From positions 1-60,661 of the IMG/VR virus record IMGVR_UViG_3300021425_002553: a DNA stretch of 60,661 nt; one strand, given 5' to 3'. The position numbers and the translations under genes were made by a program. Under the pieces are notes generated by a model. It did no database searches and was not told the origin of the DNA. It worked only from the letters and a program-made list of their open reading frames with translations. Shown here piece after piece: positions 1 to 60,661 of the stretch. Numbering within the stretch: the first letter of the stretch is position 1; each line of letters starts with the position of its first letter. Origin of the DNA: a virus.

Positions 1-108
1 ACTGGCTCTCACTCACAACAAACTGAAAGAGTTGGTAGAATGGTACCTCCCCTCATGATGAAGGCAATCGCCGAAAACATTTACAAAGAAGTTCTATCTA
101 AATTATGA
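1..108 (+). CDS. C-terminal end of a DNA cytosine-5 methyltransferase (partial)
   Basis: Only the last 35 codons are present, open from base 1 and ending at TGA 106-108. The segment contains RVGRMVPPLMMKAIAENIY, which resembles motif X of C5 DNA methyltransferases (usual form GNAVPPxxxxAIAxxI), the C-terminal helix that helps bind S-adenosylmethionine. Some T4-like cyanophages carry such an enzyme. The Asn of the GNAVPP consensus is Arg here, and the catalytic PCQ and ENV motifs lie outside the window, so activity cannot be judged. The next gene starts inside this stop codon (ATGA overlap). Confidence 0.55.
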   Translation, partial: TGSHSQQTERVGRMVPPLMMKAIAENIYKEVLSKL

Positions 109-326
109 AACTACTTACTCTCGAAGATTATCAAAAAGCTGGTGAATCATTCTGGCCCAAGTACTGGTATGTTGCCAAAGAACTTGGTGAAGATGCCAAG
201 GCGGAAGACATCCTTAGGGTCATGGAAACTCTTGGTGGTGTGGCTCTCAAGGTTGCTCTTGATGAAAAACTGACAGGACCCTTCGGTTTTAATAAGAAAG
301 ACGAATCAGATACATCAGAAGAATAA
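105..326 (+). CDS. Small acidic protein of unknown function
   Basis: This 73-residue protein starts at the ATG overlapping the upstream stop (ATGA), which suggests translational coupling. It is mostly helical in appearance, has no cysteine pairs, signal peptide or membrane segment, and ends in an acidic tail (DESDTSEE). Compact, coupled genes like this are typical of T4-like cyanophage genomes. I do not recognise a domain. Confidence 0.75.
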   Translation: MKLLTLEDYQKAGESFWPKYWYVAKELGEDAKAEDILRVMETLGGVALKVALDEKLTGPFGFNKKDESDTSEE

Positions 327-329
327 ATA
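322..329 (+). promoter_or_regulatory. T4-type late promoter
   Basis: AATAAATA matches the late promoter core used by gp55-type sigma factors in T4-like phages (TATAAATA; cyanophages also use CTAAATA). It contains the TAA stop (324-326) of the preceding gene and lies about 20 bp before the next ATG. Confidence 0.6.
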
Positions 330-348
330 TTCAAAAGAGAAAAATCAT

Positions 349-663
349 ATGCTCTCGACTCAATATCGGCTTCGGCTTGAGTTCATTTGTAAATGTATCG
401 CAAATGGTGAAGAGGTTAAATTGGATGACATGATCTGGGCAGAGAAGTTATCAAAGGCTAATACAACTGCCCGTGAAATGTTAAAGAAAGCAAGAAGACA
501 GAACTCTCAAGGTATTCAAGAGGGTACTATCGATGATTTTATGAATAGGATGGGTTTAGGTGACCCCGATCCATCCAACTACAAAACGGGGTTCGATGGT
601 GCCGATGAAATTATCGATTGGTTCCGACAAGATAAACCAGATGATTGGAGGCAACGTGACTAA
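349..663 (+). CDS. Conserved cyanophage-type hypothetical protein
   Basis: This protein has 104 residues. The N-terminal half is helical and basic (TAREMLKKARRQ near residues 40-50). The C-terminal half is acidic and ends in DWFRQDKPDDWRQRD. There are no membrane segments, and only one cysteine. It follows a late promoter and its last codons overlap the ribosome binding site and start of the thioredoxin gene, so it probably belongs to the same transcript. Function unknown. Confidence 0.75.
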   Translation: MLSTQYRLRLEFICKCIANGEEVKLDDMIWAEKLSKANTTAREMLKKARRQNSQGIQEGTIDDFMNRMGLGDPDPSNYKTGFDGADEIIDWFRQDKPDDWRQRD

Positions 664-949
664 ATTTTTAATGTTTACAAAAGAATCTTGCGGACCATGT
701 GGTCTGGTCAAGAGATATATTAATGCTCTTAAGGATCCCCGTGAGAGTTCTATTCAAGAGATTTATCTTGAGGATGTAAGTGATGAACCCATTCCTGAAG
801 AGAATATTGAACTCGCAAGGAAGTATGGTGTAACTGCTACACCTGTTCTTGTCATTGCTGATGAGGAAGGAGAACTTCTAGAGACTTACATTGGTGGTGT
901 ACCCATTACACAAAACATTCGTAAGTTGTGGACAAAGTACGATGTCTGA
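656..949 (+). CDS. Thioredoxin / NrdC-like protein
   Basis: This is a 97-residue thioredoxin-fold protein with the redox motif C12-G-P-C15 after the first strand and the cis-proline turn (TATPVLVI) that completes the active site. It would reduce disulfides, plausibly the C-terminal cysteines of the phage ribonucleotide reductase encoded at 9.7 kb. I chose GTG 656 because GGAGG lies at 647-651, eight bases upstream, and the first residues (TKFLMFTKESCGPC) make a normal beta strand. An in-frame ATG at 641 is the alternative. The reading frame continues upstream to 560 without a ribosome binding site. It overlaps the previous gene by 8 bp. Confidence 0.85.
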   Translation: MTKFLMFTKESCGPCGLVKRYINALKDPRESSIQEIYLEDVSDEPIPEENIELARKYGVTATPVLVIADEEGELLETYIGGVPITQNIRKLWTKYDV

Positions 950-1076
950 AAAGATTACACCTGAGACATACGAAAAGATGAATGAGGAGTTTGAGGAGGA
1001 AGGACTTGCTTTCCGAATCATTGTTCCTACCCAAAAACAAATTGATGAGTGGATTGAAAATGACAGAAACGACTGA
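942..1076 (+). CDS. Small hypothetical protein
   Basis: This 44-residue acidic protein starts at ATG 942, overlapping the thioredoxin stop. The reading frame extends upstream to 891, but that part lies inside the thioredoxin gene and lacks a ribosome binding site. It has no recognisable domain. Confidence 0.6.
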   Translation: MSEKITPETYEKMNEEFEEEGLAFRIIVPTQKQIDEWIENDRND

Positions 1077-1332
1077 CGAGAACATCAAGAAACTAAACGC
1101 CGTTCTAGACATGGAATCCGACGCCGAGTTAATTGACGAAACGTTTTACGTTTGGGAGACTCGATTTGGTCTGTGGAGTACAATGACCCAAGAGGGACGG
1201 AAGATGTTGACGGGTCTCACAAAAGAAGCTGTTGTAGATATGACACGATGGCATCTTAAGTGTGAACAAGAAGGTTGGCCACCTGGATCTGTGAGGGTCA
1301 TTAATAATGGTATCGTTGGTGGTAAACTGTGA
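1060..1332 (+). CDS. Hypothetical protein, possibly regulatory
   Basis: This 90-residue protein starts at ATG 1060 and overlaps the previous gene by 17 bp. The longer frame from 982 would lie wholly inside the previous gene and is unlikely. It is rich in Trp and acidic residues (ETFYVWETRFGLWSTM; MTRWHLKCEQEGWPPG), consistent with a compact globular fold. Function unknown. Confidence 0.7.
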   Translation: MTETTDENIKKLNAVLDMESDAELIDETFYVWETRFGLWSTMTQEGRKMLTGLTKEAVVDMTRWHLKCEQEGWPPGSVRVINNGIVGGKL

Positions 1333-1496
1333 AGTTTGATTTGAGTATGGAGGATTACACCATCATCCTCAATTCACTTCACTATTATAAAAAGGTAGAG
1401 AAGTATCCCAACTTTGCCCACTTTGATGAGAAACGAATCAATGCATTGAGGGATAAGATGGCATATCAATTGGTCTGGAAACAGGAAGAGACATAA
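1329..1496 (+). CDS. Small hypothetical protein with GTG start
   Basis: This is a 55-codon frame from GTG 1329, overlapping the previous TGA, to TAA 1494-1496. The protein begins VKFDLSMEDYTIILNSLHYY and has the charged, helical composition of a real small protein. It completes a chain of overlapping genes, and its stop codon is part of the next late promoter. It is below the usual length cut-off, which is why it is easy to miss. Confidence 0.6.
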   Translation: MKFDLSMEDYTIILNSLHYYKKVEKYPNFAHFDEKRINALRDKMAYQLVWKQEET

Positions 1497-1499
1497 ATA
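1493..1499 (+). promoter_or_regulatory. T4-type late promoter
   Basis: ATAAATA contains the stop codon of the preceding gene (TAA 1494-1496) and lies about 28 bp before the start at 1528, the usual spacing for late promoters in this window. Confidence 0.65.
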
Positions 1500-1527
1500 A
1501 AAATAAGAAAAAGTAAATTGTAAACAG

Positions 1528-2622
1528 ATGTCTTCATCAATGCGTAACTTTATGGAAGCCTATTCGGCTGTCCATAACACCGAAGCTAAAGAAGCATTGA
1601 CTTCTGGAAGAGATGAGATCACTGAAATGAATCTCTCATCTTTGACTCAATCGGATCTTGACGAGATTGTAGAAAGTGTACTGGAAGGGATGTTCCAGAA
1701 GGGTTACTCTGTTGATTCTGCACATACAATCTTCAGTGAGATGTTTGTTGAGTCAAACATCAAGGGAAGACAAGAAAAGATTGACAGACTTTGTGAGTCT
1801 CTGAACAAAGCATTTGAAGTCATTGACTCTAAAGCATCTACTGTTGCAATGGAAGAGTTTGCAAAGTATAGAAACAATAAGAGACTCCAAGAGTCATGGT
1901 CTGCAAGATTCAATCAAGAGAAGAGAATCGAGAGAACTCATAATCAGTTGGTCGCACAAGAGTCACTGAATGTAAAGACTCTTCTCCTTAAGTTGGTTGA
2001 GAAAGCTGACAAGTCATATCTTGAGACAGATATGAAGAAGAGACAGGCCAACAACGAGAAGGCTCGTAAGGACATGGAGAAGATGGGTACTTCCATGAAG
2101 AACCCTCACTTCGAAGAAGTATCACAAATCCGTAAGGGTTGGGGTGATGCATATGCATCCATCTACGAGAAGAAACTTGATCCCGTTGGTTCGGAAGATG
2201 GTGACGTAGATAACGACGGTGATAAGGATTCTTCAGATGAGTATCTGATGAAGCGTCGTAAGGCCATCGGTAAAGCGATGGGTAAAGATATGAAGAAAGA
2301 GGAAGTCGAACAGGTTGACGAACTCTACAAAGGTAAGCACGGTCAGTCTGAGAAAGAGTATCAAGACGATCGTTCTGATGCAGGCAAGATGATCTCTGGT
2401 GATTCTAAAACCAGTGGTGCTGCATACTCTGCCCGTGGTGTCAAAAACACTGGACCTAATCCTGCAGGTGGATCTAAGAAACCTCAGGCACAAGGTCGCA
2501 TGGGCGCAAAGGACAGAGAATACCTGAAGTATCGTAAGGCAAACCTGAAGAAGGAGGGTGTTCAATTCTCCGAAGCAGAACTTAAGGCATTTGAAGCCAT
2601 TGTAAATAGCTGGGAAGGCTGA
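1528..2622 (+). CDS. Putative prohead core / virion internal protein with a Ca-loop-like motif
   Basis: This 364-residue protein is mostly charged and helical. Around residue 225 it has a Asp/Asn loop, DGDVDNDGDKDSSDEY, followed by LMKRRKAIGKAMGK. It resembles EF-hand or dockerin calcium loops and, to my knowledge, recurs in cyanophage virion proteins. The N-terminus (MRNFMEAY from the second Met) resembles the T4 capsid-targeting peptide (MKTYQEFIAEA) that is cut by the prohead protease after Glu. It heads a block of four late genes of similar style and is driven by the late promoter at 1493. Structural role is inferred, not shown. Confidence 0.6.
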   Translation: MSSSMRNFMEAYSAVHNTEAKEALTSGRDEITEMNLSSLTQSDLDEIVESVLEGMFQKGYSVDSAHTIFSEMFVESNIKGRQEKIDRLCESLNKAFEVIDSKASTVAMEEFAKYRNNKRLQESWSARFNQEKRIERTHNQLVAQESLNVKTLLLKLVEKADKSYLETDMKKRQANNEKARKDMEKMGTSMKNPHFEEVSQIRKGWGDAYASIYEKKLDPVGSEDGDVDNDGDKDSSDEYLMKRRKAIGKAMGKDMKKEEVEQVDELYKGKHGQSEKEYQDDRSDAGKMISGDSKTSGAAYSARGVKNTGPNPAGGSKKPQAQGRMGAKDREYLKYRKANLKKEGVQFSEAELKAFEAIVNSWEG

Positions 2623-2634
2623 TAACGTGGTCTG

Positions 2635-4689
2635 ATGGACGTTTTTAAATATTTGAAGAAGGCTGATGCTTTCCTTGTCGAGAACGATGAATCTCAGGCA
2701 AGGAAAGATGCTGAACGTGCTGGTGGTGTAACGTCAAAGTTCGGTAAGTATTATAATGATAAAGGTCAGTATGTTGGAAAGGTTGTAGGAGATAAATTTC
2801 AAGCAGCATCTAAGGATGAACTTCTTGATAGGATGGCAAAGTCTCCTGCAGGACAGGCTGAACCAAAAACACTTTCACAATTTAAGAAAGAAGTTCCACA
2901 AGAACCTCAAGCGCCTGTTGGTGATCAGATGGGAAGAGTTGTTCCTGGTGGACCATCATCAACAGCTGTTGCTACTGGTGACGTAAAGGGGATTGAAAAA
3001 GGTTTGATGCGTGGTCGTGGGAACGTCATGAGTCCTGCCAGAAAGGCTCAGGTAAAACAACAAGCACGTGATATTCTTGGTCAACTAGCTGCAGAAAGAG
3101 AGGCTGAGGAACGTGCAGCTGCAGAGGCAGAAGCTCAGGCACAAGCAGAATTTAAGACACAACAAGCAGAGATTCAGGCAATAAATGATGCAGAGGCTGA
3201 ACAGATAGATGTTGATGACTACAAAACTCTTGACGATGTTGTAGCAGAAACACAGGATCAGATTGATTATACAAATGATGATGAGGCATTTGATAGTGAA
3301 TATGAGGAGTTTACTAAAGAAGCTGAGACAATGATGAAGACTCTGGCTGATCGTCAGAGAAAGATGATGGAGAAGAAGTTCGCAAGGTTCCAGGAATCTT
3401 TGTCAACTATTCCAAGTGCAACTGATAAGAGATCATTCCTTCAGTCAATGGCACATGCAAAGACGTTTGAAGGTAGAGTGAATGCTGGTGCAGGTAAGAA
3501 CAATCTTGGATATGCTGATGTTCAAAACCTCATTGCAAACCGTGACCGTTTATTGGAGGGATATGGTGATGGATCTCCAGAGCAGATCAAAAAGTTTGTT
3601 GACTCAGTAAGATCTAACAAAGTATCTGATGAGTTTATTGATGCATCCTTTGATATTCTTCCAGATACATTCAAGAAATCCTTGAGTGGTAAGGGTCAGG
3701 TTACTAATGATAAGTATGTGTCAGATGATAAGGCACATAAGGACATGCACTATCTCGGTAGAAACGAAGATGGAACAATAAGACGAGGTGCTGCTAATAA
3801 TAAGGATAGAGCAAAGTTGATGTGGAGAATTTATCTCGAACAGGGTGGTCGTGACGCATACACAGGTCTTCCTCTTGATCTTCAAGCCATGGACTTAGAA
3901 CACGTTCGTGGTTTTAACAATAAAGATGGTGGTGCACCAGGAAAAGAAGAGTGGGAGCAGAGAGAAAATGATGATAATTTCACTCTGATCAACTCTAATA
4001 TCAATCAGAAAAAGGTCGATTTGTCAATGAAGGACTTCTTCGAAAGAGAAGTTGATGTTCATAAAGATAAATCAGAAGAGGATTTTGGTGGTATTGAAAA
4101 ATTATTTGAGAAACAAAACCAAATCGGTGATGTTGGTGATCAACTTGTAAAGACTCTTCTCGGTGAAGGTGGAAAGGGTCTCGGTGACGGAGTAACTAGA
4201 GAGATTCTTCAAATGCACTTTGGTGAGGATGATGGTAGGTATACAAACCTGAGAAATGAATTCCGTAAAGTGGCAACAGACCCTAAGGATAAGAAGAAAG
4301 CAGCTGGCATGAAGTCGAAACTTGGTAAACAATTACTTAAAGCAACAGGATTGAGTAGAGGTATTACTGATAAATCAGGTAGAAGAACAGTTGCACTTCA
4401 AGAAAATGTCTATCGTGGGTTCTTACAGTCCATGGCTAATGCAGAACCAGGTGATAGGCAGAGATACATGGATGGTTGGGCAGAAGCAATTGCTGCAGGA
4501 AACGAAGCAAGAGAACCAAAGGCTGTCAATAAAAAATTAATTGAACTTGGTCTTATCGATCAGGATATTCTTGATGATAAGAAGGCTGGTAAGGTCTTTA
4601 AGGAGGAGTATGAGACAGTCAAAAGAGTGTCCACTTCTTATGGAAAGTCCTTCCTTTCCAAGTATAATAAGAACAACAAGTTCTTCTAA
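2635..4689 (+). CDS. Large virion-associated protein with an HNH endonuclease domain
   Basis: This protein has 684 residues. Residues 30-60 hold a short module (SKFGKYYNDKGQYVGKVVGD) also seen at the N-terminus of the protein at 4717. Residues 140-185 are a long Ala/Glu/Gln-rich helix. Around residues 405-470 an HNH-type site is visible: YTGLPLDL, then the Glu-His pair in MDLEHVRGF, then the Asn in DDNFTLINSNINQKK. This spacing resembles McrA/Cas9-type HNH domains, in which His is the general base. The rest is charged and helical. Its neighbours look like core or internal proteins, so it may be packaged and injected with DNA. The usual zinc-binding cysteine pairs are absent. Confidence 0.65.
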   Translation: MDVFKYLKKADAFLVENDESQARKDAERAGGVTSKFGKYYNDKGQYVGKVVGDKFQAASKDELLDRMAKSPAGQAEPKTLSQFKKEVPQEPQAPVGDQMGRVVPGGPSSTAVATGDVKGIEKGLMRGRGNVMSPARKAQVKQQARDILGQLAAEREAEERAAAEAEAQAQAEFKTQQAEIQAINDAEAEQIDVDDYKTLDDVVAETQDQIDYTNDDEAFDSEYEEFTKEAETMMKTLADRQRKMMEKKFARFQESLSTIPSATDKRSFLQSMAHAKTFEGRVNAGAGKNNLGYADVQNLIANRDRLLEGYGDGSPEQIKKFVDSVRSNKVSDEFIDASFDILPDTFKKSLSGKGQVTNDKYVSDDKAHKDMHYLGRNEDGTIRRGAANNKDRAKLMWRIYLEQGGRDAYTGLPLDLQAMDLEHVRGFNNKDGGAPGKEEWEQRENDDNFTLINSNINQKKVDLSMKDFFEREVDVHKDKSEEDFGGIEKLFEKQNQIGDVGDQLVKTLLGEGGKGLGDGVTREILQMHFGEDDGRYTNLRNEFRKVATDPKDKKKAAGMKSKLGKQLLKATGLSRGITDKSGRRTVALQENVYRGFLQSMANAEPGDRQRYMDGWAEAIAAGNEAREPKAVNKKLIELGLIDQDILDDKKAGKVFKEEYETVKRVSTSYGKSFLSKYNKNNKFF

Positions 4690-4695
4690 TAAATA
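4689..4695 (+). promoter_or_regulatory. T4-type late promoter
   Basis: ATAAATA shares its first base with the preceding TAA stop and lies about 22 bp before the next ATG at 4717. Confidence 0.6.
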
Positions 4696-4716
4696 CAATA
4701 TAAGGTATTGATAGAA

Positions 4717-6012
4717 ATGAAGAGTTTCTTAAATTTCTTTTCTGAGGCAAGACAGACCAAGGCTTCCACTAAGGCGAAGCAACTTGGTCTGAAAGGTGAT
4801 GGCCAAGGAAACTGGGTAGACAAAGCTGGTAATATTGTAGCAAGAACTGAAGCTGGTGAACTCAAGTTCACGAGTAGAAAAGGTGGTGCGGAAAGAGAAG
4901 AACCAGGTAAGACACCACAATACAAAACTCCAGAAAGAGAAACATCAAAGAAAGCTTCACAACCTGAGGTAGAAGCTGGTAAGAGAGAAGGTGGAGAGGA
5001 AGAAGATAACGAAACAAAAGGTGGTGATAAGGAAGGTCAAACATTAACTCTGGTGTTCGGTAGATTCAATCCACCAACTGTAGGACACAAGAAACTACTT
5101 GATGCTTCTGCACAAGTTGCTGGTGACGGTGATCTAAGAATCTATCCTTCAAGATCATTTGATCCGAAGAAGAACCCTCTTGATCCAGGTCAGAAGACTG
5201 ATCTGATGAAGAAGATGTTCCCCGATCATGAAGAAGCCATTGTTAATGATGAATCTGTAAAAACAATCTTCGATGCTCTGAAGATTGCAAATGGTGAGGG
5301 TTATTCAAACATCAAGATCGTTGTAGGTTCTGATAGAGTTGCTGAGTTCGATAGTCTTGCACAGAAATATAATGGTGATTTGTATGAATTCGATGAGATT
5401 GAAACAGTCTCTGCTGGTCAGAGAGAAGATGATGCAGAAGGTGTAGAGGGTATGTCTGCATCGAAGTTAAGGAAGGCTGCAGCTGAAGGTGACTTCGAAA
5501 CATTCAGGTCTGGTATTCCAGATAATATTGATGATAAGACTGTCAAGACAATCATGACCACTGTCCGTAAAGGAATGAAGGTCGAGGAGGGTTGGTCACT
5601 CTGGCAAATTGCTCCTAAGTTTGATTGGAAGAGTCTCCGTGAGAACTATATCACTGGTAAGATTTTTAAGATCAATGAGATGGTTGAAAACCTTAACACT
5701 GGATTGGTAGGTAAGATTGTTCGTAGAGGAACAAACTACCTGATCTGTGTGACAGAAGAAGACATCATGTTCAAGTCTTGGATTCGTGATCTCCGTGAGT
5801 ACAATGAAGTTAAGATGGATAGAAAGGTCAGAGTCAAAGGTAAACCCAACACTCTTGCTGGTACCACAGGTTACTTCAAAAATGTAGTTGACATGACACC
5901 AGGATTTGATAAGGGTGAGAAGACTAATCTTCAAGACGGTGGTAAACCATATAAGGGACCTAAGTCAAATTTTAGAGAATTTCTAAATAACTACAGGAAA
6001 AAGAGTATCTGA
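4717..6012 (+). CDS. Virion protein with nicotinamide-nucleotide adenylyltransferase-like domain
   Basis: This protein has 431 residues from ATG 4717. Residues 1-12 (MKSFLNFFSEAR) closely resemble the T4 capsid-targeting peptide MKTYQEFIAEAR. Residues 14-55 are a module with GDGQGNWVDKAGNIVA. Residues about 110-290 form a HIGH-type nucleotidyltransferase with FGRFNPPTVGHKKLL near the start and SASKLRKAA near the end, equivalent to the GxFxPxHxGH and ISxTxxR signatures of NadM/NMNAT enzymes. The first histidine of the signature is Thr (PPTVGH). A C-terminal KOW-like segment (GLVGKIVRRGTNYLICVTEE) follows. If active, it would join NMN or another nucleotide monophosphate to AMP. It may be packaged in the capsid (inference). 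Confidence 0.7.
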   Translation: MKSFLNFFSEARQTKASTKAKQLGLKGDGQGNWVDKAGNIVARTEAGELKFTSRKGGAEREEPGKTPQYKTPERETSKKASQPEVEAGKREGGEEEDNETKGGDKEGQTLTLVFGRFNPPTVGHKKLLDASAQVAGDGDLRIYPSRSFDPKKNPLDPGQKTDLMKKMFPDHEEAIVNDESVKTIFDALKIANGEGYSNIKIVVGSDRVAEFDSLAQKYNGDLYEFDEIETVSAGQREDDAEGVEGMSASKLRKAAAEGDFETFRSGIPDNIDDKTVKTIMTTVRKGMKVEEGWSLWQIAPKFDWKSLRENYITGKIFKINEMVENLNTGLVGKIVRRGTNYLICVTEEDIMFKSWIRDLREYNEVKMDRKVRVKGKPNTLAGTTGYFKNVVDMTPGFDKGEKTNLQDGGKPYKGPKSNFREFLNNYRKKSI

Positions 6013-6021
6013 TCTAGTAAA

Positions 6022-6780
6022 ATGAAAAGAAATAAACTTTCTGATTGGAGAGAGGACCTCAGAGAAATTGTTGATGTCGAACCAAAGACTGATAAAAAGT
6101 CTGAGAGAAAGATCGACACGAAAGAAGTAAAGAATAAAATCGTCATCAACCCACAGATGACAGAAGCATTTGAAGCGATGGGTGGTACCATTCTTGAGAT
6201 GGAAGAAGTTGATGAGGAAACTCTTGAAGAGAAACTCAGCAAAGAAGAAATTGAGAAGATGCAGGATGAGAAAGATAAGAAAGAAGGTAGAGTACCAGGC
6301 AGGATCAAAGAGGATCTGTCTGCAACTCAAATGAAGAGAGCAAGAAAAGAAGGGGAGATTGCTCGTATTGATATGAAGATTGCTAAAGAGAAAAAGAAAC
6401 TGAGTAAAGATACGCAGTTAGAACCAGTTCAAGAGAAAATTGATTTGAAGAAGGCTGATATGGGTGAGGTCATTACAGACTTCCGTAAATCAGATGCACC
6501 TCAATTTAAAGGTAAGTCCGATAAGAAGATTCAGAAGATGGCCATCGCTGCTAAGTTAGAAGCAGAACGTGGTCCACAGAATGAGGGATTATCTATTGAT
6601 GATCAGATGAGAATCTCTAGAGAATATAATAGAAAGTCTCCTGAAGAAAAGAAGGCAATGAATAAGAAAGCCTTGGGTACTATCAAAAAGGTAAAACGTG
6701 AGAAGGACACCAGGACTGATGCTCAGAAGATGACTGATGCAACTGGTCCTCGTCCTGGTTCTCGTTATAGAGGTGATTGA
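6022..6780 (+). CDS. Charged core-like virion protein
   Basis: This 252-residue protein is very rich in Lys, Glu and Asp. It contains the segment FRKSDAPQFKGKSDKKIQKM near residue 155, followed by AIAAKLEAE, which I associate with cyanophage late proteins. The composition (helical, highly charged, no cysteine) resembles phage scaffolding or internal core proteins. It lies 9 bp after the nucleotidyltransferase gene and precedes a terminator by one small gene. Confidence 0.55.
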   Translation: MKRNKLSDWREDLREIVDVEPKTDKKSERKIDTKEVKNKIVINPQMTEAFEAMGGTILEMEEVDEETLEEKLSKEEIEKMQDEKDKKEGRVPGRIKEDLSATQMKRARKEGEIARIDMKIAKEKKKLSKDTQLEPVQEKIDLKKADMGEVITDFRKSDAPQFKGKSDKKIQKMAIAAKLEAERGPQNEGLSIDDQMRISREYNRKSPEEKKAMNKKALGTIKKVKREKDTRTDAQKMTDATGPRPGSRYRGD

Positions 6781-6810
6781 TACTATATAAGATAGTATTA
6801 GGTATTCACC

Positions 6811-7014
6811 ATGTTTGCATTTTTACTACCACTGGCATCAAAAATCATCACAGATGCAGTTGCAAAAATTCCTGACAACGAGGAACTGGGTGAGAAACTG
6901 ATTGACATTTGCATTGTCATTCTTGAGAAAGCAGTCAAGTTGACCAAGACTGATATGGACGATAAACTTCTGCTCACGGTCGTTCAGGCCATTAGAGCAA
7001 GAGAAGAAGCTTGA
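6811..7014 (+). CDS. Small amphipathic protein
   Basis: This 67-residue protein has a hydrophobic N-terminus (MFAFLLPLASKIITDAV) and then an amphipathic helix. It is the last gene before a clear intrinsic terminator at 7018. Function unknown; a membrane-associated role is possible. Confidence 0.65.
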   Translation: MFAFLLPLASKIITDAVAKIPDNEELGEKLIDICIVILEKAVKLTKTDMDDKLLLTVVQAIRAREEA

Positions 7015-7017
7015 TGT

Positions 7018-7045
7018 ATAGGAGACAACTGTCTCCTATTTTTTT
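7018..7045 (+). terminator. Intrinsic terminator
   Basis: ATAGGAGAC, loop AACT, then GTCTCCTAT form a 9-bp stem followed by seven T. It ends the core-protein block, and the next late promoter begins at the end of the T-run. Confidence 0.85.
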
Positions 7046-7052
7046 ATAAATA
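7045..7052 (+). promoter_or_regulatory. T4-type late promoter (perfect consensus)
   Basis: TATAAATA directly abuts the terminator T-run, 36 bp before the start at 7088. Confidence 0.8.
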
Positions 7053-7087
7053 TTTGAAAGAAAGTAACTTTACAAGGGCACAAAGAC

Positions 7088-7615
7088 ATGGCACTTTGGG
7101 GAAACAACGACAATGTGGGATCTGCAGGTACAGTTTCCCTTAATTACGCAACCGCCACGGTAACTGGTACTGGTACCTCATTTGGTATTGATGGTGGTTG
7201 TTCGGAAGGTGATGTAATCCGTTTTGGTACTAGAGGCAGTGGTAACACATATTATGGTGATGCTGTTATCGTCAGTATTGCTAACTCTGAATCACTGACT
7301 ATTGGTTCAACCATGGGTCTGAGTGGTGCAGCTATTGCTGGTGTAGACTTCACTGTATCTCAACTTCCTAAGTCATCTGTACTCAATTCTGTTTACAGTG
7401 AAGCATCATATGGTACCGATGACTCACTGGTATATGGTGTAAACACACAAGGTGAAGGTATCACTTCAAACACTGAGTACGCATTAACTCACGAAGGTTG
7501 GGTTGGTGTTACAACATATCTTGATAACGAAAATAACTTGAGAGTTAAGACAGAAACTCTGGTTGCAATGTCTGGTATTACAACTGGTGGTATTGACTAC
7601 CCTACTGCTGAATGA
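7088..7615 (+). CDS. Putative virion structural protein, beta-rich
   Basis: This 175-residue protein is rich in Gly, Thr, Ser and Val with alternating hydrophobic residues (SLNYATATVTGTGTSF), as in a beta-sandwich or fibre-type structural protein. It follows a perfect late promoter. No signal peptide or cysteine cluster. A similar opening, MALWGN, is to my memory found in many cyanophage late proteins of unknown role. Confidence 0.65.
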   Translation: MALWGNNDNVGSAGTVSLNYATATVTGTGTSFGIDGGCSEGDVIRFGTRGSGNTYYGDAVIVSIANSESLTIGSTMGLSGAAIAGVDFTVSQLPKSSVLNSVYSEASYGTDDSLVYGVNTQGEGITSNTEYALTHEGWVGVTTYLDNENNLRVKTETLVAMSGITTGGIDYPTAE

Positions 7616-7618
7616 TAA

Positions 7619-7999
7619 ATGTTAATTAATGAATTGAATGAGGAGAACTTCCTCATCTTTGCAATTAAAAATTATGAAAATCCACAGGCTGTAACACGGG
7701 AGGATTTTGATAAAGATCTAAGTCGTTTTAGATATATCAAAAGACTCCTGAAAAGATACAAGACAACTGGTGATTTAAAGGTTCATCTTCTGGTGAACCA
7801 TTTTATTATTCTTTACAATATCTTTGGTGACGCAACAACTCCAATGTTGTTCTATAAGATTGATAAAAATTTATGGTCAGCCATAAAATCATTTGTGATT
7901 TTCCTTAATAAGTTACCTGACTACCCTCACACATATATCCATGAGATCGAAGTCGATCAAACTTGTTTAGATGCACTTAATGGTATAACAAATGGATAA
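7619..7999 (+). CDS. Conserved T4-like cyanophage hypothetical protein
   Basis: This 126-residue helical protein starts MLINELNEENFLIFAIKNYE and contains FRYIKRLLKRYKTTGDLKVH near the middle. It starts 3 bp after the previous stop. Similar proteins of about this size occur in many T4-like cyanophages and lack an assigned function. Confidence 0.7.
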   Translation: MLINELNEENFLIFAIKNYENPQAVTREDFDKDLSRFRYIKRLLKRYKTTGDLKVHLLVNHFIILYNIFGDATTPMLFYKIDKNLWSAIKSFVIFLNKLPDYPHTYIHEIEVDQTCLDALNGITNG

Positions 8000-8303
8000 A
8001 GACAAAATTGATAGGTTTGTAGATGCATTTCGTTCGGCAATGTATAATGAGTTCAGTGTCAATGAGGAAGGCATGGTGGCAAATCCTCCTGGGGGAAGTG
8101 GTGGATTTAGTGGGTCCTCCCCTGCTGCTGGTCCTACTGCTGGTTATGATTCCACCCTTAAATTAGACGGTCGTAATAAGTTTGTTAGACGTGCCATCAA
8201 AGACCTGATGGATAGACAACAGAAGAGAAAGGAAAGAAAGGCTAAGAAGAAAGCGTTGGACTACAATCCATACTTTAAACCTCAGAATGGACAATCAAGT
8301 TAA
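7992..8303 (+). CDS. Hypothetical protein with Gly/Ser-rich linker and basic tail
   Basis: This 103-residue protein has a helical N-terminus, a flexible Gly/Ser/Pro linker (PPGGSGGFSGSSPAAGPTAG, residues about 32-51) and a strongly basic C-terminus (RQQKRKERKAKKKALDY). The layout suggests a nucleic-acid or partner-binding tail. It overlaps both neighbours. Function unknown. Confidence 0.65.
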   Translation: MDKDKIDRFVDAFRSAMYNEFSVNEEGMVANPPGGSGGFSGSSPAAGPTAGYDSTLKLDGRNKFVRRAIKDLMDRQQKRKERKAKKKALDYNPYFKPQNGQSS

Positions 8304-8670
8304 GATTGCGGTACTAGAACAGAAGATAGAAGACCTGAAACCGATTGTTCTCAGGATCGATACCGCAATCCAAAAATTATCTGAAGTAAATACTACTGTG
8401 AGTAGAATGCTTGCAGTCCATGAAGAGCGAATCTCAAAACAAGAAGAAACTGACACTGTATTGTTTGCAAAGATTGACAAACTCCGTGATAAAATGGACG
8501 GGGATCATGACATCGTATTGCAAAGAATACGTGGACTAGAGAGAAGGGTCTGGATGGCAGTCGGTGGTCTTGCTGTTCTGTCTATAGGAATGAGAGTTAT
8601 GACGACTTTCCCACAACTATTGACAGGTCCCACAGAAGTCTCTACAATAGAAACGAGTTATACTAGGTGA
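8287..8670 (+). CDS. XhlA-like coiled-coil membrane protein
   Basis: This 127-residue protein has coiled-coil heptads in residues 5-80, then RIRGLERRVW and a single hydrophobic helix (MAVGGLAVLSIGMRVM). The coiled coil, LERxVW motif and C-terminal membrane segment match the plan of XhlA-type haemolysin or lysis-accessory proteins. A second protein with the same plan is at 41322. A role in lysis is inferred only. Confidence 0.6.
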   Translation: MDNQVKIAVLEQKIEDLKPIVLRIDTAIQKLSEVNTTVSRMLAVHEERISKQEETDTVLFAKIDKLRDKMDGDHDIVLQRIRGLERRVWMAVGGLAVLSIGMRVMTTFPQLLTGPTEVSTIETSYTR

Positions 8671-8671
8671 T

Positions 8672-9664
8672 ATGGATTTTATTGATGTTAAGTACATCAA
8701 TCTGATTTCCTCCCGACTACCAAAGTTCAAAAAGGTAAAACCGCATTTGTACAATTTTCGCTGTCCGATTTGCGGTGACAGTCAGAAGCAAAAGAATAAG
8801 GCACGAGGGTATCTGTATCGCGTAAAGAACAATACCAACTACAAGTGTCACAATTGTGGTATCAGTATATCCTTCAATAGTTTCTTGAAGGATCTTGATC
8901 CAGAGACACACAAAGAGTATGTGTTCGAAAAGTTTAAGGATGGGAAGAGTGGTAAGAATTTCCAGACGGAAAATCCTGAGGACATATTCAAGAAACTAGA
9001 TACATCGAAACCGACTTTCAAGAAGAAGATCGTGATCGATTTACCAGACGCATTTAGTGTTGAAGTCTCAAAAAGATATCTCATGGACAGAGCTATCTTT
9101 ACTGGGACATATTTCTATGCAGAAAACTTTCAGGAGTTTGTCAATAGTATCAAACCAGGGTCGTTCGATAATCCAAAGTTTGGAGAGAAACGTATTGTCA
9201 TTCCTCTTGTCAGGAATAACAAACTGATTGGTGTTCAGGGGAGAGCACTCTCTTCGAACCCTATTAAATACTTAACCATCATGTTGGACGACGATGCTCC
9301 CAAAGTTTTCGGACTTGACACAATCGATAAGAAACTACCAGTCTATGTGGTCGAAGGACCCTTCGACAGCACTTTCATCAACAATAGTGTGGCTCTGTGT
9401 GGTAGTGATGGTGAAGTTAGTGATCTTGAAGGAAGCGACAAAGTTTTTGTATATGATAATGAACCCCGTAATAAAGAAATTGTTACTCGAATTGAACGAT
9501 GTATTGAACGGGGAGAACGAGTCGTCATCTGGCCCTCCAACATCAGGGACAAAGACATAAATGACATGGTTCTATCTGGACATAAAGTCCAAGAGATAGT
9601 AGAATCAAACACCTATAGTGGTTTACAAGCAAAACTCAAATTTACAACCTGGAAAAAGATATGA
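8672..9664 (+). CDS. 61: DNA primase (T4 gp61-like)
   Basis: This 330-residue protein has an N-terminal zinc ribbon with CPICGD and CHNCG around residues 30-65, and a TOPRIM region with VVEGPFDSTFINN and FVYDNEP near residues 228-265, which supplies the catalytic Glu and Asp. It synthesises the short RNA primers for lagging-strand replication together with the gp41 helicase. Length is close to T4 gp61 (342). Its last bases overlap the nrdA start (ATGA). Confidence 0.88.
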   Translation: MDFIDVKYINLISSRLPKFKKVKPHLYNFRCPICGDSQKQKNKARGYLYRVKNNTNYKCHNCGISISFNSFLKDLDPETHKEYVFEKFKDGKSGKNFQTENPEDIFKKLDTSKPTFKKKIVIDLPDAFSVEVSKRYLMDRAIFTGTYFYAENFQEFVNSIKPGSFDNPKFGEKRIVIPLVRNNKLIGVQGRALSSNPIKYLTIMLDDDAPKVFGLDTIDKKLPVYVVEGPFDSTFINNSVALCGSDGEVSDLEGSDKVFVYDNEPRNKEIVTRIERCIERGERVVIWPSNIRDKDINDMVLSGHKVQEIVESNTYSGLQAKLKFTTWKKI

Positions 9665-11961
9665 GCAACGGATTGAAAGTTACTAAGAGAAACGGGTCGA
9701 TCGAAAAGCTGGACCTGGATAAGATGCACAAGATGGTTGATGAAGCAACCAAGGGTCTTGCTGGTGTGTCTGCAAGTCAGGTTGAGATGACTTCTGGTAT
9801 TCAGTTCTATGATGGTATTACTACTGAAGAGATCCAAGAAATCTTGATCAAGAGTGCCTCTGACCTGATTGATCTTGACCATCCGAACTACCAGTTCGTT
9901 GCTGCACGTCTTCTCCTGTTCTCGGTCCGTAAGCAACTGTTTGGTAAGATGCATGAACTACCATCCCTGGTAGAACACATTCAGAAACTTGCTTATGAGG
10001 GTGTGTATGACAAGGGAATCTTCACCAAGTATTCTCTGGAGGAGATTCAACAGGTTGAGAAGTACGTTGATCACCACCGTGATTACCTGTTTACCTATGC
10101 AGGATTACGGCAGGTTGTGGATAAATACCTAGTACAGGATAGAAGCAGTGGTACGGTCTACGAGACCCCGCAGTTCATGTACATCATGATTGCGTTGACT
10201 ATCTTCCAGGAGTACCCTAAAGAAACAAGACTGTCCTATGTCAAAAGATACTACGACGCAATCTCCAGACACCGAATCAACATTCCCACACCTATCATGG
10301 CGGGAGTGCGAACTCCACTTCGACAGTTTGCTAGCTGTGTTCTTGTTGATGTTGATGACTCCCTCGATAGTATCTTTTCTAGTGACATGGCGATTGGTCG
10401 GTATGTTGCTCAACGTGCAGGAATCGGTATCAACGCGGGTCGAATCCGTGGCATCAACAGCAAAATCCGAGGCGGTGAAGTTCAGCACACTGGCGTTGTT
10501 CCGTTTCTCAAAAAATTTGAATCGACTGTCAGATGTTGTACTCAAAACGGCATCCGCGGTGGATCAGCTACGGTTCACTTTCCAATCTGGCACAAAGAAA
10601 TAGAAGACATTATTGTTCTCAAGAACAACAAAGGAACAGAAGATAACAGGGTACGTAAACTTGACTATTCGATCCAGCTTTCAAAGATTTTCTACGAACG
10701 TTTCATTACGGATGGAGAGATTAGCCTGTTCTCACCGCATGACGTACCAGGTCTCTATGACGCTTTTGGTACTGATAGGTTCGATGATTTATATGTGGGG
10801 TTTGAACGAGATGAGTCTGTTCCAAGAAAAACTGTCGGGGCTCAAGAACTCATTCTGGACCTCCTGAAGGAGAGAGCAGAGACTGGTCGTATCTACATCA
10901 TGAACATCGACCATTGTAATAGTCACTCCTCCTTCAAGGACAAGGTGAATATGAGTAACCTGTGTCAGGAGATCACTCTTCCCACAGAACCCCTGAACCA
11001 CATCGACGAGGAGATGCCTGGTGAAATTGCGTTGTGTATTTTGTCTGCCGTTAACGTGGGTAAAATTAAGTCGGACGAAGAACTGGAGGATCTTTGTGAC
11101 CTTTCGGTTAGAGGTTTGGAAGAGTTGATTGACTACCAGGAGTATCCGATCAAGGTTGCTGAGGTGACTACAAAGGCCCGTAGATCCCTTGGAGTAGGGT
11201 TCATTGGTCTTGCACACTACCTTGCTAAGTTGGGTTATAATTACGATTCCCAGGAGGCCTGGGATGCAGTTCATGGTCTGTCAGAGTCCTTCCAGTATTA
11301 CCTTCTCAAGTCATCCAATGAAATTGCCAAAGAGAAGGGACACTGTGAATACTTTGGTAGAACTAAGTACGCTGATGGAATCCTTCCCATCGATACGTAT
11401 AAGACGGATGTTGATGAGATTACTACTCAGGAGCTTACACATGATTGGGAAGGTCTTAGAGCATCTATCACCACCCACGGACTACGGCACTCAACACTGT
11501 CTGCTCAGATGCCATCAGAGAGCAGTTCCGTTGTGTCAAACGCAACAAATGGAATTGAACCACCTAGAGACTATCTGTCCATTAAGAAGAGCAAGAAGGG
11601 CCCCCTTAAGCAGATTGTCCCGTCTTATCAAACGCTTAAGAATAACTATACTCTCCTCTGGGAGATGACAAGTAACCAGGGATATATTAATGTGGTGTCT
11701 GTCATGCAGAAGTTCTTTGACCAGGCCATTTCTGGTAACTGGAGTTACAATCCAGAGAACTATCCTGACAATGAGGTCCCAGTCTCACAAATGGCAAATG
11801 ACCTTTTGACTACATATAAGTATGGTTGGAAGACTTCTTATTACCAGAACACCTACGACATCAAGACGGATGAAGTAGTAGAAGAGAAGTCGGAACTTAA
11901 TAATCTGTTAGCAGAACTAGAACAATTAGAGGAGGGAGAGTGTGAATCCTGTGCAGTTTAA
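9661..11961 (+). CDS. nrdA: Ribonucleoside-diphosphate reductase class Ia, large subunit
   Basis: This 766-residue protein aligns by eye with E. coli NrdA almost end to end. The N-terminal ATP-cone (LKVTKRNGSIEKLDLDKMHK), the effector region (GVRTPLRQFASCVLVDVDDS), the active-site loop MSNLCQEITLP with the catalytic Cys and Glu, PSESSSVVSNATNGIEPPR and the C-terminal redox tail ECESCAV are all visible. It reduces NDPs to dNDPs for phage DNA synthesis. The tail has Cys-Glu-Ser-Cys rather than the longer spacing in E. coli. It overlaps primase by 4 bp and nrdB by 20 bp. Confidence 0.95.
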   Translation: MSNGLKVTKRNGSIEKLDLDKMHKMVDEATKGLAGVSASQVEMTSGIQFYDGITTEEIQEILIKSASDLIDLDHPNYQFVAARLLLFSVRKQLFGKMHELPSLVEHIQKLAYEGVYDKGIFTKYSLEEIQQVEKYVDHHRDYLFTYAGLRQVVDKYLVQDRSSGTVYETPQFMYIMIALTIFQEYPKETRLSYVKRYYDAISRHRINIPTPIMAGVRTPLRQFASCVLVDVDDSLDSIFSSDMAIGRYVAQRAGIGINAGRIRGINSKIRGGEVQHTGVVPFLKKFESTVRCCTQNGIRGGSATVHFPIWHKEIEDIIVLKNNKGTEDNRVRKLDYSIQLSKIFYERFITDGEISLFSPHDVPGLYDAFGTDRFDDLYVGFERDESVPRKTVGAQELILDLLKERAETGRIYIMNIDHCNSHSSFKDKVNMSNLCQEITLPTEPLNHIDEEMPGEIALCILSAVNVGKIKSDEELEDLCDLSVRGLEELIDYQEYPIKVAEVTTKARRSLGVGFIGLAHYLAKLGYNYDSQEAWDAVHGLSESFQYYLLKSSNEIAKEKGHCEYFGRTKYADGILPIDTYKTDVDEITTQELTHDWEGLRASITTHGLRHSTLSAQMPSESSSVVSNATNGIEPPRDYLSIKKSKKGPLKQIVPSYQTLKNNYTLLWEMTSNQGYINVVSVMQKFFDQAISGNWSYNPENYPDNEVPVSQMANDLLTTYKYGWKTSYYQNTYDIKTDEVVEEKSELNNLLAELEQLEEGECESCAV

Positions 11962-13135
11962 GGTTTCATCGGTGGACAATATTACGATGAATGATGTGAA
12001 AGGGATGACGGTATTCAATACCGAAGTCCATGATTCTAAAAAACAACCAATGTTTTTTGGTAAACCATTGGGAGTTCAAAGATACGATTCTTACAAGTAT
12101 CCAGTCTTTGAAAAATTAACAACACAACAACTAGGATATTTCTGGAGACCTGAGGAGGTCTCCCTTCAAAAAGATAGAGCAGATTATCAGTTACTCAGAC
12201 CAGAACAGAAACACATCTATACTTCTAACTTGAAGTATCAGATCATGTTGGATTCGATTCAGGGTAGAGGACCAGGGATGGCATTCATTCCTTACTGTTC
12301 CCTTCCTGAACTTGAAGCATGTATGGAAGTCTGGGGATTTATGGAGATGATCCATAGTCGTTCTTACACATACATCATCAAGAATATCTACCCTGACCCA
12401 TCAGATATTTTTGATCACATCATCACTGACGAGAGAATTCTTGAACGTGCCAAGAGTGTCACTGAGTCATACGACGACTTCATCAACAGTGCCCAGACAT
12501 GGGGTAATGGTAATATGTGGAAGGAAGACTTCCGTAATTCACCTTCATCCAAATGGGAAATCAAAGATGTCAAACGCAAACTGTTCAGAGCAGTCGCCAA
12601 CGTTAACATTCTTGAGGGTATTAGGTTCTACGTTAGTTTTGCTTGTAGTTTCGCCTTCGGTGAACTTAAGCTTATGGAAGGATCAGCTAAGATCATCTCT
12701 CTTATCGCAAGAGACGAGAACCAACACCTAGCAATCACTCAGAACATCCTGAACAAGTGGAGATCAGGTGATGATCCTGAGATGCAACAGATCATGAAAG
12801 AAGAGGAGGAGTGGTTGTATGCGATGTTTGATAAGGCTGTAAATGAAGAGAAGAGATGGGCAGACTATTTGTTCCAGAATGGTAGTATGATCGGTCTGAA
12901 TGACACACTTCTGAAGAAGTATGTTGAGTGGGTTGCCAATCGTAGAATGAAAGCAATTGGTCTCAAGCCTGTATACGATGTTGCTGCAAAGAACAACCCC
13001 CTTCCTTGGACACAACACTGGATCTCTTCTAAGGGTCTCCAGGTTGCTCCACAAGAGACAGAGGTTGAGTCTTATGTCGTCGGTGGTATCAAACAAGATG
13101 TCAAGAAGGACACATTCTCAGGATTCAAACTCTAA
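11942..13135 (+). CDS. nrdB: Ribonucleoside-diphosphate reductase class Ia, small subunit
   Basis: This 397-residue protein forms the diiron tyrosyl-radical subunit. Ligands visible by comparison with E. coli are D81 (DRADYQ), E135 and H138 (MEMIHSRSY), the radical Y142, the Glu in LEGIRFYVSF and the Glu/His in RDENQH. The C-terminal FSGFKL docks onto NrdA. The start is GTG 11942, with GAGGAGGGAGAG just upstream inside the nrdA end. It has an N-terminal extension of about 20 residues relative to E. coli; a later start at ATG 11987 is possible. Confidence 0.95.
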   Translation: MNPVQFKVSSVDNITMNDVKGMTVFNTEVHDSKKQPMFFGKPLGVQRYDSYKYPVFEKLTTQQLGYFWRPEEVSLQKDRADYQLLRPEQKHIYTSNLKYQIMLDSIQGRGPGMAFIPYCSLPELEACMEVWGFMEMIHSRSYTYIIKNIYPDPSDIFDHIITDERILERAKSVTESYDDFINSAQTWGNGNMWKEDFRNSPSSKWEIKDVKRKLFRAVANVNILEGIRFYVSFACSFAFGELKLMEGSAKIISLIARDENQHLAITQNILNKWRSGDDPEMQQIMKEEEEWLYAMFDKAVNEEKRWADYLFQNGSMIGLNDTLLKKYVEWVANRRMKAIGLKPVYDVAAKNNPLPWTQHWISSKGLQVAPQETEVESYVVGGIKQDVKKDTFSGFKL

Positions 13136-13229
13136 ACTAGAAAAAAAGATCCTCGCAAAAAAGTGTGACGATTTCATATTTGAAAATCGTAACTTTGACG
13201 GCACGGTCGAAGAAAGTCCGCTTAAATAG
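13098..13229 (+). CDS. Possible small basic protein
   Basis: This 43-codon frame starts inside the nrdB end. Its product is charged (KLEKKILAKKCDDFIFENRN) and plausible, but there is no clear ribosome binding site. Function unknown, existence uncertain. Confidence 0.35.
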   Translation: MSRRTHSQDSNSKLEKKILAKKCDDFIFENRNFDGTVEESPLK

Positions 13230-13251
13230 TAAGTAGTGACTTTCTTTAGTT

Positions 13252-13413
13252 ATGCCAAAAAATCAATTGGAAAAAGAAGAACTTAAAGTTTGTGTGATGA
13301 AATTAAAGCACCAGGTGGACATAGAGGGTGCTGATGTATGGCAGGGAGAGAGGGATCTAGCACATAAATATCTAAACAAGGTATTAGATATTATTGATGA
13401 GTACAGGTATTGA
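13252..13413 (+). CDS. Small hypothetical protein, paralogue of the one at 45085
   Basis: This 53-residue protein is strikingly similar along its whole length to the 53-residue product at 45085-45246: both begin MPKNQ, share KEELKV, ADVWQGERDLA or SDVWQGEKDLA, and KYLNKVLDI, and end DEYRY or EEYRM. The conservation at the protein level shows both are real genes. It is helical and charged; function unknown. Confidence 0.75.
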   Translation: MPKNQLEKEELKVCVMKLKHQVDIEGADVWQGERDLAHKYLNKVLDIIDEYRY

Positions 13414-13510
13414 TTATGAAAATCCTTGGACTTACATGGAACGAACTTTTGATAGCAGTGATGTTCGGGACTACTTTGGCTTTGTTTATCTCATTACCAA
13501 TAAGTCATAA
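13397..13510 (+). pseudogene. N-terminal fragment of a GIY-YIG endonuclease gene, interrupted
   Basis: The frame from ATG 13397 reads IDYENPWTYMERTFDSSDV and then DYFGFVYLITNKS before a stop at 13508-13510. FGFVYLITN is the first strand and catalytic Tyr region of a GIY-YIG domain, but the following YIG strand and catalytic Arg are missing. The matching C-terminal part lies at 14295-14546, on the other side of an antisense homing endonuclease. The gene therefore appears split, with about 30 residues lost. Confidence 0.65.
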
Positions 13511-13532
13511 TAATCCAAAAACTATAATAGAA

Positions 13533-14237
13533 CTAATTAACAATAAAGATTAGTCCTTCCTTTAATTGTTTCTTATATTTTTGGTATCCTATTTTCTTTT
13601 CTTTTAAGTAAGATACAACACTTTCCCAAATATTTTCCCCATCACTCACTCTTACATTTTTTGATGTTGTGAGTGCTTTTTTATGCTCTTCAGTAAGTTT
13701 TTTTCCATACATAGGATTTCCTTCACCTTTATACAGTTTACTAAATTTCTCACGAACTTCTGGTTTATACATTGGATTGTATGATTTGTCTTTCATCTTC
13801 TCACTTCTCATATCACAGAACTTATCGTTTCTCATAACGACTTCATAAATTCCTGCTCTCTCACTCACAAAAAATCTTCCTTCAATATTCGTGTTATAAT
13901 AATCATCAGTCATTAGAACATCTCTTTTAAATTGTTCCATAGTTTCATAATAAGACATTGATTTTTTATGAGGACATATGTAGAGTATTTCTCTCAAAAA
14001 CTTATCTTCACCAAGAAGTTTTACATCTTCATTTAATTCATCGCAAGATCCAAAATATTTTTTCCAATCACTTTCTTTTGTTTTTCTTCTACCAGTCTTT
14101 TTATCTTTTCTCCTTGTCCAAAAAGATTTTTTGCCAATATATTTTCTACCATTTGTTAGGTTTGTTATGAGATAAACAAATCCCTCAATTCCTTTAGGAG
14201 TCTCTATGAATTCGTTTTCGTTATATCTCCAAGACAT
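13533..14237 (-). CDS. GIY-YIG homing endonuclease (antisense)
   Basis: This 234-residue protein reads from ATG 14237. Residues about 15-110 form the GIY-YIG nuclease: GFVYLITNLTNGRKYIGKKS (catalytic Tyr residues) and the downstream WKKYFGSCDELN. Then follow NUMOD-type DNA-binding segments (GEGNPMYGKKLTEEHKKAL) and a C-terminal HTH-like part. An ATG at 14255 is also in frame but is too close to the late promoter at 14261-14268. It is the only gene on this strand for 13 kb either side upstream and is AT-rich, consistent with recent insertion into the resident GIY-YIG gene. Confidence 0.85.
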   Translation of the reverse strand: MSWRYNENEFIETPKGIEGFVYLITNLTNGRKYIGKKSFWTRRKDKKTGRRKTKESDWKKYFGSCDELNEDVKLLGEDKFLREILYICPHKKSMSYYETMEQFKRDVLMTDDYYNTNIEGRFFVSERAGIYEVVMRNDKFCDMRSEKMKDKSYNPMYKPEVREKFSKLYKGEGNPMYGKKLTEEHKKALTTSKNVRVSDGENIWESVVSYLKEKKIGYQKYKKQLKEGLIFIVN

Positions 14238-14260
14238 AAAAATACTTTCTACCATAAAAA

Positions 14261-14268
14261 TATTTATA
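14261..14268 (-). promoter_or_regulatory. T4-type late promoter for the homing endonuclease
   Basis: The + strand TATTTATA reads TATAAATA on the - strand, about 24 bp before ATG 14237. The mobile gene thus seems to carry its own promoter. Confidence 0.6.
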
Positions 14269-14294
14269 GTGAAAGTATTTTTGAGTATATAAAT

Positions 14295-14546
14295 ACTAAT
14301 GATTGGAAAAAGTACTATGGGTCTTGTCCAGAATTAAAGGAAGACTTTAAGACTGTCAACAATCCCGTATTTTTCAGGAGAGAAATATTATCTCTACATA
14401 GTACAAAGGGAAAGGTTAACTTTGAGGAGACTAGACAGTTGTTCCTCAACGAAGTACTGTCTCAGAAGTTGACAGATGAGACCCCTTTGTACTACAATTC
14501 CAACATCCTTGGACGGTACTACCGTAATGATTATTTTAACGTTTGA
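14295..14546 (+). pseudogene. C-terminal fragment of the interrupted GIY-YIG endonuclease gene
   Basis: The frame ending at TGA 14544-14546 encodes NDWKKYYGSCPELKEDFK, then FFRREILSLHSTKGKVNFEE and finally YYNSNILGRYYRNDYFNV. These match the antisense homing endonuclease (DWKKYFGSCDELNEDVK, FLREILYI, YYNTNIEGRFF) segment by segment, so the two are homologous. There is no suitable start codon with a ribosome binding site. A TATAAATA at 14288-14295 lies at the junction. Confidence 0.65.
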
Positions 14547-14551
14547 TTATT

Positions 14552-15145
14552 ATGAACAAGATTTTTAATACTATAGCTGCAACAATACTTGTCTCTGGAA
14601 CTGCATGTGTTGCATCTGTCTCAGGTGATTACATCAATGACACAAGTGTAAATGAAGAGATTGCAGTTCCTGTTGAAGAACCAATCGTCTGGGAGTGTCC
14701 TGATTGTACTCCTAATGAACAGTATGTTCTGAAACAACTTCAAGAACACACCCGTATCTCTGATAGAAATGCTCTCGCAACTATCATGGGTAATATCAAA
14801 TCCGAAAGTAATTTCGTTCCTAATATTTGTGAGGGTGGAGCACGAGTTAAATATAACGAGTGCCGTGTTGGTGGTTATGGTTTGATTCAATGGACTTCTA
14901 TAAATCGTTATAGGAATCTTGGTAAGTTCTGTGATAAGTTTGGTTGTGATCCTTCCTCCTTGGAGGGACAGACTCGTTACATGATTAATGAGAGTACCTT
15001 CCAACGTTATCTTCCTATGTTCGAAGGTTCTGGACAGACCGTATCTCAATACATGATCCCAGCATACAAGTGGTTGGGATGGGGTATAAAAGGATACCGT
15101 GAACAATATGCGTACGATTACACCAAGAAACTAGTTTTAACATGA
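14552..15145 (+). CDS. Exported lysozyme-like peptidoglycan hydrolase
   Basis: This 197-residue protein from ATG 14552 has an N-terminal signal-like helix (IAATILVSGTACVASVSG). Residues about 70-190 resemble the phage tail lysozyme family (Phage_lysozyme2): NALATIMGNIKSESNF with the likely catalytic Glu, then GGYGLIQWTSINRYRNLGKF and TRYMINES. It would cleave murein glycan strands, either as an endolysin exported by the host or as a tail enzyme. The signal sequence favours secretion (inference). The Cys in GTAC does not fit a lipobox well. The end overlaps the next gene. Confidence 0.7.
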   Translation: MNKIFNTIAATILVSGTACVASVSGDYINDTSVNEEIAVPVEEPIVWECPDCTPNEQYVLKQLQEHTRISDRNALATIMGNIKSESNFVPNICEGGARVKYNECRVGGYGLIQWTSINRYRNLGKFCDKFGCDPSSLEGQTRYMINESTFQRYLPMFEGSGQTVSQYMIPAYKWLGWGIKGYREQYAYDYTKKLVLT

Positions 15146-15582
15146 TCCCTAAAGTAGTCAAGGCAATCAAGAGTATCTTCGTTCCTCCTATCGAGTACAG
15201 GAACTTTGAGGACGATATTGAATGTGCGATCGATGAGACTATCGTCGAATGTGAAGAGATGGATAATGATTCATCTTATGTTGGAGTTCCTGCACCTGAA
15301 GTTCTTTCAAACGATCCCTGGTTTGGTGATCCAGTTCTCTCCGATGAGAGTCAGGATTATATGGAGAGAGAAGCACAGATCAAGCAACAAGAAGAAGAGT
15401 TTCGTCAGTATTGGACAAACGAACCTGAAGATATTCATCAAGTAATGTATAATATCGCAACTAAGAACGGAAAGACCACCGTTCAACTGGACCCCGTAGG
15501 TGGTTCAGAAACCTTCCAGGAGGGTCCAGGTGGTTGGATGTCTGGCACAGGGTATCAGGGTCAAGGGTTGACGGATCGTTGA
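15142..15582 (+). CDS. Acidic hypothetical protein
   Basis: This 146-residue protein has a short amphipathic N-terminus (MIPKVVKAIKSIFVPP), a very acidic middle with Cys at two positions, and a Gly-rich C-terminus. It overlaps the lysozyme-like gene by 4 bp, so it is probably co-translated. Its start could bind a membrane surface. Function unknown. Confidence 0.65.
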   Translation: MIPKVVKAIKSIFVPPIEYRNFEDDIECAIDETIVECEEMDNDSSYVGVPAPEVLSNDPWFGDPVLSDESQDYMEREAQIKQQEEEFRQYWTNEPEDIHQVMYNIATKNGKTTVQLDPVGGSETFQEGPGGWMSGTGYQGQGLTDR

Positions 15583-15601
15583 TTACCTAGTATATTAAAG
15601 A

Positions 15602-15670
15602 GGTGGTTGAGAGACCACTGCTGTAACCCCCTTGGTAGTTCAGGGTTAGAGGCGATAGGAACTACCACAA
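15602..15670 (+). ncRNA. Candidate structured RNA with pseudoknot just before tRNA-Arg
   Basis: Two hairpins are visible: 15603-15607 with 15614-15618 (GTGGT/ACCAC), and 15634-15641 with 15659-15666 (GGTAGTTC/GAACTACC, perfect 8 bp). The loop of the second contains GGGTTA (15643-15648), complementary to TAACCC at 15624-15629, which would make a pseudoknot. No reading frame fits. It could be a processed leader of the tRNA transcript or an independent RNA. Confidence 0.45.
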
Positions 15671-15744
15671 GGGCAAGTAGTTCAGTGGATCAGAACAGCG
15701 CACTTCTAATGCGTTGGTCGGGGGTTCGAATCCCTCCTTGCCTG
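15671..15744 (+). tRNA. tRNA-Arg (anticodon TCT)
   Basis: The acceptor stem GGGCAAG pairs with CTTGCCT (one G-T). The anticodon arm is GCGCA-CTTCTAA-TGCGT with anticodon TCT, and the T arm is GGGGG-TTCGAAT-CCCTC. No encoded CCA. Confidence 0.9.
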
Positions 15745-15769
15745 TTGGTTCAATAGAACCATAAAACGA

Positions 15770-15841
15770 GCCAGTGTAGCTCAGGGGTAGAGCAGGATAC
15801 TTGTAATATTCAGGTCGGGCGTTCAAATCGTCTCACTGGCT
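15770..15841 (+). tRNA. tRNA-Thr (anticodon TGT)
   Basis: The acceptor stem GCCAGTG pairs with CACTGGC. The anticodon arm is GGATA-CTTGTAA-TATTC with TGT, and the T loop is TTCAAAT. Confidence 0.9.
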
Positions 15842-15842
15842 C

Positions 15843-15986
15843 TAAGACGGGGAATGAGTTCGCCCGCGACGGTGCTAACCACACTGTGATCTAGAGAGTT
15901 GGTTACTTTCTTCTTGCTCCATTACAAACTGTCAGAATGTTGGGTTTGAATGCCCCATAGCAAGCATTCGGATAAGTGTAATGTTC
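15843..15986 (+). ncRNA. Candidate multi-helix structured RNA between tRNA-Thr and tRNA-Ala
   Basis: This 144-nt stretch has no supported frame but many complementary segments: TAACCA 15876-15881 with TGGTTA 15900-15905, CTTGCT 15913-15918 with AGCAAG 15959-15964, CATTACA 15920-15926 with TGTAATG 15977-15983, and GAATG 15935-15939 with CATTC 15965-15969. Some of these cross and would form a pseudoknot. It is not a recognisable tRNA. Confidence 0.4.
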
Positions 15987-16059
15987 GGGGAATTAGCTCA
16001 GTTGGTAGAGCACCTGCTTTGCAAGCAGGCTGTCAGGAGTTCGAGTCTCCTATTCTCCA
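15987..16059 (+). tRNA. tRNA-Ala (anticodon TGC)
   Basis: The acceptor stem GGGGAAT pairs with ATTCTCC. The anticodon arm is CCTGC-TTTGCAA-GCAGG and the T arm is AGGAG-TTCGAGT-CTCCT. A GNRA hairpin (TTCCC-GAAA-GGGAA, 16060-16073) follows directly and may be a processing site. Confidence 0.93.
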
Positions 16060-16090
16060 TTCCCGAAAGGGAAATTTAGTGTGTAGGTAA

Positions 16091-16672
16091 ATGATTGATT
16101 CTTTTTCTGATTTTATATACGTTGCTGACGGTGCTCTGGAACCAGAGTTCTGTAAGAATGTTATTGAAAAATTTGAGAAAGATGATAACAGACACCAAGG
16201 TATCATTGCAGGGGGAAGAGTTAACACTTCTATCAAAGATTCTCTTGATATAAACATATCAAGGTATCCTGATTGGAAGGAAGAAGATGAAGTCTTTTTC
16301 AAGTCCCTTAATACTCATCACCGATTGTATATGGATGGTAAGTGGTCTTCCACTCACAACCCAGGCTTAGGTGATTTTACTGATTCTGGATATCAGATAC
16401 AGAGAACTCGTCCTGGCGCTGGATATATTTGGCACCATGATGCAATGTTTGGTGAAACTATTGGTGACCGAGGTGTGAGGTGTACCACTTACATATGGTA
16501 TCTTAATGATATCGATGAAGATGGATATACTGAGTTTATCGATGGTACTAAAGTTCAACCAAAGACTGGAAGGATTTGTATCTTCCCAGCAACTTGGACT
16601 TACATGCACCGTGGATATCCACCAAAGAATCAAACTAAGTATCTTGTAACTGGTTGGATGCACTCTAAATAA
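16091..16672 (+). CDS. 2-oxoglutarate/Fe(II)-dependent oxygenase
   Basis: This 193-residue protein has the prolyl-4-hydroxylase-type fold signature: the iron-binding HxD in YIWHHDAMF, the distal His in TYMHRGYPP, and the 2-oxoglutarate-binding basic residue in TKYLVTGWM about ten residues later. Oxygenases of this type are frequent in T4-like cyanophages; the substrate is unknown. It sits alone between tRNA genes, so the surrounding tRNA transcript would also carry its mRNA. Confidence 0.85.
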   Translation: MIDSFSDFIYVADGALEPEFCKNVIEKFEKDDNRHQGIIAGGRVNTSIKDSLDINISRYPDWKEEDEVFFKSLNTHHRLYMDGKWSSTHNPGLGDFTDSGYQIQRTRPGAGYIWHHDAMFGETIGDRGVRCTTYIWYLNDIDEDGYTEFIDGTKVQPKTGRICIFPATWTYMHRGYPPKNQTKYLVTGWMHSK

Positions 16673-16681
16673 AAAACTCGA

Positions 16682-16753
16682 TGGCGTGTAGCTCAACGGC
16701 AGAGCAGGGAGCTGTTAACTCTCTGGTTGCTGGTTCGAATCCAGCCACGCCAG
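16682..16753 (+). tRNA. tRNA-Asn (anticodon GTT)
   Basis: The acceptor stem TGGCGTG pairs with CACGCCA. The anticodon arm is GGGAG-CTGTTAA-CTCTC and the T arm GCTGG-TTCGAAT-CCAGC. Confidence 0.92.
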
Positions 16754-16756
16754 CTC

Positions 16757-16828
16757 GCAAGAATAGCTCAGCGGTAGAGCATCTCGTTTACACCGAGGCG
16801 GTCGGGGGTTCGATCCCCTCTTCTTGCA
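16757..16828 (+). tRNA. tRNA-Val (anticodon TAC)
   Basis: The acceptor stem GCAAGAA pairs with TTCTTGC. The anticodon arm is TCTCG-TTTACAC-CGAGG and the T arm GGGGG-TTCGATC-CCCTC. It lies 3 bp after tRNA-Asn. Confidence 0.92.
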
Positions 16829-16851
16829 TGTCTCAATTGCGCACATGAACC

Positions 16852-17100
16852 ATGATTACCGTAAGATGCAAACAGTGTAACAAGGAAATCAGAAGTGACC
16901 ACCACACTCATTGTTGTGGTTGTCCAAACATGATGACAGTAATTGAAGACAAAGTGACAGCCGTTGACCTTTCTAAGGTCGTTATGGTACAATCACAGAA
17001 GGAAACTAAACCAAAAAGTTACCTATCACAATCTGATCTCTCCTTTCAAGAAGAGAGGAGAAAACGTAAGGTCAGAAAATTGGACTTTGATGTTCGTTAA
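16852..17100 (+). CDS. Small zinc-ribbon protein
   Basis: This 82-residue protein begins with a probable zinc ribbon: CKQCNKEIRSDHHTHCCGCP (two CxxC-like pairs plus His). The C-terminal half is basic (ERRKRKVRKLDFDVR), suggesting nucleic-acid contact. The next gene starts immediately after its stop. Function unknown. Confidence 0.7.
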   Translation: MITVRCKQCNKEIRSDHHTHCCGCPNMMTVIEDKVTAVDLSKVVMVQSQKETKPKSYLSQSDLSFQEERRKRKVRKLDFDVR

Positions 17101-17286
17101 ATGTCACATCGATTCGATGAAATCAAACCTGATCACTACATCACCGAACGTCAGTGTCAGGAGATGATTGATAAGGCAATCGATAAACACAACAAAACTG
17201 CAACCATCATTAGTGCTTGTATAGGAACAGTTCTTCTGTTCTTCTATGCTCAAGGTCTGTTGATTGTGTTGGGGGTTTGGAAATAA
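17101..17286 (+). CDS. Small membrane protein
   Basis: This 61-residue protein has a polar helical N-terminus and one C-terminal transmembrane helix (TIISACIGTVLLFFYAQGLL). It starts at the base after the preceding stop, and tRNA-Ser begins at the base after its own stop. Function unknown. Confidence 0.65.
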   Translation: MSHRFDEIKPDHYITERQCQEMIDKAIDKHNKTATIISACIGTVLLFFYAQGLLIVLGVWK

Positions 17287-17371
17287 GGAAGATTGGCAGA
17301 GTGGTTGATCGCGTTGGTCTTGAAAACCAATAAGGGTAACACCTTCCAGGGTTCGAATCCCTGATCTTCCG
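17287..17371 (+). tRNA. tRNA-Ser (anticodon TGA)
   Basis: The acceptor stem GGAAGAT pairs with ATCTTCC. The anticodon arm is TTGGT-CTTGAAA-ACCAA, followed by a long variable arm (TAAGGGTAACACCTT) as in class II tRNAs. Confidence 0.92.
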
Positions 17372-17374
17372 CCA

Positions 17375-17448
17375 CGAGAAGTAGCTCAGTTTGGTAGAGC
17401 TCTCGCTTTGGGAGCGAGTGGCCGCAGGTTCGAATCCTGTCTTCTCGA
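17375..17448 (+). tRNA. tRNA-Pro (anticodon TGG)
   Basis: The acceptor stem CGAGAAG pairs with CTTCTCG. The anticodon arm is CTCGC-TTTGGGA-GCGAG and the T arm GCAGG-TTCGAAT-CCTGT. Confidence 0.93.
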
Positions 17449-17462
17449 TCGGGTCATCCCCA

Positions 17463-17469
17463 ATAAATA
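17463..17469 (+). promoter_or_regulatory. Possible T4-type late promoter
   Basis: ATAAATA lies 20 bp before the start of the antitoxin-like gene at 17489, inside the tRNA array. Confidence 0.45.
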
Positions 17470-17488
17470 AATCAACCACAAGAAACTG

Positions 17489-17659
17489 ATGGAAGTATTC
17501 TCGGTAGAAGAGTTTCAAGAGAACTGGGACGAGCTTATACAAAGGGTAGAGAACGGGGAAATATTTGGTATAGTAAACGAAAACGGTAACGCGGCAGTGA
17601 TGATGTCCACTGACGATGACCTTTATAAAATGTATACCGACCACAACGAAGCCTCCTAA
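17489..17659 (+). CDS. Phd/YefM-like antitoxin (orphan)
   Basis: This 56-residue protein, MEVFSVEEFQENWDELIQRV followed by ENGEIFGIVNENGNAAVMM, matches the small Phd/YefM antitoxin plan: an N-terminal strand, the helix with the spaced Leu/Val pattern, the G(E)xxxIV strand, and the NGxxxAVMM turn. No toxin gene is next to it. It sits between tRNA-Pro and tRNA-Ile; its stop codon abuts tRNA-Ile. It may neutralise a host toxin or act as a DNA-binding repressor (inference). Confidence 0.65.
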   Translation: MEVFSVEEFQENWDELIQRVENGEIFGIVNENGNAAVMMSTDDDLYKMYTDHNEAS

Positions 17660-17731
17660 GAGACTGTCGCATATTGGTTAATGCTCGCTCCTTATAAGGG
17701 CGCAAACTGGGTTCAATTCCCGACAGTCCCA
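17660..17731 (+). tRNA. tRNA-Ile (anticodon TAT)
   Basis: The acceptor stem GAGACTG pairs with CAGTCCC except for an A-C mismatch at pair 2. The anticodon arm CGCTC-CTTATAA-GGGCG gives TAT, reading AUA. The T arm also has a mismatch at its base. Rare AUA-reading tRNAs are a known feature of phage tRNA sets. Confidence 0.82.
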
Positions 17732-17735
17732 CTAA

Positions 17736-17808
17736 GCTGGTTTAGCAATCTGGTGAATGCTCCGAACTCATAATTCGGCTGAGACGTGTTCGATCCACGT
17801 AACCAGCA
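17736..17808 (+). tRNA. tRNA-Met (anticodon CAT)
   Basis: The acceptor stem GCTGGTT pairs with AACCAGC. The anticodon arm is CCGAA-CTCATAA-TTCGG and the T arm ACGTG-TTCGATC-CACGT. A CAT tRNA could be elongator Met or a lysidine-modified Ile2; elongator Met is the default call. Confidence 0.9.
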
Positions 17809-17810
17809 TT

Positions 17811-17861
17811 GGACAGTTTAATTACTGTCCTCTTGACTCAAACAGTCAAAACCCTTATACT
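17811..17861 (+). promoter_or_regulatory. Sigma70-like promoter with flanking and overlapping inverted repeats
   Basis: TTGACT (17833-17838), a 17-bp spacer and TATACT (17856-17861) form a strong promoter. Directly upstream is a hairpin GGACAGT-TTAATT-ACTGTCC (17811-17830). The -35 itself is one arm of a second inverted repeat, TTGACT-CAAAC-AGTCAA (17833-17849), which could be an operator. It would drive the genes from 17884. Confidence 0.75.
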
Positions 17862-17883
17862 ACTAAGGTCAACACGCAAGACA

Positions 17884-18099
17884 ATGACAATCACTTCTAA
17901 GTTCAAAAAAGACATCACGACTCTTCGTTCCGCAGTGAATGGAGACTTCTACCTTGACGTAAAGAATCCGAAACTTTTCAAAAAGGTCCGCAAGTTTTAT
18001 GAGAACGACGGTGTAACTTTTTCTGGTGACCCTCTGGACGACTACGATATCCTCATCGATTGTCTGGCAGAAGATCTGGAACTCCAAGAGGTGGAGTGA
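17884..18099 (+). CDS. Conserved hypothetical protein, early
   Basis: This 71-residue protein from ATG 17884 (MTITSKFKKDITTLRSAVNG) has a basic N-terminus and acidic C-terminus with Asp/Glu-rich DPLDDYDILIDCLAEDLE. The promoter at 17833 gives a transcript start about 15 bp before its ATG. The frame from 17809 would include the promoter and is rejected. Function unknown. Confidence 0.7.
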   Translation: MTITSKFKKDITTLRSAVNGDFYLDVKNPKLFKKVRKFYENDGVTFSGDPLDDYDILIDCLAEDLELQEVE

Positions 18100-18335
18100 T
18101 GAAGATTCTCCTTGAGAGATTCCCCTATCGTTATGTTGAATGTGGAACCCTAGAAAATGGGTTCCCTGACTTTCGTATTCAAAAAGCGCATGAGTATACT
18201 AAACGATACTCAGACATGTATCTTCTTGATAATCGGATGCAACTTCTGACTGCTATGGAAGACTTTGATTATACTCTCTGGCTAGACCCTGCTGGAGTAC
18301 CTTGTTATATTAAAGACAGGGTGTCAAATAAATAG
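18099..18335 (+). CDS. Conserved hypothetical protein
   Basis: This 78-residue protein starts at ATG 18099, overlapping the previous stop, with GAGGTGGAG just upstream. It contains several aromatic residues (FPYRYVECG, YTLWLDPAGVPCYI). No known domain. Its stop is part of the late promoter element that follows. Confidence 0.65.
   Translation: MKILLERFPYRYVECGTLENGFPDFRIQKAHEYTKRYSDMYLLDNRMQLLTAMEDFDYTLWLDPAGVPCYIKDRVSNK
18328..18334 (+). promoter_or_regulatory. T4-type late promoter
   Basis: ATAAATA overlaps the TAG stop (18333-18335) of the preceding gene and is 25 bp before ATG 18359. Confidence 0.6.
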
Positions 18336-18358
18336 GTTAGAATATTTTTTAATCTATC

Positions 18359-18598
18359 ATGGCAATGAGAAAAACATCTTCTTCTGGTGCATTCATGAGT
18401 CAGTATGATCAGGAAGTTGAGAAGAGACTAAAGGCTCTTGAGGCTGAAGTTCTGTCACTCAAAGCACAACTTCAAGTAAAGGCTGAGGCACCTGCAGCAG
18501 CACCTACTGGTCTTGAGGGTAAGTTTGATGAACTCGTCAGAGTTTTGAAGATGAACGAAGGTCTCAATATCTCCAAGCTTTCAAAGGGTACACTTTGA
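18359..18598 (+). CDS. Small coiled-coil late protein
   Basis: This 79-residue protein has a Ser-rich start (MAMRKTSSSGAFMSQYDQEV), a clear coiled coil (VEKRLKALEAEVLSLKAQLQ, residues about 20-40), an Ala/Pro linker and a short helical tail. It follows a late promoter, so it may be a minor structural protein. Its TGA stop lies within a TTGACA element. Confidence 0.7.
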   Translation: MAMRKTSSSGAFMSQYDQEVEKRLKALEAEVLSLKAQLQVKAEAPAAAPTGLEGKFDELVRVLKMNEGLNISKLSKGTL

Positions 18599-18624
18599 CA
18601 TTAGTCACGGATTGACTCTAAAAA
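18595..18624 (+). promoter_or_regulatory. Possible sigma70-like promoter for the structured RNA
   Basis: TTGACA (18595-18600), containing the stop codon of the previous gene, is followed after 18 bp by TAAAAA (18619-18624). The -10 is weak. If used, transcription would begin near 18631 and end at the terminator at 18841, giving a ~210-nt RNA. Confidence 0.35.
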
Positions 18625-18841
18625 TGCCCTGGTCGGTAGAAGGTCCCCTTCTTCCCGCGTTTCTTGGTTCGTAAAATCAAGTGGTGGAGTCACTAGACCC
18701 AACTGAGTTTACTAATTCTCCAAAGATTAGTTGGTGCGGATGGAGGAAACTCCCGCCTGAGATTTAGTTATTACTCAGTGATAAAAATAACTTGGCGTGC
18801 ATGGAGCCCATGAAGGAGGTCTTGACAAAGGCCTCCTTTTT
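18625..18841 (+). ncRNA. Candidate non-coding RNA upstream of the glycan cluster
   Basis: The 278-bp gap between 18598 and 18877 holds no supported frame but many helices: GAAGG/CCTTC 18639-18651, CTTG/CAAG 18663-18681, ACTAAT/ATTAGT 18711-18731, GGAG-GAAA-CTCC 18742-18753 (GNRA tetraloop), CTGAG/CTCAG 18757-18778, CATGG/CCATG 18800-18812, and the terminator hairpin. TGACTC 18613-18618 could also pair with GAGTCA 18687-18692. Cyanophage RNA families such as wcaG and manA are known upstream of sugar genes; I cannot tell whether this is one of them. Confidence 0.5.
18813..18841 (+). terminator. Intrinsic terminator containing a promoter -35 box in its loop
   Basis: AAGGAGGTC, loop TTGACAAA, GGCCTCCTT form a 9-bp stem (one G-T pair) followed by a T-run. 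The loop holds TTGACA, the -35 box of the promoter at 18822. Confidence 0.85.
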
Positions 18842-18850
18842 TCATACAAT
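18822..18850 (+). promoter_or_regulatory. Strong sigma70-like promoter for the glycan cluster
   Basis: TTGACA (18822-18827), exactly 17 bp, TACAAT (18845-18850). The -35 is in the terminator loop and the spacer spans its 3' arm and T-run. The first start codon, 18877, lies about 20 bp after the expected transcript start. Confidence 0.85.
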
Positions 18851-18876
18851 ACATACATATGGTATGATCTTTTATA

Positions 18877-19209
18877 ATGAAGATTGGATTTAATTGTAGT
18901 TCCTTTGACCTGTTTCATGCTGGTCATGTGACGATGTTGAAGATGGAGAAAGAGTTATGTGATTGGTTGATCGTAGCCTTCAGGTTGATCCCACTATCGA
19001 CAGACCTGGTATCAAAAATAAACCAACCCAAAGTGTGTATGAGAGGTATGTACAAGTACAGGGTTGTCGAATATGTCAATGATAGACCAGGACATGATGT
19101 GAGATATTCGACATCAAACAAAAAAATAATGACTGAAATTGATTGGTCACCAAAGACTGACATTGCAACTGGACTCCTCAAAACAATTCTCCATTATGAA
19201 AATCATTAA
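18877..19209 (+). pseudogene. Broken cytidylyltransferase fused to the C-terminus of RmlB
   Basis: The continuous 110-codon frame is a chimera. Residues 1-34 (SSFDLFHAGHVTMLKMEKEL) are the HxGH start of a TagD/glycerol-3-phosphate-cytidylyltransferase-like enzyme. From 18981 to 19079 the cytidylyltransferase continues in the next frame (VDPTIDRPGIKNKPTQSVYE), so one base was lost near 18979-18981. From about 19066 the first frame again makes sense, but as the end of dTDP-glucose 4,6-dehydratase: EYVNDRPGHDVRYSTSNKKI and DWSPKTDIATGLLKT. An intact rmlC follows. The product cannot be a functional enzyme unless the DNA has errors. Confidence 0.75.
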
Positions 19210-19732
19210 TACTCCTCTCGATGGTGCATACATCATCGAACAACCACGACACTATGATGATCGTGGATATTTTCTTGAGTCGTATAATAAGAGAGACTTT
19301 GCTGAGATCGGACTCGATGTAGAATTCGTTCAGGACAATCACTCATCATCCACCGTGAATGTACTTCGTGGTCTTCACTATCAGGTCAATAAACCACAAG
19401 GCAAGTTGGTCAGATGTATGAAGGGATGGATTCACGATGTTATTGTTGACCTGAGACTGTCATCCAACACCTTTGGAGAACATTTCAAGGTTGATCTTCA
19501 TCGACCTGAGTTGATGTTGTGGGTACCAGAAGGATTTGCCCATGGTTTCTACGTCAAGAGTGACAGAGCACATGTCTGTTACAAGACAACTGAGTATTAT
19601 TACAAGGAATATAATCGTGTCCTTCTATGGAATGATCCTGAACTTGATATTGAATGGGAAACATCTACACCGATTCTGTCGGGACAAGATAAGAGAGGTA
19701 AGACTTTAGAGGAGTGTGACAAGTATGAATAA
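19196..19732 (+). CDS. rmlC: dTDP-4-dehydrorhamnose 3,5-epimerase
   Basis: This 178-residue protein from ATG 19196 has the full RmlC set: RGYFLESYNKRDFAE, QDNHSSSTVNVLRGLHYQ with the catalytic His, PQGKLVRCMKG, VDLRLSSNTFGEH, WVPEGFAHGFYV and the substrate-loop Tyr residues near YKTTEYYYKEY. It converts dTDP-4-keto-6-deoxyglucose to dTDP-4-keto-rhamnose in dTDP-rhamnose synthesis. The upstream rmlB is only a remnant, so the substrate would have to come from the host. It overlaps the chimeric pseudogene by 14 bp. Confidence 0.93.
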   Translation: MKIINTPLDGAYIIEQPRHYDDRGYFLESYNKRDFAEIGLDVEFVQDNHSSSTVNVLRGLHYQVNKPQGKLVRCMKGWIHDVIVDLRLSSNTFGEHFKVDLHRPELMLWVPEGFAHGFYVKSDRAHVCYKTTEYYYKEYNRVLLWNDPELDIEWETSTPILSGQDKRGKTLEECDKYE

Positions 19733-20546
19733 TCTATCCGTATTCGGTGCTTCAGGATATGTCGGTAGTAATTACTGTCGAATGTATCCTGGTAATATTC
19801 CTATCCCTCGTGGTCAGAGACATCCTGAGTCGTCTGACATTCTGTACTTCATCAGTACAACAACGAATCAGAACGTCTTCAAGGATCTGCAGATCGACAT
19901 TGATACTAATCTGAAGATCCTGACTGAAGTATTGTCACATTGTAAAAGAACTGACACTGTATTCAACTTTGTGAGTTCAGGTTTTGTTTATGACAATGAC
20001 ATCATTGATGCAAAGGAAGATGATCCCTGTAATCCAACAGGTTTCTATTCGATCACCAAGAGGTGTGCAGAGTCACTGGTAATCTCATACTGTAAAACCT
20101 TTGGTATTGACTATCGTATCTTCAGGATCGGAAACGTGTTTGGTATCGATCCCACAGTCACTCAAGGGAAGAATGTTCTTGGGTATCTGATTCGATGTCT
20201 GAAGAAGAATGATCCTATCAAGATGTACGGTGGTGGTGATTATCAGAAAGACTACATGTATGTTGATGATGTGTGTAGAGCCATGGATGAACTCATGGTG
20301 AATGGAGATAAAAACGAGATCTATAATATTGGAACAGGTGTATCACGTTCCTTTAAAGAGATCATTGAATATTGTAAGGATAAGGTAGGTAGCACAAGTG
20401 AGATTATTGACGTACCTTTCCCCGACGATCAAGACTATCTACAGATCAAGAACTTCACAATGAACGTGGACAAACTCAATGCGATTGGGTTCGTTCCCAA
20501 ACTTGACATTGACACAGGACTTGATATGATGTGTGAAGTCTACTAG
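19725..20546 (+). CDS. NAD-dependent epimerase/dehydratase (SDR)
   Basis: This 273-residue extended short-chain dehydrogenase starts at ATG 19725 inside the rmlC end. It has the NAD-binding VFGASGYVGSN, the catalytic YSITKR (YxxxK) near residue 110, and the substrate region DYMYVDDVCRAMDEL. Its place right after rmlC would suit an RmlD-like reductase, but the sequence does not settle whether it is a reductase, epimerase or dehydratase of a nucleotide sugar. A 29-bp gap follows. Confidence 0.8.
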   Translation: MNNLSVFGASGYVGSNYCRMYPGNIPIPRGQRHPESSDILYFISTTTNQNVFKDLQIDIDTNLKILTEVLSHCKRTDTVFNFVSSGFVYDNDIIDAKEDDPCNPTGFYSITKRCAESLVISYCKTFGIDYRIFRIGNVFGIDPTVTQGKNVLGYLIRCLKKNDPIKMYGGGDYQKDYMYVDDVCRAMDELMVNGDKNEIYNIGTGVSRSFKEIIEYCKDKVGSTSEIIDVPFPDDQDYLQIKNFTMNVDKLNAIGFVPKLDIDTGLDMMCEVY

Positions 20547-20575
20547 ATTTTTTAAGGATACATAGTAAGTAATTC

Positions 20576-21694
20576 ATGGATGTTATGACTGAGTATAAGA
20601 AGACTGCACTGGTTCTCGGTGCAGGTGGTTTCATTGGTAGTCACATGGTGAAACGATTACGGTCAGAAGGGTATTGGGTTCGTGGTGTTGATCTGAAACG
20701 ACCCGAGTATTCTGAGACTGAAGCAAACGAGTTCATTCAGGGTGACCTGCGTGATGTAGAATTTGTTCGCCGTGTCATTCAGTTCAAGGGTGAACAAGGG
20801 AATTTTTACAATTCAGTTCCTTACCAATACATTCGTCCCTTCGACGAGATCTATCAGTTTGCTGCTGATATGGGTGGTGCAGGTTTTGTTTTCACTGGTG
20901 ATAACGATGCAGACATCATGCATAACTCAGTCTCTATCAACCTGAATGTTCTTGAAGAAGTTCGTAAACTGAATGAGACCTTTGATGGTGTGACCAGGGA
21001 GTATACTGAGTGTAATCGACCTGATCTGTGTCAACCCACTAAGATCTTCTATTCTGGATCGGCATGCATGTATCCAGAACATAACCAACTTGATCCTGAT
21101 AACCCTGATTGTCGTGAAGAATCAGCATACCCAGCAGACCCAGACTCCGAGTACGGATGGGAGAAACTCTTCTCTGAACGTCTCTACTTTGCTTACAGTA
21201 GGAACCATGGTATCCCTGTTCGTGTTGCTAGGTATCACAATATTTTTGGACCTGAAGGAACCTGGGACGGAGGAAGAGAGAAGGCACCAGCTGCAATCTG
21301 CCGTAAAGTCGCTTACCTCCCGAACGTGGGTGGAGGTATCGAGGTGTGGGGAGATGGCTTACAAACTCGTTCCTTCCTGTACATTGATGAATGCATTGAA
21401 GCAACTCGACGACTGATGGATAGTGACTTCCAAGGACCAGTCAATATTGGTTCTGAGGAGATGGTCACCATCAATGAGTTGGTTGAAACTGCTGCAAAGG
21501 TATCTGATAAAGTAGTCAGAAAGATCTATAAACTCGACGCTCCTACGGGGGTTCGTGGTCGTAATTCAAACAATGATCTCATCCGTGAGAAACTTGGTTG
21601 GGATTACTCTCAGACTCTTGAAGAGGGTATCCGTAAGACATACGAATGGATTTGTACACAAATTGAGGAGAATACAAATGGGACTAGCAATTAA
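20576..21694 (+). CDS. GDP-mannose 3,5-epimerase-like enzyme
   Basis: This 372-residue SDR has LGAGGFIGSHMVKRL at the N-terminus, then QFAADMGGAGFVFT, YSGSACMYPEHNQL, YGWEKLFSERL (catalytic Tyr/Lys), RYHNIFGPEGTWDGGREKA and GDGLQTRSFLYIDECIEA. This series is very close to GDP-mannose 3,5-epimerase (GME), which makes GDP-L-galactose and GDP-L-gulose in plants and some bacteria. ATG 20585 is an alternative start. Nearby fucosyltransferase-type enzymes could use GDP-sugars (inference). Confidence 0.85.
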   Translation: MDVMTEYKKTALVLGAGGFIGSHMVKRLRSEGYWVRGVDLKRPEYSETEANEFIQGDLRDVEFVRRVIQFKGEQGNFYNSVPYQYIRPFDEIYQFAADMGGAGFVFTGDNDADIMHNSVSINLNVLEEVRKLNETFDGVTREYTECNRPDLCQPTKIFYSGSACMYPEHNQLDPDNPDCREESAYPADPDSEYGWEKLFSERLYFAYSRNHGIPVRVARYHNIFGPEGTWDGGREKAPAAICRKVAYLPNVGGGIEVWGDGLQTRSFLYIDECIEATRRLMDSDFQGPVNIGSEEMVTINELVETAAKVSDKVVRKIYKLDAPTGVRGRNSNNDLIREKLGWDYSQTLEEGIRKTYEWICTQIEENTNGTSN

Positions 21695-22391
21695 TAAGAT
21701 TCATGAGATGGTAGGTAACCGTAAACCTGTGGTTATCTTTGAAGTAGGTTGTGCAGATGGTACTGATTCCAAAGAATTCCTTCGTCAGTTCGGTCCTGAT
21801 CTGAAACTGTATACTTTTGACCCAGACCCTACGAACATCAAAGCGATGTCTGCAGAGGGTGGTAAGGATGTCAAAGGTGTATCAAACAATAAACTTCGTT
21901 CTGATGGTCGTCATACTTTCACCCCTTGTGCAATTGCTGCACAGGATGGTGCGACCACCTTCACACGTTCAAGAAACGTTAATGCACCCGATGGTGGTGT
22001 AGACTTTGGTAGATATTCTGGTTCTATCTACGAACCAAAGACCATTATTGATGGTGGTCCAAAGGGTAATCGTTGGCCATTTATTAAGTATGATGAGAAG
22101 ATTACAGTAAACACTCGTAGTCTTGACTCTTTCTGTGAAGAGAATGGTATTGATCACATCGACTTTTTGTGGATGGATGTTCAGGGTGCAGAAAAAGAAG
22201 TGTTCCTTGGTGCAAAGAATATGATCGGTAAGATTGATTATATCTACACTGAGTATCACGAAGAGGAAATGTATGAAGGTGCAACCAATCTCCAAACTGT
22301 ATCTGATCTTCTTCCTGGATACGAATTAGCACAGAACTGGCCATACACTGATGTGATGGGTGGTGATGCATTGTTTAAACTGAGAGACTGA
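21678..22391 (+). CDS. FkbM-family methyltransferase
   Basis: This 237-residue protein starts at ATG 21678 after GAGGAG (21665-21670). It has the SAM-binding start IFEVGCADGTDSKEF, TFDPDP, the central TRSLDSFCEENGIDHIDFLW and MDVQGAEKEVFLGA, all typical of FkbM methyltransferases, which often O-methylate sugars. The frame from 21555 lies inside the previous gene and is not used. It overlaps that gene by 17 bp. Confidence 0.88.
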   Translation: MGLAINKIHEMVGNRKPVVIFEVGCADGTDSKEFLRQFGPDLKLYTFDPDPTNIKAMSAEGGKDVKGVSNNKLRSDGRHTFTPCAIAAQDGATTFTRSRNVNAPDGGVDFGRYSGSIYEPKTIIDGGPKGNRWPFIKYDEKITVNTRSLDSFCEENGIDHIDFLWMDVQGAEKEVFLGAKNMIGKIDYIYTEYHEEEMYEGATNLQTVSDLLPGYELAQNWPYTDVMGGDALFKLRD

Positions 22392-22392
22392 C

Positions 22393-23277
22393 ATGAAAGT
22401 ATTTGACGTATTTCTTTTTGGTTATGAATTAGATCTGTTGGAGATTCGGATGAATCTCCTTGATCCTTATGTTGATTATTTCGTATTCAGTGAAGGTGGT
22501 AAAACTTTCTCTGGTGAGGACAAAGGGTTTATCTTTAAGAAGACTGACAAGAGATTTAAGAAGTTCAAAGATAAGATCATCTACACGAAGATCAAAGAAC
22601 CAACTCAAGAAGAACTTCAGGCTAAAGGTATCGAATATAATGTGAGGAAAGAGTCTTTCATGAGAGACACATACTATAAGGATAGTATCATGGAAGTTCT
22701 GAAGGAACATTGTACGGATGAAGATGTAATCATTTGGAGTGATTTGGACGAGGTTCCAAATCCCGAGGTGATTGCTCAGTTTCAAGAATTCTACACACCT
22801 GGTACGGTCTATAACTTTGCACAAGACAACTATCAAGCTGCCTTGAATTGGTTCGAGACCAGTGGTACTATTGTCTCTCAGACTCAAGACTTCTCCTATG
22901 AGGAAGAAGGACCACGTTGGATCGGCACAAAGATGTGTGACTTTGCCACACTGAAGAAGTACTCCATGACTAGCATGAGACGTGAACTACCAAAAGAAAA
23001 CAATCTCCGTATCTACCCAGGTGGTTGGCACTGGAGTACAGTTGGTAGTGATGAAGAGACATCGATGTATGATCGAGTGATGAAGAAGATCAAGTCTTCC
23101 GCACACACTGAGTTGAATAATGATAAGCTCATTGGTGAGTTAGAGGAACGTCTGAAGGATGGTCGTTCACCACTTGGACAGGACAATGCATCTTATTGTA
23201 TCTGTCACTTCGATGAAGATCGATTCCCTCAATACCTGATCGATAACCAAGAGAAGTATTCTTATCTAATCAAATGA
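22393..23277 (+). CDS. Family 17 glycosyltransferase
   Basis: This 294-residue protein opens with VFDVFLFGYELDLLEIRMNL and FVFSEGGKTFSGEDK and has a metal-binding IIWSDLDEVPNPEVI (residues about 117-131), the pattern of GT17 (beta-1,4-GlcNAc transferase III family), which is also found in bacteria and giant viruses. The donor is probably a UDP-sugar. It starts 1 bp after the previous stop and overlaps the next gene. Confidence 0.85.
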   Translation: MKVFDVFLFGYELDLLEIRMNLLDPYVDYFVFSEGGKTFSGEDKGFIFKKTDKRFKKFKDKIIYTKIKEPTQEELQAKGIEYNVRKESFMRDTYYKDSIMEVLKEHCTDEDVIIWSDLDEVPNPEVIAQFQEFYTPGTVYNFAQDNYQAALNWFETSGTIVSQTQDFSYEEEGPRWIGTKMCDFATLKKYSMTSMRRELPKENNLRIYPGGWHWSTVGSDEETSMYDRVMKKIKSSAHTELNNDKLIGELEERLKDGRSPLGQDNASYCICHFDEDRFPQYLIDNQEKYSYLIK

Positions 23278-24248
23278 TTGTTACTGAGATCTATAGGGGT
23301 TCTGGACTGGGAAACCAGATCTGGAACCTTGTCGTATCTAGAATCCTTGCACATCGACATGGATATGAATGGGGAGTCATGAAGACCACTCCTTTCAAGG
23401 CAAGAAAGTTCATGCCTGACTTTGACTTTGGTAAGGAAGTCATCGGTGGTTCTACACCTAGGGAAGGACAACAACCTGTGTCTCTCCCACAAGGTATCAA
23501 ACACTACATTCGTGAACAGTCTATCCCCCTTCCTCAGTGTGGACATGACGGTATCTTCTTTGATCTTGGTCTGTGGAATAACCTTCCTGACAATTCAAAG
23601 ATCGATGGATTGTTTCAGTGTCTGACTTATCTGGAAGGTCAAAAGGATATTATCAGAGAGTGGTTGAAGACTAATATTGATGTCAGAGATTACTCTGATG
23701 ATGATACCTGTGTCATTCACTTCCGTGGTGGTGAGTATTTGATTACTGCATCATGGTTGGAACCTAAGTTCTATGAGGATGCACGTGATCGGATGTTGGA
23801 ACACAATCCAAACATGAAGTTCGTTGTGGTCACTGATGACCCTGAGAATGCAAATAAGTTTATCCCATGGGCAAAGGTTGTAGGTGCGACCACTCTTTCT
23901 GAACAGGAAGACATCGAACAAGGTACAGGATTCTTCAAGTATAAAGGTGGTAATATCGGGGTTGATTGGTCGATCCTATATAATGCTAGGAATGTAATTA
24001 TGTCTGCATCGACATTTTCTTTCTGGCCTGTATGGACAAGTGAAGAAGTAAAGAAAGTAATCGCTCCTAAGTATTGGTTCGACCACAAGACATCAGATGG
24101 ATGGTGGAGAGGTGACGACATGATCGTACCAACATGGGACTACATCGATAGAGATGGTAAAGAGTTCCATGGAACCGAGTGCGAGAAGGAATGGGATATT
24201 TACAGATCCAAGAGTCCGTTGTATACTAGAAACTACACTGTAGAATAA
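23274..24248 (+). CDS. GT11-like (alpha-1,2-fucosyltransferase family) glycosyltransferase
   Basis: This 324-residue protein has the GT11 landmarks: GSGLGNQIWNLVVSRILAHR at the N-terminus, CVIHFRGGEYLI in place of the usual HxRRGDY, VVVTDDPENANKF, and a NVIMSASTFSFWPVWTS motif near residue 240. GT11 enzymes normally transfer GDP-fucose. It is longer than its two relatives in the cluster. It overlaps the GT17 gene by 4 bp. Confidence 0.8.
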   Translation: MIVTEIYRGSGLGNQIWNLVVSRILAHRHGYEWGVMKTTPFKARKFMPDFDFGKEVIGGSTPREGQQPVSLPQGIKHYIREQSIPLPQCGHDGIFFDLGLWNNLPDNSKIDGLFQCLTYLEGQKDIIREWLKTNIDVRDYSDDDTCVIHFRGGEYLITASWLEPKFYEDARDRMLEHNPNMKFVVVTDDPENANKFIPWAKVVGATTLSEQEDIEQGTGFFKYKGGNIGVDWSILYNARNVIMSASTFSFWPVWTSEEVKKVIAPKYWFDHKTSDGWWRGDDMIVPTWDYIDRDGKEFHGTECEKEWDIYRSKSPLYTRNYTVE

Positions 24249-24249
24249 T

Positions 24250-25545
24250 ATGTACCAACTCATTGATAATTTCATCAAGGATGCCAAGGAGATGGACGAT
24301 AACGTCTTCCCCTTCATGGCAAACAAAGATTGGAAACCAGGTAACAATGTGTATTACTCTGGTCCTTACTGGAATGATCTTGAAGCACAAGAACTTATCT
24401 ACGCAGTGATGAAAGGTAAGTGGTTGTCTTCTGGTGAGAAGGTGAACAAGTTTGAGAAGGAGTTCTCAGATCACTTTGGATTTGATCACTCTGTCATGGT
24501 GAACTCTGGTTCATCTGCAAACTTGGTGATGATTGCTGCTCTGAAGAAATACTTCGGGTGGGAAGATGGTGATGAGATCATCGTCTGTTCCTGTGGTTTT
24601 GCTACAACGATTGCTCCTGTTGTTCAGGCTGGTCTGAAACCTGTGTTCGTGGACATCAACTGGGAAGACCTGAACTGGAATATGGATCAGGTGTTCGAGA
24701 AGGTCACACCAAGAACCCGTGCAGTATTCTCTTCTCCAGTTCTGGGTAATACATATGACCTGGATAGACTGGTGAAGTTCTGTAAGGCAAAGGGTATTGA
24801 GATTATTGCTGACAACTGTGACAGTCTTGGTAGTAAGTACAAGGGTGAGTATCTGACCAAACATGCAGTTGCTGCATCTTGTTCTTTCTATCCTGCACAC
24901 CACATCTGTACCATCGAAGGTGGTATGGTCTCGTCTAACATCAAAGGTATTGTAGACCTGGCTCGTAGTTTTGCATGGTGGGGTCGTGGTTGTTACTGTG
25001 TTGGACAACAAAACCTGTTGACTAATGGTGTCTGTGGTCGTCGTTTTGATACCTGGTTGGATGGTTATGAAGACATCGTAGATCACAAGTATGTTTTTGC
25101 ACAGATGGGATACAATCTCAAACCACTCGACATGCAAGGTGCTGTGGGTTCTGTTCAACTCTTGAAGTTTGCTGAGATTCACTCACTTCGTAGAAAGAAT
25201 AAGGAAAGAATCCAAAAGATCATCGAGACCATTCCTGGTTGTCGTGTTGTCAACGAACGTGAAGACAGTGAGACAAGTTGGTTTGGTGTACCTATTGTAT
25301 GTGACGACAAGAAACTGAAACACTCTCTTGTCGCTCACCTTGAGAAGAATAAAGTTCAGACTCGTAATTACTTCGCAGGTAACATTCTTCTTCATCCTGG
25401 TTACTCACACCTTGATGATGCAATGAAGTATCCCGAGGCCAATAAGGTTCTTAACACTGTGTTCTTCTTGGGTTGTTCTCCTGTCATCACTGATGATATG
25501 ATTGATTACATTGGACAAGTAGTAGAGGAATTCAAGAATGCTTGA
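24250..25545 (+). CDS. rfbH: RfbH/E1-like sugar 3-dehydratase (PLP and Fe-S)
   Basis: This 431-residue protein belongs to the DegT/DnrJ/StrS fold, but the PLP-binding Lys is replaced by His217 in SFYPAHHICTIEGG. Cys190, Cys248, Cys250 and Cys262 are spaced C-X57-C-X1-C-X11-C, very like the [2Fe-2S] ligands of CDP-6-deoxy-hexulose-3-dehydrase E1 (C-X57-C-X1-C-X7-C). Such enzymes remove the C3 hydroxyl to make 3,6-dideoxyhexoses such as abequose or ascarylose. The downstream reductase and the CDP-sugar genes are not in the window. ColD is the less likely alternative because it lacks the cluster. Confidence 0.85.
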   Translation: MYQLIDNFIKDAKEMDDNVFPFMANKDWKPGNNVYYSGPYWNDLEAQELIYAVMKGKWLSSGEKVNKFEKEFSDHFGFDHSVMVNSGSSANLVMIAALKKYFGWEDGDEIIVCSCGFATTIAPVVQAGLKPVFVDINWEDLNWNMDQVFEKVTPRTRAVFSSPVLGNTYDLDRLVKFCKAKGIEIIADNCDSLGSKYKGEYLTKHAVAASCSFYPAHHICTIEGGMVSSNIKGIVDLARSFAWWGRGCYCVGQQNLLTNGVCGRRFDTWLDGYEDIVDHKYVFAQMGYNLKPLDMQGAVGSVQLLKFAEIHSLRRKNKERIQKIIETIPGCRVVNEREDSETSWFGVPIVCDDKKLKHSLVAHLEKNKVQTRNYFAGNILLHPGYSHLDDAMKYPEANKVLNTVFFLGCSPVITDDMIDYIGQVVEEFKNA

Positions 25546-26260
25546 TCTATCCAGAGTTACATGCTTTGCGATTGACAATACAAATCGAATAGAAGAAACC
25601 ATCAAGGCACTTCATACTTGTAAAAGTGTTGCAAACTTTGGGGAGGTCAAGTTAGTTACCACCCCTGAGTATGTCACCAAGTACAAAGACGAACTGTCCT
25701 CTGATGGTATTTTAGTAGAGGAACAAGTCAGACCACTGACCAACATCGACGAATATAATTACTATATTCTTTATCATGTTCACAAGCACATTGACACGGA
25801 ATATGTTCTCCTCATCCAAGATCACGCGTTCATACTTAATCCTGATGCCTGGATGGATCAGTTTTATGATTATGATTACATTGGCGCACCCTGGCCATAT
25901 CGAGACAGAGCATACATCACCCCATACGGTGAACATCAAAGAGTAGGTAATGGTGGATTTTCTTTCCGATCAAAGAAACTATTAGAAGTACCAACACATA
26001 CATGGATTCCATTCAACGTTGCAGAGACTGCACCAGACTTCTACAAGATGTTCGGTAGTAAAAACACAAATGAAGACGGTAACATCACTGTACATAACAA
26101 ACACTTATATGAGAAGTGTGGGTGTAAGATTGCTCCTATTGAGATTGCAAAGCACTTCTCATACGAGTCCCCAGTTCCTGAGAATCGTGGTATAATTCCC
26201 TTTGGGTTCCATAATAACCTTCCACCTGGTGTAGAAGTGGAGGGTTACAACCCCCGATAA
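25538..26260 (+). CDS. DUF5672-like glycosyltransferase
   Basis: This 240-residue protein carries VLLIQDHAFILNPDAWMDQF, YDYIGAPWPYRD and RVGNGGFSFRSKKLLE, the hallmark order of DUF5672 proteins, which have a GT-A fold and are found in capsule and LPS loci. The acceptor and donor are unknown. It overlaps the RfbH-like gene by 8 bp, and its stop is inside a late promoter. Confidence 0.78.
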   Translation: MLDLSRVTCFAIDNTNRIEETIKALHTCKSVANFGEVKLVTTPEYVTKYKDELSSDGILVEEQVRPLTNIDEYNYYILYHVHKHIDTEYVLLIQDHAFILNPDAWMDQFYDYDYIGAPWPYRDRAYITPYGEHQRVGNGGFSFRSKKLLEVPTHTWIPFNVAETAPDFYKMFGSKNTNEDGNITVHNKHLYEKCGCKIAPIEIAKHFSYESPVPENRGIIPFGFHNNLPPGVEVEGYNPR

Positions 26261-26263
26261 ATA
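26257..26263 (+). promoter_or_regulatory. T4-type late promoter inside the glycan cluster
   Basis: ATAAATA contains the preceding TAA stop (26258-26260) and lies 20 bp before ATG 26283. Part of the cluster may therefore be re-expressed late. Confidence 0.6.
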
Positions 26264-26282
26264 TTTCAAATTCATTATTGCT

Positions 26283-26966
26283 ATGTCATTTGTTTATAAT
26301 GCACCCTCCTTTGTTGAGGAGGATAATGTGTTTCCTGAAGGTCCTAAGAGAACTGATAACAACACAGCAGGTTACACTCTCAATCACGTCACCTTTGCAG
26401 AACGTATTGAAGAGCTTGGAGGAGAAGGAGATATTCTAGAGTTTGGTGTCTGTAGTGGTGGTACAATCCTCCCTATTGGACAGAAGAATCCATCCCGTAA
26501 AGTCTTTGGTTTCGATCACTTCAAAGGTTTGGAGGTCACACAGCAACCCACACCATCCTATGCTGGATGGGCAGAGGGTGCATTCCGTATTGGTGATCCT
26601 TCCTATACCTGGATCCCCAAGACTGTTGAAGATGTAAAGAGAAAGTGTTCTGTCTCACCTAACATCAAGATCTTTGTCGAAGATGTTCATGACATGGTAG
26701 AGAAAGAACCATCTGACTTTGGTATTGGTAAGGTTGGTGCGATTCATATTGACCTGGACATCTACGAACCCACTGTCTCCGCATTTAAGTTCATCGATAA
26801 GTGTGAGTGGGATCAATTGTACTTCCGTTTCGATGACTGGCATGGTCATGAACCTGACTACGATCACCATGAGAGAAAAGCATTCCGAGAGTGGTTGACC
26901 AAACACGGATACAAGTTTGAAATCTATGAAGATGGTATCAGTGCTGGTGTCAAGGTATGGAAATAA
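26283..26966 (+). CDS. TylF/macrocin-type SAM-dependent methyltransferase
   Basis: This 227-residue protein has a Rossmann start ILEFGVCSGGTILPI, VFGFDHFKGLEV, and the acidic metal-binding strand IHIDLDIYEPTVSAF, followed by YFRFDDWHGHEPD, typical of sugar O-methyltransferases of the TylF class. It is the first gene behind the internal late promoter and overlaps the next gene by 10 bp. Confidence 0.82.
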   Translation: MSFVYNAPSFVEEDNVFPEGPKRTDNNTAGYTLNHVTFAERIEELGGEGDILEFGVCSGGTILPIGQKNPSRKVFGFDHFKGLEVTQQPTPSYAGWAEGAFRIGDPSYTWIPKTVEDVKRKCSVSPNIKIFVEDVHDMVEKEPSDFGIGKVGAIHIDLDIYEPTVSAFKFIDKCEWDQLYFRFDDWHGHEPDYDHHERKAFREWLTKHGYKFEIYEDGISAGVKVWK

Positions 26967-27670
26967 AGGTATCTGTAGTCATCCCTTGTTATGAATATGG
27001 TGGTAAGGGTGTCAGATATCTTTCTGATATGTTTCGAACCATCTCACAGCAGACACTTAAAGAAGTAGAAGTTATTGTCACAGATCAGAGTTTTGATACA
27101 GAGATTGAAGATTTCTGTAATGACAATATCTTTGATCTGAACATCGTGTACTTCAGAGATGAAGAACATAGAGGAGATGTCGCAACCAATATGAACATCG
27201 GAATGGATCTTGCCAAGGGTGAGGTTGTCAAGATGATGTTCATGGATGACTACTTCTATACTAAAGATGCGTTAGAGAAAACTTATAATTCATTAGTGAA
27301 CTCTGGTAAGATGTGGTTAGTTTGTGGAACTAATCATACTAGAGATGATGGTAGAACAGTTGATACATTCCTGATGCCAAGATGGAATGACAATATGTTG
27401 AGAGCAAGAGGTAACAATACCATGAGTGGTGTTGCGGTTATCTCTTACAAGAACAAAGATATGGATGTAAGGTGGGATCCTAAGACATGTATGTTATTGG
27501 ATATTGATTTCTACTATTCATTGAGAACTAAGTACGGAGATTGTTATTATCTGAATGATTGTCTCATGACTCAAAGAGTCAACAAGGATGCACTATCCTC
27601 CACAATTAGTGACGAAGAAGTACAGAAAGAATTTGAATATTGTAGAAAGAAACACGGTATCACATTATGA
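26957..27670 (+). CDS. Family 2 glycosyltransferase
   Basis: This 237-residue GT-A protein has VSVVIPCYEYGGKGVRYLSD, DQSFDTEI, and the donor-binding MFMDDYFYTKDALEKTYNSL (Asp pair) near residues 93-112, as in GT2 enzymes. It is short and has no membrane helix. Donor and acceptor unknown. It starts within the methyltransferase end. Confidence 0.85.
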   Translation: MEIKVSVVIPCYEYGGKGVRYLSDMFRTISQQTLKEVEVIVTDQSFDTEIEDFCNDNIFDLNIVYFRDEEHRGDVATNMNIGMDLAKGEVVKMMFMDDYFYTKDALEKTYNSLVNSGKMWLVCGTNHTRDDGRTVDTFLMPRWNDNMLRARGNNTMSGVAVISYKNKDMDVRWDPKTCMLLDIDFYYSLRTKYGDCYYLNDCLMTQRVNKDALSSTISDEEVQKEFEYCRKKHGITL

Positions 27671-28494
27671 AACACTACCTATCAGTTGCATCAGTATTCA
27701 AAAATGAAAGTTGGAATCTTAAAGAGTGGATTCTACATTACAAACATCATGGTGTTGACCACATCTATCTGGTCAACGACTTCAGTGATGATGAGTACAT
27801 GCCTATTCTTGAACCTTTCATTCGTGAAGGTTTTGTTACTCTCTTTCAAAACGACATCACGGAGAGATACACTGGTAGGCAGACTGATGTAAACAATAGA
27901 TTCTTTCTACCTATCTGTAACGAAACTCAATGGATTGCTCAGATCGATCTAGATGAATTTCTATATAGTCCAATGACAGTAGATCTAAAGGAAATCTTAC
28001 GAAAGTACGAGGACTATGGAACCGTCGAAACCAACTGGGTATGGTTTAATAGTAACGACCATCTTTACCATCCTACTGGTGGTCTCGTTCAGAATTTTAC
28101 ATCTCGCGCTAAGTTCGGGGACAGGGTATGGATGACCCACCGATCGAGAAGTGCGTCCAGTGGTCAAGAAGAACCTGAGTGGTTCAACCTCTGGGCACCG
28201 AAACAGATTGCAAATACAAAGTTTGGTGTTACTAACTTCAATATTCATAAGATCTTTACGAGTGGTCCTACAATCAACCTCTCATTTGTAGGGAGACCAG
28301 ATGATCCTGAGATCCTAAACAACCACTACCAGATTCAATCTCGTGAGTTCTGGGAGAAGATTAAGATGACCAGAGGTGCTTTAAATAATTGGTACGCAGC
28401 CAATGCAAGAGGTTGGCACACCTTCTATTCACTTGACGTAGGTGATATAACTGACACAACACTCGCAGAACAAAACAAGGAGATTAGATTATGA
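27667..28494 (+). CDS. GT92-like glycosyltransferase
   Basis: This 275-residue protein contains SVFKNESWNLKEWILHYKHH, GVDHIYLVNDFSDDE and the DxD in WIAQIDLDEFLY, followed by HPTGGLVQNF and WFNLWAPKQI. This is the order in GT92 (DUF23) and related GT2-like enzymes that add galactose in eukaryotes and occur in bacterial surface loci. It overlaps both neighbours by 4 bp. Confidence 0.8.
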   Translation: MKHYLSVASVFKNESWNLKEWILHYKHHGVDHIYLVNDFSDDEYMPILEPFIREGFVTLFQNDITERYTGRQTDVNNRFFLPICNETQWIAQIDLDEFLYSPMTVDLKEILRKYEDYGTVETNWVWFNSNDHLYHPTGGLVQNFTSRAKFGDRVWMTHRSRSASSGQEEPEWFNLWAPKQIANTKFGVTNFNIHKIFTSGPTINLSFVGRPDDPEILNNHYQIQSREFWEKIKMTRGALNNWYAANARGWHTFYSLDVGDITDTTLAEQNKEIRL

Positions 28495-29297
28495 CCATCG
28501 GTATGAACAACCTGGGACGGAATGGAAGGATTGGTAATCAGATGTTCCAGTATGCCGCGATGGTCGGTATTGCAAAGAACCGTGGATATGATTTCGTCAT
28601 CCCTGAGGACACAGAACTGAGTAACTGTTTTGAGATGTTACATTGTGGTGGTAGGTTCGGACTGATCGATGGTGATGAGGTAGAACTTCATGACTCTCAT
28701 GAGTTCTGTCAGGAACTATATGACCATTGTCCCAATCACGTACATCTCAATGGATACTTTCAGAGTGACAAGTATTTTAGAGATGCATGGAGACAATTGA
28801 AGTGGGACTTCCGATTCAAAGATCCTGTAATCAATGCAGTTGATTACAAGTGGGGTGATATCCTGAGTGAGGATCCTGTCTCTATTTGTGTGAGAGAATA
28901 CAATAATCACTTTGACTATCCTGGTGCATCAAACAATCACCGCAATCTTCCTTGGGAATACTGGGGGAAAGCAATTGAGATGATGGGTAAGGATAGACCC
29001 TATATCATTTGTTCTAACAATCTTGAGTTGTGTAAGGAACAGGATGTATTCAAGGGTGATAACTTCTACTTCAATGACATTACTGTCGATGTAGATAAGT
29101 CACACTTTGATATGTGTCTCTTGTCTAAGTGTTCTGACCATATCATTTCGAACTCCACGTTCTCATGGTGGGCTGCATATCTGTCACAGAATAAAGAAAA
29201 ACGTGTCATTGCTCCCGATCCATGGTATGGTAGTGGTCTACAACATATCAGTACACAGGACTTGATCCCTGAGTCATGGGAGGTAATAAAATCATGA
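28491..29297 (+). CDS. GT11-like alpha-1,2-fucosyltransferase family protein
   Basis: This 268-residue protein has GRIGNQMFQYAAMVGIAKNR, HLNGYFQSDKYF, VSICVREYNNHF in place of HxRRGD, and IISNSTFSWWAAYLSQ near the C-terminus. The Arg equivalent to the donor-binding Arg is kept (CVREY), but the motif is altered. It is one of three GT11-like genes in the cluster. Confidence 0.85.
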   Translation: MTIGMNNLGRNGRIGNQMFQYAAMVGIAKNRGYDFVIPEDTELSNCFEMLHCGGRFGLIDGDEVELHDSHEFCQELYDHCPNHVHLNGYFQSDKYFRDAWRQLKWDFRFKDPVINAVDYKWGDILSEDPVSICVREYNNHFDYPGASNNHRNLPWEYWGKAIEMMGKDRPYIICSNNLELCKEQDVFKGDNFYFNDITVDVDKSHFDMCLLSKCSDHIISNSTFSWWAAYLSQNKEKRVIAPDPWYGSGLQHISTQDLIPESWEVIKS

Positions 29298-30073
29298 TTG
29301 AAATTGCAGTGAACGTAGGATCACCTGGTCTTGCAAATAGAATTAAAACATATGTGTCGATTTTGACCACATACAAACAGGCTTTGACTGTTAAAGACGC
29401 AGACGCTTATATCTTCGACAGTATTGACCTGGCTACTGACGAACAAGTCAGAACATATCCTGGTTACGATCACTGGAGATTTGATTTCTCAGATTACGAG
29501 AGACAACATTGTGAGGAGTACAAATATATTGATCTTCTTTATGAGAAGACACCAGAGTATTTCATTAACAAATTTAAGAAAGCATTTTCCTATCTGAAGA
29601 TCAACCAAGACATCGTTGATTATGTTGATGACTTCACCAAAGACTGGGGTCCTACTATCGGACTACATATTAGGTCCTGGTATTGTGATCGACACCGTTG
29701 GCATGATAATCAATTGTTCATCGATGCAATTGATAGACTCGATGAAAGTCAGAAGATCTTCCTGTGTGGTGATAACAAAGATGTATTGAAACAGATTGAA
29801 GATGAGTTTGGTGATCGTATCATCACTCACACTCAAGACAGGTTTAATCATCCACACCTTGCAGAGTCTGGTCACAATCATTCAACACAAGCCAACGTCG
29901 ATGCGATGATTGACTTGATGTTGTTGTCACGTTGTGATACTATTGTAGGGACGTATGCATCAACTTTTGCTGAAGTTGCATGGTGGTTGGGTGACTGTAA
30001 ATCGAGAGTCATTATTCCTGAACCACCGAACGTAGAGGAATCTTTTAAGAATAGGATTTTTGAAAAACTATGA
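29294..30073 (+). CDS. Fucosyltransferase-superfamily protein
   Basis: This 259-residue protein from ATG 29294 has SPGLANRIKTYVSILTTYKQ at the start, GLHIRSWYCDRHRWH (HxR motif), IFLCGDNKDVLKQIEDEF and a C-terminal GTYASTFAEVAWWLGD. It follows the GT11/GT23/O-fucosyltransferase plan of a GT-B enzyme that binds GDP-fucose, but I cannot place it in one family. The frame from 29276 is inside the preceding gene. Confidence 0.65.
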   Translation: MIEIAVNVGSPGLANRIKTYVSILTTYKQALTVKDADAYIFDSIDLATDEQVRTYPGYDHWRFDFSDYERQHCEEYKYIDLLYEKTPEYFINKFKKAFSYLKINQDIVDYVDDFTKDWGPTIGLHIRSWYCDRHRWHDNQLFIDAIDRLDESQKIFLCGDNKDVLKQIEDEFGDRIITHTQDRFNHPHLAESGHNHSTQANVDAMIDLMLLSRCDTIVGTYASTFAEVAWWLGDCKSRVIIPEPPNVEESFKNRIFEKL

Positions 30074-30966
30074 GAACATCACTTGTAACAGGTGGAGCTG
30101 GATTTATTGGAAGTCACCTGGTTGATAAACTCCTTGACATTGGTCATAGAGTTATTGTACTTGACAATGAATCTTCTGATGGTCATGATGATTATCACTG
30201 GAACAAACATGCTGAGAACTATCCTGTAGACATCAGGAACTTTCATCAGATCGTTGATAAATTCAAGGGTGTTGACTATGTGTACCACCTTGCTGCAAAG
30301 GCAAGTGTTCAAGCATCAGTAGACAATCCTATTCCCACCATGGAAACTCAGGTGATGGGAACTGTGAATGTTCTTGAAGCCGCAAGAGCGAATGGTGTAG
30401 AGAAGTTTGTGTACTCTTCTACGTCTGCAGCATATGGTAATAAGAATCCGATTCCTAACAAGGAAGTGATGAGAGAAGATCCTCTCAATGCATATGCAAT
30501 TGGTAAGTTGTGTGGTGAACAGATGGTCAAGGCATACCATGGTCTCTATGGTATGAAGACTGTTGCATTCCGATACACCAATGTCTATGGTGAGAGAGCA
30601 CGTCACGTAGGACACTATGCTCCTGCCGTGAGTAAGTTCTTGAAGATGAGGAGAGAGGGTCAACCTCTGACAATCTATGGTGATGGTGAACAACGTCGTG
30701 ACTTTATTCACGTATCAGATGTTGTCGATGTCAATGCACTGATTAGTTTTCAAGAACTTGATAACTGGGGTGAGGTATATAATATCGGGTTCGGAGAGAA
30801 CTGGAGTATTAAAGAGATTGCCAATGCGATTGATGACAATCAAGTCTTCCTATCTGGTAGACCTGGTGAGATGAGAGAGACTCTTGCTGACATCCGTAAG
30901 GCAAAGACTGAATTGACTTGGAAACCAAAAGTAAATATCCTGGATTGGATTAGAACTCAACTATGA
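30070..30966 (+). CDS. UDP-glucose/UDP-GlcNAc 4-epimerase-like SDR
   Basis: This 298-residue extended SDR has TGGAGFIGSHLVDKLLDIGH, YHLAAKASVQASV, YSSTSAAYG, the catalytic YAIGKLCGEQ and DGEQRRDFIHVSDVVDV. It is most like GalE/WbpP-type C4 epimerases, which supply UDP-Gal, UDP-GalNAc or uronic acids; the exact substrate cannot be read. It overlaps both neighbours by 4 bp. Confidence 0.82.
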   Translation: MRTSLVTGGAGFIGSHLVDKLLDIGHRVIVLDNESSDGHDDYHWNKHAENYPVDIRNFHQIVDKFKGVDYVYHLAAKASVQASVDNPIPTMETQVMGTVNVLEAARANGVEKFVYSSTSAAYGNKNPIPNKEVMREDPLNAYAIGKLCGEQMVKAYHGLYGMKTVAFRYTNVYGERARHVGHYAPAVSKFLKMRREGQPLTIYGDGEQRRDFIHVSDVVDVNALISFQELDNWGEVYNIGFGENWSIKEIANAIDDNQVFLSGRPGEMRETLADIRKAKTELTWKPKVNILDWIRTQL

Positions 30967-31778
30967 TCGATCTCAAAGAAGCAACATTCATTATCCCCAT
31001 CAGAATTGAATCGTCTGATAGGTTACGGAATGTGGTGACGACTGTCGCATTCCTTCTCGAAAATTTTGATACCAATATCATCATCAAGGAAGTTGATTCT
31101 GAGTCTGTCTTCCAGAAGGAAGCCGTTCCTATCTTGAAAGAGATACTTGACGTTCCTATTGACATTAAAGGTATCTTTGTTCAAAGTCACGAACCACTGT
31201 TTCATAGACAAAAAGTTCTGAACGAGATGATCATGGAAACAACCACCAAGATCGTAGTCAACTATGACTGTGATGTAATCCTTCCAGTTCAATCATATGT
31301 CAGAGCCTATGAAGGTATCATGAATGGTACTTTTGATGTGGTCTATCCATATGGTCAGGGCAGGTATCAATATCAGGTTAAACCATCTGATGATGTTGTG
31401 TCTGACTTTCTTGAATCAAATGACTATGCAATCCTCAAGTCTAATGCAAGAGTCCATGACTCTGACTTTGGGTGGGTTCAGTTCTTCGATAGAGATACCT
31501 ATATCAAAGGTGGTATGGAAAATGAGAACTTCAAAGCATATGCTCCAGAGGACAAAGAAAGGTATTATAGATATACTACACTTGGTTATAAAGTAGGAAG
31601 GATAACTGATTACATTTATCACCTTGAACATTCTCGTGGAGAGAACTCCTGGTTCACCAATCCCCACATGACATCTAATAATAATGAGTGGGAGAAAATT
31701 CAGAGAATGAATAAAGAACAACTTATCGAATATTATTCGGGACAAAGCTATTTGAGGAAATACAATGAGGGTTCTTAA
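30963..31778 (+). CDS. GT-A glycosyltransferase with galactosyltransferase-like C-terminus
   Basis: This 271-residue protein starts ATFIIPIRIESSDRLRNVVT and has the DxD in VVNYDCDVILPVQ, and a GGMENENFKAYAPEDKERYY segment near residue 180, resembling the GGxxExFxGWGxED motif of chondroitin-polymerase and GT7 domains. The C-terminal YHLEHSRGENS fits the metal-binding His of the same group. Confidence 0.78.
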   Translation: MIDLKEATFIIPIRIESSDRLRNVVTTVAFLLENFDTNIIIKEVDSESVFQKEAVPILKEILDVPIDIKGIFVQSHEPLFHRQKVLNEMIMETTTKIVVNYDCDVILPVQSYVRAYEGIMNGTFDVVYPYGQGRYQYQVKPSDDVVSDFLESNDYAILKSNARVHDSDFGWVQFFDRDTYIKGGMENENFKAYAPEDKERYYRYTTLGYKVGRITDYIYHLEHSRGENSWFTNPHMTSNNNEWEKIQRMNKEQLIEYYSGQSYLRKYNEGS

Positions 31779-32616
31779 CCTTGGTTCGAGTGGACAGATC
31801 GGTGCATATCTGACTGAGTATCTGACACGTAAAGGACACGAAGTCGTTGAATTTGATATTGCCAAACATCATGGTCATGACTTGACAAAAATTCCCAACC
31901 ATAATCTTGAACGTGAGGTAAAGAGAGCAGACTTTGTTTTCTTCCTCGCGTTTGATGTTGGTGGATCACGTTACCTGAAGAAGTATCAGCACACATTCAA
32001 GTTCCTTGATAACAATGCAAGGATGATGGTGAATGTCTTTGGTCTCCTGGAGAGATACAATAAGAGATTTGTGTTTGCTTCGTCACAGATGAGTAACATG
32101 TCTCACTCACCTTATGGTGCTGCAAAGAAGATGGGTGAACTTTACACCAAGTCTCTGAAAGGTTTGACTGTCAAGTTCTGGAATGTCTATGGTATCGAGA
32201 AAGACCATGACAAGTCACATGTGATTACGGATTTCATCCGTAAAGGATTTGAAGAAACTGAATTTGATATGATGACTGACGGTACAGAAGAACGTCAGTT
32301 CTTGTATGCTGAGGACTGTTGTGAAGCCCTTGAGACAATCATGGAGAACTACACAGACTTCAAACCTGAAGACCCACTTCACATCACATCATTCCACTCT
32401 AATACTATTAGAGAGATTGCCAATATCGTTCAGGGTTGTTTTGGATTGATTGGTAGACACGATGTAAAGATCAACTCTGGACTTGCTAAAGATAGTGTTC
32501 AGATGGATAAACGGAATACTGCAGACACTTACATTCTTGACTGGTGGGTTCCTAAGACTACAATTGATGTAGGCATCAGAAAAATATTTGATGAAATGAA
32601 AAATGATTGGATTTGA
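31765..32616 (+). CDS. NAD-dependent epimerase/dehydratase (SDR)
   Basis: This 283-residue SDR starts VLNLGSSGQIGAYLTEYLTR, has FAFDVGGSRYL-like substrate region (LAFDVGGSRYLKKY), SSQMSN and the YGAAKKMGE catalytic Tyr/Lys, then EERQFLYAEDCCEAL. It is a nucleotide-sugar epimerase or reductase with unclear substrate. It starts 14 bp inside the preceding gene and is overlapped by the next. Confidence 0.78.
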   Translation: MRVLNLGSSGQIGAYLTEYLTRKGHEVVEFDIAKHHGHDLTKIPNHNLEREVKRADFVFFLAFDVGGSRYLKKYQHTFKFLDNNARMMVNVFGLLERYNKRFVFASSQMSNMSHSPYGAAKKMGELYTKSLKGLTVKFWNVYGIEKDHDKSHVITDFIRKGFEETEFDMMTDGTEERQFLYAEDCCEALETIMENYTDFKPEDPLHITSFHSNTIREIANIVQGCFGLIGRHDVKINSGLAKDSVQMDKRNTADTYILDWWVPKTTIDVGIRKIFDEMKNDWI

Positions 32617-33397
32617 TTATCTTGGTAAGGCTGGACAATTAGGAAATCAAATGTTCCAGTATGCTGCGACCAAAGGTATCGCAGCACATCATGGATACGA
32701 GATGTGTATTCCTGACCACGATGAAGTATTTCATGATGGAATCGGTAACTTCCTCAGGATTGAACTGGATAAACCCTTTACAATCCCCTCAAGACGAGGT
32801 ATAGTAGGTAGGTCGGTCGTTCAGGAACAAGGGTTCCACTTCAACGAAGACCTGTTTGAAAACTGTCCAGACAATGTAAGTCTGTATGGTTTCTTTCAGA
32901 CGGAGAAATACTTCAAACACATTGAAGATGAAATCCGTCAGGACTTCAAGTTCAACTCTAAAATTCAAGGAGAGTGTGAACCTATCGTTGAAGAGGTGTT
33001 CGATCAAAGTCCCATTGCTTTACACATTCGTAGGGGAGACTTTTTGATCAACAGTGGTAATCACCACAACCTTTCTCTTGAATGGTACGAGAAAGCCTTG
33101 AGTAAGTTTGACCCAGACAGGGAAGTAATTTTATTCACTGATGACCCATTCTGGGCTTCTGCTCAAGAACTATTCAAACCAGATAGATTCCTTCTGTCTG
33201 ATGGTAACAGTTCCTATCATGATCTGTACCTCATGACACAGTGTAGTGATTTTATCATTGCCAACTCTACATTCTCATGGTGGGGTGCATGGTTGGCAAA
33301 CTATGGTAGAGTCATTGCTCCTTCCAAATGGTTTGGACCAAACAATGCTCACTTAGACACGAAAGATTTGTACCCTGACCATTGGGAAATACTGTAA
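32603..33397 (+). CDS. Alpha-1,2-fucosyltransferase-like protein (GT11)
   Basis: This 264-residue protein is the most canonical GT11 of the three: GQLGNQMFQYAATKGIAAHH, LYGFFQTEKYF, ALHIRRGDFLINSG (HxRRGD donor site), ILFTDDPFWA and IIANSTFSWWGAWLAN. It would transfer fucose or a similar sugar from a GDP donor. It ends overlapping the GT25 start (TAATG). Confidence 0.9.
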   Translation: MIGFDYLGKAGQLGNQMFQYAATKGIAAHHGYEMCIPDHDEVFHDGIGNFLRIELDKPFTIPSRRGIVGRSVVQEQGFHFNEDLFENCPDNVSLYGFFQTEKYFKHIEDEIRQDFKFNSKIQGECEPIVEEVFDQSPIALHIRRGDFLINSGNHHNLSLEWYEKALSKFDPDREVILFTDDPFWASAQELFKPDRFLLSDGNSSYHDLYLMTQCSDFIIANSTFSWWGAWLANYGRVIAPSKWFGPNNAHLDTKDLYPDHWEIL

Positions 33398-34197
33398 TGG
33401 ATAAAAACAAAGCCGTATATAAACTTCAAGGTCTTCCAAAGATCTATTGTATCAATCTCGATGGACAACCAGAGAGATGGGAGTACATGGAGAACCAGTT
33501 CAAGTATTGGGAGATCACAAACTATACCCGTGTGTCCGCTTACGATGGTCGAGACGACGATCTGGGACACATTCTGAAGGGTAGGTACCCTGACATGTGT
33601 TCACCTGGTGAGATCGGTTGTGTGACCTCTCACCTTAAGGCTATCAAAGAGTTCTATGATAGTGGTGAACCATACGCAATCATGATGGAAGATGATTGTG
33701 AACTTGATCTGGTCAGGTTTTGGAACTTTACATGGAAGGATTTCTTTGGTAGAATTCCATATGATTGGGACGTAACTCAGATCTCAATCATCTGTACTGG
33801 TGATATCAACATCAAGATTCATAAACGTTTCGTGAATGAATTCTCTACTGCATGTTATATTATTACCCGTCATCACGCAGAGAAACTTATCCGTCTTCAC
33901 TGTCGTGGTGATCTGTATAAACTTGATAATGACGTGAGACCAAGACCTGTTGCAGATGATCTTATCTACAACTCTGGTAATACTTACGCCATTCCCCTTT
34001 TGTTATACAAGACCGATCTAGGCTCCAGTATTCATCAAGACCATGTGGAGGTATTCCACAAGAGCAACTATCAGGCTCAGTTTAACTTCTGGTCACAGGC
34101 TGGAGCTCAGATGGATATCACTGAGTTAATGGACTTTAATCCATACCTGGGACGGGTATCCGATCCATCCCAGGGACAACCCGAACAAGAGGGTTGA
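33397..34197 (+). CDS. GT25-family (LPS-type) glycosyltransferase
   Basis: This 266-residue protein from ATG 33397 has KIYCINLDGQPERWEYMENQ, the SPGEIGCVTSHLKAIKEFYD region and the acidic AIMMEDDCELD, the standard GT25 layout found in LPS galactosyltransferases. The C-terminus is a Gln/Pro-rich tail. It is the last gene of the cluster, and its TGA stop sits inside the TTGACA of the next promoter. Confidence 0.87.
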   Translation: MDKNKAVYKLQGLPKIYCINLDGQPERWEYMENQFKYWEITNYTRVSAYDGRDDDLGHILKGRYPDMCSPGEIGCVTSHLKAIKEFYDSGEPYAIMMEDDCELDLVRFWNFTWKDFFGRIPYDWDVTQISIICTGDINIKIHKRFVNEFSTACYIITRHHAEKLIRLHCRGDLYKLDNDVRPRPVADDLIYNSGNTYAIPLLLYKTDLGSSIHQDHVEVFHKSNYQAQFNFWSQAGAQMDITELMDFNPYLGRVSDPSQGQPEQEG

Positions 34198-34222
34198 CAA
34201 AGTTCATAGGTATTATTACTAT
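34194..34222 (+). promoter_or_regulatory. Sigma70-like promoter with embedded stop codon
   Basis: TTGACA (34194-34199), 17 bp, TACTAT (34217-34222). The TGA of the TTGACA is the stop codon of the GT25 gene. A late promoter follows at 34220. Confidence 0.7.
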
Positions 34223-34227
34223 AAATA
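34220..34227 (+). promoter_or_regulatory. T4-type late promoter
   Basis: TATAAATA overlaps the -10 of the preceding sigma70-like promoter. The next gene starts at 34344, leaving a ~110-nt leader with no supported frame. Confidence 0.65.
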
Positions 34228-34343
34228 CTTCACCTTTTGTCTTTCAGTAATTAAAGTAACACTTGGTAACACAAAACAGGGAATTGTCGATTCCCTTTAC
34301 ATCCGTGGGTCAAACTCCACGAGAAAAAACGAGGTAAAAACTA

Positions 34344-34715
34344 ATGTTCAAATCTGTATTCGCAGCAACTGCTGCTCTGTCCATGTCCGCAGGAGCTGCT
34401 ATTGCAGGGCCTTACGTTAATGTCGAGACCAACGCTGGTTGGACTGGCACTGACTACAATGGTGCAACCACCGACTTCCACGCAGGCTGGGAAGGTCCTA
34501 TCGGTGAGTCCGCTTCCTACTACATCCAGGGTGGTGCTTCCTATATCGCTCCTGACAGTGGTGACAGCGATGTTGTTCCTTCAGGTAAGGCTGGTATCGG
34601 TCTGGCTGTGACCGAAGACCTGGGTGTCTACGGCGAGGTCTCCTTCATCGGCTCTGGCGATGACGATCTGGATCGTGGCTACGGTGCTAAGGTTGGCGTC
34701 AAGTACAGCTTCTGA
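34344..34715 (+). CDS. Outer-membrane beta-barrel-like exported protein
   Basis: This 123-residue protein has a clear signal peptide (FAATAALSMSAGAAIAG, cleavage near residue 22). The mature part alternates polar and hydrophobic residues with many Gly, Tyr and Asp, like an eight-strand beta barrel, and ends in KVGVKYSF, whose C-terminal Phe is the usual outer-membrane insertion signal. It has its own promoters and terminator. It appears richer in G and C than its neighbours. It could insert in the host outer membrane and block superinfection (inference). Confidence 0.7.
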   Translation: MFKSVFAATAALSMSAGAAIAGPYVNVETNAGWTGTDYNGATTDFHAGWEGPIGESASYYIQGGASYIAPDSGDSDVVPSGKAGIGLAVTEDLGVYGEVSFIGSGDDDLDRGYGAKVGVKYSF

Positions 34716-34755
34716 GCTGTAGGTCGTAAAAGTAAATATTAAACATCACGATGTT

Positions 34756-34783
34756 GGGTCCCTGACGAGGGACCCCTTTTTTT
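34756..34783 (+). terminator. Intrinsic terminator
   Basis: GGGTCCCT-GACG-AGGGACCC forms a perfect 8-bp stem followed by a run of seven T. The next ATG follows directly. Confidence 0.9.
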
Positions 34784-34981
34784 ATGAAAGAATATTTTAA
34801 AACAATCTTACTGAGTCCTGTGACTCACTTCAATGTGATGATCTTAGGATTCTTCCTCTTGGTGGGGTTACTCCATAATCATGCTCATCATTCCTTAGAG
34901 GTTGACCCCGATGGGTTCGTAAGAAGATGGTGCAAGGAGAACCCAGAGTTGTGTGTCAGTTATGGATCCGACACTTACTAG
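34784..34981 (+). CDS. Small membrane protein
   Basis: This 65-residue protein has one transmembrane helix (VMILGFFLLVGLLHNHAHH) followed by a His cluster and a polar tail with two Cys. The ATG abuts the terminator T-run and has no ribosome binding site, so the real start may be internal. Function unknown. Confidence 0.5.
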   Translation: MKEYFKTILLSPVTHFNVMILGFFLLVGLLHNHAHHSLEVDPDGFVRRWCKENPELCVSYGSDTY

Positions 34982-35010
34982 TTGACAAATGTGAAGAAAA
35001 CATATATAAT
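34982..35010 (+). promoter_or_regulatory. Perfect-consensus sigma70-like promoter for hli
   Basis: TTGACA (34982-34987), 17 bp, TATAAT (35005-35010). Both boxes match the bacterial consensus exactly. The preceding stop TAG touches the -35 box. Confidence 0.9.
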
Positions 35011-35038
35011 GTAACAATACTTCACACAGGAGAGATCC

Positions 35039-35257
35039 GTGACTGTTACTACAAATGAGTATGGCCAGCAAAATATGTTTGCTAAAGAGCCACAAATGTA
35101 TGTTGACAAAACCGAAGCAGAACGTTATGGTTACGAGACCTACGCAGAACGTGCCGAAAAAATGAACGGTCGTTTTGCAATGATGGGTTTCGTTGCAGCA
35201 GTTGTATCCTATGCAGCTTCTGGTAGTGTGTTCTTCTTCGGAGCCTTTGGATTCTGA
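35039..35257 (+). CDS. hli: High-light-inducible protein (one-helix LHC-like)
   Basis: This 72-residue protein starts with GTG 35039 after AGGAGAG. The C-terminal half carries the chlorophyll-binding signature ERAEKMNGRFAMMGFVAAVV (ExxNGRxAMxGF) and one thylakoid membrane helix. Hli proteins bind chlorophyll and protect photosystem II under stress. It is the first of two hli genes in the operon and is driven by a perfect promoter. Confidence 0.93.
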   Translation: MTVTTNEYGQQNMFAKEPQMYVDKTEAERYGYETYAERAEKMNGRFAMMGFVAAVVSYAASGSVFFFGAFGF

Positions 35258-35466
35258 TGGCTGAACTTATTACTTATTATGTGATTTCAGGTGCTCTTAT
35301 CATTGGAGCTCCTGCAATTTTCTTTCTCATCGCCTTTATGCCTGCACTGCAGAACACTAAAGGTCGTATGGTAGGATACAAAGACCACAAAACCTATGGT
35401 GACTCATCCATCTACGAGAATACTCCAGGTGATGAAACCAAGTTTTATCTCACACTAAACAGTTGA
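35257..35466 (+). CDS. Small membrane protein next to hli
   Basis: This 69-residue protein has one long N-terminal membrane helix (ISGALIIGAPAIFFLIAFMP) and a polar C-terminus (YKDHKTYGDSSIYENTPGDE). It overlaps the hli stop by 1 base and lies between hli and petF, which suggests a thylakoid or electron-transfer role, but I do not recognise it as a named photosystem subunit. Its TGA stop is embedded in a TTGACA box. Confidence 0.65.
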   Translation: MAELITYYVISGALIIGAPAIFFLIAFMPALQNTKGRMVGYKDHKTYGDSSIYENTPGDETKFYLTLNS

Positions 35467-35491
35467 CAATGACCGCATCTATCTTTACAAT
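35463..35491 (+). promoter_or_regulatory. Strong sigma70-like promoter for petF
   Basis: TTGACA (35463-35468), 17 bp, TACAAT (35486-35491). The TGA of the -35 box is the stop codon of the preceding gene. Confidence 0.8.
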
Positions 35492-35555
35492 ATCGAGTAT
35501 CGCCTTCTTTGTTTTGTTGGCGTACTCTGTAGAACAATTATCCGAAACTTATTAA
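35469..35555 (+). CDS. Possible 28-residue membrane peptide
   Basis: The frame MTASIFTISSIAFFVLLAYS and a short tail would be a single membrane helix. It overlaps the promoter spacer and -10, and has no ribosome binding site, so it could only be made from read-through transcripts. Existence uncertain. Confidence 0.25.
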   Translation: MTASIFTISSIAFFVLLAYSVEQLSETY

Positions 35556-35558
35556 TCA

Positions 35559-35849
35559 ATGGACTATAATATCACAATCCAAACTCCTGATGGTACAGAG
35601 ACCACCTTCGAGTGTGCTGATGACCAGTACATCCTTGAGGCGGCTGAGGAGGCAGGTGTAGACCTTCCTTACTCCTGTAAGGCTGGTGCATGTTCTGCAT
35701 GTGCTGGTAAGATCGTCAGTGGAACTGTGGACAATGAGGAACAATCCTTCCTGGATGATGATCAACTTGAAGAGGGATACATTCTGACCTGTGTTGCATA
35801 TCCAACCAGTGATTGTGTGATTCTTTCCGAACAGGAAGAAAACCTTTGA
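35559..35849 (+). CDS. petF: Plant-type [2Fe-2S] ferredoxin
   Basis: This 96-residue protein has Cys40, Cys45, Cys48 and Cys78 in [15 protein letters not shown] and ILTCVAYP, the ligands of the plant-type cluster, and the acidic surface of photosynthetic ferredoxins. It would accept electrons from photosystem I and pass them to reductases such as phage bilin reductases. It has its own promoter, within the hli operon. Confidence 0.95.
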
Positions 35850-35866
35850 AGTAAGTAAAGATTATT

Positions 35867-36016
35867 ATGCCAGATCCAGATGCATTGTGGAAGGATATCC
35901 AGAGACTCGATGATTTATATGAAGAGTTACTCTGGGATCCTGACGATGAGTTACAATTCACCCATGATGGTGAAAAAATTATCATTACAAACAAAACACA
36001 AGAGGAAAAACAATGA
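35867..36016 (+). CDS. Small acidic protein
   Basis: This 49-residue protein (MPDPDALWKDIQRLDDLYEE and a polar tail) is strongly acidic and helical. It overlaps the next hli gene with an ATGA junction, which supports its being real. Function unknown. Confidence 0.6.
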   Translation: MPDPDALWKDIQRLDDLYEELLWDPDDELQFTHDGEKIIITNKTQEEKQ

Positions 36017-36120
36017 ACGAAAAAGCAGAAAGAATTAATGGTTGGGCAGCAATGATCGGAGTGATCGCTGCAATGGGTAGTTACGCAACTACAGGTCAAA
36101 TCATCCCAGGCATCTGGTGA
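36013..36120 (+). CDS. hli: High-light-inducible protein, very short form
   Basis: This is only 35 residues: EKAERINGWAAMIGVIAAMG, then SYATTGQIIPGIW. It has the ExxNGxxAMxG signature and the TGQxxPGxW end of short cyanophage Hli proteins. GAGGA lies 6 bp upstream. It overlaps the previous gene by 4 bp. Confidence 0.88.
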   Translation: MNEKAERINGWAAMIGVIAAMGSYATTGQIIPGIW

Positions 36121-36125
36121 ACGAT

Positions 36126-36257
36126 ATGTTACTCATAGCAACATCTCTCATAGGAGGGTTTATCTTTGCAGCCCTATTGAGTGAGGATGTTTCTGATGAT
36201 GATGACAACGGACCAGACTCAGGTTTAATGCAACCAGTTTATCAAGGGGTCCAATAG
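36126..36257 (+). CDS. Small membrane protein
   Basis: This 43-residue protein has an N-terminal membrane helix (MLLIATSLIGGFIFAALL) followed by an acidic tail (DVSDDDDNGPD). Its TAG stop lies in the loop of the terminator hairpin. It is probably part of the hli operon. Function unknown. Confidence 0.6.
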   Translation: MLLIATSLIGGFIFAALLSEDVSDDDDNGPDSGLMQPVYQGVQ

Positions 36258-36270
36258 GACCCTTTTTTTT
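36247..36270 (+). terminator. Intrinsic terminator overlapping the gene end
   Basis: GGGTCC-AATA-GGACCC is followed by eight T. The preceding stop codon spans the loop. A late promoter core begins at the next base. Confidence 0.88.
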
Positions 36271-36277
36271 CTAAATA
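36271..36277 (+). promoter_or_regulatory. T4-type late promoter (CTAAATA form)
   Basis: CTAAATA directly follows the terminator T-run and is 20 bp before ATG 36298. Confidence 0.65.
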
Positions 36278-36297
36278 AATTTACTTGCTTGTGACCA

Positions 36298-36747
36298 ATG
36301 CCCGAAGAAGTAAAGACCGAAGTTAAAAAGGAGGAAACAAAGAAGAAAGGTCCTCTTGAAAAACTGAAGGAAAAGGCAGAAGACTCTGAAGAACAACTTG
36401 CTATTGTTTCTACCTTCGTAAGACTTGGTATCCTTATCTGGTCTGGTGGTATTTTGACTTTGAACTATGTGACGATTCCTGGTTTCCCACAAGGTAAGAT
36501 CGATCCAACTTTTATCGCATCTGTCTTTACAGGCGTTTTGGCAACCTTCGGCGTTCAGACTGCTAAGAATAAGAACGGTGGTACTAACGGTAATGGTGCA
36601 TCGGGTGGTATCAGTAAATCCGACTTGGAGAAACTGATCGAAAAAGCAAGTCAAACTGCTCCTGCTCAAACGATTAGGATTGAACAAGCACCACTCCAAA
36701 TCGGAAACCAAGGACCTGCCAAGTCTGATGATTCTTACAAGATGTGA
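36298..36747 (+). CDS. Late membrane protein, candidate holin
   Basis: This 149-residue protein has a highly charged N-terminus (about 33 residues of Lys and Glu), two hydrophobic segments (IVSTFVRLGILIWSGGILTL and FIASVFTGVLATFGV), and a polar Gly/Asn/Gln-rich C-terminus. The size, two helices, charged ends and late promoter fit a class II holin, but other late membrane roles are possible. Confidence 0.5.
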   Translation: MPEEVKTEVKKEETKKKGPLEKLKEKAEDSEEQLAIVSTFVRLGILIWSGGILTLNYVTIPGFPQGKIDPTFIASVFTGVLATFGVQTAKNKNGGTNGNGASGGISKSDLEKLIEKASQTAPAQTIRIEQAPLQIGNQGPAKSDDSYKM

Positions 36748-36751
36748 TGTC

Positions 36752-37309
36752 ATGAATATTAAGTGGGCGACATTGACTGTAGGAGCAATATTTGGATTTG
36801 CTCATATTGGTATTCTTGGGCATCTTCTTAATAGACCTCAATATCCTATTGTCAATTTTCCAGATGGTGATTACTCTTCGTTTAATATAAAATCTGGTAG
36901 AAATGGTTACAGTTTTGAATATAAAGCAAACGATCCTAAAGTATTGGAGTCTAATAGATCTTTAGATCTTGATAAGACAAAGAAGGGATTGTTTGGTGGT
37001 ACAGATGAAAGGAGAGTTGAGTATCGTTCTGACCAATATACCATGGACGGAACTCGTAATATAGGAGGTAGTGTCTCAGACACCGAGGGAAAGTCCTTTG
37101 TACAAAGCGCAGAGTGTATCGCGGCGGACGCTGGAGCACGAAGTCAAGGTGCAATGGCAGGTAGTGCTATAGCTGCTGGTGTTGGTGTTCCTGCAGCAAT
37201 GAGTATCCCTTATATTGGATGGTTAGCAAGTGGTTGGGTACTTCTCCTTGGTCAGAATATTGGATCGGAAATGGGTTCTCAAGTTGGATCAGTATTTAAT
37301 GACTGTTAA
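36752..37309 (+). CDS. Membrane-anchored hypothetical protein
   Basis: This 185-residue protein from ATG 36752 has an N-terminal signal-like helix (WATLTVGAIFGFAHIGILGH), a polar middle, and a C-terminal hydrophobic Gly/Ala-rich segment (SAIAAGVGVPAAMSIPYIGW). It follows the candidate holin by 4 bp. Function unknown; a lysis or membrane role is conceivable. Confidence 0.6.
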   Translation: MNIKWATLTVGAIFGFAHIGILGHLLNRPQYPIVNFPDGDYSSFNIKSGRNGYSFEYKANDPKVLESNRSLDLDKTKKGLFGGTDERRVEYRSDQYTMDGTRNIGGSVSDTEGKSFVQSAECIAADAGARSQGAMAGSAIAAGVGVPAAMSIPYIGWLASGWVLLLGQNIGSEMGSQVGSVFNDC

Positions 37310-37315
37310 TAAATA
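37309..37315 (+). promoter_or_regulatory. Possible T4-type late promoter
   Basis: ATAAATA overlaps the preceding stop by one base. It precedes a 255-bp stretch holding only two very short possible genes and a hairpin near 37335-37356. Confidence 0.45.
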
Positions 37316-37375
37316 GTAACGTAGTAGAGATATAGTTTCCGATGTATCGGGAACCACATTTACAAAAGAAGTCAG

Positions 37376-37483
37376 ATGAGTGTGCTGTTCTGTGGAGGGA
37401 GTGGCACACTTTGTGGCGAAAAAAGCAATAAATGCCCCAGATGCAAGAGCGGAATGGGGTCAATGTGTGACGGAATTTGGTGA
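37376..37483 (+). CDS. Possible Cys-rich mini-protein
   Basis: The 35-codon frame contains CGGSGTLCGEKSNKCPRCKS, with six Cys in total, reminiscent of a zinc ribbon. There is no strong ribosome binding site. It overlaps the next short frame, so at most one may be real. Confidence 0.3.
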   Translation: MSVLFCGGSGTLCGEKSNKCPRCKSGMGSMCDGIW

Positions 37484-37541
37484 AATGGTAAGTCAGGAAG
37501 TCAAAACAAATCCTCGTTACACTTCAATCAGGAAGGTATAG
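37413..37541 (+). CDS. Possible small protein with GTG start
   Basis: The 42-codon frame (AKKAINAPDARAEWGQCVTE and a basic tail) is preceded by GGAGGG about 12 bp upstream. It overlaps the Cys-rich frame. Existence uncertain. Confidence 0.35.
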   Translation: MAKKAINAPDARAEWGQCVTEFGEMVSQEVKTNPRYTSIRKV

Positions 37542-37564
37542 ATAGTGTAGTTACATAAACTAGT

Positions 37565-37888
37565 ATGAAGTTCTTATTCGCACTTCTTGCTACATTATTC
37601 TTCAGTGCTCCTGCGTGGGCAGTAGATGTACAGATGGGATATGAAGGAAACCTTGTATTCGAACCTTCAGAAGTCACCATCTCCGCTGGAGAATCAGTCC
37701 ACTTTATCAACAACATGCTTCCTCCTCATAACGTGATCGTGGAGGATCATCCAGAGTTAGGTCATGAAGCCCTGGCAATGTTACCAGGTGAAGACTTTAC
37801 TGTTGAATTCTCAGAGTCAGGTGACTATACTTACTGGTGTGGACCCCACAAGGGTGCAGGCATGATCGCAACAGTTCACGTCGAATGA
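37565..37888 (+). CDS. petE: Plastocyanin
   Basis: This 107-residue protein has a signal peptide (FLFALLATLFFSAPAWA) for export to the thylakoid lumen, and the type-1 copper ligands His55 (LPPHNV), Cys92, His95 and Met100 (YWCGPHKGAGM). It carries electrons from cytochrome b6f to photosystem I. The mature form is slightly shorter than host plastocyanin. It overlaps the next gene by 4 bp. Confidence 0.95.
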   Translation: MKFLFALLATLFFSAPAWAVDVQMGYEGNLVFEPSEVTISAGESVHFINNMLPPHNVIVEDHPELGHEALAMLPGEDFTVEFSESGDYTYWCGPHKGAGMIATVHVE

Positions 37889-38058
37889 ACAAAGACCAAA
37901 AAAGAGAATTCTACAAGTCTTTGAGAGAACGCATCAAACAACTTAGAATGGAGCATCTCTTCGAAGAACCTTGTCCTCTTTATGAGCCAGAATGGGAAGA
38001 AGACTACTGTTGGGATTGTCGATTAACCTACGATCACGACGAAGATGACGAAACTTAA
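37885..38058 (+). CDS. Small acidic protein with Cys
   Basis: This 57-residue protein has a basic start (KDQKREFYKSLRERIKQLRM) and an acidic end with EEPCPLYEPEWEEDYCWDCR, three Cys that may bind metal, then DHDEDDET. It is coupled to petE by an ATGA overlap. Function unknown. Confidence 0.6.
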   Translation: MNKDQKREFYKSLRERIKQLRMEHLFEEPCPLYEPEWEEDYCWDCRLTYDHDEDDET

Positions 38059-38085
38059 GTTACAGGAAGCAATGGAGATGATCAA

Positions 38086-39105
38086 ATGAGAGTAGGTCTA
38101 ATTGGTCTCGGACGTATGGGTGAGGGTATGTCTCGCCGTATGATGAAGAGTGGTATTGAAGTCTGGGGTTATCGTCGTAACCACGATAAAGCTCAAGAGG
38201 CTTTCGAAAAAGGTTATGTCGATGGAGTAACCGTTGACATTGCATCCCTGTGTACCACCGTGAAGGAAAGGGGACCTGGAATTTTTATGATGGTAGTACC
38301 AGCAGAAACAGTGGAGGACACTCTCAATGAGCTTTTACGCTATTGTGGCGAGGGCGATATTATTATTGATCACGGCAATTCTAATTTTAAGGATTCCCGC
38401 AGGAGAGCACTCCGTCTTGAGAAACTTGGCATCCAATATATTGACTGTGGCACTAGTGGTGGTGTGTACGGTTTGGAGCGTGGATATTGTCTTATGGTTG
38501 GGGGTTCAAATACTGCAGTATCCATCTGCTCTCCTATCTTCAGGGCACTCGCACCAGGTATTGGATCTGCCCATCGCACTGATCCTCTGAGTCGTGAAAC
38601 ATCTGCAGAGCACGGATGGTTACATTGTGGTGGACCTGGTGCAGGACACTTCGTAAAAATGGTCCACAACGGAGTTGAGTATGGAATCATGCAAGCGTAC
38701 GCCGAAGGCTTTAATATCCTGCATGAAGCTGATCTTGGGTCGTTTTACGTTAAGGAGGGCGATGCTGAGGTGGCTCCGATGGAGAATCCAGAAGATTATC
38801 AGTACGATATTGACGTTGCTGAAGTCGCTGAGTTATGGCGTCGTGGTTCTGTTGTTGGTAGTTGGTTACTTGATCTTACCGCTGATGTACTACGGAGCGA
38901 TCGAGAGCTTAGCAAGTTCGATGGTGGAGTATCAGACAGTGGTGAGGGTCGTTGGACTGTCCACGCTGCTGTGGATCTTGGCGTACCCGCTCCTGTTATC
39001 ACTACGGCACTGTACGAACGATTCGGTTCAAGAAAGCTTGGACGATTCGCAAACAGAGTCTTGAACGGAATGAGAGCAATGTTCGGAGGACACGATGTTC
39101 GGTAA
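38086..39105 (+). CDS. gnd: 6-phosphogluconate dehydrogenase
   Basis: This 339-residue protein starts with the NADP-binding MRVGLIGLGRMGEGMSRRMM. It then has DHGNSNFKDSRRR, YIDCGTSGGVYGLERGYCLM (the GG substrate loop) and GPGAGHFVKMVHNGVEYGIM with the catalytic Lys and His-Asn. It is the short form of the enzyme. It oxidises 6-phosphogluconate to ribulose-5-phosphate and NADPH. With zwf it forms a phage pentose phosphate module. It overlaps the next mini-gene. Confidence 0.95.
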   Translation: MRVGLIGLGRMGEGMSRRMMKSGIEVWGYRRNHDKAQEAFEKGYVDGVTVDIASLCTTVKERGPGIFMMVVPAETVEDTLNELLRYCGEGDIIIDHGNSNFKDSRRRALRLEKLGIQYIDCGTSGGVYGLERGYCLMVGGSNTAVSICSPIFRALAPGIGSAHRTDPLSRETSAEHGWLHCGGPGAGHFVKMVHNGVEYGIMQAYAEGFNILHEADLGSFYVKEGDAEVAPMENPEDYQYDIDVAEVAELWRRGSVVGSWLLDLTADVLRSDRELSKFDGGVSDSGEGRWTVHAAVDLGVPAPVITTALYERFGSRKLGRFANRVLNGMRAMFGGHDVR

Positions 39106-39223
39106 TGCAATTGCGATCTTATGCATACCCTTTGTACTATCCACAATTTATTTCGGGATACGAAAGGGTGAGAATAACTACTACGAAACGGACAAGTACA
39201 ATGGAAACGGAACCGCTCACTAG
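39095..39223 (+). CDS. Small membrane protein between gnd and zwf
   Basis: This 42-residue frame from ATG 39095 has GGAGG five bases upstream, one membrane helix (IAILCIPFVLSTIYFG) and a polar tail (RKGENNYYETDKYNGNG). It overlaps the end of gnd and the start of zwf, which is common for mini-genes in these phages. Confidence 0.6.
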   Translation: MFGNAIAILCIPFVLSTIYFGIRKGENNYYETDKYNGNGTAH

Positions 39224-40541
39224 ACGCATCGTCATCTTCGGTGCAACTGGTGACCTTTGTAAAAGAAAACTTATTCCCGCACTCTTTGAGTTGTGGAAGA
39301 AACAACTTCTTCCAGAGAATATACTAATTGTTGGTGCATCCCGTAGAGATTACTCTAAAGAATCTTGGTTAGAACATCTTGGTAGTTATCCAGAAGCATT
39401 TTGTCATTGGTTAGATTTCAGATGTTGTGATTTAGATAATCAAGATAGTTTACAAATTCTCCACGATGAGAGTGTAGACACAACGTATTTCTTATCTGTA
39501 CCACCAGAACGCTATGAGAATGCTATCATCAATCTCAAAGAAGCAGGATTCCTTGACGACCCCGATCACTCTAGGGTGGTTATCGAGAAACCCTTTGGGT
39601 ACGATCTTAAATCTGCTGATCATCTACAGTCTGTGGTTCAGCGACATCTACGCGAAAAACAAGTATATCGCATTGACCATTATCTTGGTAAAGATACTGT
39701 CAACAATATTCTTGCTACAAGGTTTGGCAATATACTTCTTGAACCACTTTGGAACAGGGAGTATATAGATGAAGTTCAAATATTTGCAACTGAAACTATT
39801 GGTTGTGAGGGTCGGTCTCAATACTATGAAGGTGCTGGTGTAGTACGTGACATGTTACAGAACCATATGTTACAGGTTCTGGCATTGATTACGATGGAAG
39901 CACCATGTCGTATGAATGCAACTGAGATTCGTAGAGAAAAGACAAAGGTGTTGTCTGCAACAAGACTTGGTGACAAGTATGTTGCAGGTCAGTATGAAGG
40001 ATATAAAGATGAGGAAGGTGTAAATCCAAAGAGTGTGACTCCAACCTTTGTTGCAGGTGACATCTATATCGACAACTGGAGATGGAAGGGAGTTCCTTTC
40101 TACTTCATGAGTGGTAAGAAGATGCCTTATCAGTGTGTTGAGGTTGTTGTCAAACTGAAGGCACCTCCTGTTGGATTGTTTGAAGGTGAGACACCAGGTC
40201 GTATTGTGATGAGACTTCAACCTCATGCACACCTTGATATTCAGATTGATGTGAAGTCTCCTGGTCTTGGTGAACAGGTTGAACTTGCAACTCTGTCTCA
40301 CAGGTATCCAGACTGGTTGGGTGTCGATGGTTACGAAAAACTTTTATATGATGCTCTAAATGGTGATCAATCACACTTCATTCATTCTGAAGAAGTGTTA
40401 GAATCCTGGAGAATTGTGGATGATCTACTTTGTACTGGTGACAAATGTAGAGTCAGAACTAACCCTTACATCTATCGCGAGGGTATCTGGGGACCATCCC
40501 ACAAAGTAAACTTTATTACTAACTGGGATTATCCAGCATGA
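39201..40541 (+). CDS. zwf: Glucose-6-phosphate dehydrogenase
   Basis: This 446-residue protein from ATG 39201 has the NADP loop VIFGATGDLCKRKLIPALFE, VIEKPFGYDL, the catalytic RIDHYLGKD, and LQNHMLQVLALITME. It catalyses the first step of the oxidative pentose phosphate path. It is shorter than host Zwf (about 505) mainly in internal loops. The frame upstream to 38952 lies in gnd and is not used. Its end overlaps the next gene (ATGA). Confidence 0.95.
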   Translation: METEPLTRRIVIFGATGDLCKRKLIPALFELWKKQLLPENILIVGASRRDYSKESWLEHLGSYPEAFCHWLDFRCCDLDNQDSLQILHDESVDTTYFLSVPPERYENAIINLKEAGFLDDPDHSRVVIEKPFGYDLKSADHLQSVVQRHLREKQVYRIDHYLGKDTVNNILATRFGNILLEPLWNREYIDEVQIFATETIGCEGRSQYYEGAGVVRDMLQNHMLQVLALITMEAPCRMNATEIRREKTKVLSATRLGDKYVAGQYEGYKDEEGVNPKSVTPTFVAGDIYIDNWRWKGVPFYFMSGKKMPYQCVEVVVKLKAPPVGLFEGETPGRIVMRLQPHAHLDIQIDVKSPGLGEQVELATLSHRYPDWLGVDGYEKLLYDALNGDQSHFIHSEEVLESWRIVDDLLCTGDKCRVRTNPYIYREGIWGPSHKVNFITNWDYPA

Positions 40542-40735
40542 AGATGCGATTTCCACATGACGACGAACCAGAAGATCCGTCAGCAAACGATTGCAATTAC
40601 AACTTTCCACAGGTGTTGTTTGCTTTTTGTTTAGGGTTTACCTGTATGTTCATCTTGTCTGTGGATGAGATTCAAAAATTTAAAGGTTGTCCTTTCCCCG
40701 AGTACTTCGATGAACCACGTTCAACTGTTCGTTAG
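40538..40735 (+). CDS. Small membrane protein
   Basis: This 65-residue protein has an acidic start (DDEPEDPSANDCNYN) and one membrane helix (VLFAFCLGFTCMFILSV). It is coupled to zwf. Function unknown. Confidence 0.6.
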   Translation: MKMRFPHDDEPEDPSANDCNYNFPQVLFAFCLGFTCMFILSVDEIQKFKGCPFPEYFDEPRSTVR

Positions 40736-40859
40736 ACACTGGATGGAATCAGGTCCCGCCCTTGCATTCCTAGCATATCTTTTAGTGGTCGTACCTATCG
40801 TTGGTATGGACCTAGTTCATAAATATGGGTGGGAACATTGGGAGCCCTTTGACAAATGA
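40710..40859 (+). CDS. Small membrane protein
   Basis: This 49-residue protein from ATG 40710 has a central membrane helix (GPALAFLAYLLVVVPIVGMD). It overlaps both neighbours. An upstream in-frame start at 40665 lies inside the previous gene. Function unknown. Confidence 0.5.
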   Translation: MNHVQLFVRHWMESGPALAFLAYLLVVVPIVGMDLVHKYGWEHWEPFDK

Positions 40860-41065
40860 AACCCATGATATTAGTAGCTTGTTTCTTACCGCTAGTAATA
40901 ATCTGGGTGGTCATGAAATTAAGTCTGTGGATCTTTGCAGTCAACGACGAGAAGAATTATGTCAAAGCAGAATCCAGAAAACCCCATGGACCCTACGTGG
41001 CAAATCCATATGAGGACGTTGACGAAGAGGATGAAGAGTATGGAGATCTCACAGACTATCGATGA
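40856..41065 (+). CDS. Small membrane protein with acidic tail
   Basis: This 69-residue protein has an N-terminal membrane helix (MILVACFLPLVIIWVVMKLS) and a very acidic C-terminus (DVDEEDEEYGDLTD). It is part of a chain of overlapping mini-genes. Function unknown. Confidence 0.6.
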   Translation: MKPMILVACFLPLVIIWVVMKLSLWIFAVNDEKNYVKAESRKPHGPYVANPYEDVDEEDEEYGDLTDYR

Positions 41066-41189
41066 CGCCCTCTACCAATACTATACGGTAGAAAGAAATC
41101 AAAAGGTACCTAACTGGAGGTACATCAAAGATCAAGATTGGTGGATTGAGTATCTTATCCACTTAGGTATTGACCCAAGAAATCCATGA
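41040..41189 (+). CDS. Small hypothetical protein
   Basis: This 49-residue protein from ATG 41040 is preceded by GAAGAGG at a usable distance; ATG 41031 is also in frame. It is rich in aromatic residues (DQDWWIEYLIHLG). The longer frame from 40935 lies inside the previous gene. Function unknown. Confidence 0.5.
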   Translation: MEISQTIDDALYQYYTVERNQKVPNWRYIKDQDWWIEYLIHLGIDPRNP

Positions 41190-41392
41190 ACCTTGTTCTG
41201 AGACCACTGAGTGATGTTAATGATGTCACTTGGAGTATTGTTATCTCCTTACTCATACTTCTTGTTGGAGTAAGTTACTACATATATACAATTATGATAT
41301 ATGCTTTCAAGGAGTTGGAGGATGCCAGATCAAATCAATCAGAAAGACGCAGATCAGGATCAACTGATAGCACTCTTGACACACAGGATTGA
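41186..41392 (+). CDS. Small membrane protein
   Basis: This 68-residue protein has one membrane helix (IVISLLILLVGVSYYIYTIM) and a basic Ser-rich tail. It overlaps both neighbours. Function unknown. Confidence 0.55.
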   Translation: MNLVLRPLSDVNDVTWSIVISLLILLVGVSYYIYTIMIYAFKELEDARSNQSERRRSGSTDSTLDTQD

Positions 41393-41594
41393 TGATGCTG
41401 AAAAGATGACGGAAGAACTCCGTGATCGTGTTCGTAAACTTGAAAGATGGGTATGGGGTGCAGGTGCTATCATCACTGCCCTTATAACTATTGTTGGACT
41501 AATAGAAGCAGTAGATTCAAAGGAGATGAATTATGGGAGCAATGACACCACCCAGCAGGAAATCGTGTTACACATTCCGAGTGACAGAAATTAA
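41322..41594 (+). CDS. XhlA-like coiled-coil membrane protein
   Basis: This 90-residue protein from ATG 41322 has GGAGTTGGAGG upstream. It has a coiled coil (LIALLTHRIDDAEKMTEELR), RVRKLERWVW and a membrane helix (GAGAIITALITIVGLI), the same plan as the protein at 8287. It may act in lysis or membrane anchoring. Confidence 0.6.
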   Translation: MPDQINQKDADQDQLIALLTHRIDDAEKMTEELRDRVRKLERWVWGAGAIITALITIVGLIEAVDSKEMNYGSNDTTQQEIVLHIPSDRN

Positions 41595-41991
41595 TCGTGT
41601 CCTTGATGGAGATACGATAGATGTAACAATAGATCTCGGCTTTGATTTATACAAGAAAGAAAGAGTTAGAGTTGCAGGCGTTGATACGCCAGAGAAAAGG
41701 ACTAGAGACCTCGAAGAAAAGGAGTTAGGTTATGACGCAACCAACTGGCTCAAAGAAAAACTCGAAGGTGCTATTTCTGGTGACGATGACCTTGTTATCC
41801 GTACTGAACTTGTTGGCGGCGTTGGGAAATATGGGCGTCTTCTTGGCTGGTTATACATTGGGGATGCAGAGTTGTCCCTTAACGAGCAAATGATTGAAGA
41901 AGGATATGCATGGGCATATGATGGTGGCACTAAGCAAAAAGATTTTGAAGAGTTGAGAGAAATTCGTAGAGCTAAGGGAACTTTAATATGA
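41533..41991 (+). CDS. Staphylococcal-nuclease-like (thermonuclease) protein
   Basis: This 152-residue protein has the SNase order: VLDGDTIDVTIDLGFDL (metal-binding Asp), RVRVAGVDTPEKRT (catalytic Arg and nearby Glu), KYGRLLGWLYI (second Arg), and LNEQMIEEGYAWAY. It would cut DNA or RNA in a calcium-dependent way, possibly in host DNA breakdown. There is no signal peptide. It overlaps the XhlA-like gene by 62 bp. Confidence 0.85.
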   Translation: MGAMTPPSRKSCYTFRVTEINRVLDGDTIDVTIDLGFDLYKKERVRVAGVDTPEKRTRDLEEKELGYDATNWLKEKLEGAISGDDDLVIRTELVGGVGKYGRLLGWLYIGDAELSLNEQMIEEGYAWAYDGGTKQKDFEELREIRRAKGTLI

Positions 41992-42071
41992 CTCCTATCT
42001 TTGTATTTGGTTTTACAATATTACTCACTATTGTGATGGAAATGACATGGCCTGTACGTATTAGAAAGTAA
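41988..42071 (+). CDS. Possible 27-residue membrane peptide
   Basis: The frame (MTPIFVFGFTILLTIVMEMT) overlaps the nuclease stop (ATGA) and has AAGGGA at good spacing. It is one membrane helix with a basic end. Tiny, but coupled translation makes it plausible. Confidence 0.45.
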   Translation: MTPIFVFGFTILLTIVMEMTWPVRIRK

Positions 42072-42111
42072 TTCTTATAGATAGAGAAGAACTTTTTAAG
42101 GGTGCAAGAAA

Positions 42112-42366
42112 ATGCAGAAGGTCATTAACGGGATCGCACTATTTTCAGGACTTGTTTCAGTCTCTATTGTCGTAGGTGGAACCTGGGTTTACCTTGAGAA
42201 AGATAACATCATCAACAATGCAAAGTCTCAACTCGTTAAAGGTGTAACTGCTGCAGTTTCAGAAGCTCTTCCTGGTATGTTGGATGCTGCAATGCCTGAA
42301 CTCCCTGGAGCAACTGGTGGTGCAATTCCTGGTGGTGGTTCTGCTACTCCTTCGCTACCGTTCTAA
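42112..42366 (+). CDS. Small membrane-anchored protein
   Basis: This 84-residue protein has an N-terminal membrane helix (IALFSGLVSVSIVVGGTWVY) and a Gly/Pro/Ala-rich C-terminus (PGATGGAIPGGGSATP). The next gene starts at its last base. Function unknown. Confidence 0.65.
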   Translation: MQKVINGIALFSGLVSVSIVVGGTWVYLEKDNIINNAKSQLVKGVTAAVSEALPGMLDAAMPELPGATGGAIPGGGSATPSLPF

Positions 42367-42569
42367 TGTTGTTACTTTTACTATTCTTTGTTGCAACACC
42401 AACCTTTGCATTGACTGAAGATCCTTTAGTTGATCAACCATGTCCCACTACGTTAAGTGGTATTACTGTTACAGGTGAGTTAGATGGAAATCAAACCGAT
42501 ACGGATCGATCCGATCAGGATACAAATAAACTCATCGTACAGTGTACCACCTGTAGTATCGGGTATTAG
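42366..42569 (+). CDS. Small exported protein
   Basis: This 67-residue protein has a signal peptide (MLLLLLFFVATPTFA) and a short polar mature part with three Cys. It overlaps the following gene by 86 bp in another frame. Function unknown. Confidence 0.5.
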   Translation: MLLLLLFFVATPTFALTEDPLVDQPCPTTLSGITVTGELDGNQTDTDRSDQDTNKLIVQCTTCSIGY

Positions 42570-43143
42570 AGCTCCTGTCACTGTAGATATTGGTGTTCCG
42601 ATTGTACAGGTTCCTGGTTGTGTTGAGGCTCGTAACTCAACATCATCGACTTTACCTGGTGATGACCCGAAAGGTAATTTTACAATTTGTGATTCTAACG
42701 TTCCTAGTTACAATCCTCTTCAGTTTGAACCTAACCAGATGATCTTTACGGAACCTGCAGATGTTCCTAAGGTTCCGAATCAACCAACACCACCTGTACC
42801 AGAGACACCAGAGATACCACCAACTCCCCCTGTAACTGCTGTTGTAGAGGAGGAGAAAGAAGTTGAAACTCAACCAGAGACACCATGGGTAGAAGAATAT
42901 CTTCCACCTATTAGTGCAGTCACAACCACTGCATCAATTGCTGTGGTTGCAACTACCTCTGCACTGTTGGCAAAACCATTTGCTGATCTGTTATTGAGGT
43001 TGATCAAACCTACGATTAAAAAAATAATTACCAAGCTCAATAAGATGCTTGGTAAGAAAGTTAAGGTTGAGTCCTTAAGGGAGCGCCGAGGTCAGCAGAG
43101 TTCGAGGAATAAGGCTGTTCGGGTTGTGAAGGGGAGGGAATAG
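42484..43143 (+). CDS. Proline-rich membrane protein
   Basis: This 219-residue protein has a beta-like N-terminal part with two Cys pairs, a Pro/Glu-rich linker (PTPPVPETPEIPPTPPVTAV, residues about 95-120), one membrane helix (TTTASIAVVATTSALLAKP) and a very basic C-terminus (KPTIKKIITKLNKMLGKKVK). The TonB-like Pro/Glu linker suggests it spans an envelope space. The end converges on, and overlaps, the antisense gene at 43061. Confidence 0.65.
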   Translation: MEIKPIRIDPIRIQINSSYSVPPVVSGIRAPVTVDIGVPIVQVPGCVEARNSTSSTLPGDDPKGNFTICDSNVPSYNPLQFEPNQMIFTEPADVPKVPNQPTPPVPETPEIPPTPPVTAVVEEEKEVETQPETPWVEEYLPPISAVTTTASIAVVATTSALLAKPFADLLLRLIKPTIKKIITKLNKMLGKKVKVESLRERRGQQSSRNKAVRVVKGRE

Positions 43144-43933
43144 TATGTCTGTGTGGAGGGATGACACCGCCAGGGTTAGTAACAATCACATCCGCGCACA
43201 CTTTATGATATGGAGATTGGGGGTGGAAATAGATACCCTGTTTCTTCAACTCGCCACAATTCTTGAGTCTGGCGATCTCAAAGTCTAATCTTTTATTAGC
43301 AGTCAGCTGTTGTTGTAACGCAATCTGAGTTGCTGCTGCTTCTTTACACTGGTCTTGGAGTTTCTTATCTAATGGATGAGAGAAGGTGGCTGAGAAACCG
43401 ACAGACAGGTTTGTATTATTCTTTTGACCTGTCCTAGTAGGCATGTAGTATAAAATGCTTCCAGGGTTTCTTAAGTTACCATCATCATCCGTACTCATAT
43501 CATATACAGGTTCATCATAGAACGACTCAAACGGATGTTGTTGAGATAATGAACCCGTTACGAATGGTGTTATGTTAACAGTAGGTCCCTGACATTGAAT
43601 TCCTCCTCCATACGTGTTAGTGATGTATGGTCCTTGGAGGACTTGGATAGCCTGATTAGTAACACTGCCTGAAGAATTAGCAACAGGAGCAGCTGTGGCG
43701 CTAACACCACCCACAGTTTCAGCCAATGACGAAGTTGGGAATAATACACTTAATAAAACTGCTCCTATTACTGGCTGAAAATGGAAGTTGTGTCGGTTAC
43801 GCTTCTCACTTCCGTGGTGCGCTGGATGATCGTGTGATTGCTGAGCCCTGGTCCGTTGTAAGTCTCCGCGAACTGGAATGTTTCTCCAGGATTTGTTTGA
43901 TAAAACTGTGGTGTGGAAGTTGCTCCAGTCCAT
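43061..43933 (-). CDS. Exported protein of unknown function, start unresolved
   Basis: The open frame extends to ATG 43933, but the first ~55 codons lie inside the next upstream antisense gene and make poor sequence. A signal peptide (VIGAVLLSVLFPTSSLAETV) begins right where the upstream gene stops (43768-43770), and there is no ATG, GTG or TTG there. The true start may be a rare codon, or there may be a frameshift joining the two genes. The mature part has a Gln/Ala-rich coiled segment and two Cys. Its C-terminus overlaps the + strand gene by 83 bp. Confidence 0.55.
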   Translation of the reverse strand: MDWSNFHTTVLSNKSWRNIPVRGDLQRTRAQQSHDHPAHHGSEKRNRHNFHFQPVIGAVLLSVLFPTSSLAETVGGVSATAAPVANSSGSVTNQAIQVLQGPYITNTYGGGIQCQGPTVNITPFVTGSLSQQHPFESFYDEPVYDMSTDDDGNLRNPGSILYYMPTRTGQKNNTNLSVGFSATFSHPLDKKLQDQCKEAAATQIALQQQLTANKRLDFEIARLKNCGELKKQGIYFHPQSPYHKVCADVIVTNPGGVIPPHRHTIPSPSQPEQPYSSNSADLGAPLRTQP

Positions 43934-44211
43934 GATGAGGTCACCCCGTCTATAGTAACATTTATAGAACCTGTCGTTGGAGATAAGGTTCCATTTGTAG
44001 AAACACCAGTTCCTGATGCAGAGTATTGATACCCTGTGTTATAGTCCATCGAATTGATGGTCTCGGTAATGGTACTTGTAGTTTCAGTGTGGCTCGTCAT
44101 TGAGCCCTGAGTAAAATTAGGAACCACGGGTACACTATATGCTGGTTGTAGTAACCCGTGGACTATACCAAGAATCAATCCAAGACCGATTGCTTCTTGA
44201 AGTCTAGTCAT
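43768..44211 (-). CDS. Exported Thr/Ser-rich protein
   Basis: This 147-residue protein from ATG 44211 has a short hydrophobic leader (AIGLGLILGIVHGLLQPAYS) and a beta-like, Thr/Ser/Asn-rich mature region (TETTSTITETINSMDYNTGY), suggesting an extracellular or surface structural protein. Its start overlaps the preceding stop (TGATG). Function unknown. Confidence 0.6.
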   Translation of the reverse strand: MTRLQEAIGLGLILGIVHGLLQPAYSVPVVPNFTQGSMTSHTETTSTITETINSMDYNTGYQYSASGTGVSTNGTLSPTTGSINVTIDGVTSSWTGATSTPQFYQTNPGETFQFAETYNGPGLSNHTIIQRTTEVRSVTDTTSIFSQ

Positions 44212-44714
44212 CAATCGATGACCGTGATTTCACTTACGAATTGACCGACTGCAGTAGACCCAGCTCCGCCAGCTGTAATCGAAATAGCACCATCAGTACC
44301 AATTGTACCAGCAAGATTACCTGCAGTACCTGCAGTATAAGAAATCTGACTAGAGAAATTACTAACTTCACCAACAGTAGGAGCACTCGTGCTCAGAGCA
44401 TCACCCTGTAAGAATGATGTACTGTAAGAGAATACATCTCCACTCGTAGCATCTAATTGGTTTGCTGTGATGGTACCAGGGGAATAAACTCCACTAGTAA
44501 TACTTCCACTAGTCAACATCCCTGCAGTTGTACCATCAGAGGTGCCAACATTACTTCCTGACACGGAGTACTGATTACCCAGTCTAGTTGCAGTAGTTCT
44601 TGCAGAATCAACGGTCAGTTGAACTGAAGAGGACATACTATGAACAAGTCCACCAGCATTGGCTGCACTTGCGGTCATCAATACCATACCTAAAGTCAGA
44701 AAGACTTTTTTCAT
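44211..44714 (-). CDS. Exported Gly/Ser/Thr-rich protein
   Basis: This 167-residue protein has a clear signal peptide (KKVFLTLGMVLMTASAANA). The mature part is rich in Gly, Ser, Thr and Ala with repeated hydrophobic alternation (GTIGTDGAISITAGGAGSTA), as in secreted beta-solenoid or fibre proteins. It is the first of three antisense exported genes and has a late promoter 23 bp upstream. Confidence 0.68.
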   Translation of the reverse strand: MKKVFLTLGMVLMTASAANAGGLVHSMSSSVQLTVDSARTTATRLGNQYSVSGSNVGTSDGTTAGMLTSGSITSGVYSPGTITANQLDATSGDVFSYSTSFLQGDALSTSAPTVGEVSNFSSQISYTAGTAGNLAGTIGTDGAISITAGGAGSTAVGQFVSEITVID

Positions 44715-44736
44715 TGATCTAAACGTACACTACCAA

Positions 44737-44743
44737 TATTTAG
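44737..44743 (-). promoter_or_regulatory. T4-type late promoter on the - strand
   Basis: The + strand TATTTAG reads CTAAATA on the - strand and lies 23 bp before ATG 44714. Confidence 0.65.
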
Positions 44744-44834
44744 AATTCTATGAGTGTGTTACAATTCAAACATTTTATCTGTAGAGATTATAAAATTTGT
44801 AAATAGTTGAAATTGTATCACTCTGTAACAATCA

Positions 44835-45092
44835 ATGACCGAAAAAGAAACATCTAACCTATCTATTGATAGGAAAGAGTGTTCTAAGTGTGGAGCAGTT
44901 TGGTTAAATGGACAACATATGTGGAGCACTGGTCGTATTGGAGATAACAAAGCCCTATCTAACCTCGTGTGTGGTTTGGCTAACTCTCCTGAATGTATAA
45001 ATCCAGAACATAAGACAGGTCACATTTACGGAGAGAGTGACTCCTGGGAGAAGAGATCCAAGTTTATTGACAATTGGAATCCAAATGCCTAA
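44835..45092 (+). CDS. Small zinc-finger-like protein
   Basis: This 85-residue protein contains CSKCGAVWLNGQHM and later VCGLANSPECINPEHKTGH, enough Cys and His for an HNH-like or zinc-finger fold. It starts about 92 bp after the divergent promoter. The next gene overlaps its end. Function unknown. Confidence 0.65.
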   Translation: MTEKETSNLSIDRKECSKCGAVWLNGQHMWSTGRIGDNKALSNLVCGLANSPECINPEHKTGHIYGESDSWEKRSKFIDNWNPNA

Positions 45093-45246
45093 GAATCAAG
45101 TGAACAAAGAAGAACTCAAAGTCAGAGTTCTTAAATTAAAGAATGATGTTTACAATGAATCATCAGATGTATGGCAAGGAGAGAAAGATCTTGCCAACAA
45201 GTATCTTAATAAGGTTTTAGATATCTTAGAAGAATATAGAATGTAA
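45085..45246 (+). CDS. Small hypothetical protein, paralogue of the one at 13252
   Basis: This 53-residue protein from ATG 45085 is homologous over its full length to the product at 13252-13413, and identical over long stretches (KYLNKVLDI). The frame from 45037 overlaps the previous gene more deeply and lacks this conservation. Function unknown. Confidence 0.75.
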   Translation: MPKNQVNKEELKVRVLKLKNDVYNESSDVWQGEKDLANKYLNKVLDILEEYRM

Positions 45247-45254
45247 GTCAATAG

Positions 45255-45283
45255 TTGACAGATATCAAAATCATGAGTAGGAT
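45255..45283 (+). promoter_or_regulatory. Possible sigma70-like promoter
   Basis: TTGACA (45255-45260), 17 bp, TAGGAT (45278-45283). The -10 matches at four positions. Confidence 0.5.
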
Positions 45284-45333
45284 AGGCTTGTCGAGATTGA
45301 TGAGAAGTGTTTAAGTACTTTAAGACTTCTAAA

Positions 45334-45340
45334 ATAAATA
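45334..45340 (+). promoter_or_regulatory. T4-type late promoter for the fibre gene
   Basis: ATAAATA lies 22 bp before the TTG start at 45363. A dyad (AGAAGTGTTTAAG ... ACTTCT, about 45303-45331) lies just before it. Confidence 0.6.
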
Positions 45341-45362
45341 ATAAAAAGGTGTCTCTCATATT

Positions 45363-47678
45363 TTGAAAAAGAAATTATTATCTCCAGTAGAACTTAAAGA
45401 GTTACGTCTGCGACAGGAGGAGCAGAGGAGACTTCGTGCTGAGAGGGAGCAGGAGCAATTAAAGAAAAATAAAAAACTTATATCGCCAAAAGAATTAATT
45501 GATCCTAAACCTGTAGTTGAGGTAAAGGAAGAACCTATTGTTGAGGAACCAAAAGATCCTATTGAAGTTCTACGTGATAGGTTAGAAGAAATTGCTTCTA
45601 CTATTAAAGAACCAAAGTATTATGATGAAGAACTTGAACAATTAGAAATCCTGATAGGAACTAAAGTTAATTCTGAGGATTATAATTTAGAACCAGTAAA
45701 TCAAAAGATACGAGATCTTCGTGAATATATTTCAGAACTTCCAGAAGTTAAGTATTATGATACTGACTTAGAGAAACTTACTGAAAGAATAGATGAATTA
45801 CAAGCATCTGGTTCTGAAATATTTCAGCAACATGGTGAGAGTCTTAAAGAGATTAAAAAAGTTACTCATCAAATAGTAAAAGACTTAGATACATTATCTA
45901 AAGTTAAGATACCAGAGGCATTTGACCCCACTGATATTCAGAATGATATTGCGGCAACTAAAGAAACATTTTATGAGAGAGTTGCCGAAATTAAAAAAGA
46001 AATTTCTCAGTTACCAGAAGTAAAGTATTACGATTCTGAACTCACAGAACTTCAAGAAAGAATTGAAGAAGTTAGAAATTTTATTCCAGAAATTCCTGAA
46101 GTCAGATATTATGAAAATGAATTAGAACTTCTTTCAAATAATATAGAAGAAATTCGTAGTGAAATACCGAAGGATAAAGAAACTTTTTATGAAAGAGTTG
46201 CCGAACTCAAGAAAGAACTTTCTGAACTACCAGAAGTCAAGTATTATGATGATGAACTGACCCAACTTCAAGAAAGAATAGAAACAGTTAGAGACTCTAT
46301 TCCTGAGATACCAGAAATCAAATACTATGATGATGACCTAGAAAGTCTTCTTGGTCTGGTTGAAGAAGTACGTGTGAATGTATCTCAACTTCCAGAGGTC
46401 AAGTATTATGAGAATGAGATTTCTCAGTTAGAAGAATCAATCAAGAATGTAGAGGATAGAATACCAACTGTTCCTGAGGTCAGATATTATGAAGATGATA
46501 TCAAAGAACTCAAAGAAGATATTGAGAATGTAAAAGGACAGATACCAGAGATACCTGAAATCAAATCTTATGATGAGGAAGTTGAGATTCTTTCCGAAGA
46601 TATTGATAAGGTAAGAGATAGTCTTATTGATATCAAACTAGCAATCAAAGCAGTAGAAAAATCTGTTGAGGTTGTAGAAGATCGTGAGATACCTGAGGTA
46701 TTTGATCCAACTGGTTTAGAAATTGAGATTGAGAAAGCTTTTAAGGAGATTGAGAAACTAAAAGAACAACCAGTATCTCTCAAGGAAGATGCTGATCCAT
46801 TACTTCCTTTAGACCAGAAATTTGTAACCTTCGATGAGTTATCAAAACATTATCGAATATTCATCAATCGTATTCAACAACAACTTGCATCTCTTGGTGG
46901 CGGTGGTGAAGTCAACCTCCGTTATCTGGATGATATTGATAGGTCTTCCATTTCTGATGGTAAGGTCTTATCTTATGATGCTGCGACAAATAAGTTTAAG
47001 TTCATCAGTCCTGGTGCCGCATCATCTCTGTGGAATGAAGATGGTGCCGACATTTATAGAAACTCTAATGTTGGTATCAATAGTGCAGACCCACAGGTAG
47101 CACTTGATGTTGTTGGTGATGCTCGTATCACAGGCATTCTAACAGTCGGAACAGAAACCATTACGATTGACTCAACACAAAATCAAATTCAGATTGATGC
47201 TCCTGGTGGTAAGCAAATCATTATTGATGGTAATGATGAGAAGATTATCGTTGGGCATGGGTCTTCTACTATTACATTGGATGCTATTAATCAGCAGGCA
47301 ATCGTAGGAACTGGTGATAGTGCTATAATCTTAAATGCGGCACAGAATACCATTAGTGTTGGTATTGGCATTACCCTCAATGCTAATACAAATCAAATTC
47401 TCATTGGTAATGATGTTATTGATGGTGACAGTGGAGACGCAAATTTTTCTGGTATTGTTACTGCACCTGCATTCACTGGTGAGTTTGTTTCTACTATTGA
47501 TAAGACCTTAGAATATCAGTCAGGCACTCTATCCACCATCACAACATCAGAAGGCACCAAGACATTCTATTATGATGGAGCAGGTATTCTTACGAGCATC
47601 GTAGGCACTGGTGTTTATGTAAGTAAGGAATTTACTTATGATGGTGGTGGAAACTTGATTTCTGTAAATGTTTTATAG
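45363..47678 (+). CDS. Repeat-containing tail fibre-like protein
   Basis: This 771-residue protein starts at TTG 45363. Residues 1-65 are very charged. Residues 80-425 contain repeats of the form PEVKYYDxELxxLxExIE, with the YY or equivalent at residues 86, 131, 222, 249, 294, 321, 348, 375 and 402, so the last five are exactly 27 residues apart. A 72-residue block (KETFYERVAE) is itself duplicated at residues 200 and 272. Residues 540-770 are beta-rich (Gly/Asn/Ile repeats) and end in YD-like hairpins (TFYYDGAGILTSIVG, EFTYDGGGNLISV). It is probably a long trimeric fibre or whisker. A clear ribosome binding site is lacking. Confidence 0.75.
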   Translation: MKKKLLSPVELKELRLRQEEQRRLRAEREQEQLKKNKKLISPKELIDPKPVVEVKEEPIVEEPKDPIEVLRDRLEEIASTIKEPKYYDEELEQLEILIGTKVNSEDYNLEPVNQKIRDLREYISELPEVKYYDTDLEKLTERIDELQASGSEIFQQHGESLKEIKKVTHQIVKDLDTLSKVKIPEAFDPTDIQNDIAATKETFYERVAEIKKEISQLPEVKYYDSELTELQERIEEVRNFIPEIPEVRYYENELELLSNNIEEIRSEIPKDKETFYERVAELKKELSELPEVKYYDDELTQLQERIETVRDSIPEIPEIKYYDDDLESLLGLVEEVRVNVSQLPEVKYYENEISQLEESIKNVEDRIPTVPEVRYYEDDIKELKEDIENVKGQIPEIPEIKSYDEEVEILSEDIDKVRDSLIDIKLAIKAVEKSVEVVEDREIPEVFDPTGLEIEIEKAFKEIEKLKEQPVSLKEDADPLLPLDQKFVTFDELSKHYRIFINRIQQQLASLGGGGEVNLRYLDDIDRSSISDGKVLSYDAATNKFKFISPGAASSLWNEDGADIYRNSNVGINSADPQVALDVVGDARITGILTVGTETITIDSTQNQIQIDAPGGKQIIIDGNDEKIIVGHGSSTITLDAINQQAIVGTGDSAIILNAAQNTISVGIGITLNANTNQILIGNDVIDGDSGDANFSGIVTAPAFTGEFVSTIDKTLEYQSGTLSTITTSEGTKTFYYDGAGILTSIVGTGVYVSKEFTYDGGGNLISVNVL

Positions 47679-47682
47679 TATA

Positions 47683-47689
47683 ATAAATA
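47683..47689 (+). promoter_or_regulatory. T4-type late promoter
   Basis: ATAAATA lies 24 bp before ATG 47713. Confidence 0.65.
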
Positions 47690-47712
47690 GTTGAAATTTT
47701 GTTTATATTGAG

Positions 47713-47973
47713 ATGACTTTTGATCCCGTGATTCAAAGATACATGTCACATTTTTATGATGTGCATGGAAACCTTCATATTACGATTCGTCCAGACTTGA
47801 CAAAGGCACTTGGTTGGGCAAATCCAAAAGAGAAAAATGATGAACCATACTTAGAAAGTTCTCAAGAAGTTTGTCTAGATATTAATTATTCTGGTGAGAT
47901 TGGAGACTTTAATGCTGATTGTGACATTGTAATTACCACAAAAGCAAAAGCACAAAAAGTAGAAGATGAGTGA
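47713..47973 (+). CDS. Small late protein
   Basis: This 86-residue protein mixes aromatic (MSHFYDVHGNLHITI) and acidic segments and has two Cys. It lies between fibre-type genes and overlaps the next by 8 bp, so it may be a fibre accessory or chaperone. Function unknown. Confidence 0.65.
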   Translation: MTFDPVIQRYMSHFYDVHGNLHITIRPDLTKALGWANPKEKNDEPYLESSQEVCLDINYSGEIGDFNADCDIVITTKAKAQKVEDE

Positions 47974-48319
47974 TCCAACTTCTGAAATTTATATACAAAC
48001 AGTAGTAACAGATAACACTAACAGTGATTATCCAAATTCTATTGTTTCAATTTACTGGAGATTGAATAGTGCATTGGGTTCAGTCAAAACTGAAAGAGAA
48101 TATGTAACTAATTTTTCTCCAGTCTTTGATGAAAATTTTGTTTCATTTTCTTCTGTTACGGATGAAACTATGAAGACCTGGATTAAATCTGAACTTGGTA
48201 CAAAGTACACAGATTTAGTATCTTTAACTGAACAGTGGGTTTCTGAATTCCAAGATAATGATACTGATAAAAATTATTACTTTTACAATACAACGGAAAA
48301 CCAATGGCAGTTGCAGTAG
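47966..48319 (+). CDS. Late protein of unknown function, possible fibre accessory
   Basis: This 117-residue protein is rich in Thr, Ser and Asn (TVVTDNTNSDYPNSIVSIYW) in the first half and acidic with aromatic residues in the second. It overlaps the following large structural gene by 16 bp. The position suggests a fibre assembly factor. Confidence 0.6.
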   Translation: MSDPTSEIYIQTVVTDNTNSDYPNSIVSIYWRLNSALGSVKTEREYVTNFSPVFDENFVSFSSVTDETMKTWIKSELGTKYTDLVSLTEQWVSEFQDNDTDKNYYFYNTTENQWQLQ

Positions 48320-50010
48320 TCGTAGCAGATAATATAAGATTAAACGATGCCGACGATGTTACAGTAGGTACTTGGGTTAGTCCTGGTGGTGGTGCTGGTG
48401 CAGTTACTGAACCTGACGTGTTCCTGCAAGGTGCTGCTGCTATTTCAAGAAAGATTTCTGCTGCTGGTAGAGGAATATATTATACGAATGGAACCACAAT
48501 TGATATGACTGCAATTAATCGCAGGCATATGATGTTTAAAGTTATTATTACTAACCCAAATGCTATGCCAACAGTTGCTGCTGGTGGTCTTTATATTTGG
48601 ATTGGTGATAATCAAACAAATAATTATAGAAATGTATATTTTGGAAGTGATGCCTATCCGATTAAAGGTGGTTGGGTAATCGTTCCATTTGCTCCTGGAT
48701 CTTCTTGGGCTACAACAGCTGGATCACCTTCTGCTTTAACTGCTGTTGATAGTTTTGGTATCCAATCTGATGCTGCATTTTCAGCAACAGCAAAAGCAGA
48801 AAACGTTATTATTGATGCTATTGACGTTGGACTTGGACTTGATATTACTGGTGGAACTGGTGCAGATCCCGCTGCAAATTTTCAAGACCTGATTGATTTT
48901 GACCAAGGAACAACTGCAAACAGGTTTGGGTTTGTTACAGAAGACCAAAGTATTATTAGTGTATTTGGAAGAATTGGTATTGGTTTATCTGTAGCACCTA
49001 CTTTAGACTCTTTATATCCAACAAGATTTGAAGATGATGGTAAAATTATTCTTTTCCCTGATGGATTATTTGAAGAGAGTTTTTCTGGTTTAGATATTCA
49101 CACTGGAACAGGAAGTACTAGTACCAGTTCTAACATTAGAAACTGTACTTTTATTGGAGTTAGTACTGGTGGTGGATCAGTTGATACAAGACCCGATTTT
49201 ATTTTAGAAGGTACGGTTGGTGTTGCCACGTTTTTCAATTGTGTGTTTGAAAGAGTTCATGATTTCAATGAAAAAGATTCTGGAAATTATGAAATTGAAT
49301 CTTGCACATTTGAAGATATTGAAATTTATGAACATAGAGGTGGAACAATTACAAATACGAAGTTTGTTATTTCATCAAATAATTCTTCAAATATTGGAAT
49401 GATGACCTCTTTTAGTGGAACAGGAAATATTTCTAATACTACTTTTGAGACACCTGGATCTAGTGGACATGCGATTGATATTAAAACTTCGGGAACTTAT
49501 AGTTTTGTAGGAAATCAATTTACAAACTTTGGTGGAACAGGTGGTAGTAATACTGTAGAAAATAGTGGTGATTCTAATGCTGCTATTTTAAATAGTTCTG
49601 GTGGTCTTGTGACGATTAATGTTTCTGGTGGTGGAAATCAACCATCAGTAAGAAACACTGGAACGGGATCTACTACAATTGTAAATGCTAATGTGACCGT
49701 TAATATTCAGGGACTTCCAAATACTGTGGGAGCAGCAAACAGTACAGAGATTAGAGTTTTTGATAGGTCTCAAATAGATCCAGTATTGGGAATTACTACA
49801 ACAGAGATTGCTGGTACTGAAAATCATGTAAGTGGAGACTTTACTTTTAGTGTTGGTGCTGGAACAACATTTGATATAAGAGTTTTAAATCTTGACTATA
49901 TTCCGGCATTCCTTTCAAATCAGACAGCATCCACAGATCCAACCAATATTCCAGTTGACTTAAAATTGGATAGAGTTTATGATGATGATACTCCACCAAC
50001 TGGAGAGTGA
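48304..50010 (+). CDS. Putative virion adhesin with beta-helix
   Basis: This 568-residue protein is rich in Gly, Ser, Thr and Asn. Its middle section (residues about 260-460) has repeated short turns such as NIRNCTFIGVST, CTFEDIEIYEHRGGTITNT and FVGNQFTNFGGTG, a pattern typical of right-handed beta-helix fibre or adhesin domains. The N-terminal part may attach to the baseplate or another fibre. The receptor is unknown. Confidence 0.7.
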   Translation: MAVAVVVADNIRLNDADDVTVGTWVSPGGGAGAVTEPDVFLQGAAAISRKISAAGRGIYYTNGTTIDMTAINRRHMMFKVIITNPNAMPTVAAGGLYIWIGDNQTNNYRNVYFGSDAYPIKGGWVIVPFAPGSSWATTAGSPSALTAVDSFGIQSDAAFSATAKAENVIIDAIDVGLGLDITGGTGADPAANFQDLIDFDQGTTANRFGFVTEDQSIISVFGRIGIGLSVAPTLDSLYPTRFEDDGKIILFPDGLFEESFSGLDIHTGTGSTSTSSNIRNCTFIGVSTGGGSVDTRPDFILEGTVGVATFFNCVFERVHDFNEKDSGNYEIESCTFEDIEIYEHRGGTITNTKFVISSNNSSNIGMMTSFSGTGNISNTTFETPGSSGHAIDIKTSGTYSFVGNQFTNFGGTGGSNTVENSGDSNAAILNSSGGLVTINVSGGGNQPSVRNTGTGSTTIVNANVTVNIQGLPNTVGAANSTEIRVFDRSQIDPVLGITTTEIAGTENHVSGDFTFSVGAGTTFDIRVLNLDYIPAFLSNQTASTDPTNIPVDLKLDRVYDDDTPPTGE

Positions 50011-50014
50011 CGTT

Positions 50015-50022
50015 TATAAATA
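50015..50022 (+). promoter_or_regulatory. T4-type late promoter (perfect consensus)
   Basis: TATAAATA lies 38 bp before ATG 50060. Confidence 0.75.
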
Positions 50023-50059
50023 TAGATAAAGAAAAAAATCCTTAAGGTTTTTATAGAAG

Positions 50060-52603
50060 ATGGCAAAAATTACAGATCCAGATAATCTAGCCTACGCGGA
50101 TTATACATACGAAACTGCAATTGATCCTGATACTGCCGATGGTGGAAGTGCTGCACACCTTTTAGTTGACTTTGCACAAAGAAAGTTTGCACTAACGGCA
50201 CCTCTTTATGGACAGACTGCAAGAGGTGGTGTTGGAACACTGGTAGGTTTTGCTAATACTGGTGGTGTTTCTGGTCAGGCATTGTATTCTAAGTTTAAAA
50301 ATATTTGGAAGGAAGATCCTGAGGCAATTAGATTCCCCTTCCCAATGGAAGCTATCACGCCTGAGTCCTTCGAATTTATTAATAACTGGACTCCTGATGA
50401 AGAGACTTTAGATAGTAGGTCATCAACACCATTCATCACAAGAAAACTCATAAGAGATGCTGGTTGGGCAGAAAAGAATGCTGTAGGTAATATTAAGAGA
50501 AAGTATTTCGGTATTATTACTCTGGGTGGTATTTCCGTTAGTGGTCTTAATGTAAATGCAACTTTTCCAGGAGGTATCGCTACTGTATATTGTTCACAAT
50601 TTGATCCTGGTATTACAACAAGTATTGATCTGTCATCAGTAAATGCTGATACAACACTGAATAGAATTATTTTTGATGATAATGCAGTTGACATGTATAC
50701 GGGCAACCGTGTTATTGTTCAAGGATCCTCTGCATCTGTTGGACTTGGTGCAAATGTAACTCATAATGATGCATTCTTTATCTCATATGCAGATGGCGAT
50801 GCTGCAGGACAACCACAACCAACTGGTGTGGCACACTCATTCTCACTTCATACCACAAGAGCTGATGCACTTGCTGGTATTAATAGTGTTTCACTGTCTG
50901 GTGGTACTAGTGGTGTCGTAACATTCAGAAACCAGTCTGATGGACCTAACTTTGTTATTGGTATTACTGAAGAGGGTGGTCAGGCAAACGAACCATTTAT
51001 CTTCTATGCAACAAAGAATGATGATGGGACTAACGTTCTTTATGATTATACCGATTACTTTAAGATTTACTATAGAGAAGAAGGAAAGACTTATGCCGAA
51101 CAGTCAATCGATCAGATTGGTGTTACCGTTCTGAACAACCAGGCATACAGAATTCCTCTACAAAGTATTCCTGATCCCAACATCGATACTTCTTTATATA
51201 CTGACTCCCAAATTGTTGCAAGTTCTGATATTGCGGGTATTGGAGTTTCATTCTATCAAAGCCCTCAGACAATTAATGTTGGTACTGGATCATCAACATA
51301 TAATGTTTATGTCAATGCAAATGGACAACCACTGAAAGCAGTTTATGCTAAGATTCAGTATCTGTTGAGAAATGGAGGTGCAGGAGATACATCACCTAAA
51401 GTTAATGCAACTCCTGCAAGTGGTATTAACACCTCAATCAACTCTCTGAGTTCGATTGGATTTGGTACTGATACTGGTGCTACGGATCAGTTCCTCAATG
51501 ACTTCCGTTATGGTAAGATTGAAGAGCCACTTATTGAGTTCGTTGGTGTCGAACTTCTTGCCAAGAAGAGAGCAGATATCTTTGGTGAAACTGGTGGAGG
51601 AACAAATCATGGTGTTTACATTGCTAATGTAAATGCTTCTGACCTGAACTCTATTGCATACTTTGATAACTTTGGAAATAAAGTTATTGAACCATTCGTT
51701 GCCGATGCTACGATTACCTTCAATGCATTCTTGTCTGGTGATGGAGATGCTAGATTCTGGGTCTTCTATGATGAAGCAGACGATGGATCTGAAGTTCCAA
51801 TTCCAGGACTATCCACATCAATTTCTAAGAGCACTGCTGCAACTGTTGGTGGTGGAAGTAATGGTATCAATGCCACATTAGATAGATTTGTGACTGGAGA
51901 GGGTGCAAGTGATAATCACCCATTTGTACAAGGACAAAAAGTTGTTGCCATTGGTACTGCTGTTGATGTTGGTGCTGGTTTTGCTTGTACGACATCATTC
52001 GATCCAACAGTTTTAGGTGCTGGTGGACAAGGAATTGCGACTGGAGTTTACTACCTTAATGTACAGAAGACCGCAGGTGTTGCACAAACCTATCGGGACA
52101 TTACAGAATCTGGAACAAACAATCCTTCAAGTAGTGAAAATGTGATTGGTGTCGGTATTACTCAAACCTTTGCACTGCATAGTTCATATGCGGATGCAGT
52201 TTATGCTAATGTTGGTATTAGAACAGTTCAACTTACTGTGGATACAGAAACAGTTGGTGTCGTAACATTCAGACAATTGGATGTTAATTACTCTGAATCA
52301 AATGCAACTGTCATCCAATCATCCGATAAGCAAAGTGGTGGACAGATCTATTTTGACGGTGTAGATATCCCTGATAGTGGAACTTTCCAGATTACATATG
52401 ACTATGACTCAAACTCTCAGAGAAATAGAATTCCTGGAAATGCCGATAATACTGGTGGAAACTTTGATCCTAGATTAAAAGTTGTTGCAGTTGGTTTACA
52501 GACAGGTCAGTTTGCACAAGCAACAGCAACGTTGACAAGAACCAAGTCACAGTCAATCACGGTTACAGGACCTCTTGAAAGGGTTTACTCTGATCCTGCT
52601 TGA
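50060..52603 (+). CDS. Large virion structural protein
   Basis: This 847-residue protein starts MAKITDPDNLAYADYTYETA. It is beta-rich with frequent Gly, Thr, Asp and Asn. Two internal sections look related: VSLSGGTSGVVTFRNQSDGP near residue 275 and VQLTVDTETVGVVTFRQLDV near residue 720, each preceded by a FSLHTT or FALHSS segment, so a domain seems repeated. Proteins with this opening are known as abundant structural proteins in cyanomyoviruses. Confidence 0.75.
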   Translation: MAKITDPDNLAYADYTYETAIDPDTADGGSAAHLLVDFAQRKFALTAPLYGQTARGGVGTLVGFANTGGVSGQALYSKFKNIWKEDPEAIRFPFPMEAITPESFEFINNWTPDEETLDSRSSTPFITRKLIRDAGWAEKNAVGNIKRKYFGIITLGGISVSGLNVNATFPGGIATVYCSQFDPGITTSIDLSSVNADTTLNRIIFDDNAVDMYTGNRVIVQGSSASVGLGANVTHNDAFFISYADGDAAGQPQPTGVAHSFSLHTTRADALAGINSVSLSGGTSGVVTFRNQSDGPNFVIGITEEGGQANEPFIFYATKNDDGTNVLYDYTDYFKIYYREEGKTYAEQSIDQIGVTVLNNQAYRIPLQSIPDPNIDTSLYTDSQIVASSDIAGIGVSFYQSPQTINVGTGSSTYNVYVNANGQPLKAVYAKIQYLLRNGGAGDTSPKVNATPASGINTSINSLSSIGFGTDTGATDQFLNDFRYGKIEEPLIEFVGVELLAKKRADIFGETGGGTNHGVYIANVNASDLNSIAYFDNFGNKVIEPFVADATITFNAFLSGDGDARFWVFYDEADDGSEVPIPGLSTSISKSTAATVGGGSNGINATLDRFVTGEGASDNHPFVQGQKVVAIGTAVDVGAGFACTTSFDPTVLGAGGQGIATGVYYLNVQKTAGVAQTYRDITESGTNNPSSSENVIGVGITQTFALHSSYADAVYANVGIRTVQLTVDTETVGVVTFRQLDVNYSESNATVIQSSDKQSGGQIYFDGVDIPDSGTFQITYDYDSNSQRNRIPGNADNTGGNFDPRLKVVAVGLQTGQFAQATATLTRTKSQSITVTGPLERVYSDPA

Positions 52604-52634
52604 TGATAAAATAATTACTTCAAGATAATGTATA

Positions 52635-53282
52635 ATGCCTAATCCATTTCAGGTTGCTGGTACTAATGATACATTTACTTTCAACGGTGCTATAAAAGAA
52701 ATTGAAGTGGGAGCAGCAACTTCCACTTTCAATTGCCAGTATGTTTATTCGTTCTGGAAACAATGGACCTCAGAAGGTAATGCACAATATCTCCCTGCTT
52801 GGCGTCCTGTAGGTGGCGATCAATTGGGTGGTGGTAATAAAGTTGCTTTCTATGCATTCCTTGCAAATGGATGGAGAGTTCGTATCCCTACAGGATTATC
52901 GGACTTATTTGTTACTGGTGGTATTCTTGCTACAAATGAGTTAGATAACCCTTTTAGATTTGATGGGGTGTTGATTACACTTCAGCAACCTGTTTCTGTT
53001 CAGTTTGTTGATAACCCTAATGTTATTGAACTTGAAAAAGAAGTAGAGAGACTTGCAAATCAGCAAAACAATACAATTATTCCAAATCAGGTTTCGATTG
53101 CTGCAACAGCAGATAAGACTTATGAAAAACTTGTATCTGTTGGTAATACGGTAGATTCTATCTTAAGCAACACTGTTGGTATTAATAACGTTGTTGTAGA
53201 TACTAATAACCGTGTAGTTTCTATTGCAGCCACTGCGAATGATATTAAGAAGAATACGAATCTTATTCCAGCACTTCTCTAA
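52635..53282 (+). CDS. Virion structural protein
   Basis: This 215-residue protein has a compact aromatic N-terminal domain (CQYVYSFWKQWTSEGNAQYL), then a coiled-coil-like tail (VIELEKEVERLANQQNNTII) and repeated VSIAATA units (QVSIAATADKTYE and VVSIAATANDIKK). It ends just before a terminator. A fibre tip or baseplate attachment role is plausible. Confidence 0.65.
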   Translation: MPNPFQVAGTNDTFTFNGAIKEIEVGAATSTFNCQYVYSFWKQWTSEGNAQYLPAWRPVGGDQLGGGNKVAFYAFLANGWRVRIPTGLSDLFVTGGILATNELDNPFRFDGVLITLQQPVSVQFVDNPNVIELEKEVERLANQQNNTIIPNQVSIAATADKTYEKLVSVGNTVDSILSNTVGINNVVVDTNNRVVSIAATANDIKKNTNLIPALL

Positions 53283-53306
53283 GAGACACTTGAAGAATTG
53301 TCTACT

Positions 53307-53328
53307 GACCCTTGACGGGTCTTTTTTT
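53307..53328 (+). terminator. Intrinsic terminator with a -35-like loop
   Basis: GACCC-TTGAC-GGGTC is followed by seven T. The loop is the core of a TTGACG box that fits a TATATT -10 at 53335. Confidence 0.85.
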
Positions 53329-53340
53329 ATGCGTTATATT
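53312..53340 (+). promoter_or_regulatory. Sigma70-like promoter embedded in terminator
   Basis: TTGACG (53312-53317), 17 bp, TATATT (53335-53340). The -35 box is in the terminator loop and the spacer includes the T-run. It would contribute to psbA transcription. Confidence 0.65.
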
Positions 53341-53377
53341 AATCAGGTTCTCGATTCATCCCTTCTCAAATGGGGAC

Positions 53378-53406
53378 TTGACGGGACCCCTAAAATAGGG
53401 TAACAT
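53378..53406 (+). promoter_or_regulatory. Second promoter upstream of psbA
   Basis: TTGACG (53378-53383), 17 bp, TAACAT (53401-53406). Again the -35 is flanked by complementary arms (GGGG at 53372-53375 and CCCC at 53387-53390). A late core ATAAATA follows at 53405-53411. Confidence 0.5.
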
Positions 53407-53411
53407 AAATA
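53405..53411 (+). promoter_or_regulatory. T4-type late promoter for psbA
   Basis: ATAAATA overlaps the sigma70-like -10 at 53401. psbA starts about 150 bp downstream. Confidence 0.6.
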
Positions 53412-53560
53412 CATGGACAGGTCAGGACTTCCTGACCGACCGACTCCCCGTAAACCAAGACCTATAGGGAGTATAAACACGTCTTTCATATCCTCGCTAA
53501 GGGTGCGAGGAAATAGTAACTCCACCATTTCCCTGATGGTCTTACTTTTTGTTCATAACA
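53412..53560 (+). promoter_or_regulatory. Structured 5' leader of psbA
   Basis: This 149-nt leader has three clear hairpins: GGTCAGG-ACTT-CCTGACC (53420-53437), ACTCCC with GGGAGT (53443-53448 and 53467-53472), and CCTCGC-TAAGGGT-GCGAGG (53492-53510). Conserved leader RNAs (PhotoRC-I and PhotoRC-II) are known upstream of psbA in marine cyanobacteria and cyanophages; this may be one. The frame starting at 53413 is judged not to be a gene. Confidence 0.55.
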
Positions 53561-54640
53561 ATGGCACAAACTCTATCAAGACAACAATCACAATCCTCGT
53601 GGGACAATTTCTGCGAGTGGGTAACTTCTACCAATAACCGCCTCTATGTCGGTTGGTTCGGTGTACTGATGATTCCAACTCTGTTGGCAGCAACCATCTG
53701 TTTCGTCGTAGCTTTCGTCGCTGCTCCACCTGTGGACATCGATGGCATCCGTGAACCCGTCGCTGGTTCACTCATGTACGGTAACAACATCATCTCTGGT
53801 GCAGTTGTTCCCTCTTCCAACGCAATTGGACTCCACTTCTATCCCATCTGGGAAGCCGCATCGCTCGACGAGTGGCTGTATAACGGTGGTCCTTTCCAAC
53901 TCGTAGTCTTCCACTTCCTCATTGGCATCTATGCATACATGGGTCGTGAGTGGGAACTCTCTTATCGTCTGGGTATGCGTCCTTGGATCTGTGTTGCTTA
54001 TTCTGCACCTGTTGCAGCAGCATCCGCAGTCTTCCTGGTCTATCCTTTCGGTCAAGGTTCTTTCTCTGACGCAATGCCCCTGGGTATCTCTGGTACGTTT
54101 AACTACATGCTCGTGTTCCAGGCAGAACACAACATCCTGATGCACCCATTCCACATGTTGGGAGTCGCTGGTGTCTTCGGTGGTTCACTGTTCTCCGCAA
54201 TGCACGGCTCACTGGTTACGTCCTCACTGGTTCGTGAAACCACTGAAACCGAGTCCCAGAACTATGGTTACAAGTTCGGTCAAGAAGAAGAGACCTACAA
54301 CATCGTTGCAGCTCATGGCTACTTCGGTCGTCTGATCTTCCAATATGCATCCTTTAACAACAGCAGAAGTCTTCACTTCTTCCTGGCAGCATGGCCTGTT
54401 GTTGGCATCTGGTTCACTGCACTTGGTGTCTCCACCATGGCCTTTAATCTCAATGGATTCAACTTTAACCAGTCGATCATTGACGGTCAGGGTCGTGTCC
54501 TGAACACCTGGGCAGACGTACTCAACCGCGCTGGTCTCGGAATGGAAGTAATGCACGAGCGTAACGCTCACAACTTCCCACTCGACCTGGCAGCTGCTGA
54601 GTCAACTCCTGTTGCACTCACCGCACCTTCGGTTGGTTGA
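53561..54640 (+). CDS. psbA: Photosystem II D1 protein
   Basis: This 359-residue protein is full-length D1. Numbering matches host D1, with Tyr161 (TyrZ), Asp170 and His190 at the oxygen-evolving side, His198 for P680 and His215 for the iron and quinone site. Residue 130 is Glu, as in the high-light type of cyanobacterial D1. The C-terminal 15 residues after Ala344 ([15 protein letters not shown]) are the extension removed by CtpA. It replaces the rapidly damaged host D1 during infection. ATG 53561 is chosen over an upstream in-frame codon at 53549. The base composition looks host-like. Confidence 0.98.
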
Positions 54641-54744
54641 TAACAACTGAGACTCCGTATAAAGAGGCTGAGATCATTCGTGATACTTGGCCTCAACTAT
54701 ACAGACCTTCTAAAAAAAGAATAATCAAGAAGGGGTCCAAGTGA
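54637..54744 (+). CDS. Possible 35-residue basic peptide
   Basis: A frame starting TTG 54637 overlaps the psbA stop and reads [20 protein letters not shown] followed by a Lys-rich end. Its stop lies in the terminator loop. There is no good ribosome binding site, so it is uncertain. Confidence 0.25.
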
Positions 54745-54755
54745 CCCCTTTTTTT
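54732..54755 (+). terminator. Intrinsic terminator after psbA
   Basis: GGGGTC-CAAGT-GACCCC is followed by seven T. Confidence 0.88.
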
Positions 54756-54772
54756 ATTGAGTACAAATACTC

Positions 54773-54806
54773 TTGACCCCTTCTGTAAAGAAGTGTAAAC
54801 TAAATA
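54773..54806 (+). promoter_or_regulatory. psbD promoter region: sigma70-like plus late
   Basis: TTGACC (54773-54778), 17 bp, TAAACT (54796-54801), with a late core CTAAATA (54800-54806) overlapping the -10. psbD starts at 54834. Both early-type and late transcription would share a start region. Confidence 0.65.
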
Positions 54807-54833
54807 TTGAAAGAATTCTAAGAGGTTTTACTT

Positions 54834-55895
54834 TTGGCTTCATCTACACTTTCTATTCCTAAACAGGGAGGAGGTTGGTTCGATGTTCTCGATGACTGGC
54901 TTAAGCGTGATCGGTTTGTGTTTGTCGGTTGGTCTGGCATACTTCTATTTCCGACAGCTTATCTCGCTATTGGCGGGTGGCTTACAGGAACCACCTTCGT
55001 TACCAGTTGGTACACCCATGGCCTTGCGTCTTCATATCTGGAGGGGGCTAACTTTCTTACTGCAGCTGTATCTACTCCAGCTGATGCTATGGGACATTCT
55101 CTTCTACTGTTATGGGGTCCTGAAGCTCAGGGAGATTTCGTCCGCTGGGTCCAACTTGGGGGACTCTGGGCTTTTGTGGCTCTCCACGGTGCATTTGCCC
55201 TTATAGGGTTCATGCTTCGACAGTTTGAACTTGCACGTCTAATCGGTATCCGTCCGTACAATGCGATTGCTTTTTCAGGTCCTATTGCCGTATTCGTTAG
55301 TGTTTTTCTCATCTACCCACTTGGACAATCCAGTTGGTTCTTTGCGCCATCGTTTGGCGTTGCGGCGATCTTTAGATTCCTACTTTTCCTACAAGGTTTC
55401 CACAACTGGACACTCAACCCCTTTCACATGATGGGTGTTGCAGGTATCCTGGGTGGTGCATTGTTAAGTGCTATCCATGGTGTTACAGTGGAGAACACAT
55501 TGTATCAAGATGGTGAACAAGCTAACACGTTTAAAGCGTTCGATTCAACACAAGAAGAAGAAACTTATTCCATGGTTACGGCAAACCGTTTCTGGTCTCA
55601 GATCTTTGGTATTGCTTTCAGCAATAAGCGTTGGCTTCACTTCTTTATGCTTTTCGTTCCTGTCATGGGACTTTGGACAAGTTCTATTGGTATCATCGGT
55701 CTCGCACTCAATCTTCGTGCTTATGATTTTGTGTCTCAGGAGATTAGAGCAGCAGAGGATCCAGAGTTTGAAACGTTCTATACGAAAAACATCCTCCTCA
55801 ATGAAGGACTCCGTGCCTGGTTGGCTCCTGTAGACCAACCACACGAATCATTTGTATTCCCAGAAGAAGTGTTGCCAAGAGGCAACGCACTGTGA
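54834..55895 (+). CDS. psbD: Photosystem II D2 protein
   Basis: This 353-residue protein carries [20 protein letters not shown], the redox Tyr161 in [11 protein letters not shown], His190, and the chlorophyll His198 in [10 protein letters not shown], as in D2. It starts at TTG 54834, an unusual start, with AGAGG about 10 bp upstream; there is no in-frame ATG before the conserved region. It partners with D1 in the photosystem II core. It has its own promoter and terminator, separate from psbA. Confidence 0.97.
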
Positions 55896-55903
55896 TATAA
55901 TAT

Positions 55904-55928
55904 GGGGGTCTTCGGATCCCCTTTTTTT
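55904..55928 (+). terminator. Intrinsic terminator after psbD (UUCG loop)
   Basis: GGGGGTC-TTCG-GATCCCC (one G-T pair) is followed by seven T. Confidence 0.9.
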
Positions 55929-55933
55929 ATACC

Positions 55934-56824
55934 ATGAAACTCTGGATGCTTGGTAATCGTCTCACTACTGAGATGTATGAACGTGAAAGATTTATCGAAG
56001 AATCTGATAAATATGGTATAGATTTTTCGGTAGTTTTTGCTGATGAAATCGACTTGATCGTTTCCCGAGATGACCGCAAATCCATTCGATATCGTAATGA
56101 TATTGTCAGTCTCCCTGACTGTTTACTTGCTCGTACTGGCTCTGGTACTGGCTATTTCAATCTCAGTGTTCTTAGACAATTTGAACGACTGAATGTAATG
56201 ACAATGCCAAACTCTGCTTCTATTGAAGCATCGAAGGATAAGATGTATGCTAACCAGATTATGGCACAAGCAGGACTTCCTATCCCAAAGACGATGCTGA
56301 CAAGATTTCCTTGTAAATCGGAAACTGTTGAGAAGCAAGTAGGATTCCCTTGTGTCCTAAAAGTGGTCACAGGATCTCATGGTGCTGGTGTTTTTCTTTG
56401 TGAAGATGCTAAACAGTTTGAGGATTTGTCAGAACTTATTTCTTCCCTTGAATCAAAATCTTCTATGATTGTTCAGGAGTATGTAAAAGAATCGGAAGGA
56501 AGAGACCTTCGGGTTATTGTTATTGGTGGTAGAGTTGTTGGGGCAATGCAACGCAAGTCTACTGATGGTTCATTTAAAGCCAATATTTCCCGTGGAGGTA
56601 AAGGGGAAACATACGATGTTGATGACGAATTGGAAATGCTTAGCATTCAAGTTGCAAAAGTTCTTGATCTTGATATTGCTGGCGTTGATTTACTATTTCA
56701 CAGTGATGGATACCGAATCTGTGAAGCAAACTCATCCCCAGGATTCCAAGGATTTGAAGAAGCATTAGATATTAATGTTCCTCAAAAAGTTTTTGACTAT
56801 GTTAAACTCAGATGTGGAGGGTGA
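55934..56824 (+). CDS. RimK-like ATP-grasp ligase
   Basis: This 296-residue protein has an N-terminal RimK-type domain (MKLWMLGNRLTTEM, LPDCLLARTGSGTGYF), SIEASKDKMYANQIMAQAGL before the ATP-grasp core, FPCVLKVVTGSHGAGVFL (glycine loop), ESEGRDLRVIVIGGRVVGAM and ICEANSSPGFQGFE with the metal-binding Glu and Asn. RimK adds glutamates to ribosomal protein S6; relatives ligate other amino acids. The phage target is unknown. The ATG lies a few bases after the psbD terminator with no ribosome binding site, so a leaderless or other start is possible. Confidence 0.83.
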   Translation: MKLWMLGNRLTTEMYERERFIEESDKYGIDFSVVFADEIDLIVSRDDRKSIRYRNDIVSLPDCLLARTGSGTGYFNLSVLRQFERLNVMTMPNSASIEASKDKMYANQIMAQAGLPIPKTMLTRFPCKSETVEKQVGFPCVLKVVTGSHGAGVFLCEDAKQFEDLSELISSLESKSSMIVQEYVKESEGRDLRVIVIGGRVVGAMQRKSTDGSFKANISRGGKGETYDVDDELEMLSIQVAKVLDLDIAGVDLLFHSDGYRICEANSSPGFQGFEEALDINVPQKVFDYVKLRCGG

Positions 56825-56849
56825 ATAAAACCACTTCCACAACTGTCAC

Positions 56850-56876
56850 AGCACTCCTTCACAGGGGTGCTTTTTT
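56850..56876 (+). terminator. Intrinsic terminator with -35 box in loop
   Basis: AGCACTCC-TTCACA-GGGGTGCT (one T-G pair) is followed by a run of T. The whole loop is TTCACA. Confidence 0.85.
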
Positions 56877-56886
56877 ATTGTATAAT
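56858..56886 (+). promoter_or_regulatory. Sigma70-like promoter embedded in terminator
   Basis: TTCACA (56858-56863), 17 bp, TATAAT (56881-56886). The -35 box equals the terminator loop. The next gene starts at 56907, about 14 bp after the expected transcript start. Confidence 0.75.
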
Positions 56887-56906
56887 ACTCTTAGTGTGGA
56901 TTTATT

Positions 56907-57116
56907 ATGAATAACTTTGAAGTATTCTTTTACTTCGTTTGCTTTGCTATTATTGCAGGAGGTGCCTTTGCATTGATGTGGTCTAATATCCGTGATATCA
57001 ATAGAGTCATGGATCAACCTAAACCACGTCACCCCGAGGCACCAGTTCCTGGTGATGAGGTAATGTATGTTGATCTCTCTAAAGAAAGATTAGAGAACCT
57101 TTATAATCAAGACTGA
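56907..57116 (+). CDS. Small membrane protein
   Basis: This 69-residue protein has an N-terminal membrane helix (VFFYFVCFAIIAGGAFALMW) and a polar C-terminus with Pro and acidic residues (KPRHPEAPVPGDEVMYVD). It is the first gene after a strong promoter and overlaps the next by 1 base. Function unknown. Confidence 0.65.
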   Translation: MNNFEVFFYFVCFAIIAGGAFALMWSNIRDINRVMDQPKPRHPEAPVPGDEVMYVDLSKERLENLYNQD

Positions 57117-57346
57117 TGGAACTTATTCAACCTGATGATCCACAATACTTCTCACAGACTTCTGATGGTTTGTATGATCGACATCACTACAAAGTTGTAG
57201 GAAAGAATGGTGATAGTATTGTGGTTGACAATTGGCAAACTACTCATGAGATATGGTGGAATCGAAAGGTATTCCTTTCACATATCGAAGTCCTGGATAT
57301 CAACAATCCACCACACAAGGCTCGTTCACAAAAAGGTTTTGGTTGA
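57116..57346 (+). CDS. Small hypothetical protein
   Basis: This 76-residue protein has several aromatic and His residues (DGLYDRHHYKVVGKNGDSIV, NWQTTHEIWWNRK), like a small beta-barrel. Its TGA stop is embedded in TTGACA. Function unknown. Confidence 0.65.
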   Translation: MELIQPDDPQYFSQTSDGLYDRHHYKVVGKNGDSIVVDNWQTTHEIWWNRKVFLSHIEVLDINNPPHKARSQKGFG

Positions 57347-57371
57347 CACCACCTCATGAAGAGTATATACT
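57343..57371 (+). promoter_or_regulatory. Sigma70-like promoter with embedded stop codon
   Basis: TTGACA (57343-57348), 17 bp, TATACT (57366-57371). The expected start (about 57378) falls inside the terminator hairpin that follows. Confidence 0.75.
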
Positions 57372-57394
57372 GGAGGGGATGACCCTCCTTTTTT
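57372..57394 (+). terminator. Intrinsic terminator overlapping a transcript start
   Basis: GGAGGG-GATGA-CCCTCC is followed by six T. RNA started from the promoter at 57343 would lack most of the 5' arm, so only upstream transcripts should be ended here. Confidence 0.8.
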
Positions 57395-57410
57395 AATATT
57401 AATATATAAT

Positions 57411-57635
57411 ATGACAAAAGATGAATCAAAGTCTTGGAGAGAGGACTACAAAAAGTATACTAATGACCCAAGAGATCTTAAAAGATTAGAGGAGGGTGCC
57501 GTTTCTTTGGCATCTTCTTGGCATCTTCAAGCCATGTATAATAAGTGGAAAAAGATCAAGGGTATTGAAGATCCTGAACCTCCAAACTGTCAGTCATCAT
57601 TCAAAGAGTGGAACAAATCCACCAAGGATCAATGA
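57411..57635 (+). CDS. Small hypothetical protein
   Basis: This 74-residue protein is charged and helical (SWREDYKKYTNDPRDLKRLE) with Trp residues (SSWHLQAMYNKWKKIKG). It follows the promoter at 57343. Function unknown. Confidence 0.65.
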   Translation: MTKDESKSWREDYKKYTNDPRDLKRLEEGAVSLASSWHLQAMYNKWKKIKGIEDPEPPNCQSSFKEWNKSTKDQ

Positions 57636-57730
57636 AAGATCACAGTATATTCCCCCCGCTTATGAATCAAGTGGGGGGATTCCTAATCTCACTAATTACA
57701 ATCTCGATTCCATTCCTGATACTATTATGA
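57632..57730 (+). CDS. Possible 32-residue membrane peptide
   Basis: The frame (MKDHSIFPPLMNQVGGFLIS and a hydrophobic end) starts inside the previous stop, with AAGGA close upstream, and ends overlapping the glutaredoxin ATG (ATGA). It contains a GC-rich hairpin (57652-57678). Coupled translation makes it plausible. Confidence 0.4.
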   Translation: MKDHSIFPPLMNQVGGFLISLITISIPFLILL

Positions 57731-57966
57731 ACAACTTCGCAGTTTATTCAAAGATTGGTTGTCCTTACTGTACTAAGGTTATTGGTGCATTACAACTTGC
57801 TGAGTTGAGATTTGTCGAGTATAAACTCGGTAGAGATTTCAACAAAGAAGGATTTTATGAGGAGTTTGGTAAGGGTGCAACCTTCCCACAAGTTCTTGTA
57901 GATGGTAAAAAACTTGGCGGATGCATGGAAACTGTTAAATATCTCAGAGAAAATAAACTTGTCTGA
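57727..57966 (+). CDS. Glutaredoxin
   Basis: This 79-residue protein from ATG 57727 has the CPYC motif (VYSKIGCPYCTKVIGALQLA), the cis-Pro strand TFPQVLVDGKKLGGC and a terminal helix, as in glutaredoxins. It could reduce ribonucleotide reductase as an alternative to the thioredoxin at 656. The longer frame from 57496 runs through the previous gene and is not used. The next gene starts at its last base. Confidence 0.92.
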   Translation: MNNFAVYSKIGCPYCTKVIGALQLAELRFVEYKLGRDFNKEGFYEEFGKGATFPQVLVDGKKLGGCMETVKYLRENKLV

Positions 57967-58316
57967 TGAAGGACGAACTCTACGACGTTGTAGAAAAAAC
58001 TATAGATTACGTATTCGAAGGTAGATACATGTTGAACATGTATGAATACCTGAAGAGTAGTAAGGTCTCTAGAACGGTCGTAGATGAGTTCCTGATGAGT
58101 TGTACTGCCACTGAGGTAAAGAACCTTGTACTGGACCTTGAGGGGTATCTAGAGGGTGGTAATGACGACATTCACAAACAATTACGTGAGGGTTATGGTC
58201 ATCTTGGTAAACCAGAGGCAAGGAAAATAAAAAATTATCTCATGAAAATTATTGAGGATGCAGAAAGATACCGACATGACAAGAGACCAGGAAGAAAACC
58301 AAGACTCTCTAAATAA
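57966..58316 (+). CDS. Conserved hypothetical protein
   Basis: This 116-residue helical protein begins KDELYDVVEKTIDYVFEGRY and ends in a basic stretch (YRHDKRPGRKPRLSK) that may contact nucleic acid. It starts at the base where glutaredoxin ends. Its stop lies within a CTAAATAA element (58309-58316). Function unknown. Confidence 0.65.
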   Translation: MKDELYDVVEKTIDYVFEGRYMLNMYEYLKSSKVSRTVVDEFLMSCTATEVKNLVLDLEGYLEGGNDDIHKQLREGYGHLGKPEARKIKNYLMKIIEDAERYRHDKRPGRKPRLSK

Positions 58317-58491
58317 TGACAATGAATCTCCGAAAATGAATCGGGGGTTTGAATTATTACTCAGAAATAAAAAGAGGAGGACACCACCAAAGACTTTTCA
58401 GATAAGGTTTGGAAAGATGGTCTCCTTCTTTCGAAGAGAGTTCCATTTTTTCTTAGACATTCAGTTTGACATAAGAAAAAAGGAGGGCTAA
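58276..58491 (+). CDS. Small basic protein
   Basis: This 71-residue protein from ATG 58276 (58252 and 58336 are also in-frame starts) has a polar N-terminus and a basic, aromatic C-terminus (NRGFELLLRNKKRRTPPKTF, VSFFRREFHFFLD). It overlaps the previous gene. Function unknown. Confidence 0.5.
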   Translation: MTRDQEENQDSLNNDNESPKMNRGFELLLRNKKRRTPPKTFQIRFGKMVSFFRREFHFFLDIQFDIRKKEG

Positions 58492-58492
58492 G

Positions 58493-58714
58493 ATGTTAGC
58501 AGTCACACTTACACTATCTTCGATCATTTCAATCATGTTTCTTTTGGTTGGAGGGGTCATCGGATATCTTTTAAAGGAGTATGTAATCGAGAGGAACTCA
58601 ACACTTATCCCAACACATCCAGAGATGTTTGATGAGAATGGAATGGTCATTCCAGACGACATCCTGGCAGTTAGATTCGAAAACAACCTTGAGGACTTTG
58701 ATTCTGAGGATTGA
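58493..58714 (+). CDS. Small membrane protein
   Basis: This 73-residue protein has AAGGAGGG before its ATG, an N-terminal membrane helix (IISIMFLLVGGVIGYLLKEY) and an acidic tail (RFENNLEDFDSED). Its TGA stop is embedded in TTGACA. Function unknown. Confidence 0.68.
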   Translation: MLAVTLTLSSIISIMFLLVGGVIGYLLKEYVIERNSTLIPTHPEMFDENGMVIPDDILAVRFENNLEDFDSED

Positions 58715-58739
58715 CACCCACAACTAAGTATATTACACT
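58711..58739 (+). promoter_or_regulatory. Possible sigma70-like promoter
   Basis: TTGACA (58711-58716), 17 bp, TACACT (58734-58739). The -10 is moderate. The next ATG is only 7 bp further, so a transcript from here would be leaderless. Confidence 0.4.
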
Positions 58740-58745
58740 GATACC

Positions 58746-59219
58746 ATGGCAACAAAATCTTTCACCGTGAAAACAAAATTACCACCCAACCCTTTCGTAC
58801 ATGAGATCTTTGAGTTGGTTTCTAAACAGAGATCCAAAGCAAAAAAGGTTGAGGTTCTGAAGGAACAACGGTGTGATGCAATCACCGCTCTTCTCATCTG
58901 GAATTTTGATGACTCTGTAGTTTCTCTCCTTCCGACAGGAGTAGTTCCATACGAGAAAAATGAAGTTCCTGTTGGTACCGACCATACATCCCTTCGTAAA
59001 GAGTGGAAGAATCTTTATCACTTCGTAAAAGGTGGTAATGATAGTCTGTCGAAGACCCGTAGAGAATCCATGTTTATTCAGATTCTTGAGGGTCTTCATC
59101 CCCATGAGGCTGACATCCTGTGTCTTGTAAAAGATAAAGCACTCACATCAAGATTTAAAATTTCAAAAGAAGTTGTTTCAGAAGCATTCCCCGACATTCA
59201 GTGGGGTGGTCGGTCTTGA
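58746..59219 (+). CDS. Conserved T4-like phage hypothet. protein
   Basis: This 157-residue protein begins with a basic patch (TKSFTVKTKLPPNPFVHEIF), followed by a helical region (KKVEVLKEQRCDAITALLIW) and a C-terminal part with LEGLHPHEADILCLVKDKAL. The latter looks like the compact helical fold found in several T4-like phage late or middle proteins of unknown role. No cysteines beyond two, no membrane segment. The next gene overlaps its stop. Confidence 0.7.
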   Translation: MATKSFTVKTKLPPNPFVHEIFELVSKQRSKAKKVEVLKEQRCDAITALLIWNFDDSVVSLLPTGVVPYEKNEVPVGTDHTSLRKEWKNLYHFVKGGNDSLSKTRRESMFIQILEGLHPHEADILCLVKDKALTSRFKISKEVVSEAFPDIQWGGRS

Positions 59220-59473
59220 GTAAAGATATTAAATTCATTCACCAGGATTGTGATCCCTCTCTAGCGGACGACAAGACTCTTCCTTATTCTGCATATCTGG
59301 TTGAGTATCTTCAGGATGGTATGACCAAGTTTGATATTGTATCTGCTGCAAAACAAGTTGATATCTTTGATCATTATTGGGATAATTATCGTCATGATTT
59401 CAAAAACATGACACAGACAGAGGGTAGAATCAATCCAAAACTTTGGGGTAATTCAGAAAAGAAAAAGAAATGA
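59216..59473 (+). CDS. Conserved hypothetical protein
   Basis: This 85-residue protein starts at TTG 59216, overlapping the previous TGA (TTGA), or possibly at GTG 59201. It is acidic with aromatic residues (DIFDHYWDNYRHDFKNMTQT) and a Lys tail. The next gene overlaps by 4 bp. Function unknown. Confidence 0.6.
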   Translation: MSKDIKFIHQDCDPSLADDKTLPYSAYLVEYLQDGMTKFDIVSAAKQVDIFDHYWDNYRHDFKNMTQTEGRINPKLWGNSEKKKK

Positions 59474-59664
59474 GTAAAGGATTTGATGTGAATTTTGAAG
59501 GGATTGATATGGACCCAGATATGGTTCAGTCAATTCTCAAAAAATATAAAAAAATTAAGAAGTATCAAAGGTCAAACATCTTCGAGGTCAAGACGATGGA
59601 TGGTAAAGAGGACATCGTTTCTGAGATGATAAAGGAAGGTGAAGAATACGGTCCACTTGACTAA
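59470..59664 (+). CDS. Small hypothetical protein
   Basis: This 64-residue protein (MSKGFDVNFEGIDMDPDMVQ, then a Lys-rich helix) is coupled to the previous gene (ATGA). Its stop is part of a CTAAATA late promoter. Function unknown. Confidence 0.62.
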   Translation: MSKGFDVNFEGIDMDPDMVQSILKKYKKIKKYQRSNIFEVKTMDGKEDIVSEMIKEGEEYGPLD

Positions 59665-59667
59665 ATA
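59661..59667 (+). promoter_or_regulatory. T4-type late promoter (CTAAATA form)
   Basis: CTAAATA contains the preceding TAA stop (59662-59664). It may drive the homing endonuclease that follows. Confidence 0.6.
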
Positions 59668-59673
59668 CTTGTA

Positions 59674-60324
59674 ATGGTCTATACTAGACCTACGTTCAAC
59701 CCACTTCGGTGGGTCGCAAGTAAGTCGCGGAACGGAGCGTTAGCAATTAGAATGATTTATTACACTTACTACTCTTACGAACCCTTTGGGCGAGGCTACA
59801 TTGGTAGCAGAAGATGTGAGTGTAATCCAGTGGAGGATGATTATTTTGGTTCCTATGGAGACAAAACATTTAATCCTTCTTGTAAAATCATTCTTACCGA
59901 ACATGCTACGAGAGAAGATGCAGTTGAAGCAGAAGTAAAACTCCATGAGTTTTATAAAGTTGATACTAATTCTCACTTTGCTAATAGGGCAAAGCAAACA
60001 TCTTCTTCATTTTCTTTCTGTTCACAGGGAGAACGAATTGGTGGAGGCAATCCCTGTTTTGGTAAAGTTCGTGTTACTGACGGTAAAAATGAACGAGTAG
60101 TTTATGAAGATGACATTCCTTCTGGGTGGTGGAAAGGTAGAAGTCGTAATCCAAAAGAATACGCTACTACTAAATCCATAACATGTACCAGAGGTAAAAT
60201 GTATGATGACTTTCTAAAAGATGTAAGTAAAGATGAATCTATTTTATCTTTACCTATTAGAAAACTTGCAGAAATTTATCAAACATCTCATACTTCTATT
60301 CGTCGCTGGAAAAAATCAATCTAA
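59674..60324 (+). CDS. GIY-YIG homing endonuclease
   Basis: This protein has up to 216 residues. The GIY-YIG module reads YYTYYSYEPFGRGYIGSRRC and DYFGSYGDKTFNPSCKIIL, with the catalytic Tyr and Arg and the later EAEVKLHEFY. A NUMOD-like Gly-rich part follows (GERIGGGNPCFGK), then a C-terminal helix-turn-helix (LPIRKLAEIYQTSHTSIRRW). ATG 59674 and ATG 59752 are both possible; the 78 bp between them look like structured RNA (UUCG hairpin) rather than typical coding sequence, so the later start is attractive. Confidence 0.82.
   Translation: MVYTRPTFNPLRWVASKSRNGALAIRMIYYTYYSYEPFGRGYIGSRRCECNPVEDDYFGSYGDKTFNPSCKIILTEHATREDAVEAEVKLHEFYKVDTNSHFANRAKQTSSSFSFCSQGERIGGGNPCFGKVRVTDGKNERVVYEDDIPSGWWKGRSRNPKEYATTKSITCTRGKMYDDFLKDVSKDESILSLPIRKLAEIYQTSHTSIRRWKKSI
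59676..59714 (+). repeat. Inverted repeats at the start of the homing endonuclease gene
   Basis: GGTCTA-TAC-TAGACC (59676-59690) is followed by the hairpin ACCCAC-TTCG-GTGGGT (59699-59714). Both are perfect. They could be a leader RNA structure that delays translation, or mark the insertion boundary of the mobile gene. Confidence 0.6.
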
Positions 60325-60335
60325 TCGTTCATCCC

Positions 60336-60503
60336 ATGGTAGAATTATTACTCTACACAACGCTGGCATGTCAGGACGCTGATGCTATAATCTTTCGGAT
60401 TAAAAAGCATGAGGGTCTGAAGCCAGAGTACAAGTTAGAGTTGGTAGAGACTATTAAAGATTCTGTACCACATTGTAATCACTACTGGGACGCAAACGAC
60501 TAA
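60336..60503 (+). CDS. Small conserved hypothetical protein
   Basis: This 55-residue protein (MVELLLYTTLACQDADAIIF, ending CNHYWDAND) has a signal-like hydrophobic start and a charged end. Similar small proteins occur in marine picocyanobacteria and their phages. Function unknown. Confidence 0.65.
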   Translation: MVELLLYTTLACQDADAIIFRIKKHEGLKPEYKLELVETIKDSVPHCNHYWDAND

Positions 60504-60545
60504 AGGAACGGGCCTAAAAATCCAACTACTTTAGGAGTAAGACAA

Positions 60546-60661
60546 ATGAACACCTTAAATCTCATCAAGAAGCAAATCGAGAAGGCATCTGCTCTTCACG
60601 ATGCGCAAATTGCTAACACTGCATATCGTGGTGTTGAGTATACCTGCAAGCAGGATGGTGA
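60546..60661 (+). CDS. DUF4278-like small protein (partial, runs off the window)
   Basis: Only the first 38 codons are present: MNTLNLIKKQIEKASALHDA and then AYRGVEYTCK. The RGVxY motif is reminiscent of the cyanobacterial DUF4278 family. AGGAG lies about 10 bp upstream, next to a small hairpin (CCTAAA with TTTAGG). The 3' end is missing. Confidence 0.6.
   Translation, partial: MNTLNLIKKQIEKASALHDAQIANTAYRGVEYTCKQDG

What the first reader, a model, noticed from the sequence alone, without database searches (positions are those of the whole stretch)
18813..18850. A promoter whose -35 box is the loop of the preceding terminator
Seen: a 9-bp terminator stem (AAGGAGGTC/GGCCTCCTT) has the loop TTGACAAA. 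TTGACA in that loop is exactly 17 bp from TACAAT, which follows the T-run. The same geometry recurs at 53307-53340 (TTGACG/TATATT) and 56850-56886 (TTCACA/TATAAT). Inference: this is a compact 'stop-and-restart' module that ends one transcript and starts the next in about 40 bp. Here it separates a structured RNA from the 15-kb glycan cluster. RNA folding during termination could also expose or block the -35 box. I do not know of a description of this as a recurring device in cyanophages.
Basis: partly seen in the sequence, partly recalled or inferred. Interest (0 to 1): 0.82.

Follow-up and report, generated by a model that had tools for sequence, protein, structure and literature searches.

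The report
Cyanophage promoters nested in terminator loops
In T4-like viruses of ocean cyanobacteria, a short DNA cassette that should stop one RNA has the first half of the next start signal built into its hairpin loop; it recurs far more often than chance and moves between genes, which suggests a ready-made punctuation mark for swapping genes in and out.

Summary
At 18812-18850 a strong intrinsic terminator carries TTGACA in its loop, exactly 17 bp before TACAAT.

It is not chance. In 2.4 Mb of cyanophage contigs, 38 of 363 non-redundant terminators have this nesting. Controls give 1.3 (shuffled), 6.3 (downstream swapped) and 10.3 (loops swapped). Choosing sites only by an exact TATAAT after the T-run returns TTGACA as consensus at 17 bp and at no other spacing. 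Stem length and gap compensate (rho -0.68).

The device is nearly confined to cyanophages: 31/118 viral versus 0/112 bacterial strong promoters with a T-run in the spacer, and 28 of 32 viral cases lie on T4-like cyanophage contigs.

The window's module belongs to the downstream tagD gene, not to the wcaG RNA upstream. A second module family sits in at least 9 mutually unrelated gene contexts.

Best reading: a mobile composite terminator/sigma-70 promoter. It is like the PeSL cassettes of T4-type phages, but in a nested geometry that RB49 does not use. A second geometry, with the -10 box abutting the hairpin's 5' arm, also recurs.

Termination, start sites and any stop-and-restart coupling are untested.

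The parts
18600..18695 (+). Second, degenerate wcaG-like RNA element (sub-threshold), in tandem with the next
   Evidence: Rfam RF01761 34.3 bits, gathering score 42, E 6e-5; conserved in about 25 loci
18703..18806 (+). wcaG structured RNA (the 'structured RNA' of the finding)
   Evidence: Rfam RF01761 62.1 bits, gathering score 42
18812..18842 (+). Intrinsic terminator: hairpin 18812-18839 plus T-run 18837-18842
   Evidence: -18.3 kcal/mol, z -4.2; scan
18822..18827 (+). -35 box TTGACA, GACA forming the hairpin loop
   Evidence: sequence; conserved with changing stems upstream of tagD
18845..18850 (+). -10 box TACAAT, 17 bp after the -35 box; predicted start near 18857
   Evidence: sequence; start position inferred
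18877..19209 (+). First ORF downstream: remnant of a tagD-like cytidylyltransferase (frameshifted) joined to the C-terminal part of a nucleotide-sugar dehydratase/epimerase
   Evidence: PHROG hits at residues 1-35 and 58-109; intact tagD in relatives
53307..53340 (+). Second nested module: gacccTTGACgggtc + T7, TTGACG-17-TATATT, upstream of PhotoRC-II (53433-53524) and psbA (53549-54640)
   Evidence: weak 5-bp stem
56829..56888 (+). Third nested module, member of a dispersed cassette family (about 60 bp): ACCACTTCC..CACTCCTTcACAGGGGTGCTTTTTTATTGTATAATA; TTCACA 56858-56863, TATAAT 56881-56886
55872..55928 (+). Abutting-type module after psbD: TTGCCA 55872-55877, 18 bp, extended -10 TGATATAAT 55893-55901, hairpin 55904-55921, T-run 55922-55928
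57343..57394 (+). Abutting-type module: TTGACA 57343-57348, 17 bp, TATACT 57366-57371, hairpin 57372-57388, T-run

Best explanation
The feature is a composite regulatory cassette in which an intrinsic terminator and a host-type sigma-70 promoter share the same about 40 bp of DNA. Read as RNA by a polymerase arriving from upstream, the inverted repeat and U-tract stop transcription. Read as duplex DNA by host RNA polymerase, the loop sequence is the -35 box; the 3' arm plus T-run is the 17-bp spacer, and the -10 box follows. The new transcript therefore starts just after the terminator and never contains it. The cassette keeps neighbouring transcription units separate in a compact genome and travels as a unit, so a gene swapped in beside it comes with a stop and a start (as PeSLs do in T4-type phages). 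Shown here by sequence statistics: the nesting, the 17-bp constraint, conservation with changing stems, enrichment in cyanophages, dispersal to unrelated contexts. Inferred: that it terminates and initiates in infected cells; that polymerase released at the T-run may be handed to the overlapping promoter, or that an arriving polymerase briefly occludes it; that recombination between copies moves genes.
For: Controls, 38 observed of 363: shuffled 1.3 +/- 1.1, downstream swapped 6.3 +/- 2.4 (max 15), loops swapped 10.3 +/- 2.9 (max 18). Exact TTGACA at the loop ranks first of 180 anagrams, 20 versus 4 for the next. Selected only on exact TATAAT 2-13 nt after the terminator (n=35), the hexamer 17 bp upstream has consensus TTGACA; at 15, 16, 18 or 19 bp it does not. 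Arm length and gap compensate, rho -0.68, p 1e-6. 77 of 82 tagD-like genes are preceded by a terminator/promoter composite with at least four unrelated stems; the 5 without a terminator lie directly behind another reading frame. Nested in 31/118 viral versus 0/112 bacterial strong promoters with a T-run in the spacer, flank-swap null 1.7; 28 of 32 viral cases on T4-like cyanophage contigs. One cassette family in 9 mutually unrelated contexts, flanks at 25% identity, two copies in one contig. Where the gene before site 3 is followed by a terminator, 17 of 19 are interleaved with a promoter. Reinitiation by polymerase retained on DNA after intrinsic termination is known in vitro (PMC6978380).
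Against: No transcript 5' or 3' ends, no reporter data, no termination assay. About a third of the tagD composites have a poor -35 (TTGCAT, TTGTAT), so some may rely on the -10 alone. In 8 reference cyanophages the nested form is uncommon (0-2 per genome, about 1.4% of strong promoters). Site 2 has a weak stem and a competing promoter downstream. Dispersal was shown for the site-3 cassette family; for the main module only neighbour changes were seen.
Confidence: 0.76

Rival explanations
1. Economy of space only: a promoter and a terminator happen to overlap because intergenic gaps are short, with no selection for the nested geometry.
For: Intergenic gaps are short; strong promoters and terminators are both common; the 3' arm plus T-run is naturally about 15-17 bp long.
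Against: Promoter positions relative to terminators are not spread: the two peaks are -35 in the loop and -10 abutting the 5' arm. Stem length and gap compensate. Bacterial strong promoters with a T-run in the spacer show none (0/112); RB49, equally compact, uses tandem rather than nested order.
Confidence: 0.12
2. The terminator is the expression platform of the wcaG RNA (transcription attenuation of the glycan cluster), and the promoter-like boxes are a bypass or incidental.
For: wcaG is annotated as cis-regulatory and linked to exopolysaccharide genes (PMC2864571). In the window and in S-H68 a terminator follows wcaG within about 15 nt.
Against: The same terminator/promoter sequence precedes tagD in loci with no wcaG, and in S-H68, S-B43 and S-B05 a whole 2OG-oxygenase gene lies between wcaG (with its own terminator) and the module.
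Confidence: 0.08
3. The hairpin is not a terminator but a DNA or RNA structure for another role (operator dyad, recombination site), with the promoter as its real function.
For: Inverted repeats can be operators; the cassette behaves like a recombination hot spot; RB49 promoters carry hairpins in their spacer without a T-run.
Against: G+C-rich stem, short loop and uninterrupted T-run are the hallmarks of intrinsic terminators. Stem sequences vary freely while complementarity is kept, unlike an operator.
Confidence: 0.05

Closest known systems
PeSLs (promoter early stem-loops) of T4-type phages RB49/phi1 and others (Arbiol 2010, Comeau 2014)
   Same: Small intergenic composites of a strong sigma-70-like promoter and a stem-loop terminator, repeated in the genome and proposed to mediate modular shuffling.
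   Different: In RB49, examined here, terminators have GAAA/TTCG-type loops and the -35 box lies 14-17 nt after the stem (6 of 27 terminators), and many promoters have a hairpin inside the spacer without a T-run; none has the -35 box in a terminator loop. The two PeSL papers were not in the library; their content is from memory and from citing papers.
Post-termination recycling and reinitiation of RNA polymerase (Kang 2020, PMC6978380; PMC6978322)
   Same: A promoter near an intrinsic terminator can be used by polymerase that stays on the DNA after RNA release.
   Different: Shown in vitro on templates where terminator and promoter are separate; overlapping elements in a phage were not described in the text read.
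wcaG RNA motif (RF01761)
   Same: Present directly upstream in the window; marine cyanophage element near exopolysaccharide genes.
   Different: The nested module occurs without it.

Membership tests
PeSL (T4-type mobile regulatory cassette) | strong sigma-70-like promoter combined with a stem-loop terminator in one short intergenic element | tested here: met
   (sequence level only)
PeSL (T4-type mobile regulatory cassette) | repeated copies with different neighbours, i.e. shuffling points | tested here: met
   site-3 family in 9 unrelated contexts; tagD module with changed upstream and downstream neighbours
PeSL (T4-type mobile regulatory cassette) | element order as in RB49 (terminator, then complete promoter; or hairpin in the spacer) | tested here: not met
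   nested in cyanophages; tandem or spacer-hairpin in RB49
PeSL (T4-type mobile regulatory cassette) | located in hyperplastic, gene-swapping regions | tested here: inconclusive
   glycan and photosynthesis gene surroundings; no genome-wide mapping of hyperplastic regions was done
PeSL (T4-type mobile regulatory cassette) | stem-loop is an effective terminator and the promoter is active early | not testable with these tools
   needs infection transcriptomics or reporters
wcaG-controlled attenuator (riboswitch-like) | terminator depends on, and co-occurs with, the upstream wcaG RNA | tested here: not met
   module kept where wcaG is absent or separated by a gene

The most novel reading that the evidence does not exclude
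T4-like cyanophages have evolved one-way transcription boundaries by weaving a terminator into a sigma-70 promoter in two reciprocal ways. In the first the -35 box is the hairpin loop. In the second an often extended -10 box abuts the 5' arm, so the new RNA starts inside the arm and cannot form the full hairpin. Either way the terminator acts only on incoming transcripts and not on the one it starts, and the cassettes are exchanged as units, each swapped gene arriving with its own stop and start; polymerase released at the T-run may be handed directly to the overlapping promoter.
Probability: 0.42. Interest if true: 0.76.

Novelty: new variant of a known kind. Interest (0 to 1): 0.63.

Why it matters
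It gives T4-like cyanophages a defined, searchable punctuation element that joins two signals usually drawn apart, and explains how metabolic genes can be exchanged without leaving them silent or running on into neighbours. It makes polymerase handover after termination testable in a natural setting, since here terminator and promoter overlap. Gene finders and promoter predictors that treat the two signals separately will miss or misplace it. It is also a roughly 40-bp natural terminator-promoter design of use in cyanobacterial genetics.

Tried and rejected
Chance overlap: rejected by anagram, swap, shuffle and position controls. wcaG attenuator: rejected as the main role because the module persists without wcaG. 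RNA hairpin masking the -35 box: not adopted, since the box is read in duplex DNA. A novel structured RNA at 18600-18695: first suspected from covarying hairpins, then identified as a second, sub-threshold wcaG copy. Enteric T4-like phages as carriers of the nested form: none in T4 or RB49, nor in the 198 kb of KVP40 examined. One search crashed and was repeated; one search missed loci below L100 through a naming slip and is replaced. The genome search 'relatives' is not available for a virus record. The PeSL papers are not held. The masked 'other phages' figure (0/141) is a weak control because exact hits were masked there; searches are the better comparison. One search's upstream groups are single-linkage and lump several contexts, so the mutual-identity count is used instead.

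Full report
Observation. The window is part of a T4-like cyanophage genome: relatives by DNA are Synechococcus phages S-H68, S-B43, S-B05, RN05-S and RB11-B, of the Kyanoviridae where the taxonomy was read. At 18812-18842 there is a strong intrinsic terminator (12-bp hairpin in the minimum-energy fold, -18.3 kcal/mol, z -4.2). Its loop region is TTGACA (18822-18827), and TACAAT (18845-18850) follows at exactly 17 bp. Of 11 forward terminator candidates in the window, these three have at most 2 mismatches over both boxes; the others have 3-6.

Is it more than chance? I scanned terminators in 2.4 Mb of contigs fetched by three marker proteins (tagD-like, RimK-like, PsbA), not by the motif, plus the window itself, and collapsed near copies to 363. 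38 have a -35 box (at most 1 mismatch) at the loop and a -10 box (at most 1 mismatch) 16-18 bp on; the spacing is 17 in 34. Swapping downstream sequences between terminators gives 6.3 +/- 2.4, swapping loops of equal length 10.3 +/- 2.9, shuffling loop and downstream letters 1.3 +/- 1.1. Exact TTGACA at the loop occurs 20 times in a slightly larger set; the next best of 180 anagrams reaches 4. The two swap controls keep genuine boxes in circulation, so they overstate chance.

Two tests do not select on the -35 box. First, terminators followed 2-13 nt later by an exact TATAAT (35) were taken and the hexamer at each spacing read: at 17 bp the consensus is TTGACA with T, T and G in 28, 27 and 24 of 35, and at 15, 16, 18 and 19 bp it is not. 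Second, among 40 such sites the length of the 3' arm and the gap from stem to TATAAT compensate each other (rho -0.68, p 1e-6), so that the loop stays a fixed distance from the -10 box. That is the signature of a constraint on the nested geometry rather than of two signals that merely sit close together.

Who has it? Among promoters TTGACA-(16-18)-TATAAT with a T5 run in the spacer, 31 of 118 from IMG/VR are nested in a terminator against 0 of 112 from bacterial genomes (Fisher p 1e-10); swapping the 5' flanks gives 1.7 expected. Of 32 viral nested cases, 28 lie on contigs whose proteins are nearest to T4-like cyanophages (28 of 61 such loci against 4 of 59 others, p 9e-7). T4 has none of 21 terminators in this form and RB49 none of 27; in RB49, 6 terminators are followed by a complete promoter 14-17 nt downstream, and many of its promoters carry a hairpin inside the spacer without a T-run. 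In eight reference cyanophages the nested form is present but uncommon (about 1.4% of strong promoters, against 8.4% in the IMG/VR set), so the window is unusually rich.

What does it belong to? The RNA upstream is wcaG (18703-18806), with a second, degenerate wcaG copy in front (18600-18695, 34.3 bits, below the gathering score). A terminator right after a regulatory RNA suggests attenuation, but the module follows the downstream gene. In 46 contigs found by the module's core sequence it precedes a tagD-like cytidylyltransferase, with at least three upstream arrangements: full wcaG, a short stub of its 3' end, or no wcaG at all. In S-H68, S-B43 and S-B05 a whole 2OG-oxygenase gene, with its own terminator after wcaG, lies between. 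In S-B05 the sequence downstream of the module is replaced by other genes about 10 nt into tagD. Among 82 tagD genes, most of them found by protein search, 77 have a terminator/promoter composite; the stems fall into at least four unrelated sequences, while the TTG of the loop, the distance and the -10 box persist in most. In about a third of them the -35 is poor (TTGCAT, TTGTAT), a limit on the claim.

Mobility. The site-3 module is one member of a cassette of about 60 bp (ACCACTTCC..AACNGTCNCACCACTCCTTGACAGGGGTGGTTTTTTATTGTATAATA). It was found in 9 mutually unrelated contexts, with flank identity at the 25% background beyond its edges, and twice in one contig 1.4 kb apart. After the RimK-like gene that precedes site 3, 72 loci show 53 with no terminator, 9 nested, 8 abutting and 2 plain terminators: where a terminator exists it almost always comes with a promoter. 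T4-type phages are said to recombine on about 50 bp of homology (PMC4177764), so such cassettes could serve as exchange points (inference).

A second geometry. The position profile shows only one other peak: promoters whose -10 box abuts the 5' arm of the terminator. 65 of 363 terminators have TATAAT (at most 1 mismatch) within 3 nt of the arm; the exact box occurs 17 times against 9 for the next anagram; 38 of the 65 carry the TG of an extended -10, against an 8% background. The match at 1 mismatch alone is not above its anagrams (65 against 64), so the exact match and the TG are the evidence. The predicted start falls inside the arm, so the new RNA would lack most of the 5' strand of the stem. 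The window has two: after psbD (55872-55928) and at 57343-57394. S-PM2, Syn9 and S-RSM4 carry the TGATATAAT/TGATATACT form.

Mechanism. From upstream, polymerase makes the hairpin and U-tract and should release near 18842. From the DNA, host RNA polymerase with its main sigma factor can bind TTGACA-17-TACAAT and start near 18857, 20 nt before the ATG at 18877. Cyanomyoviruses lack the T4 factors that redirect host polymerase, and their early genes are thought to use unmodified host polymerase (PMC2984593). RNA folding cannot hide a box read in duplex DNA; what can couple the events is polymerase itself, either by occluding the promoter while it pauses at the T-run or by being handed over after RNA release, as seen in vitro (PMC6978380). 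Which of the two holds is untested.

Known or new. Composite promoter-terminator cassettes that shuffle genes are known as PeSLs. The papers were not available here and are cited from memory and from citing papers; the S-PM2 paper notes far fewer in that cyanophage. By the features tested this is a relative in kind, with a geometry not seen in RB49: a new variant of a known kind. No held paper describing a -35 box in a terminator loop was found; that is absence in one library, not proof.

Noticed in passing
18600-18695: A second, degenerate wcaG copy directly in front of the annotated one (tandem wcaG); also in about 25 related loci and in part in S-PM2, with covarying hairpins.
   Followed up: partly
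18877-19209: The first gene of the glycan cluster is a remnant: the tagD-like start is frameshifted and joined to the C-terminal part of a nucleotide-sugar dehydratase, so tagD and most of the next gene are missing here though intact in relatives; deletion or assembly error not resolved.
   Followed up: partly
55872-55928 and 57343-57394: Second interleaved geometry: -10 box abutting the 5' arm of a terminator, often extended TGnTATAAT, with the ATG shortly after the T-run.
   Followed up: partly
18842-18867: Inverted repeat TCATACAATA/TATGGTATGA spanning the -10 box and predicted start; dyads also seen there in other tagD modules; possible operator.
   Followed up: no
7018-7047: Terminator whose T-run runs straight into TATAAATA, the T4-type late promoter motif; a late-promoter counterpart of the same packing.
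   Followed up: no
L002 3213-3260 (S-H68): The deposited start of QBP05876.1 lies inside the terminator that follows wcaG; the likely start is the ATG near 3249.
   Followed up: no
L395, L606-L611 (RB49): About ten RB49 promoters have a 6-7 bp inverted repeat filling the spacer (TTGACAggggatcggtgatccccTATAAT) without a T-run.
   Followed up: no
53549-55895: psbA (D1) and psbD (D2) lie side by side, with PhotoRC-II RNA in front of psbA.
   Followed up: no
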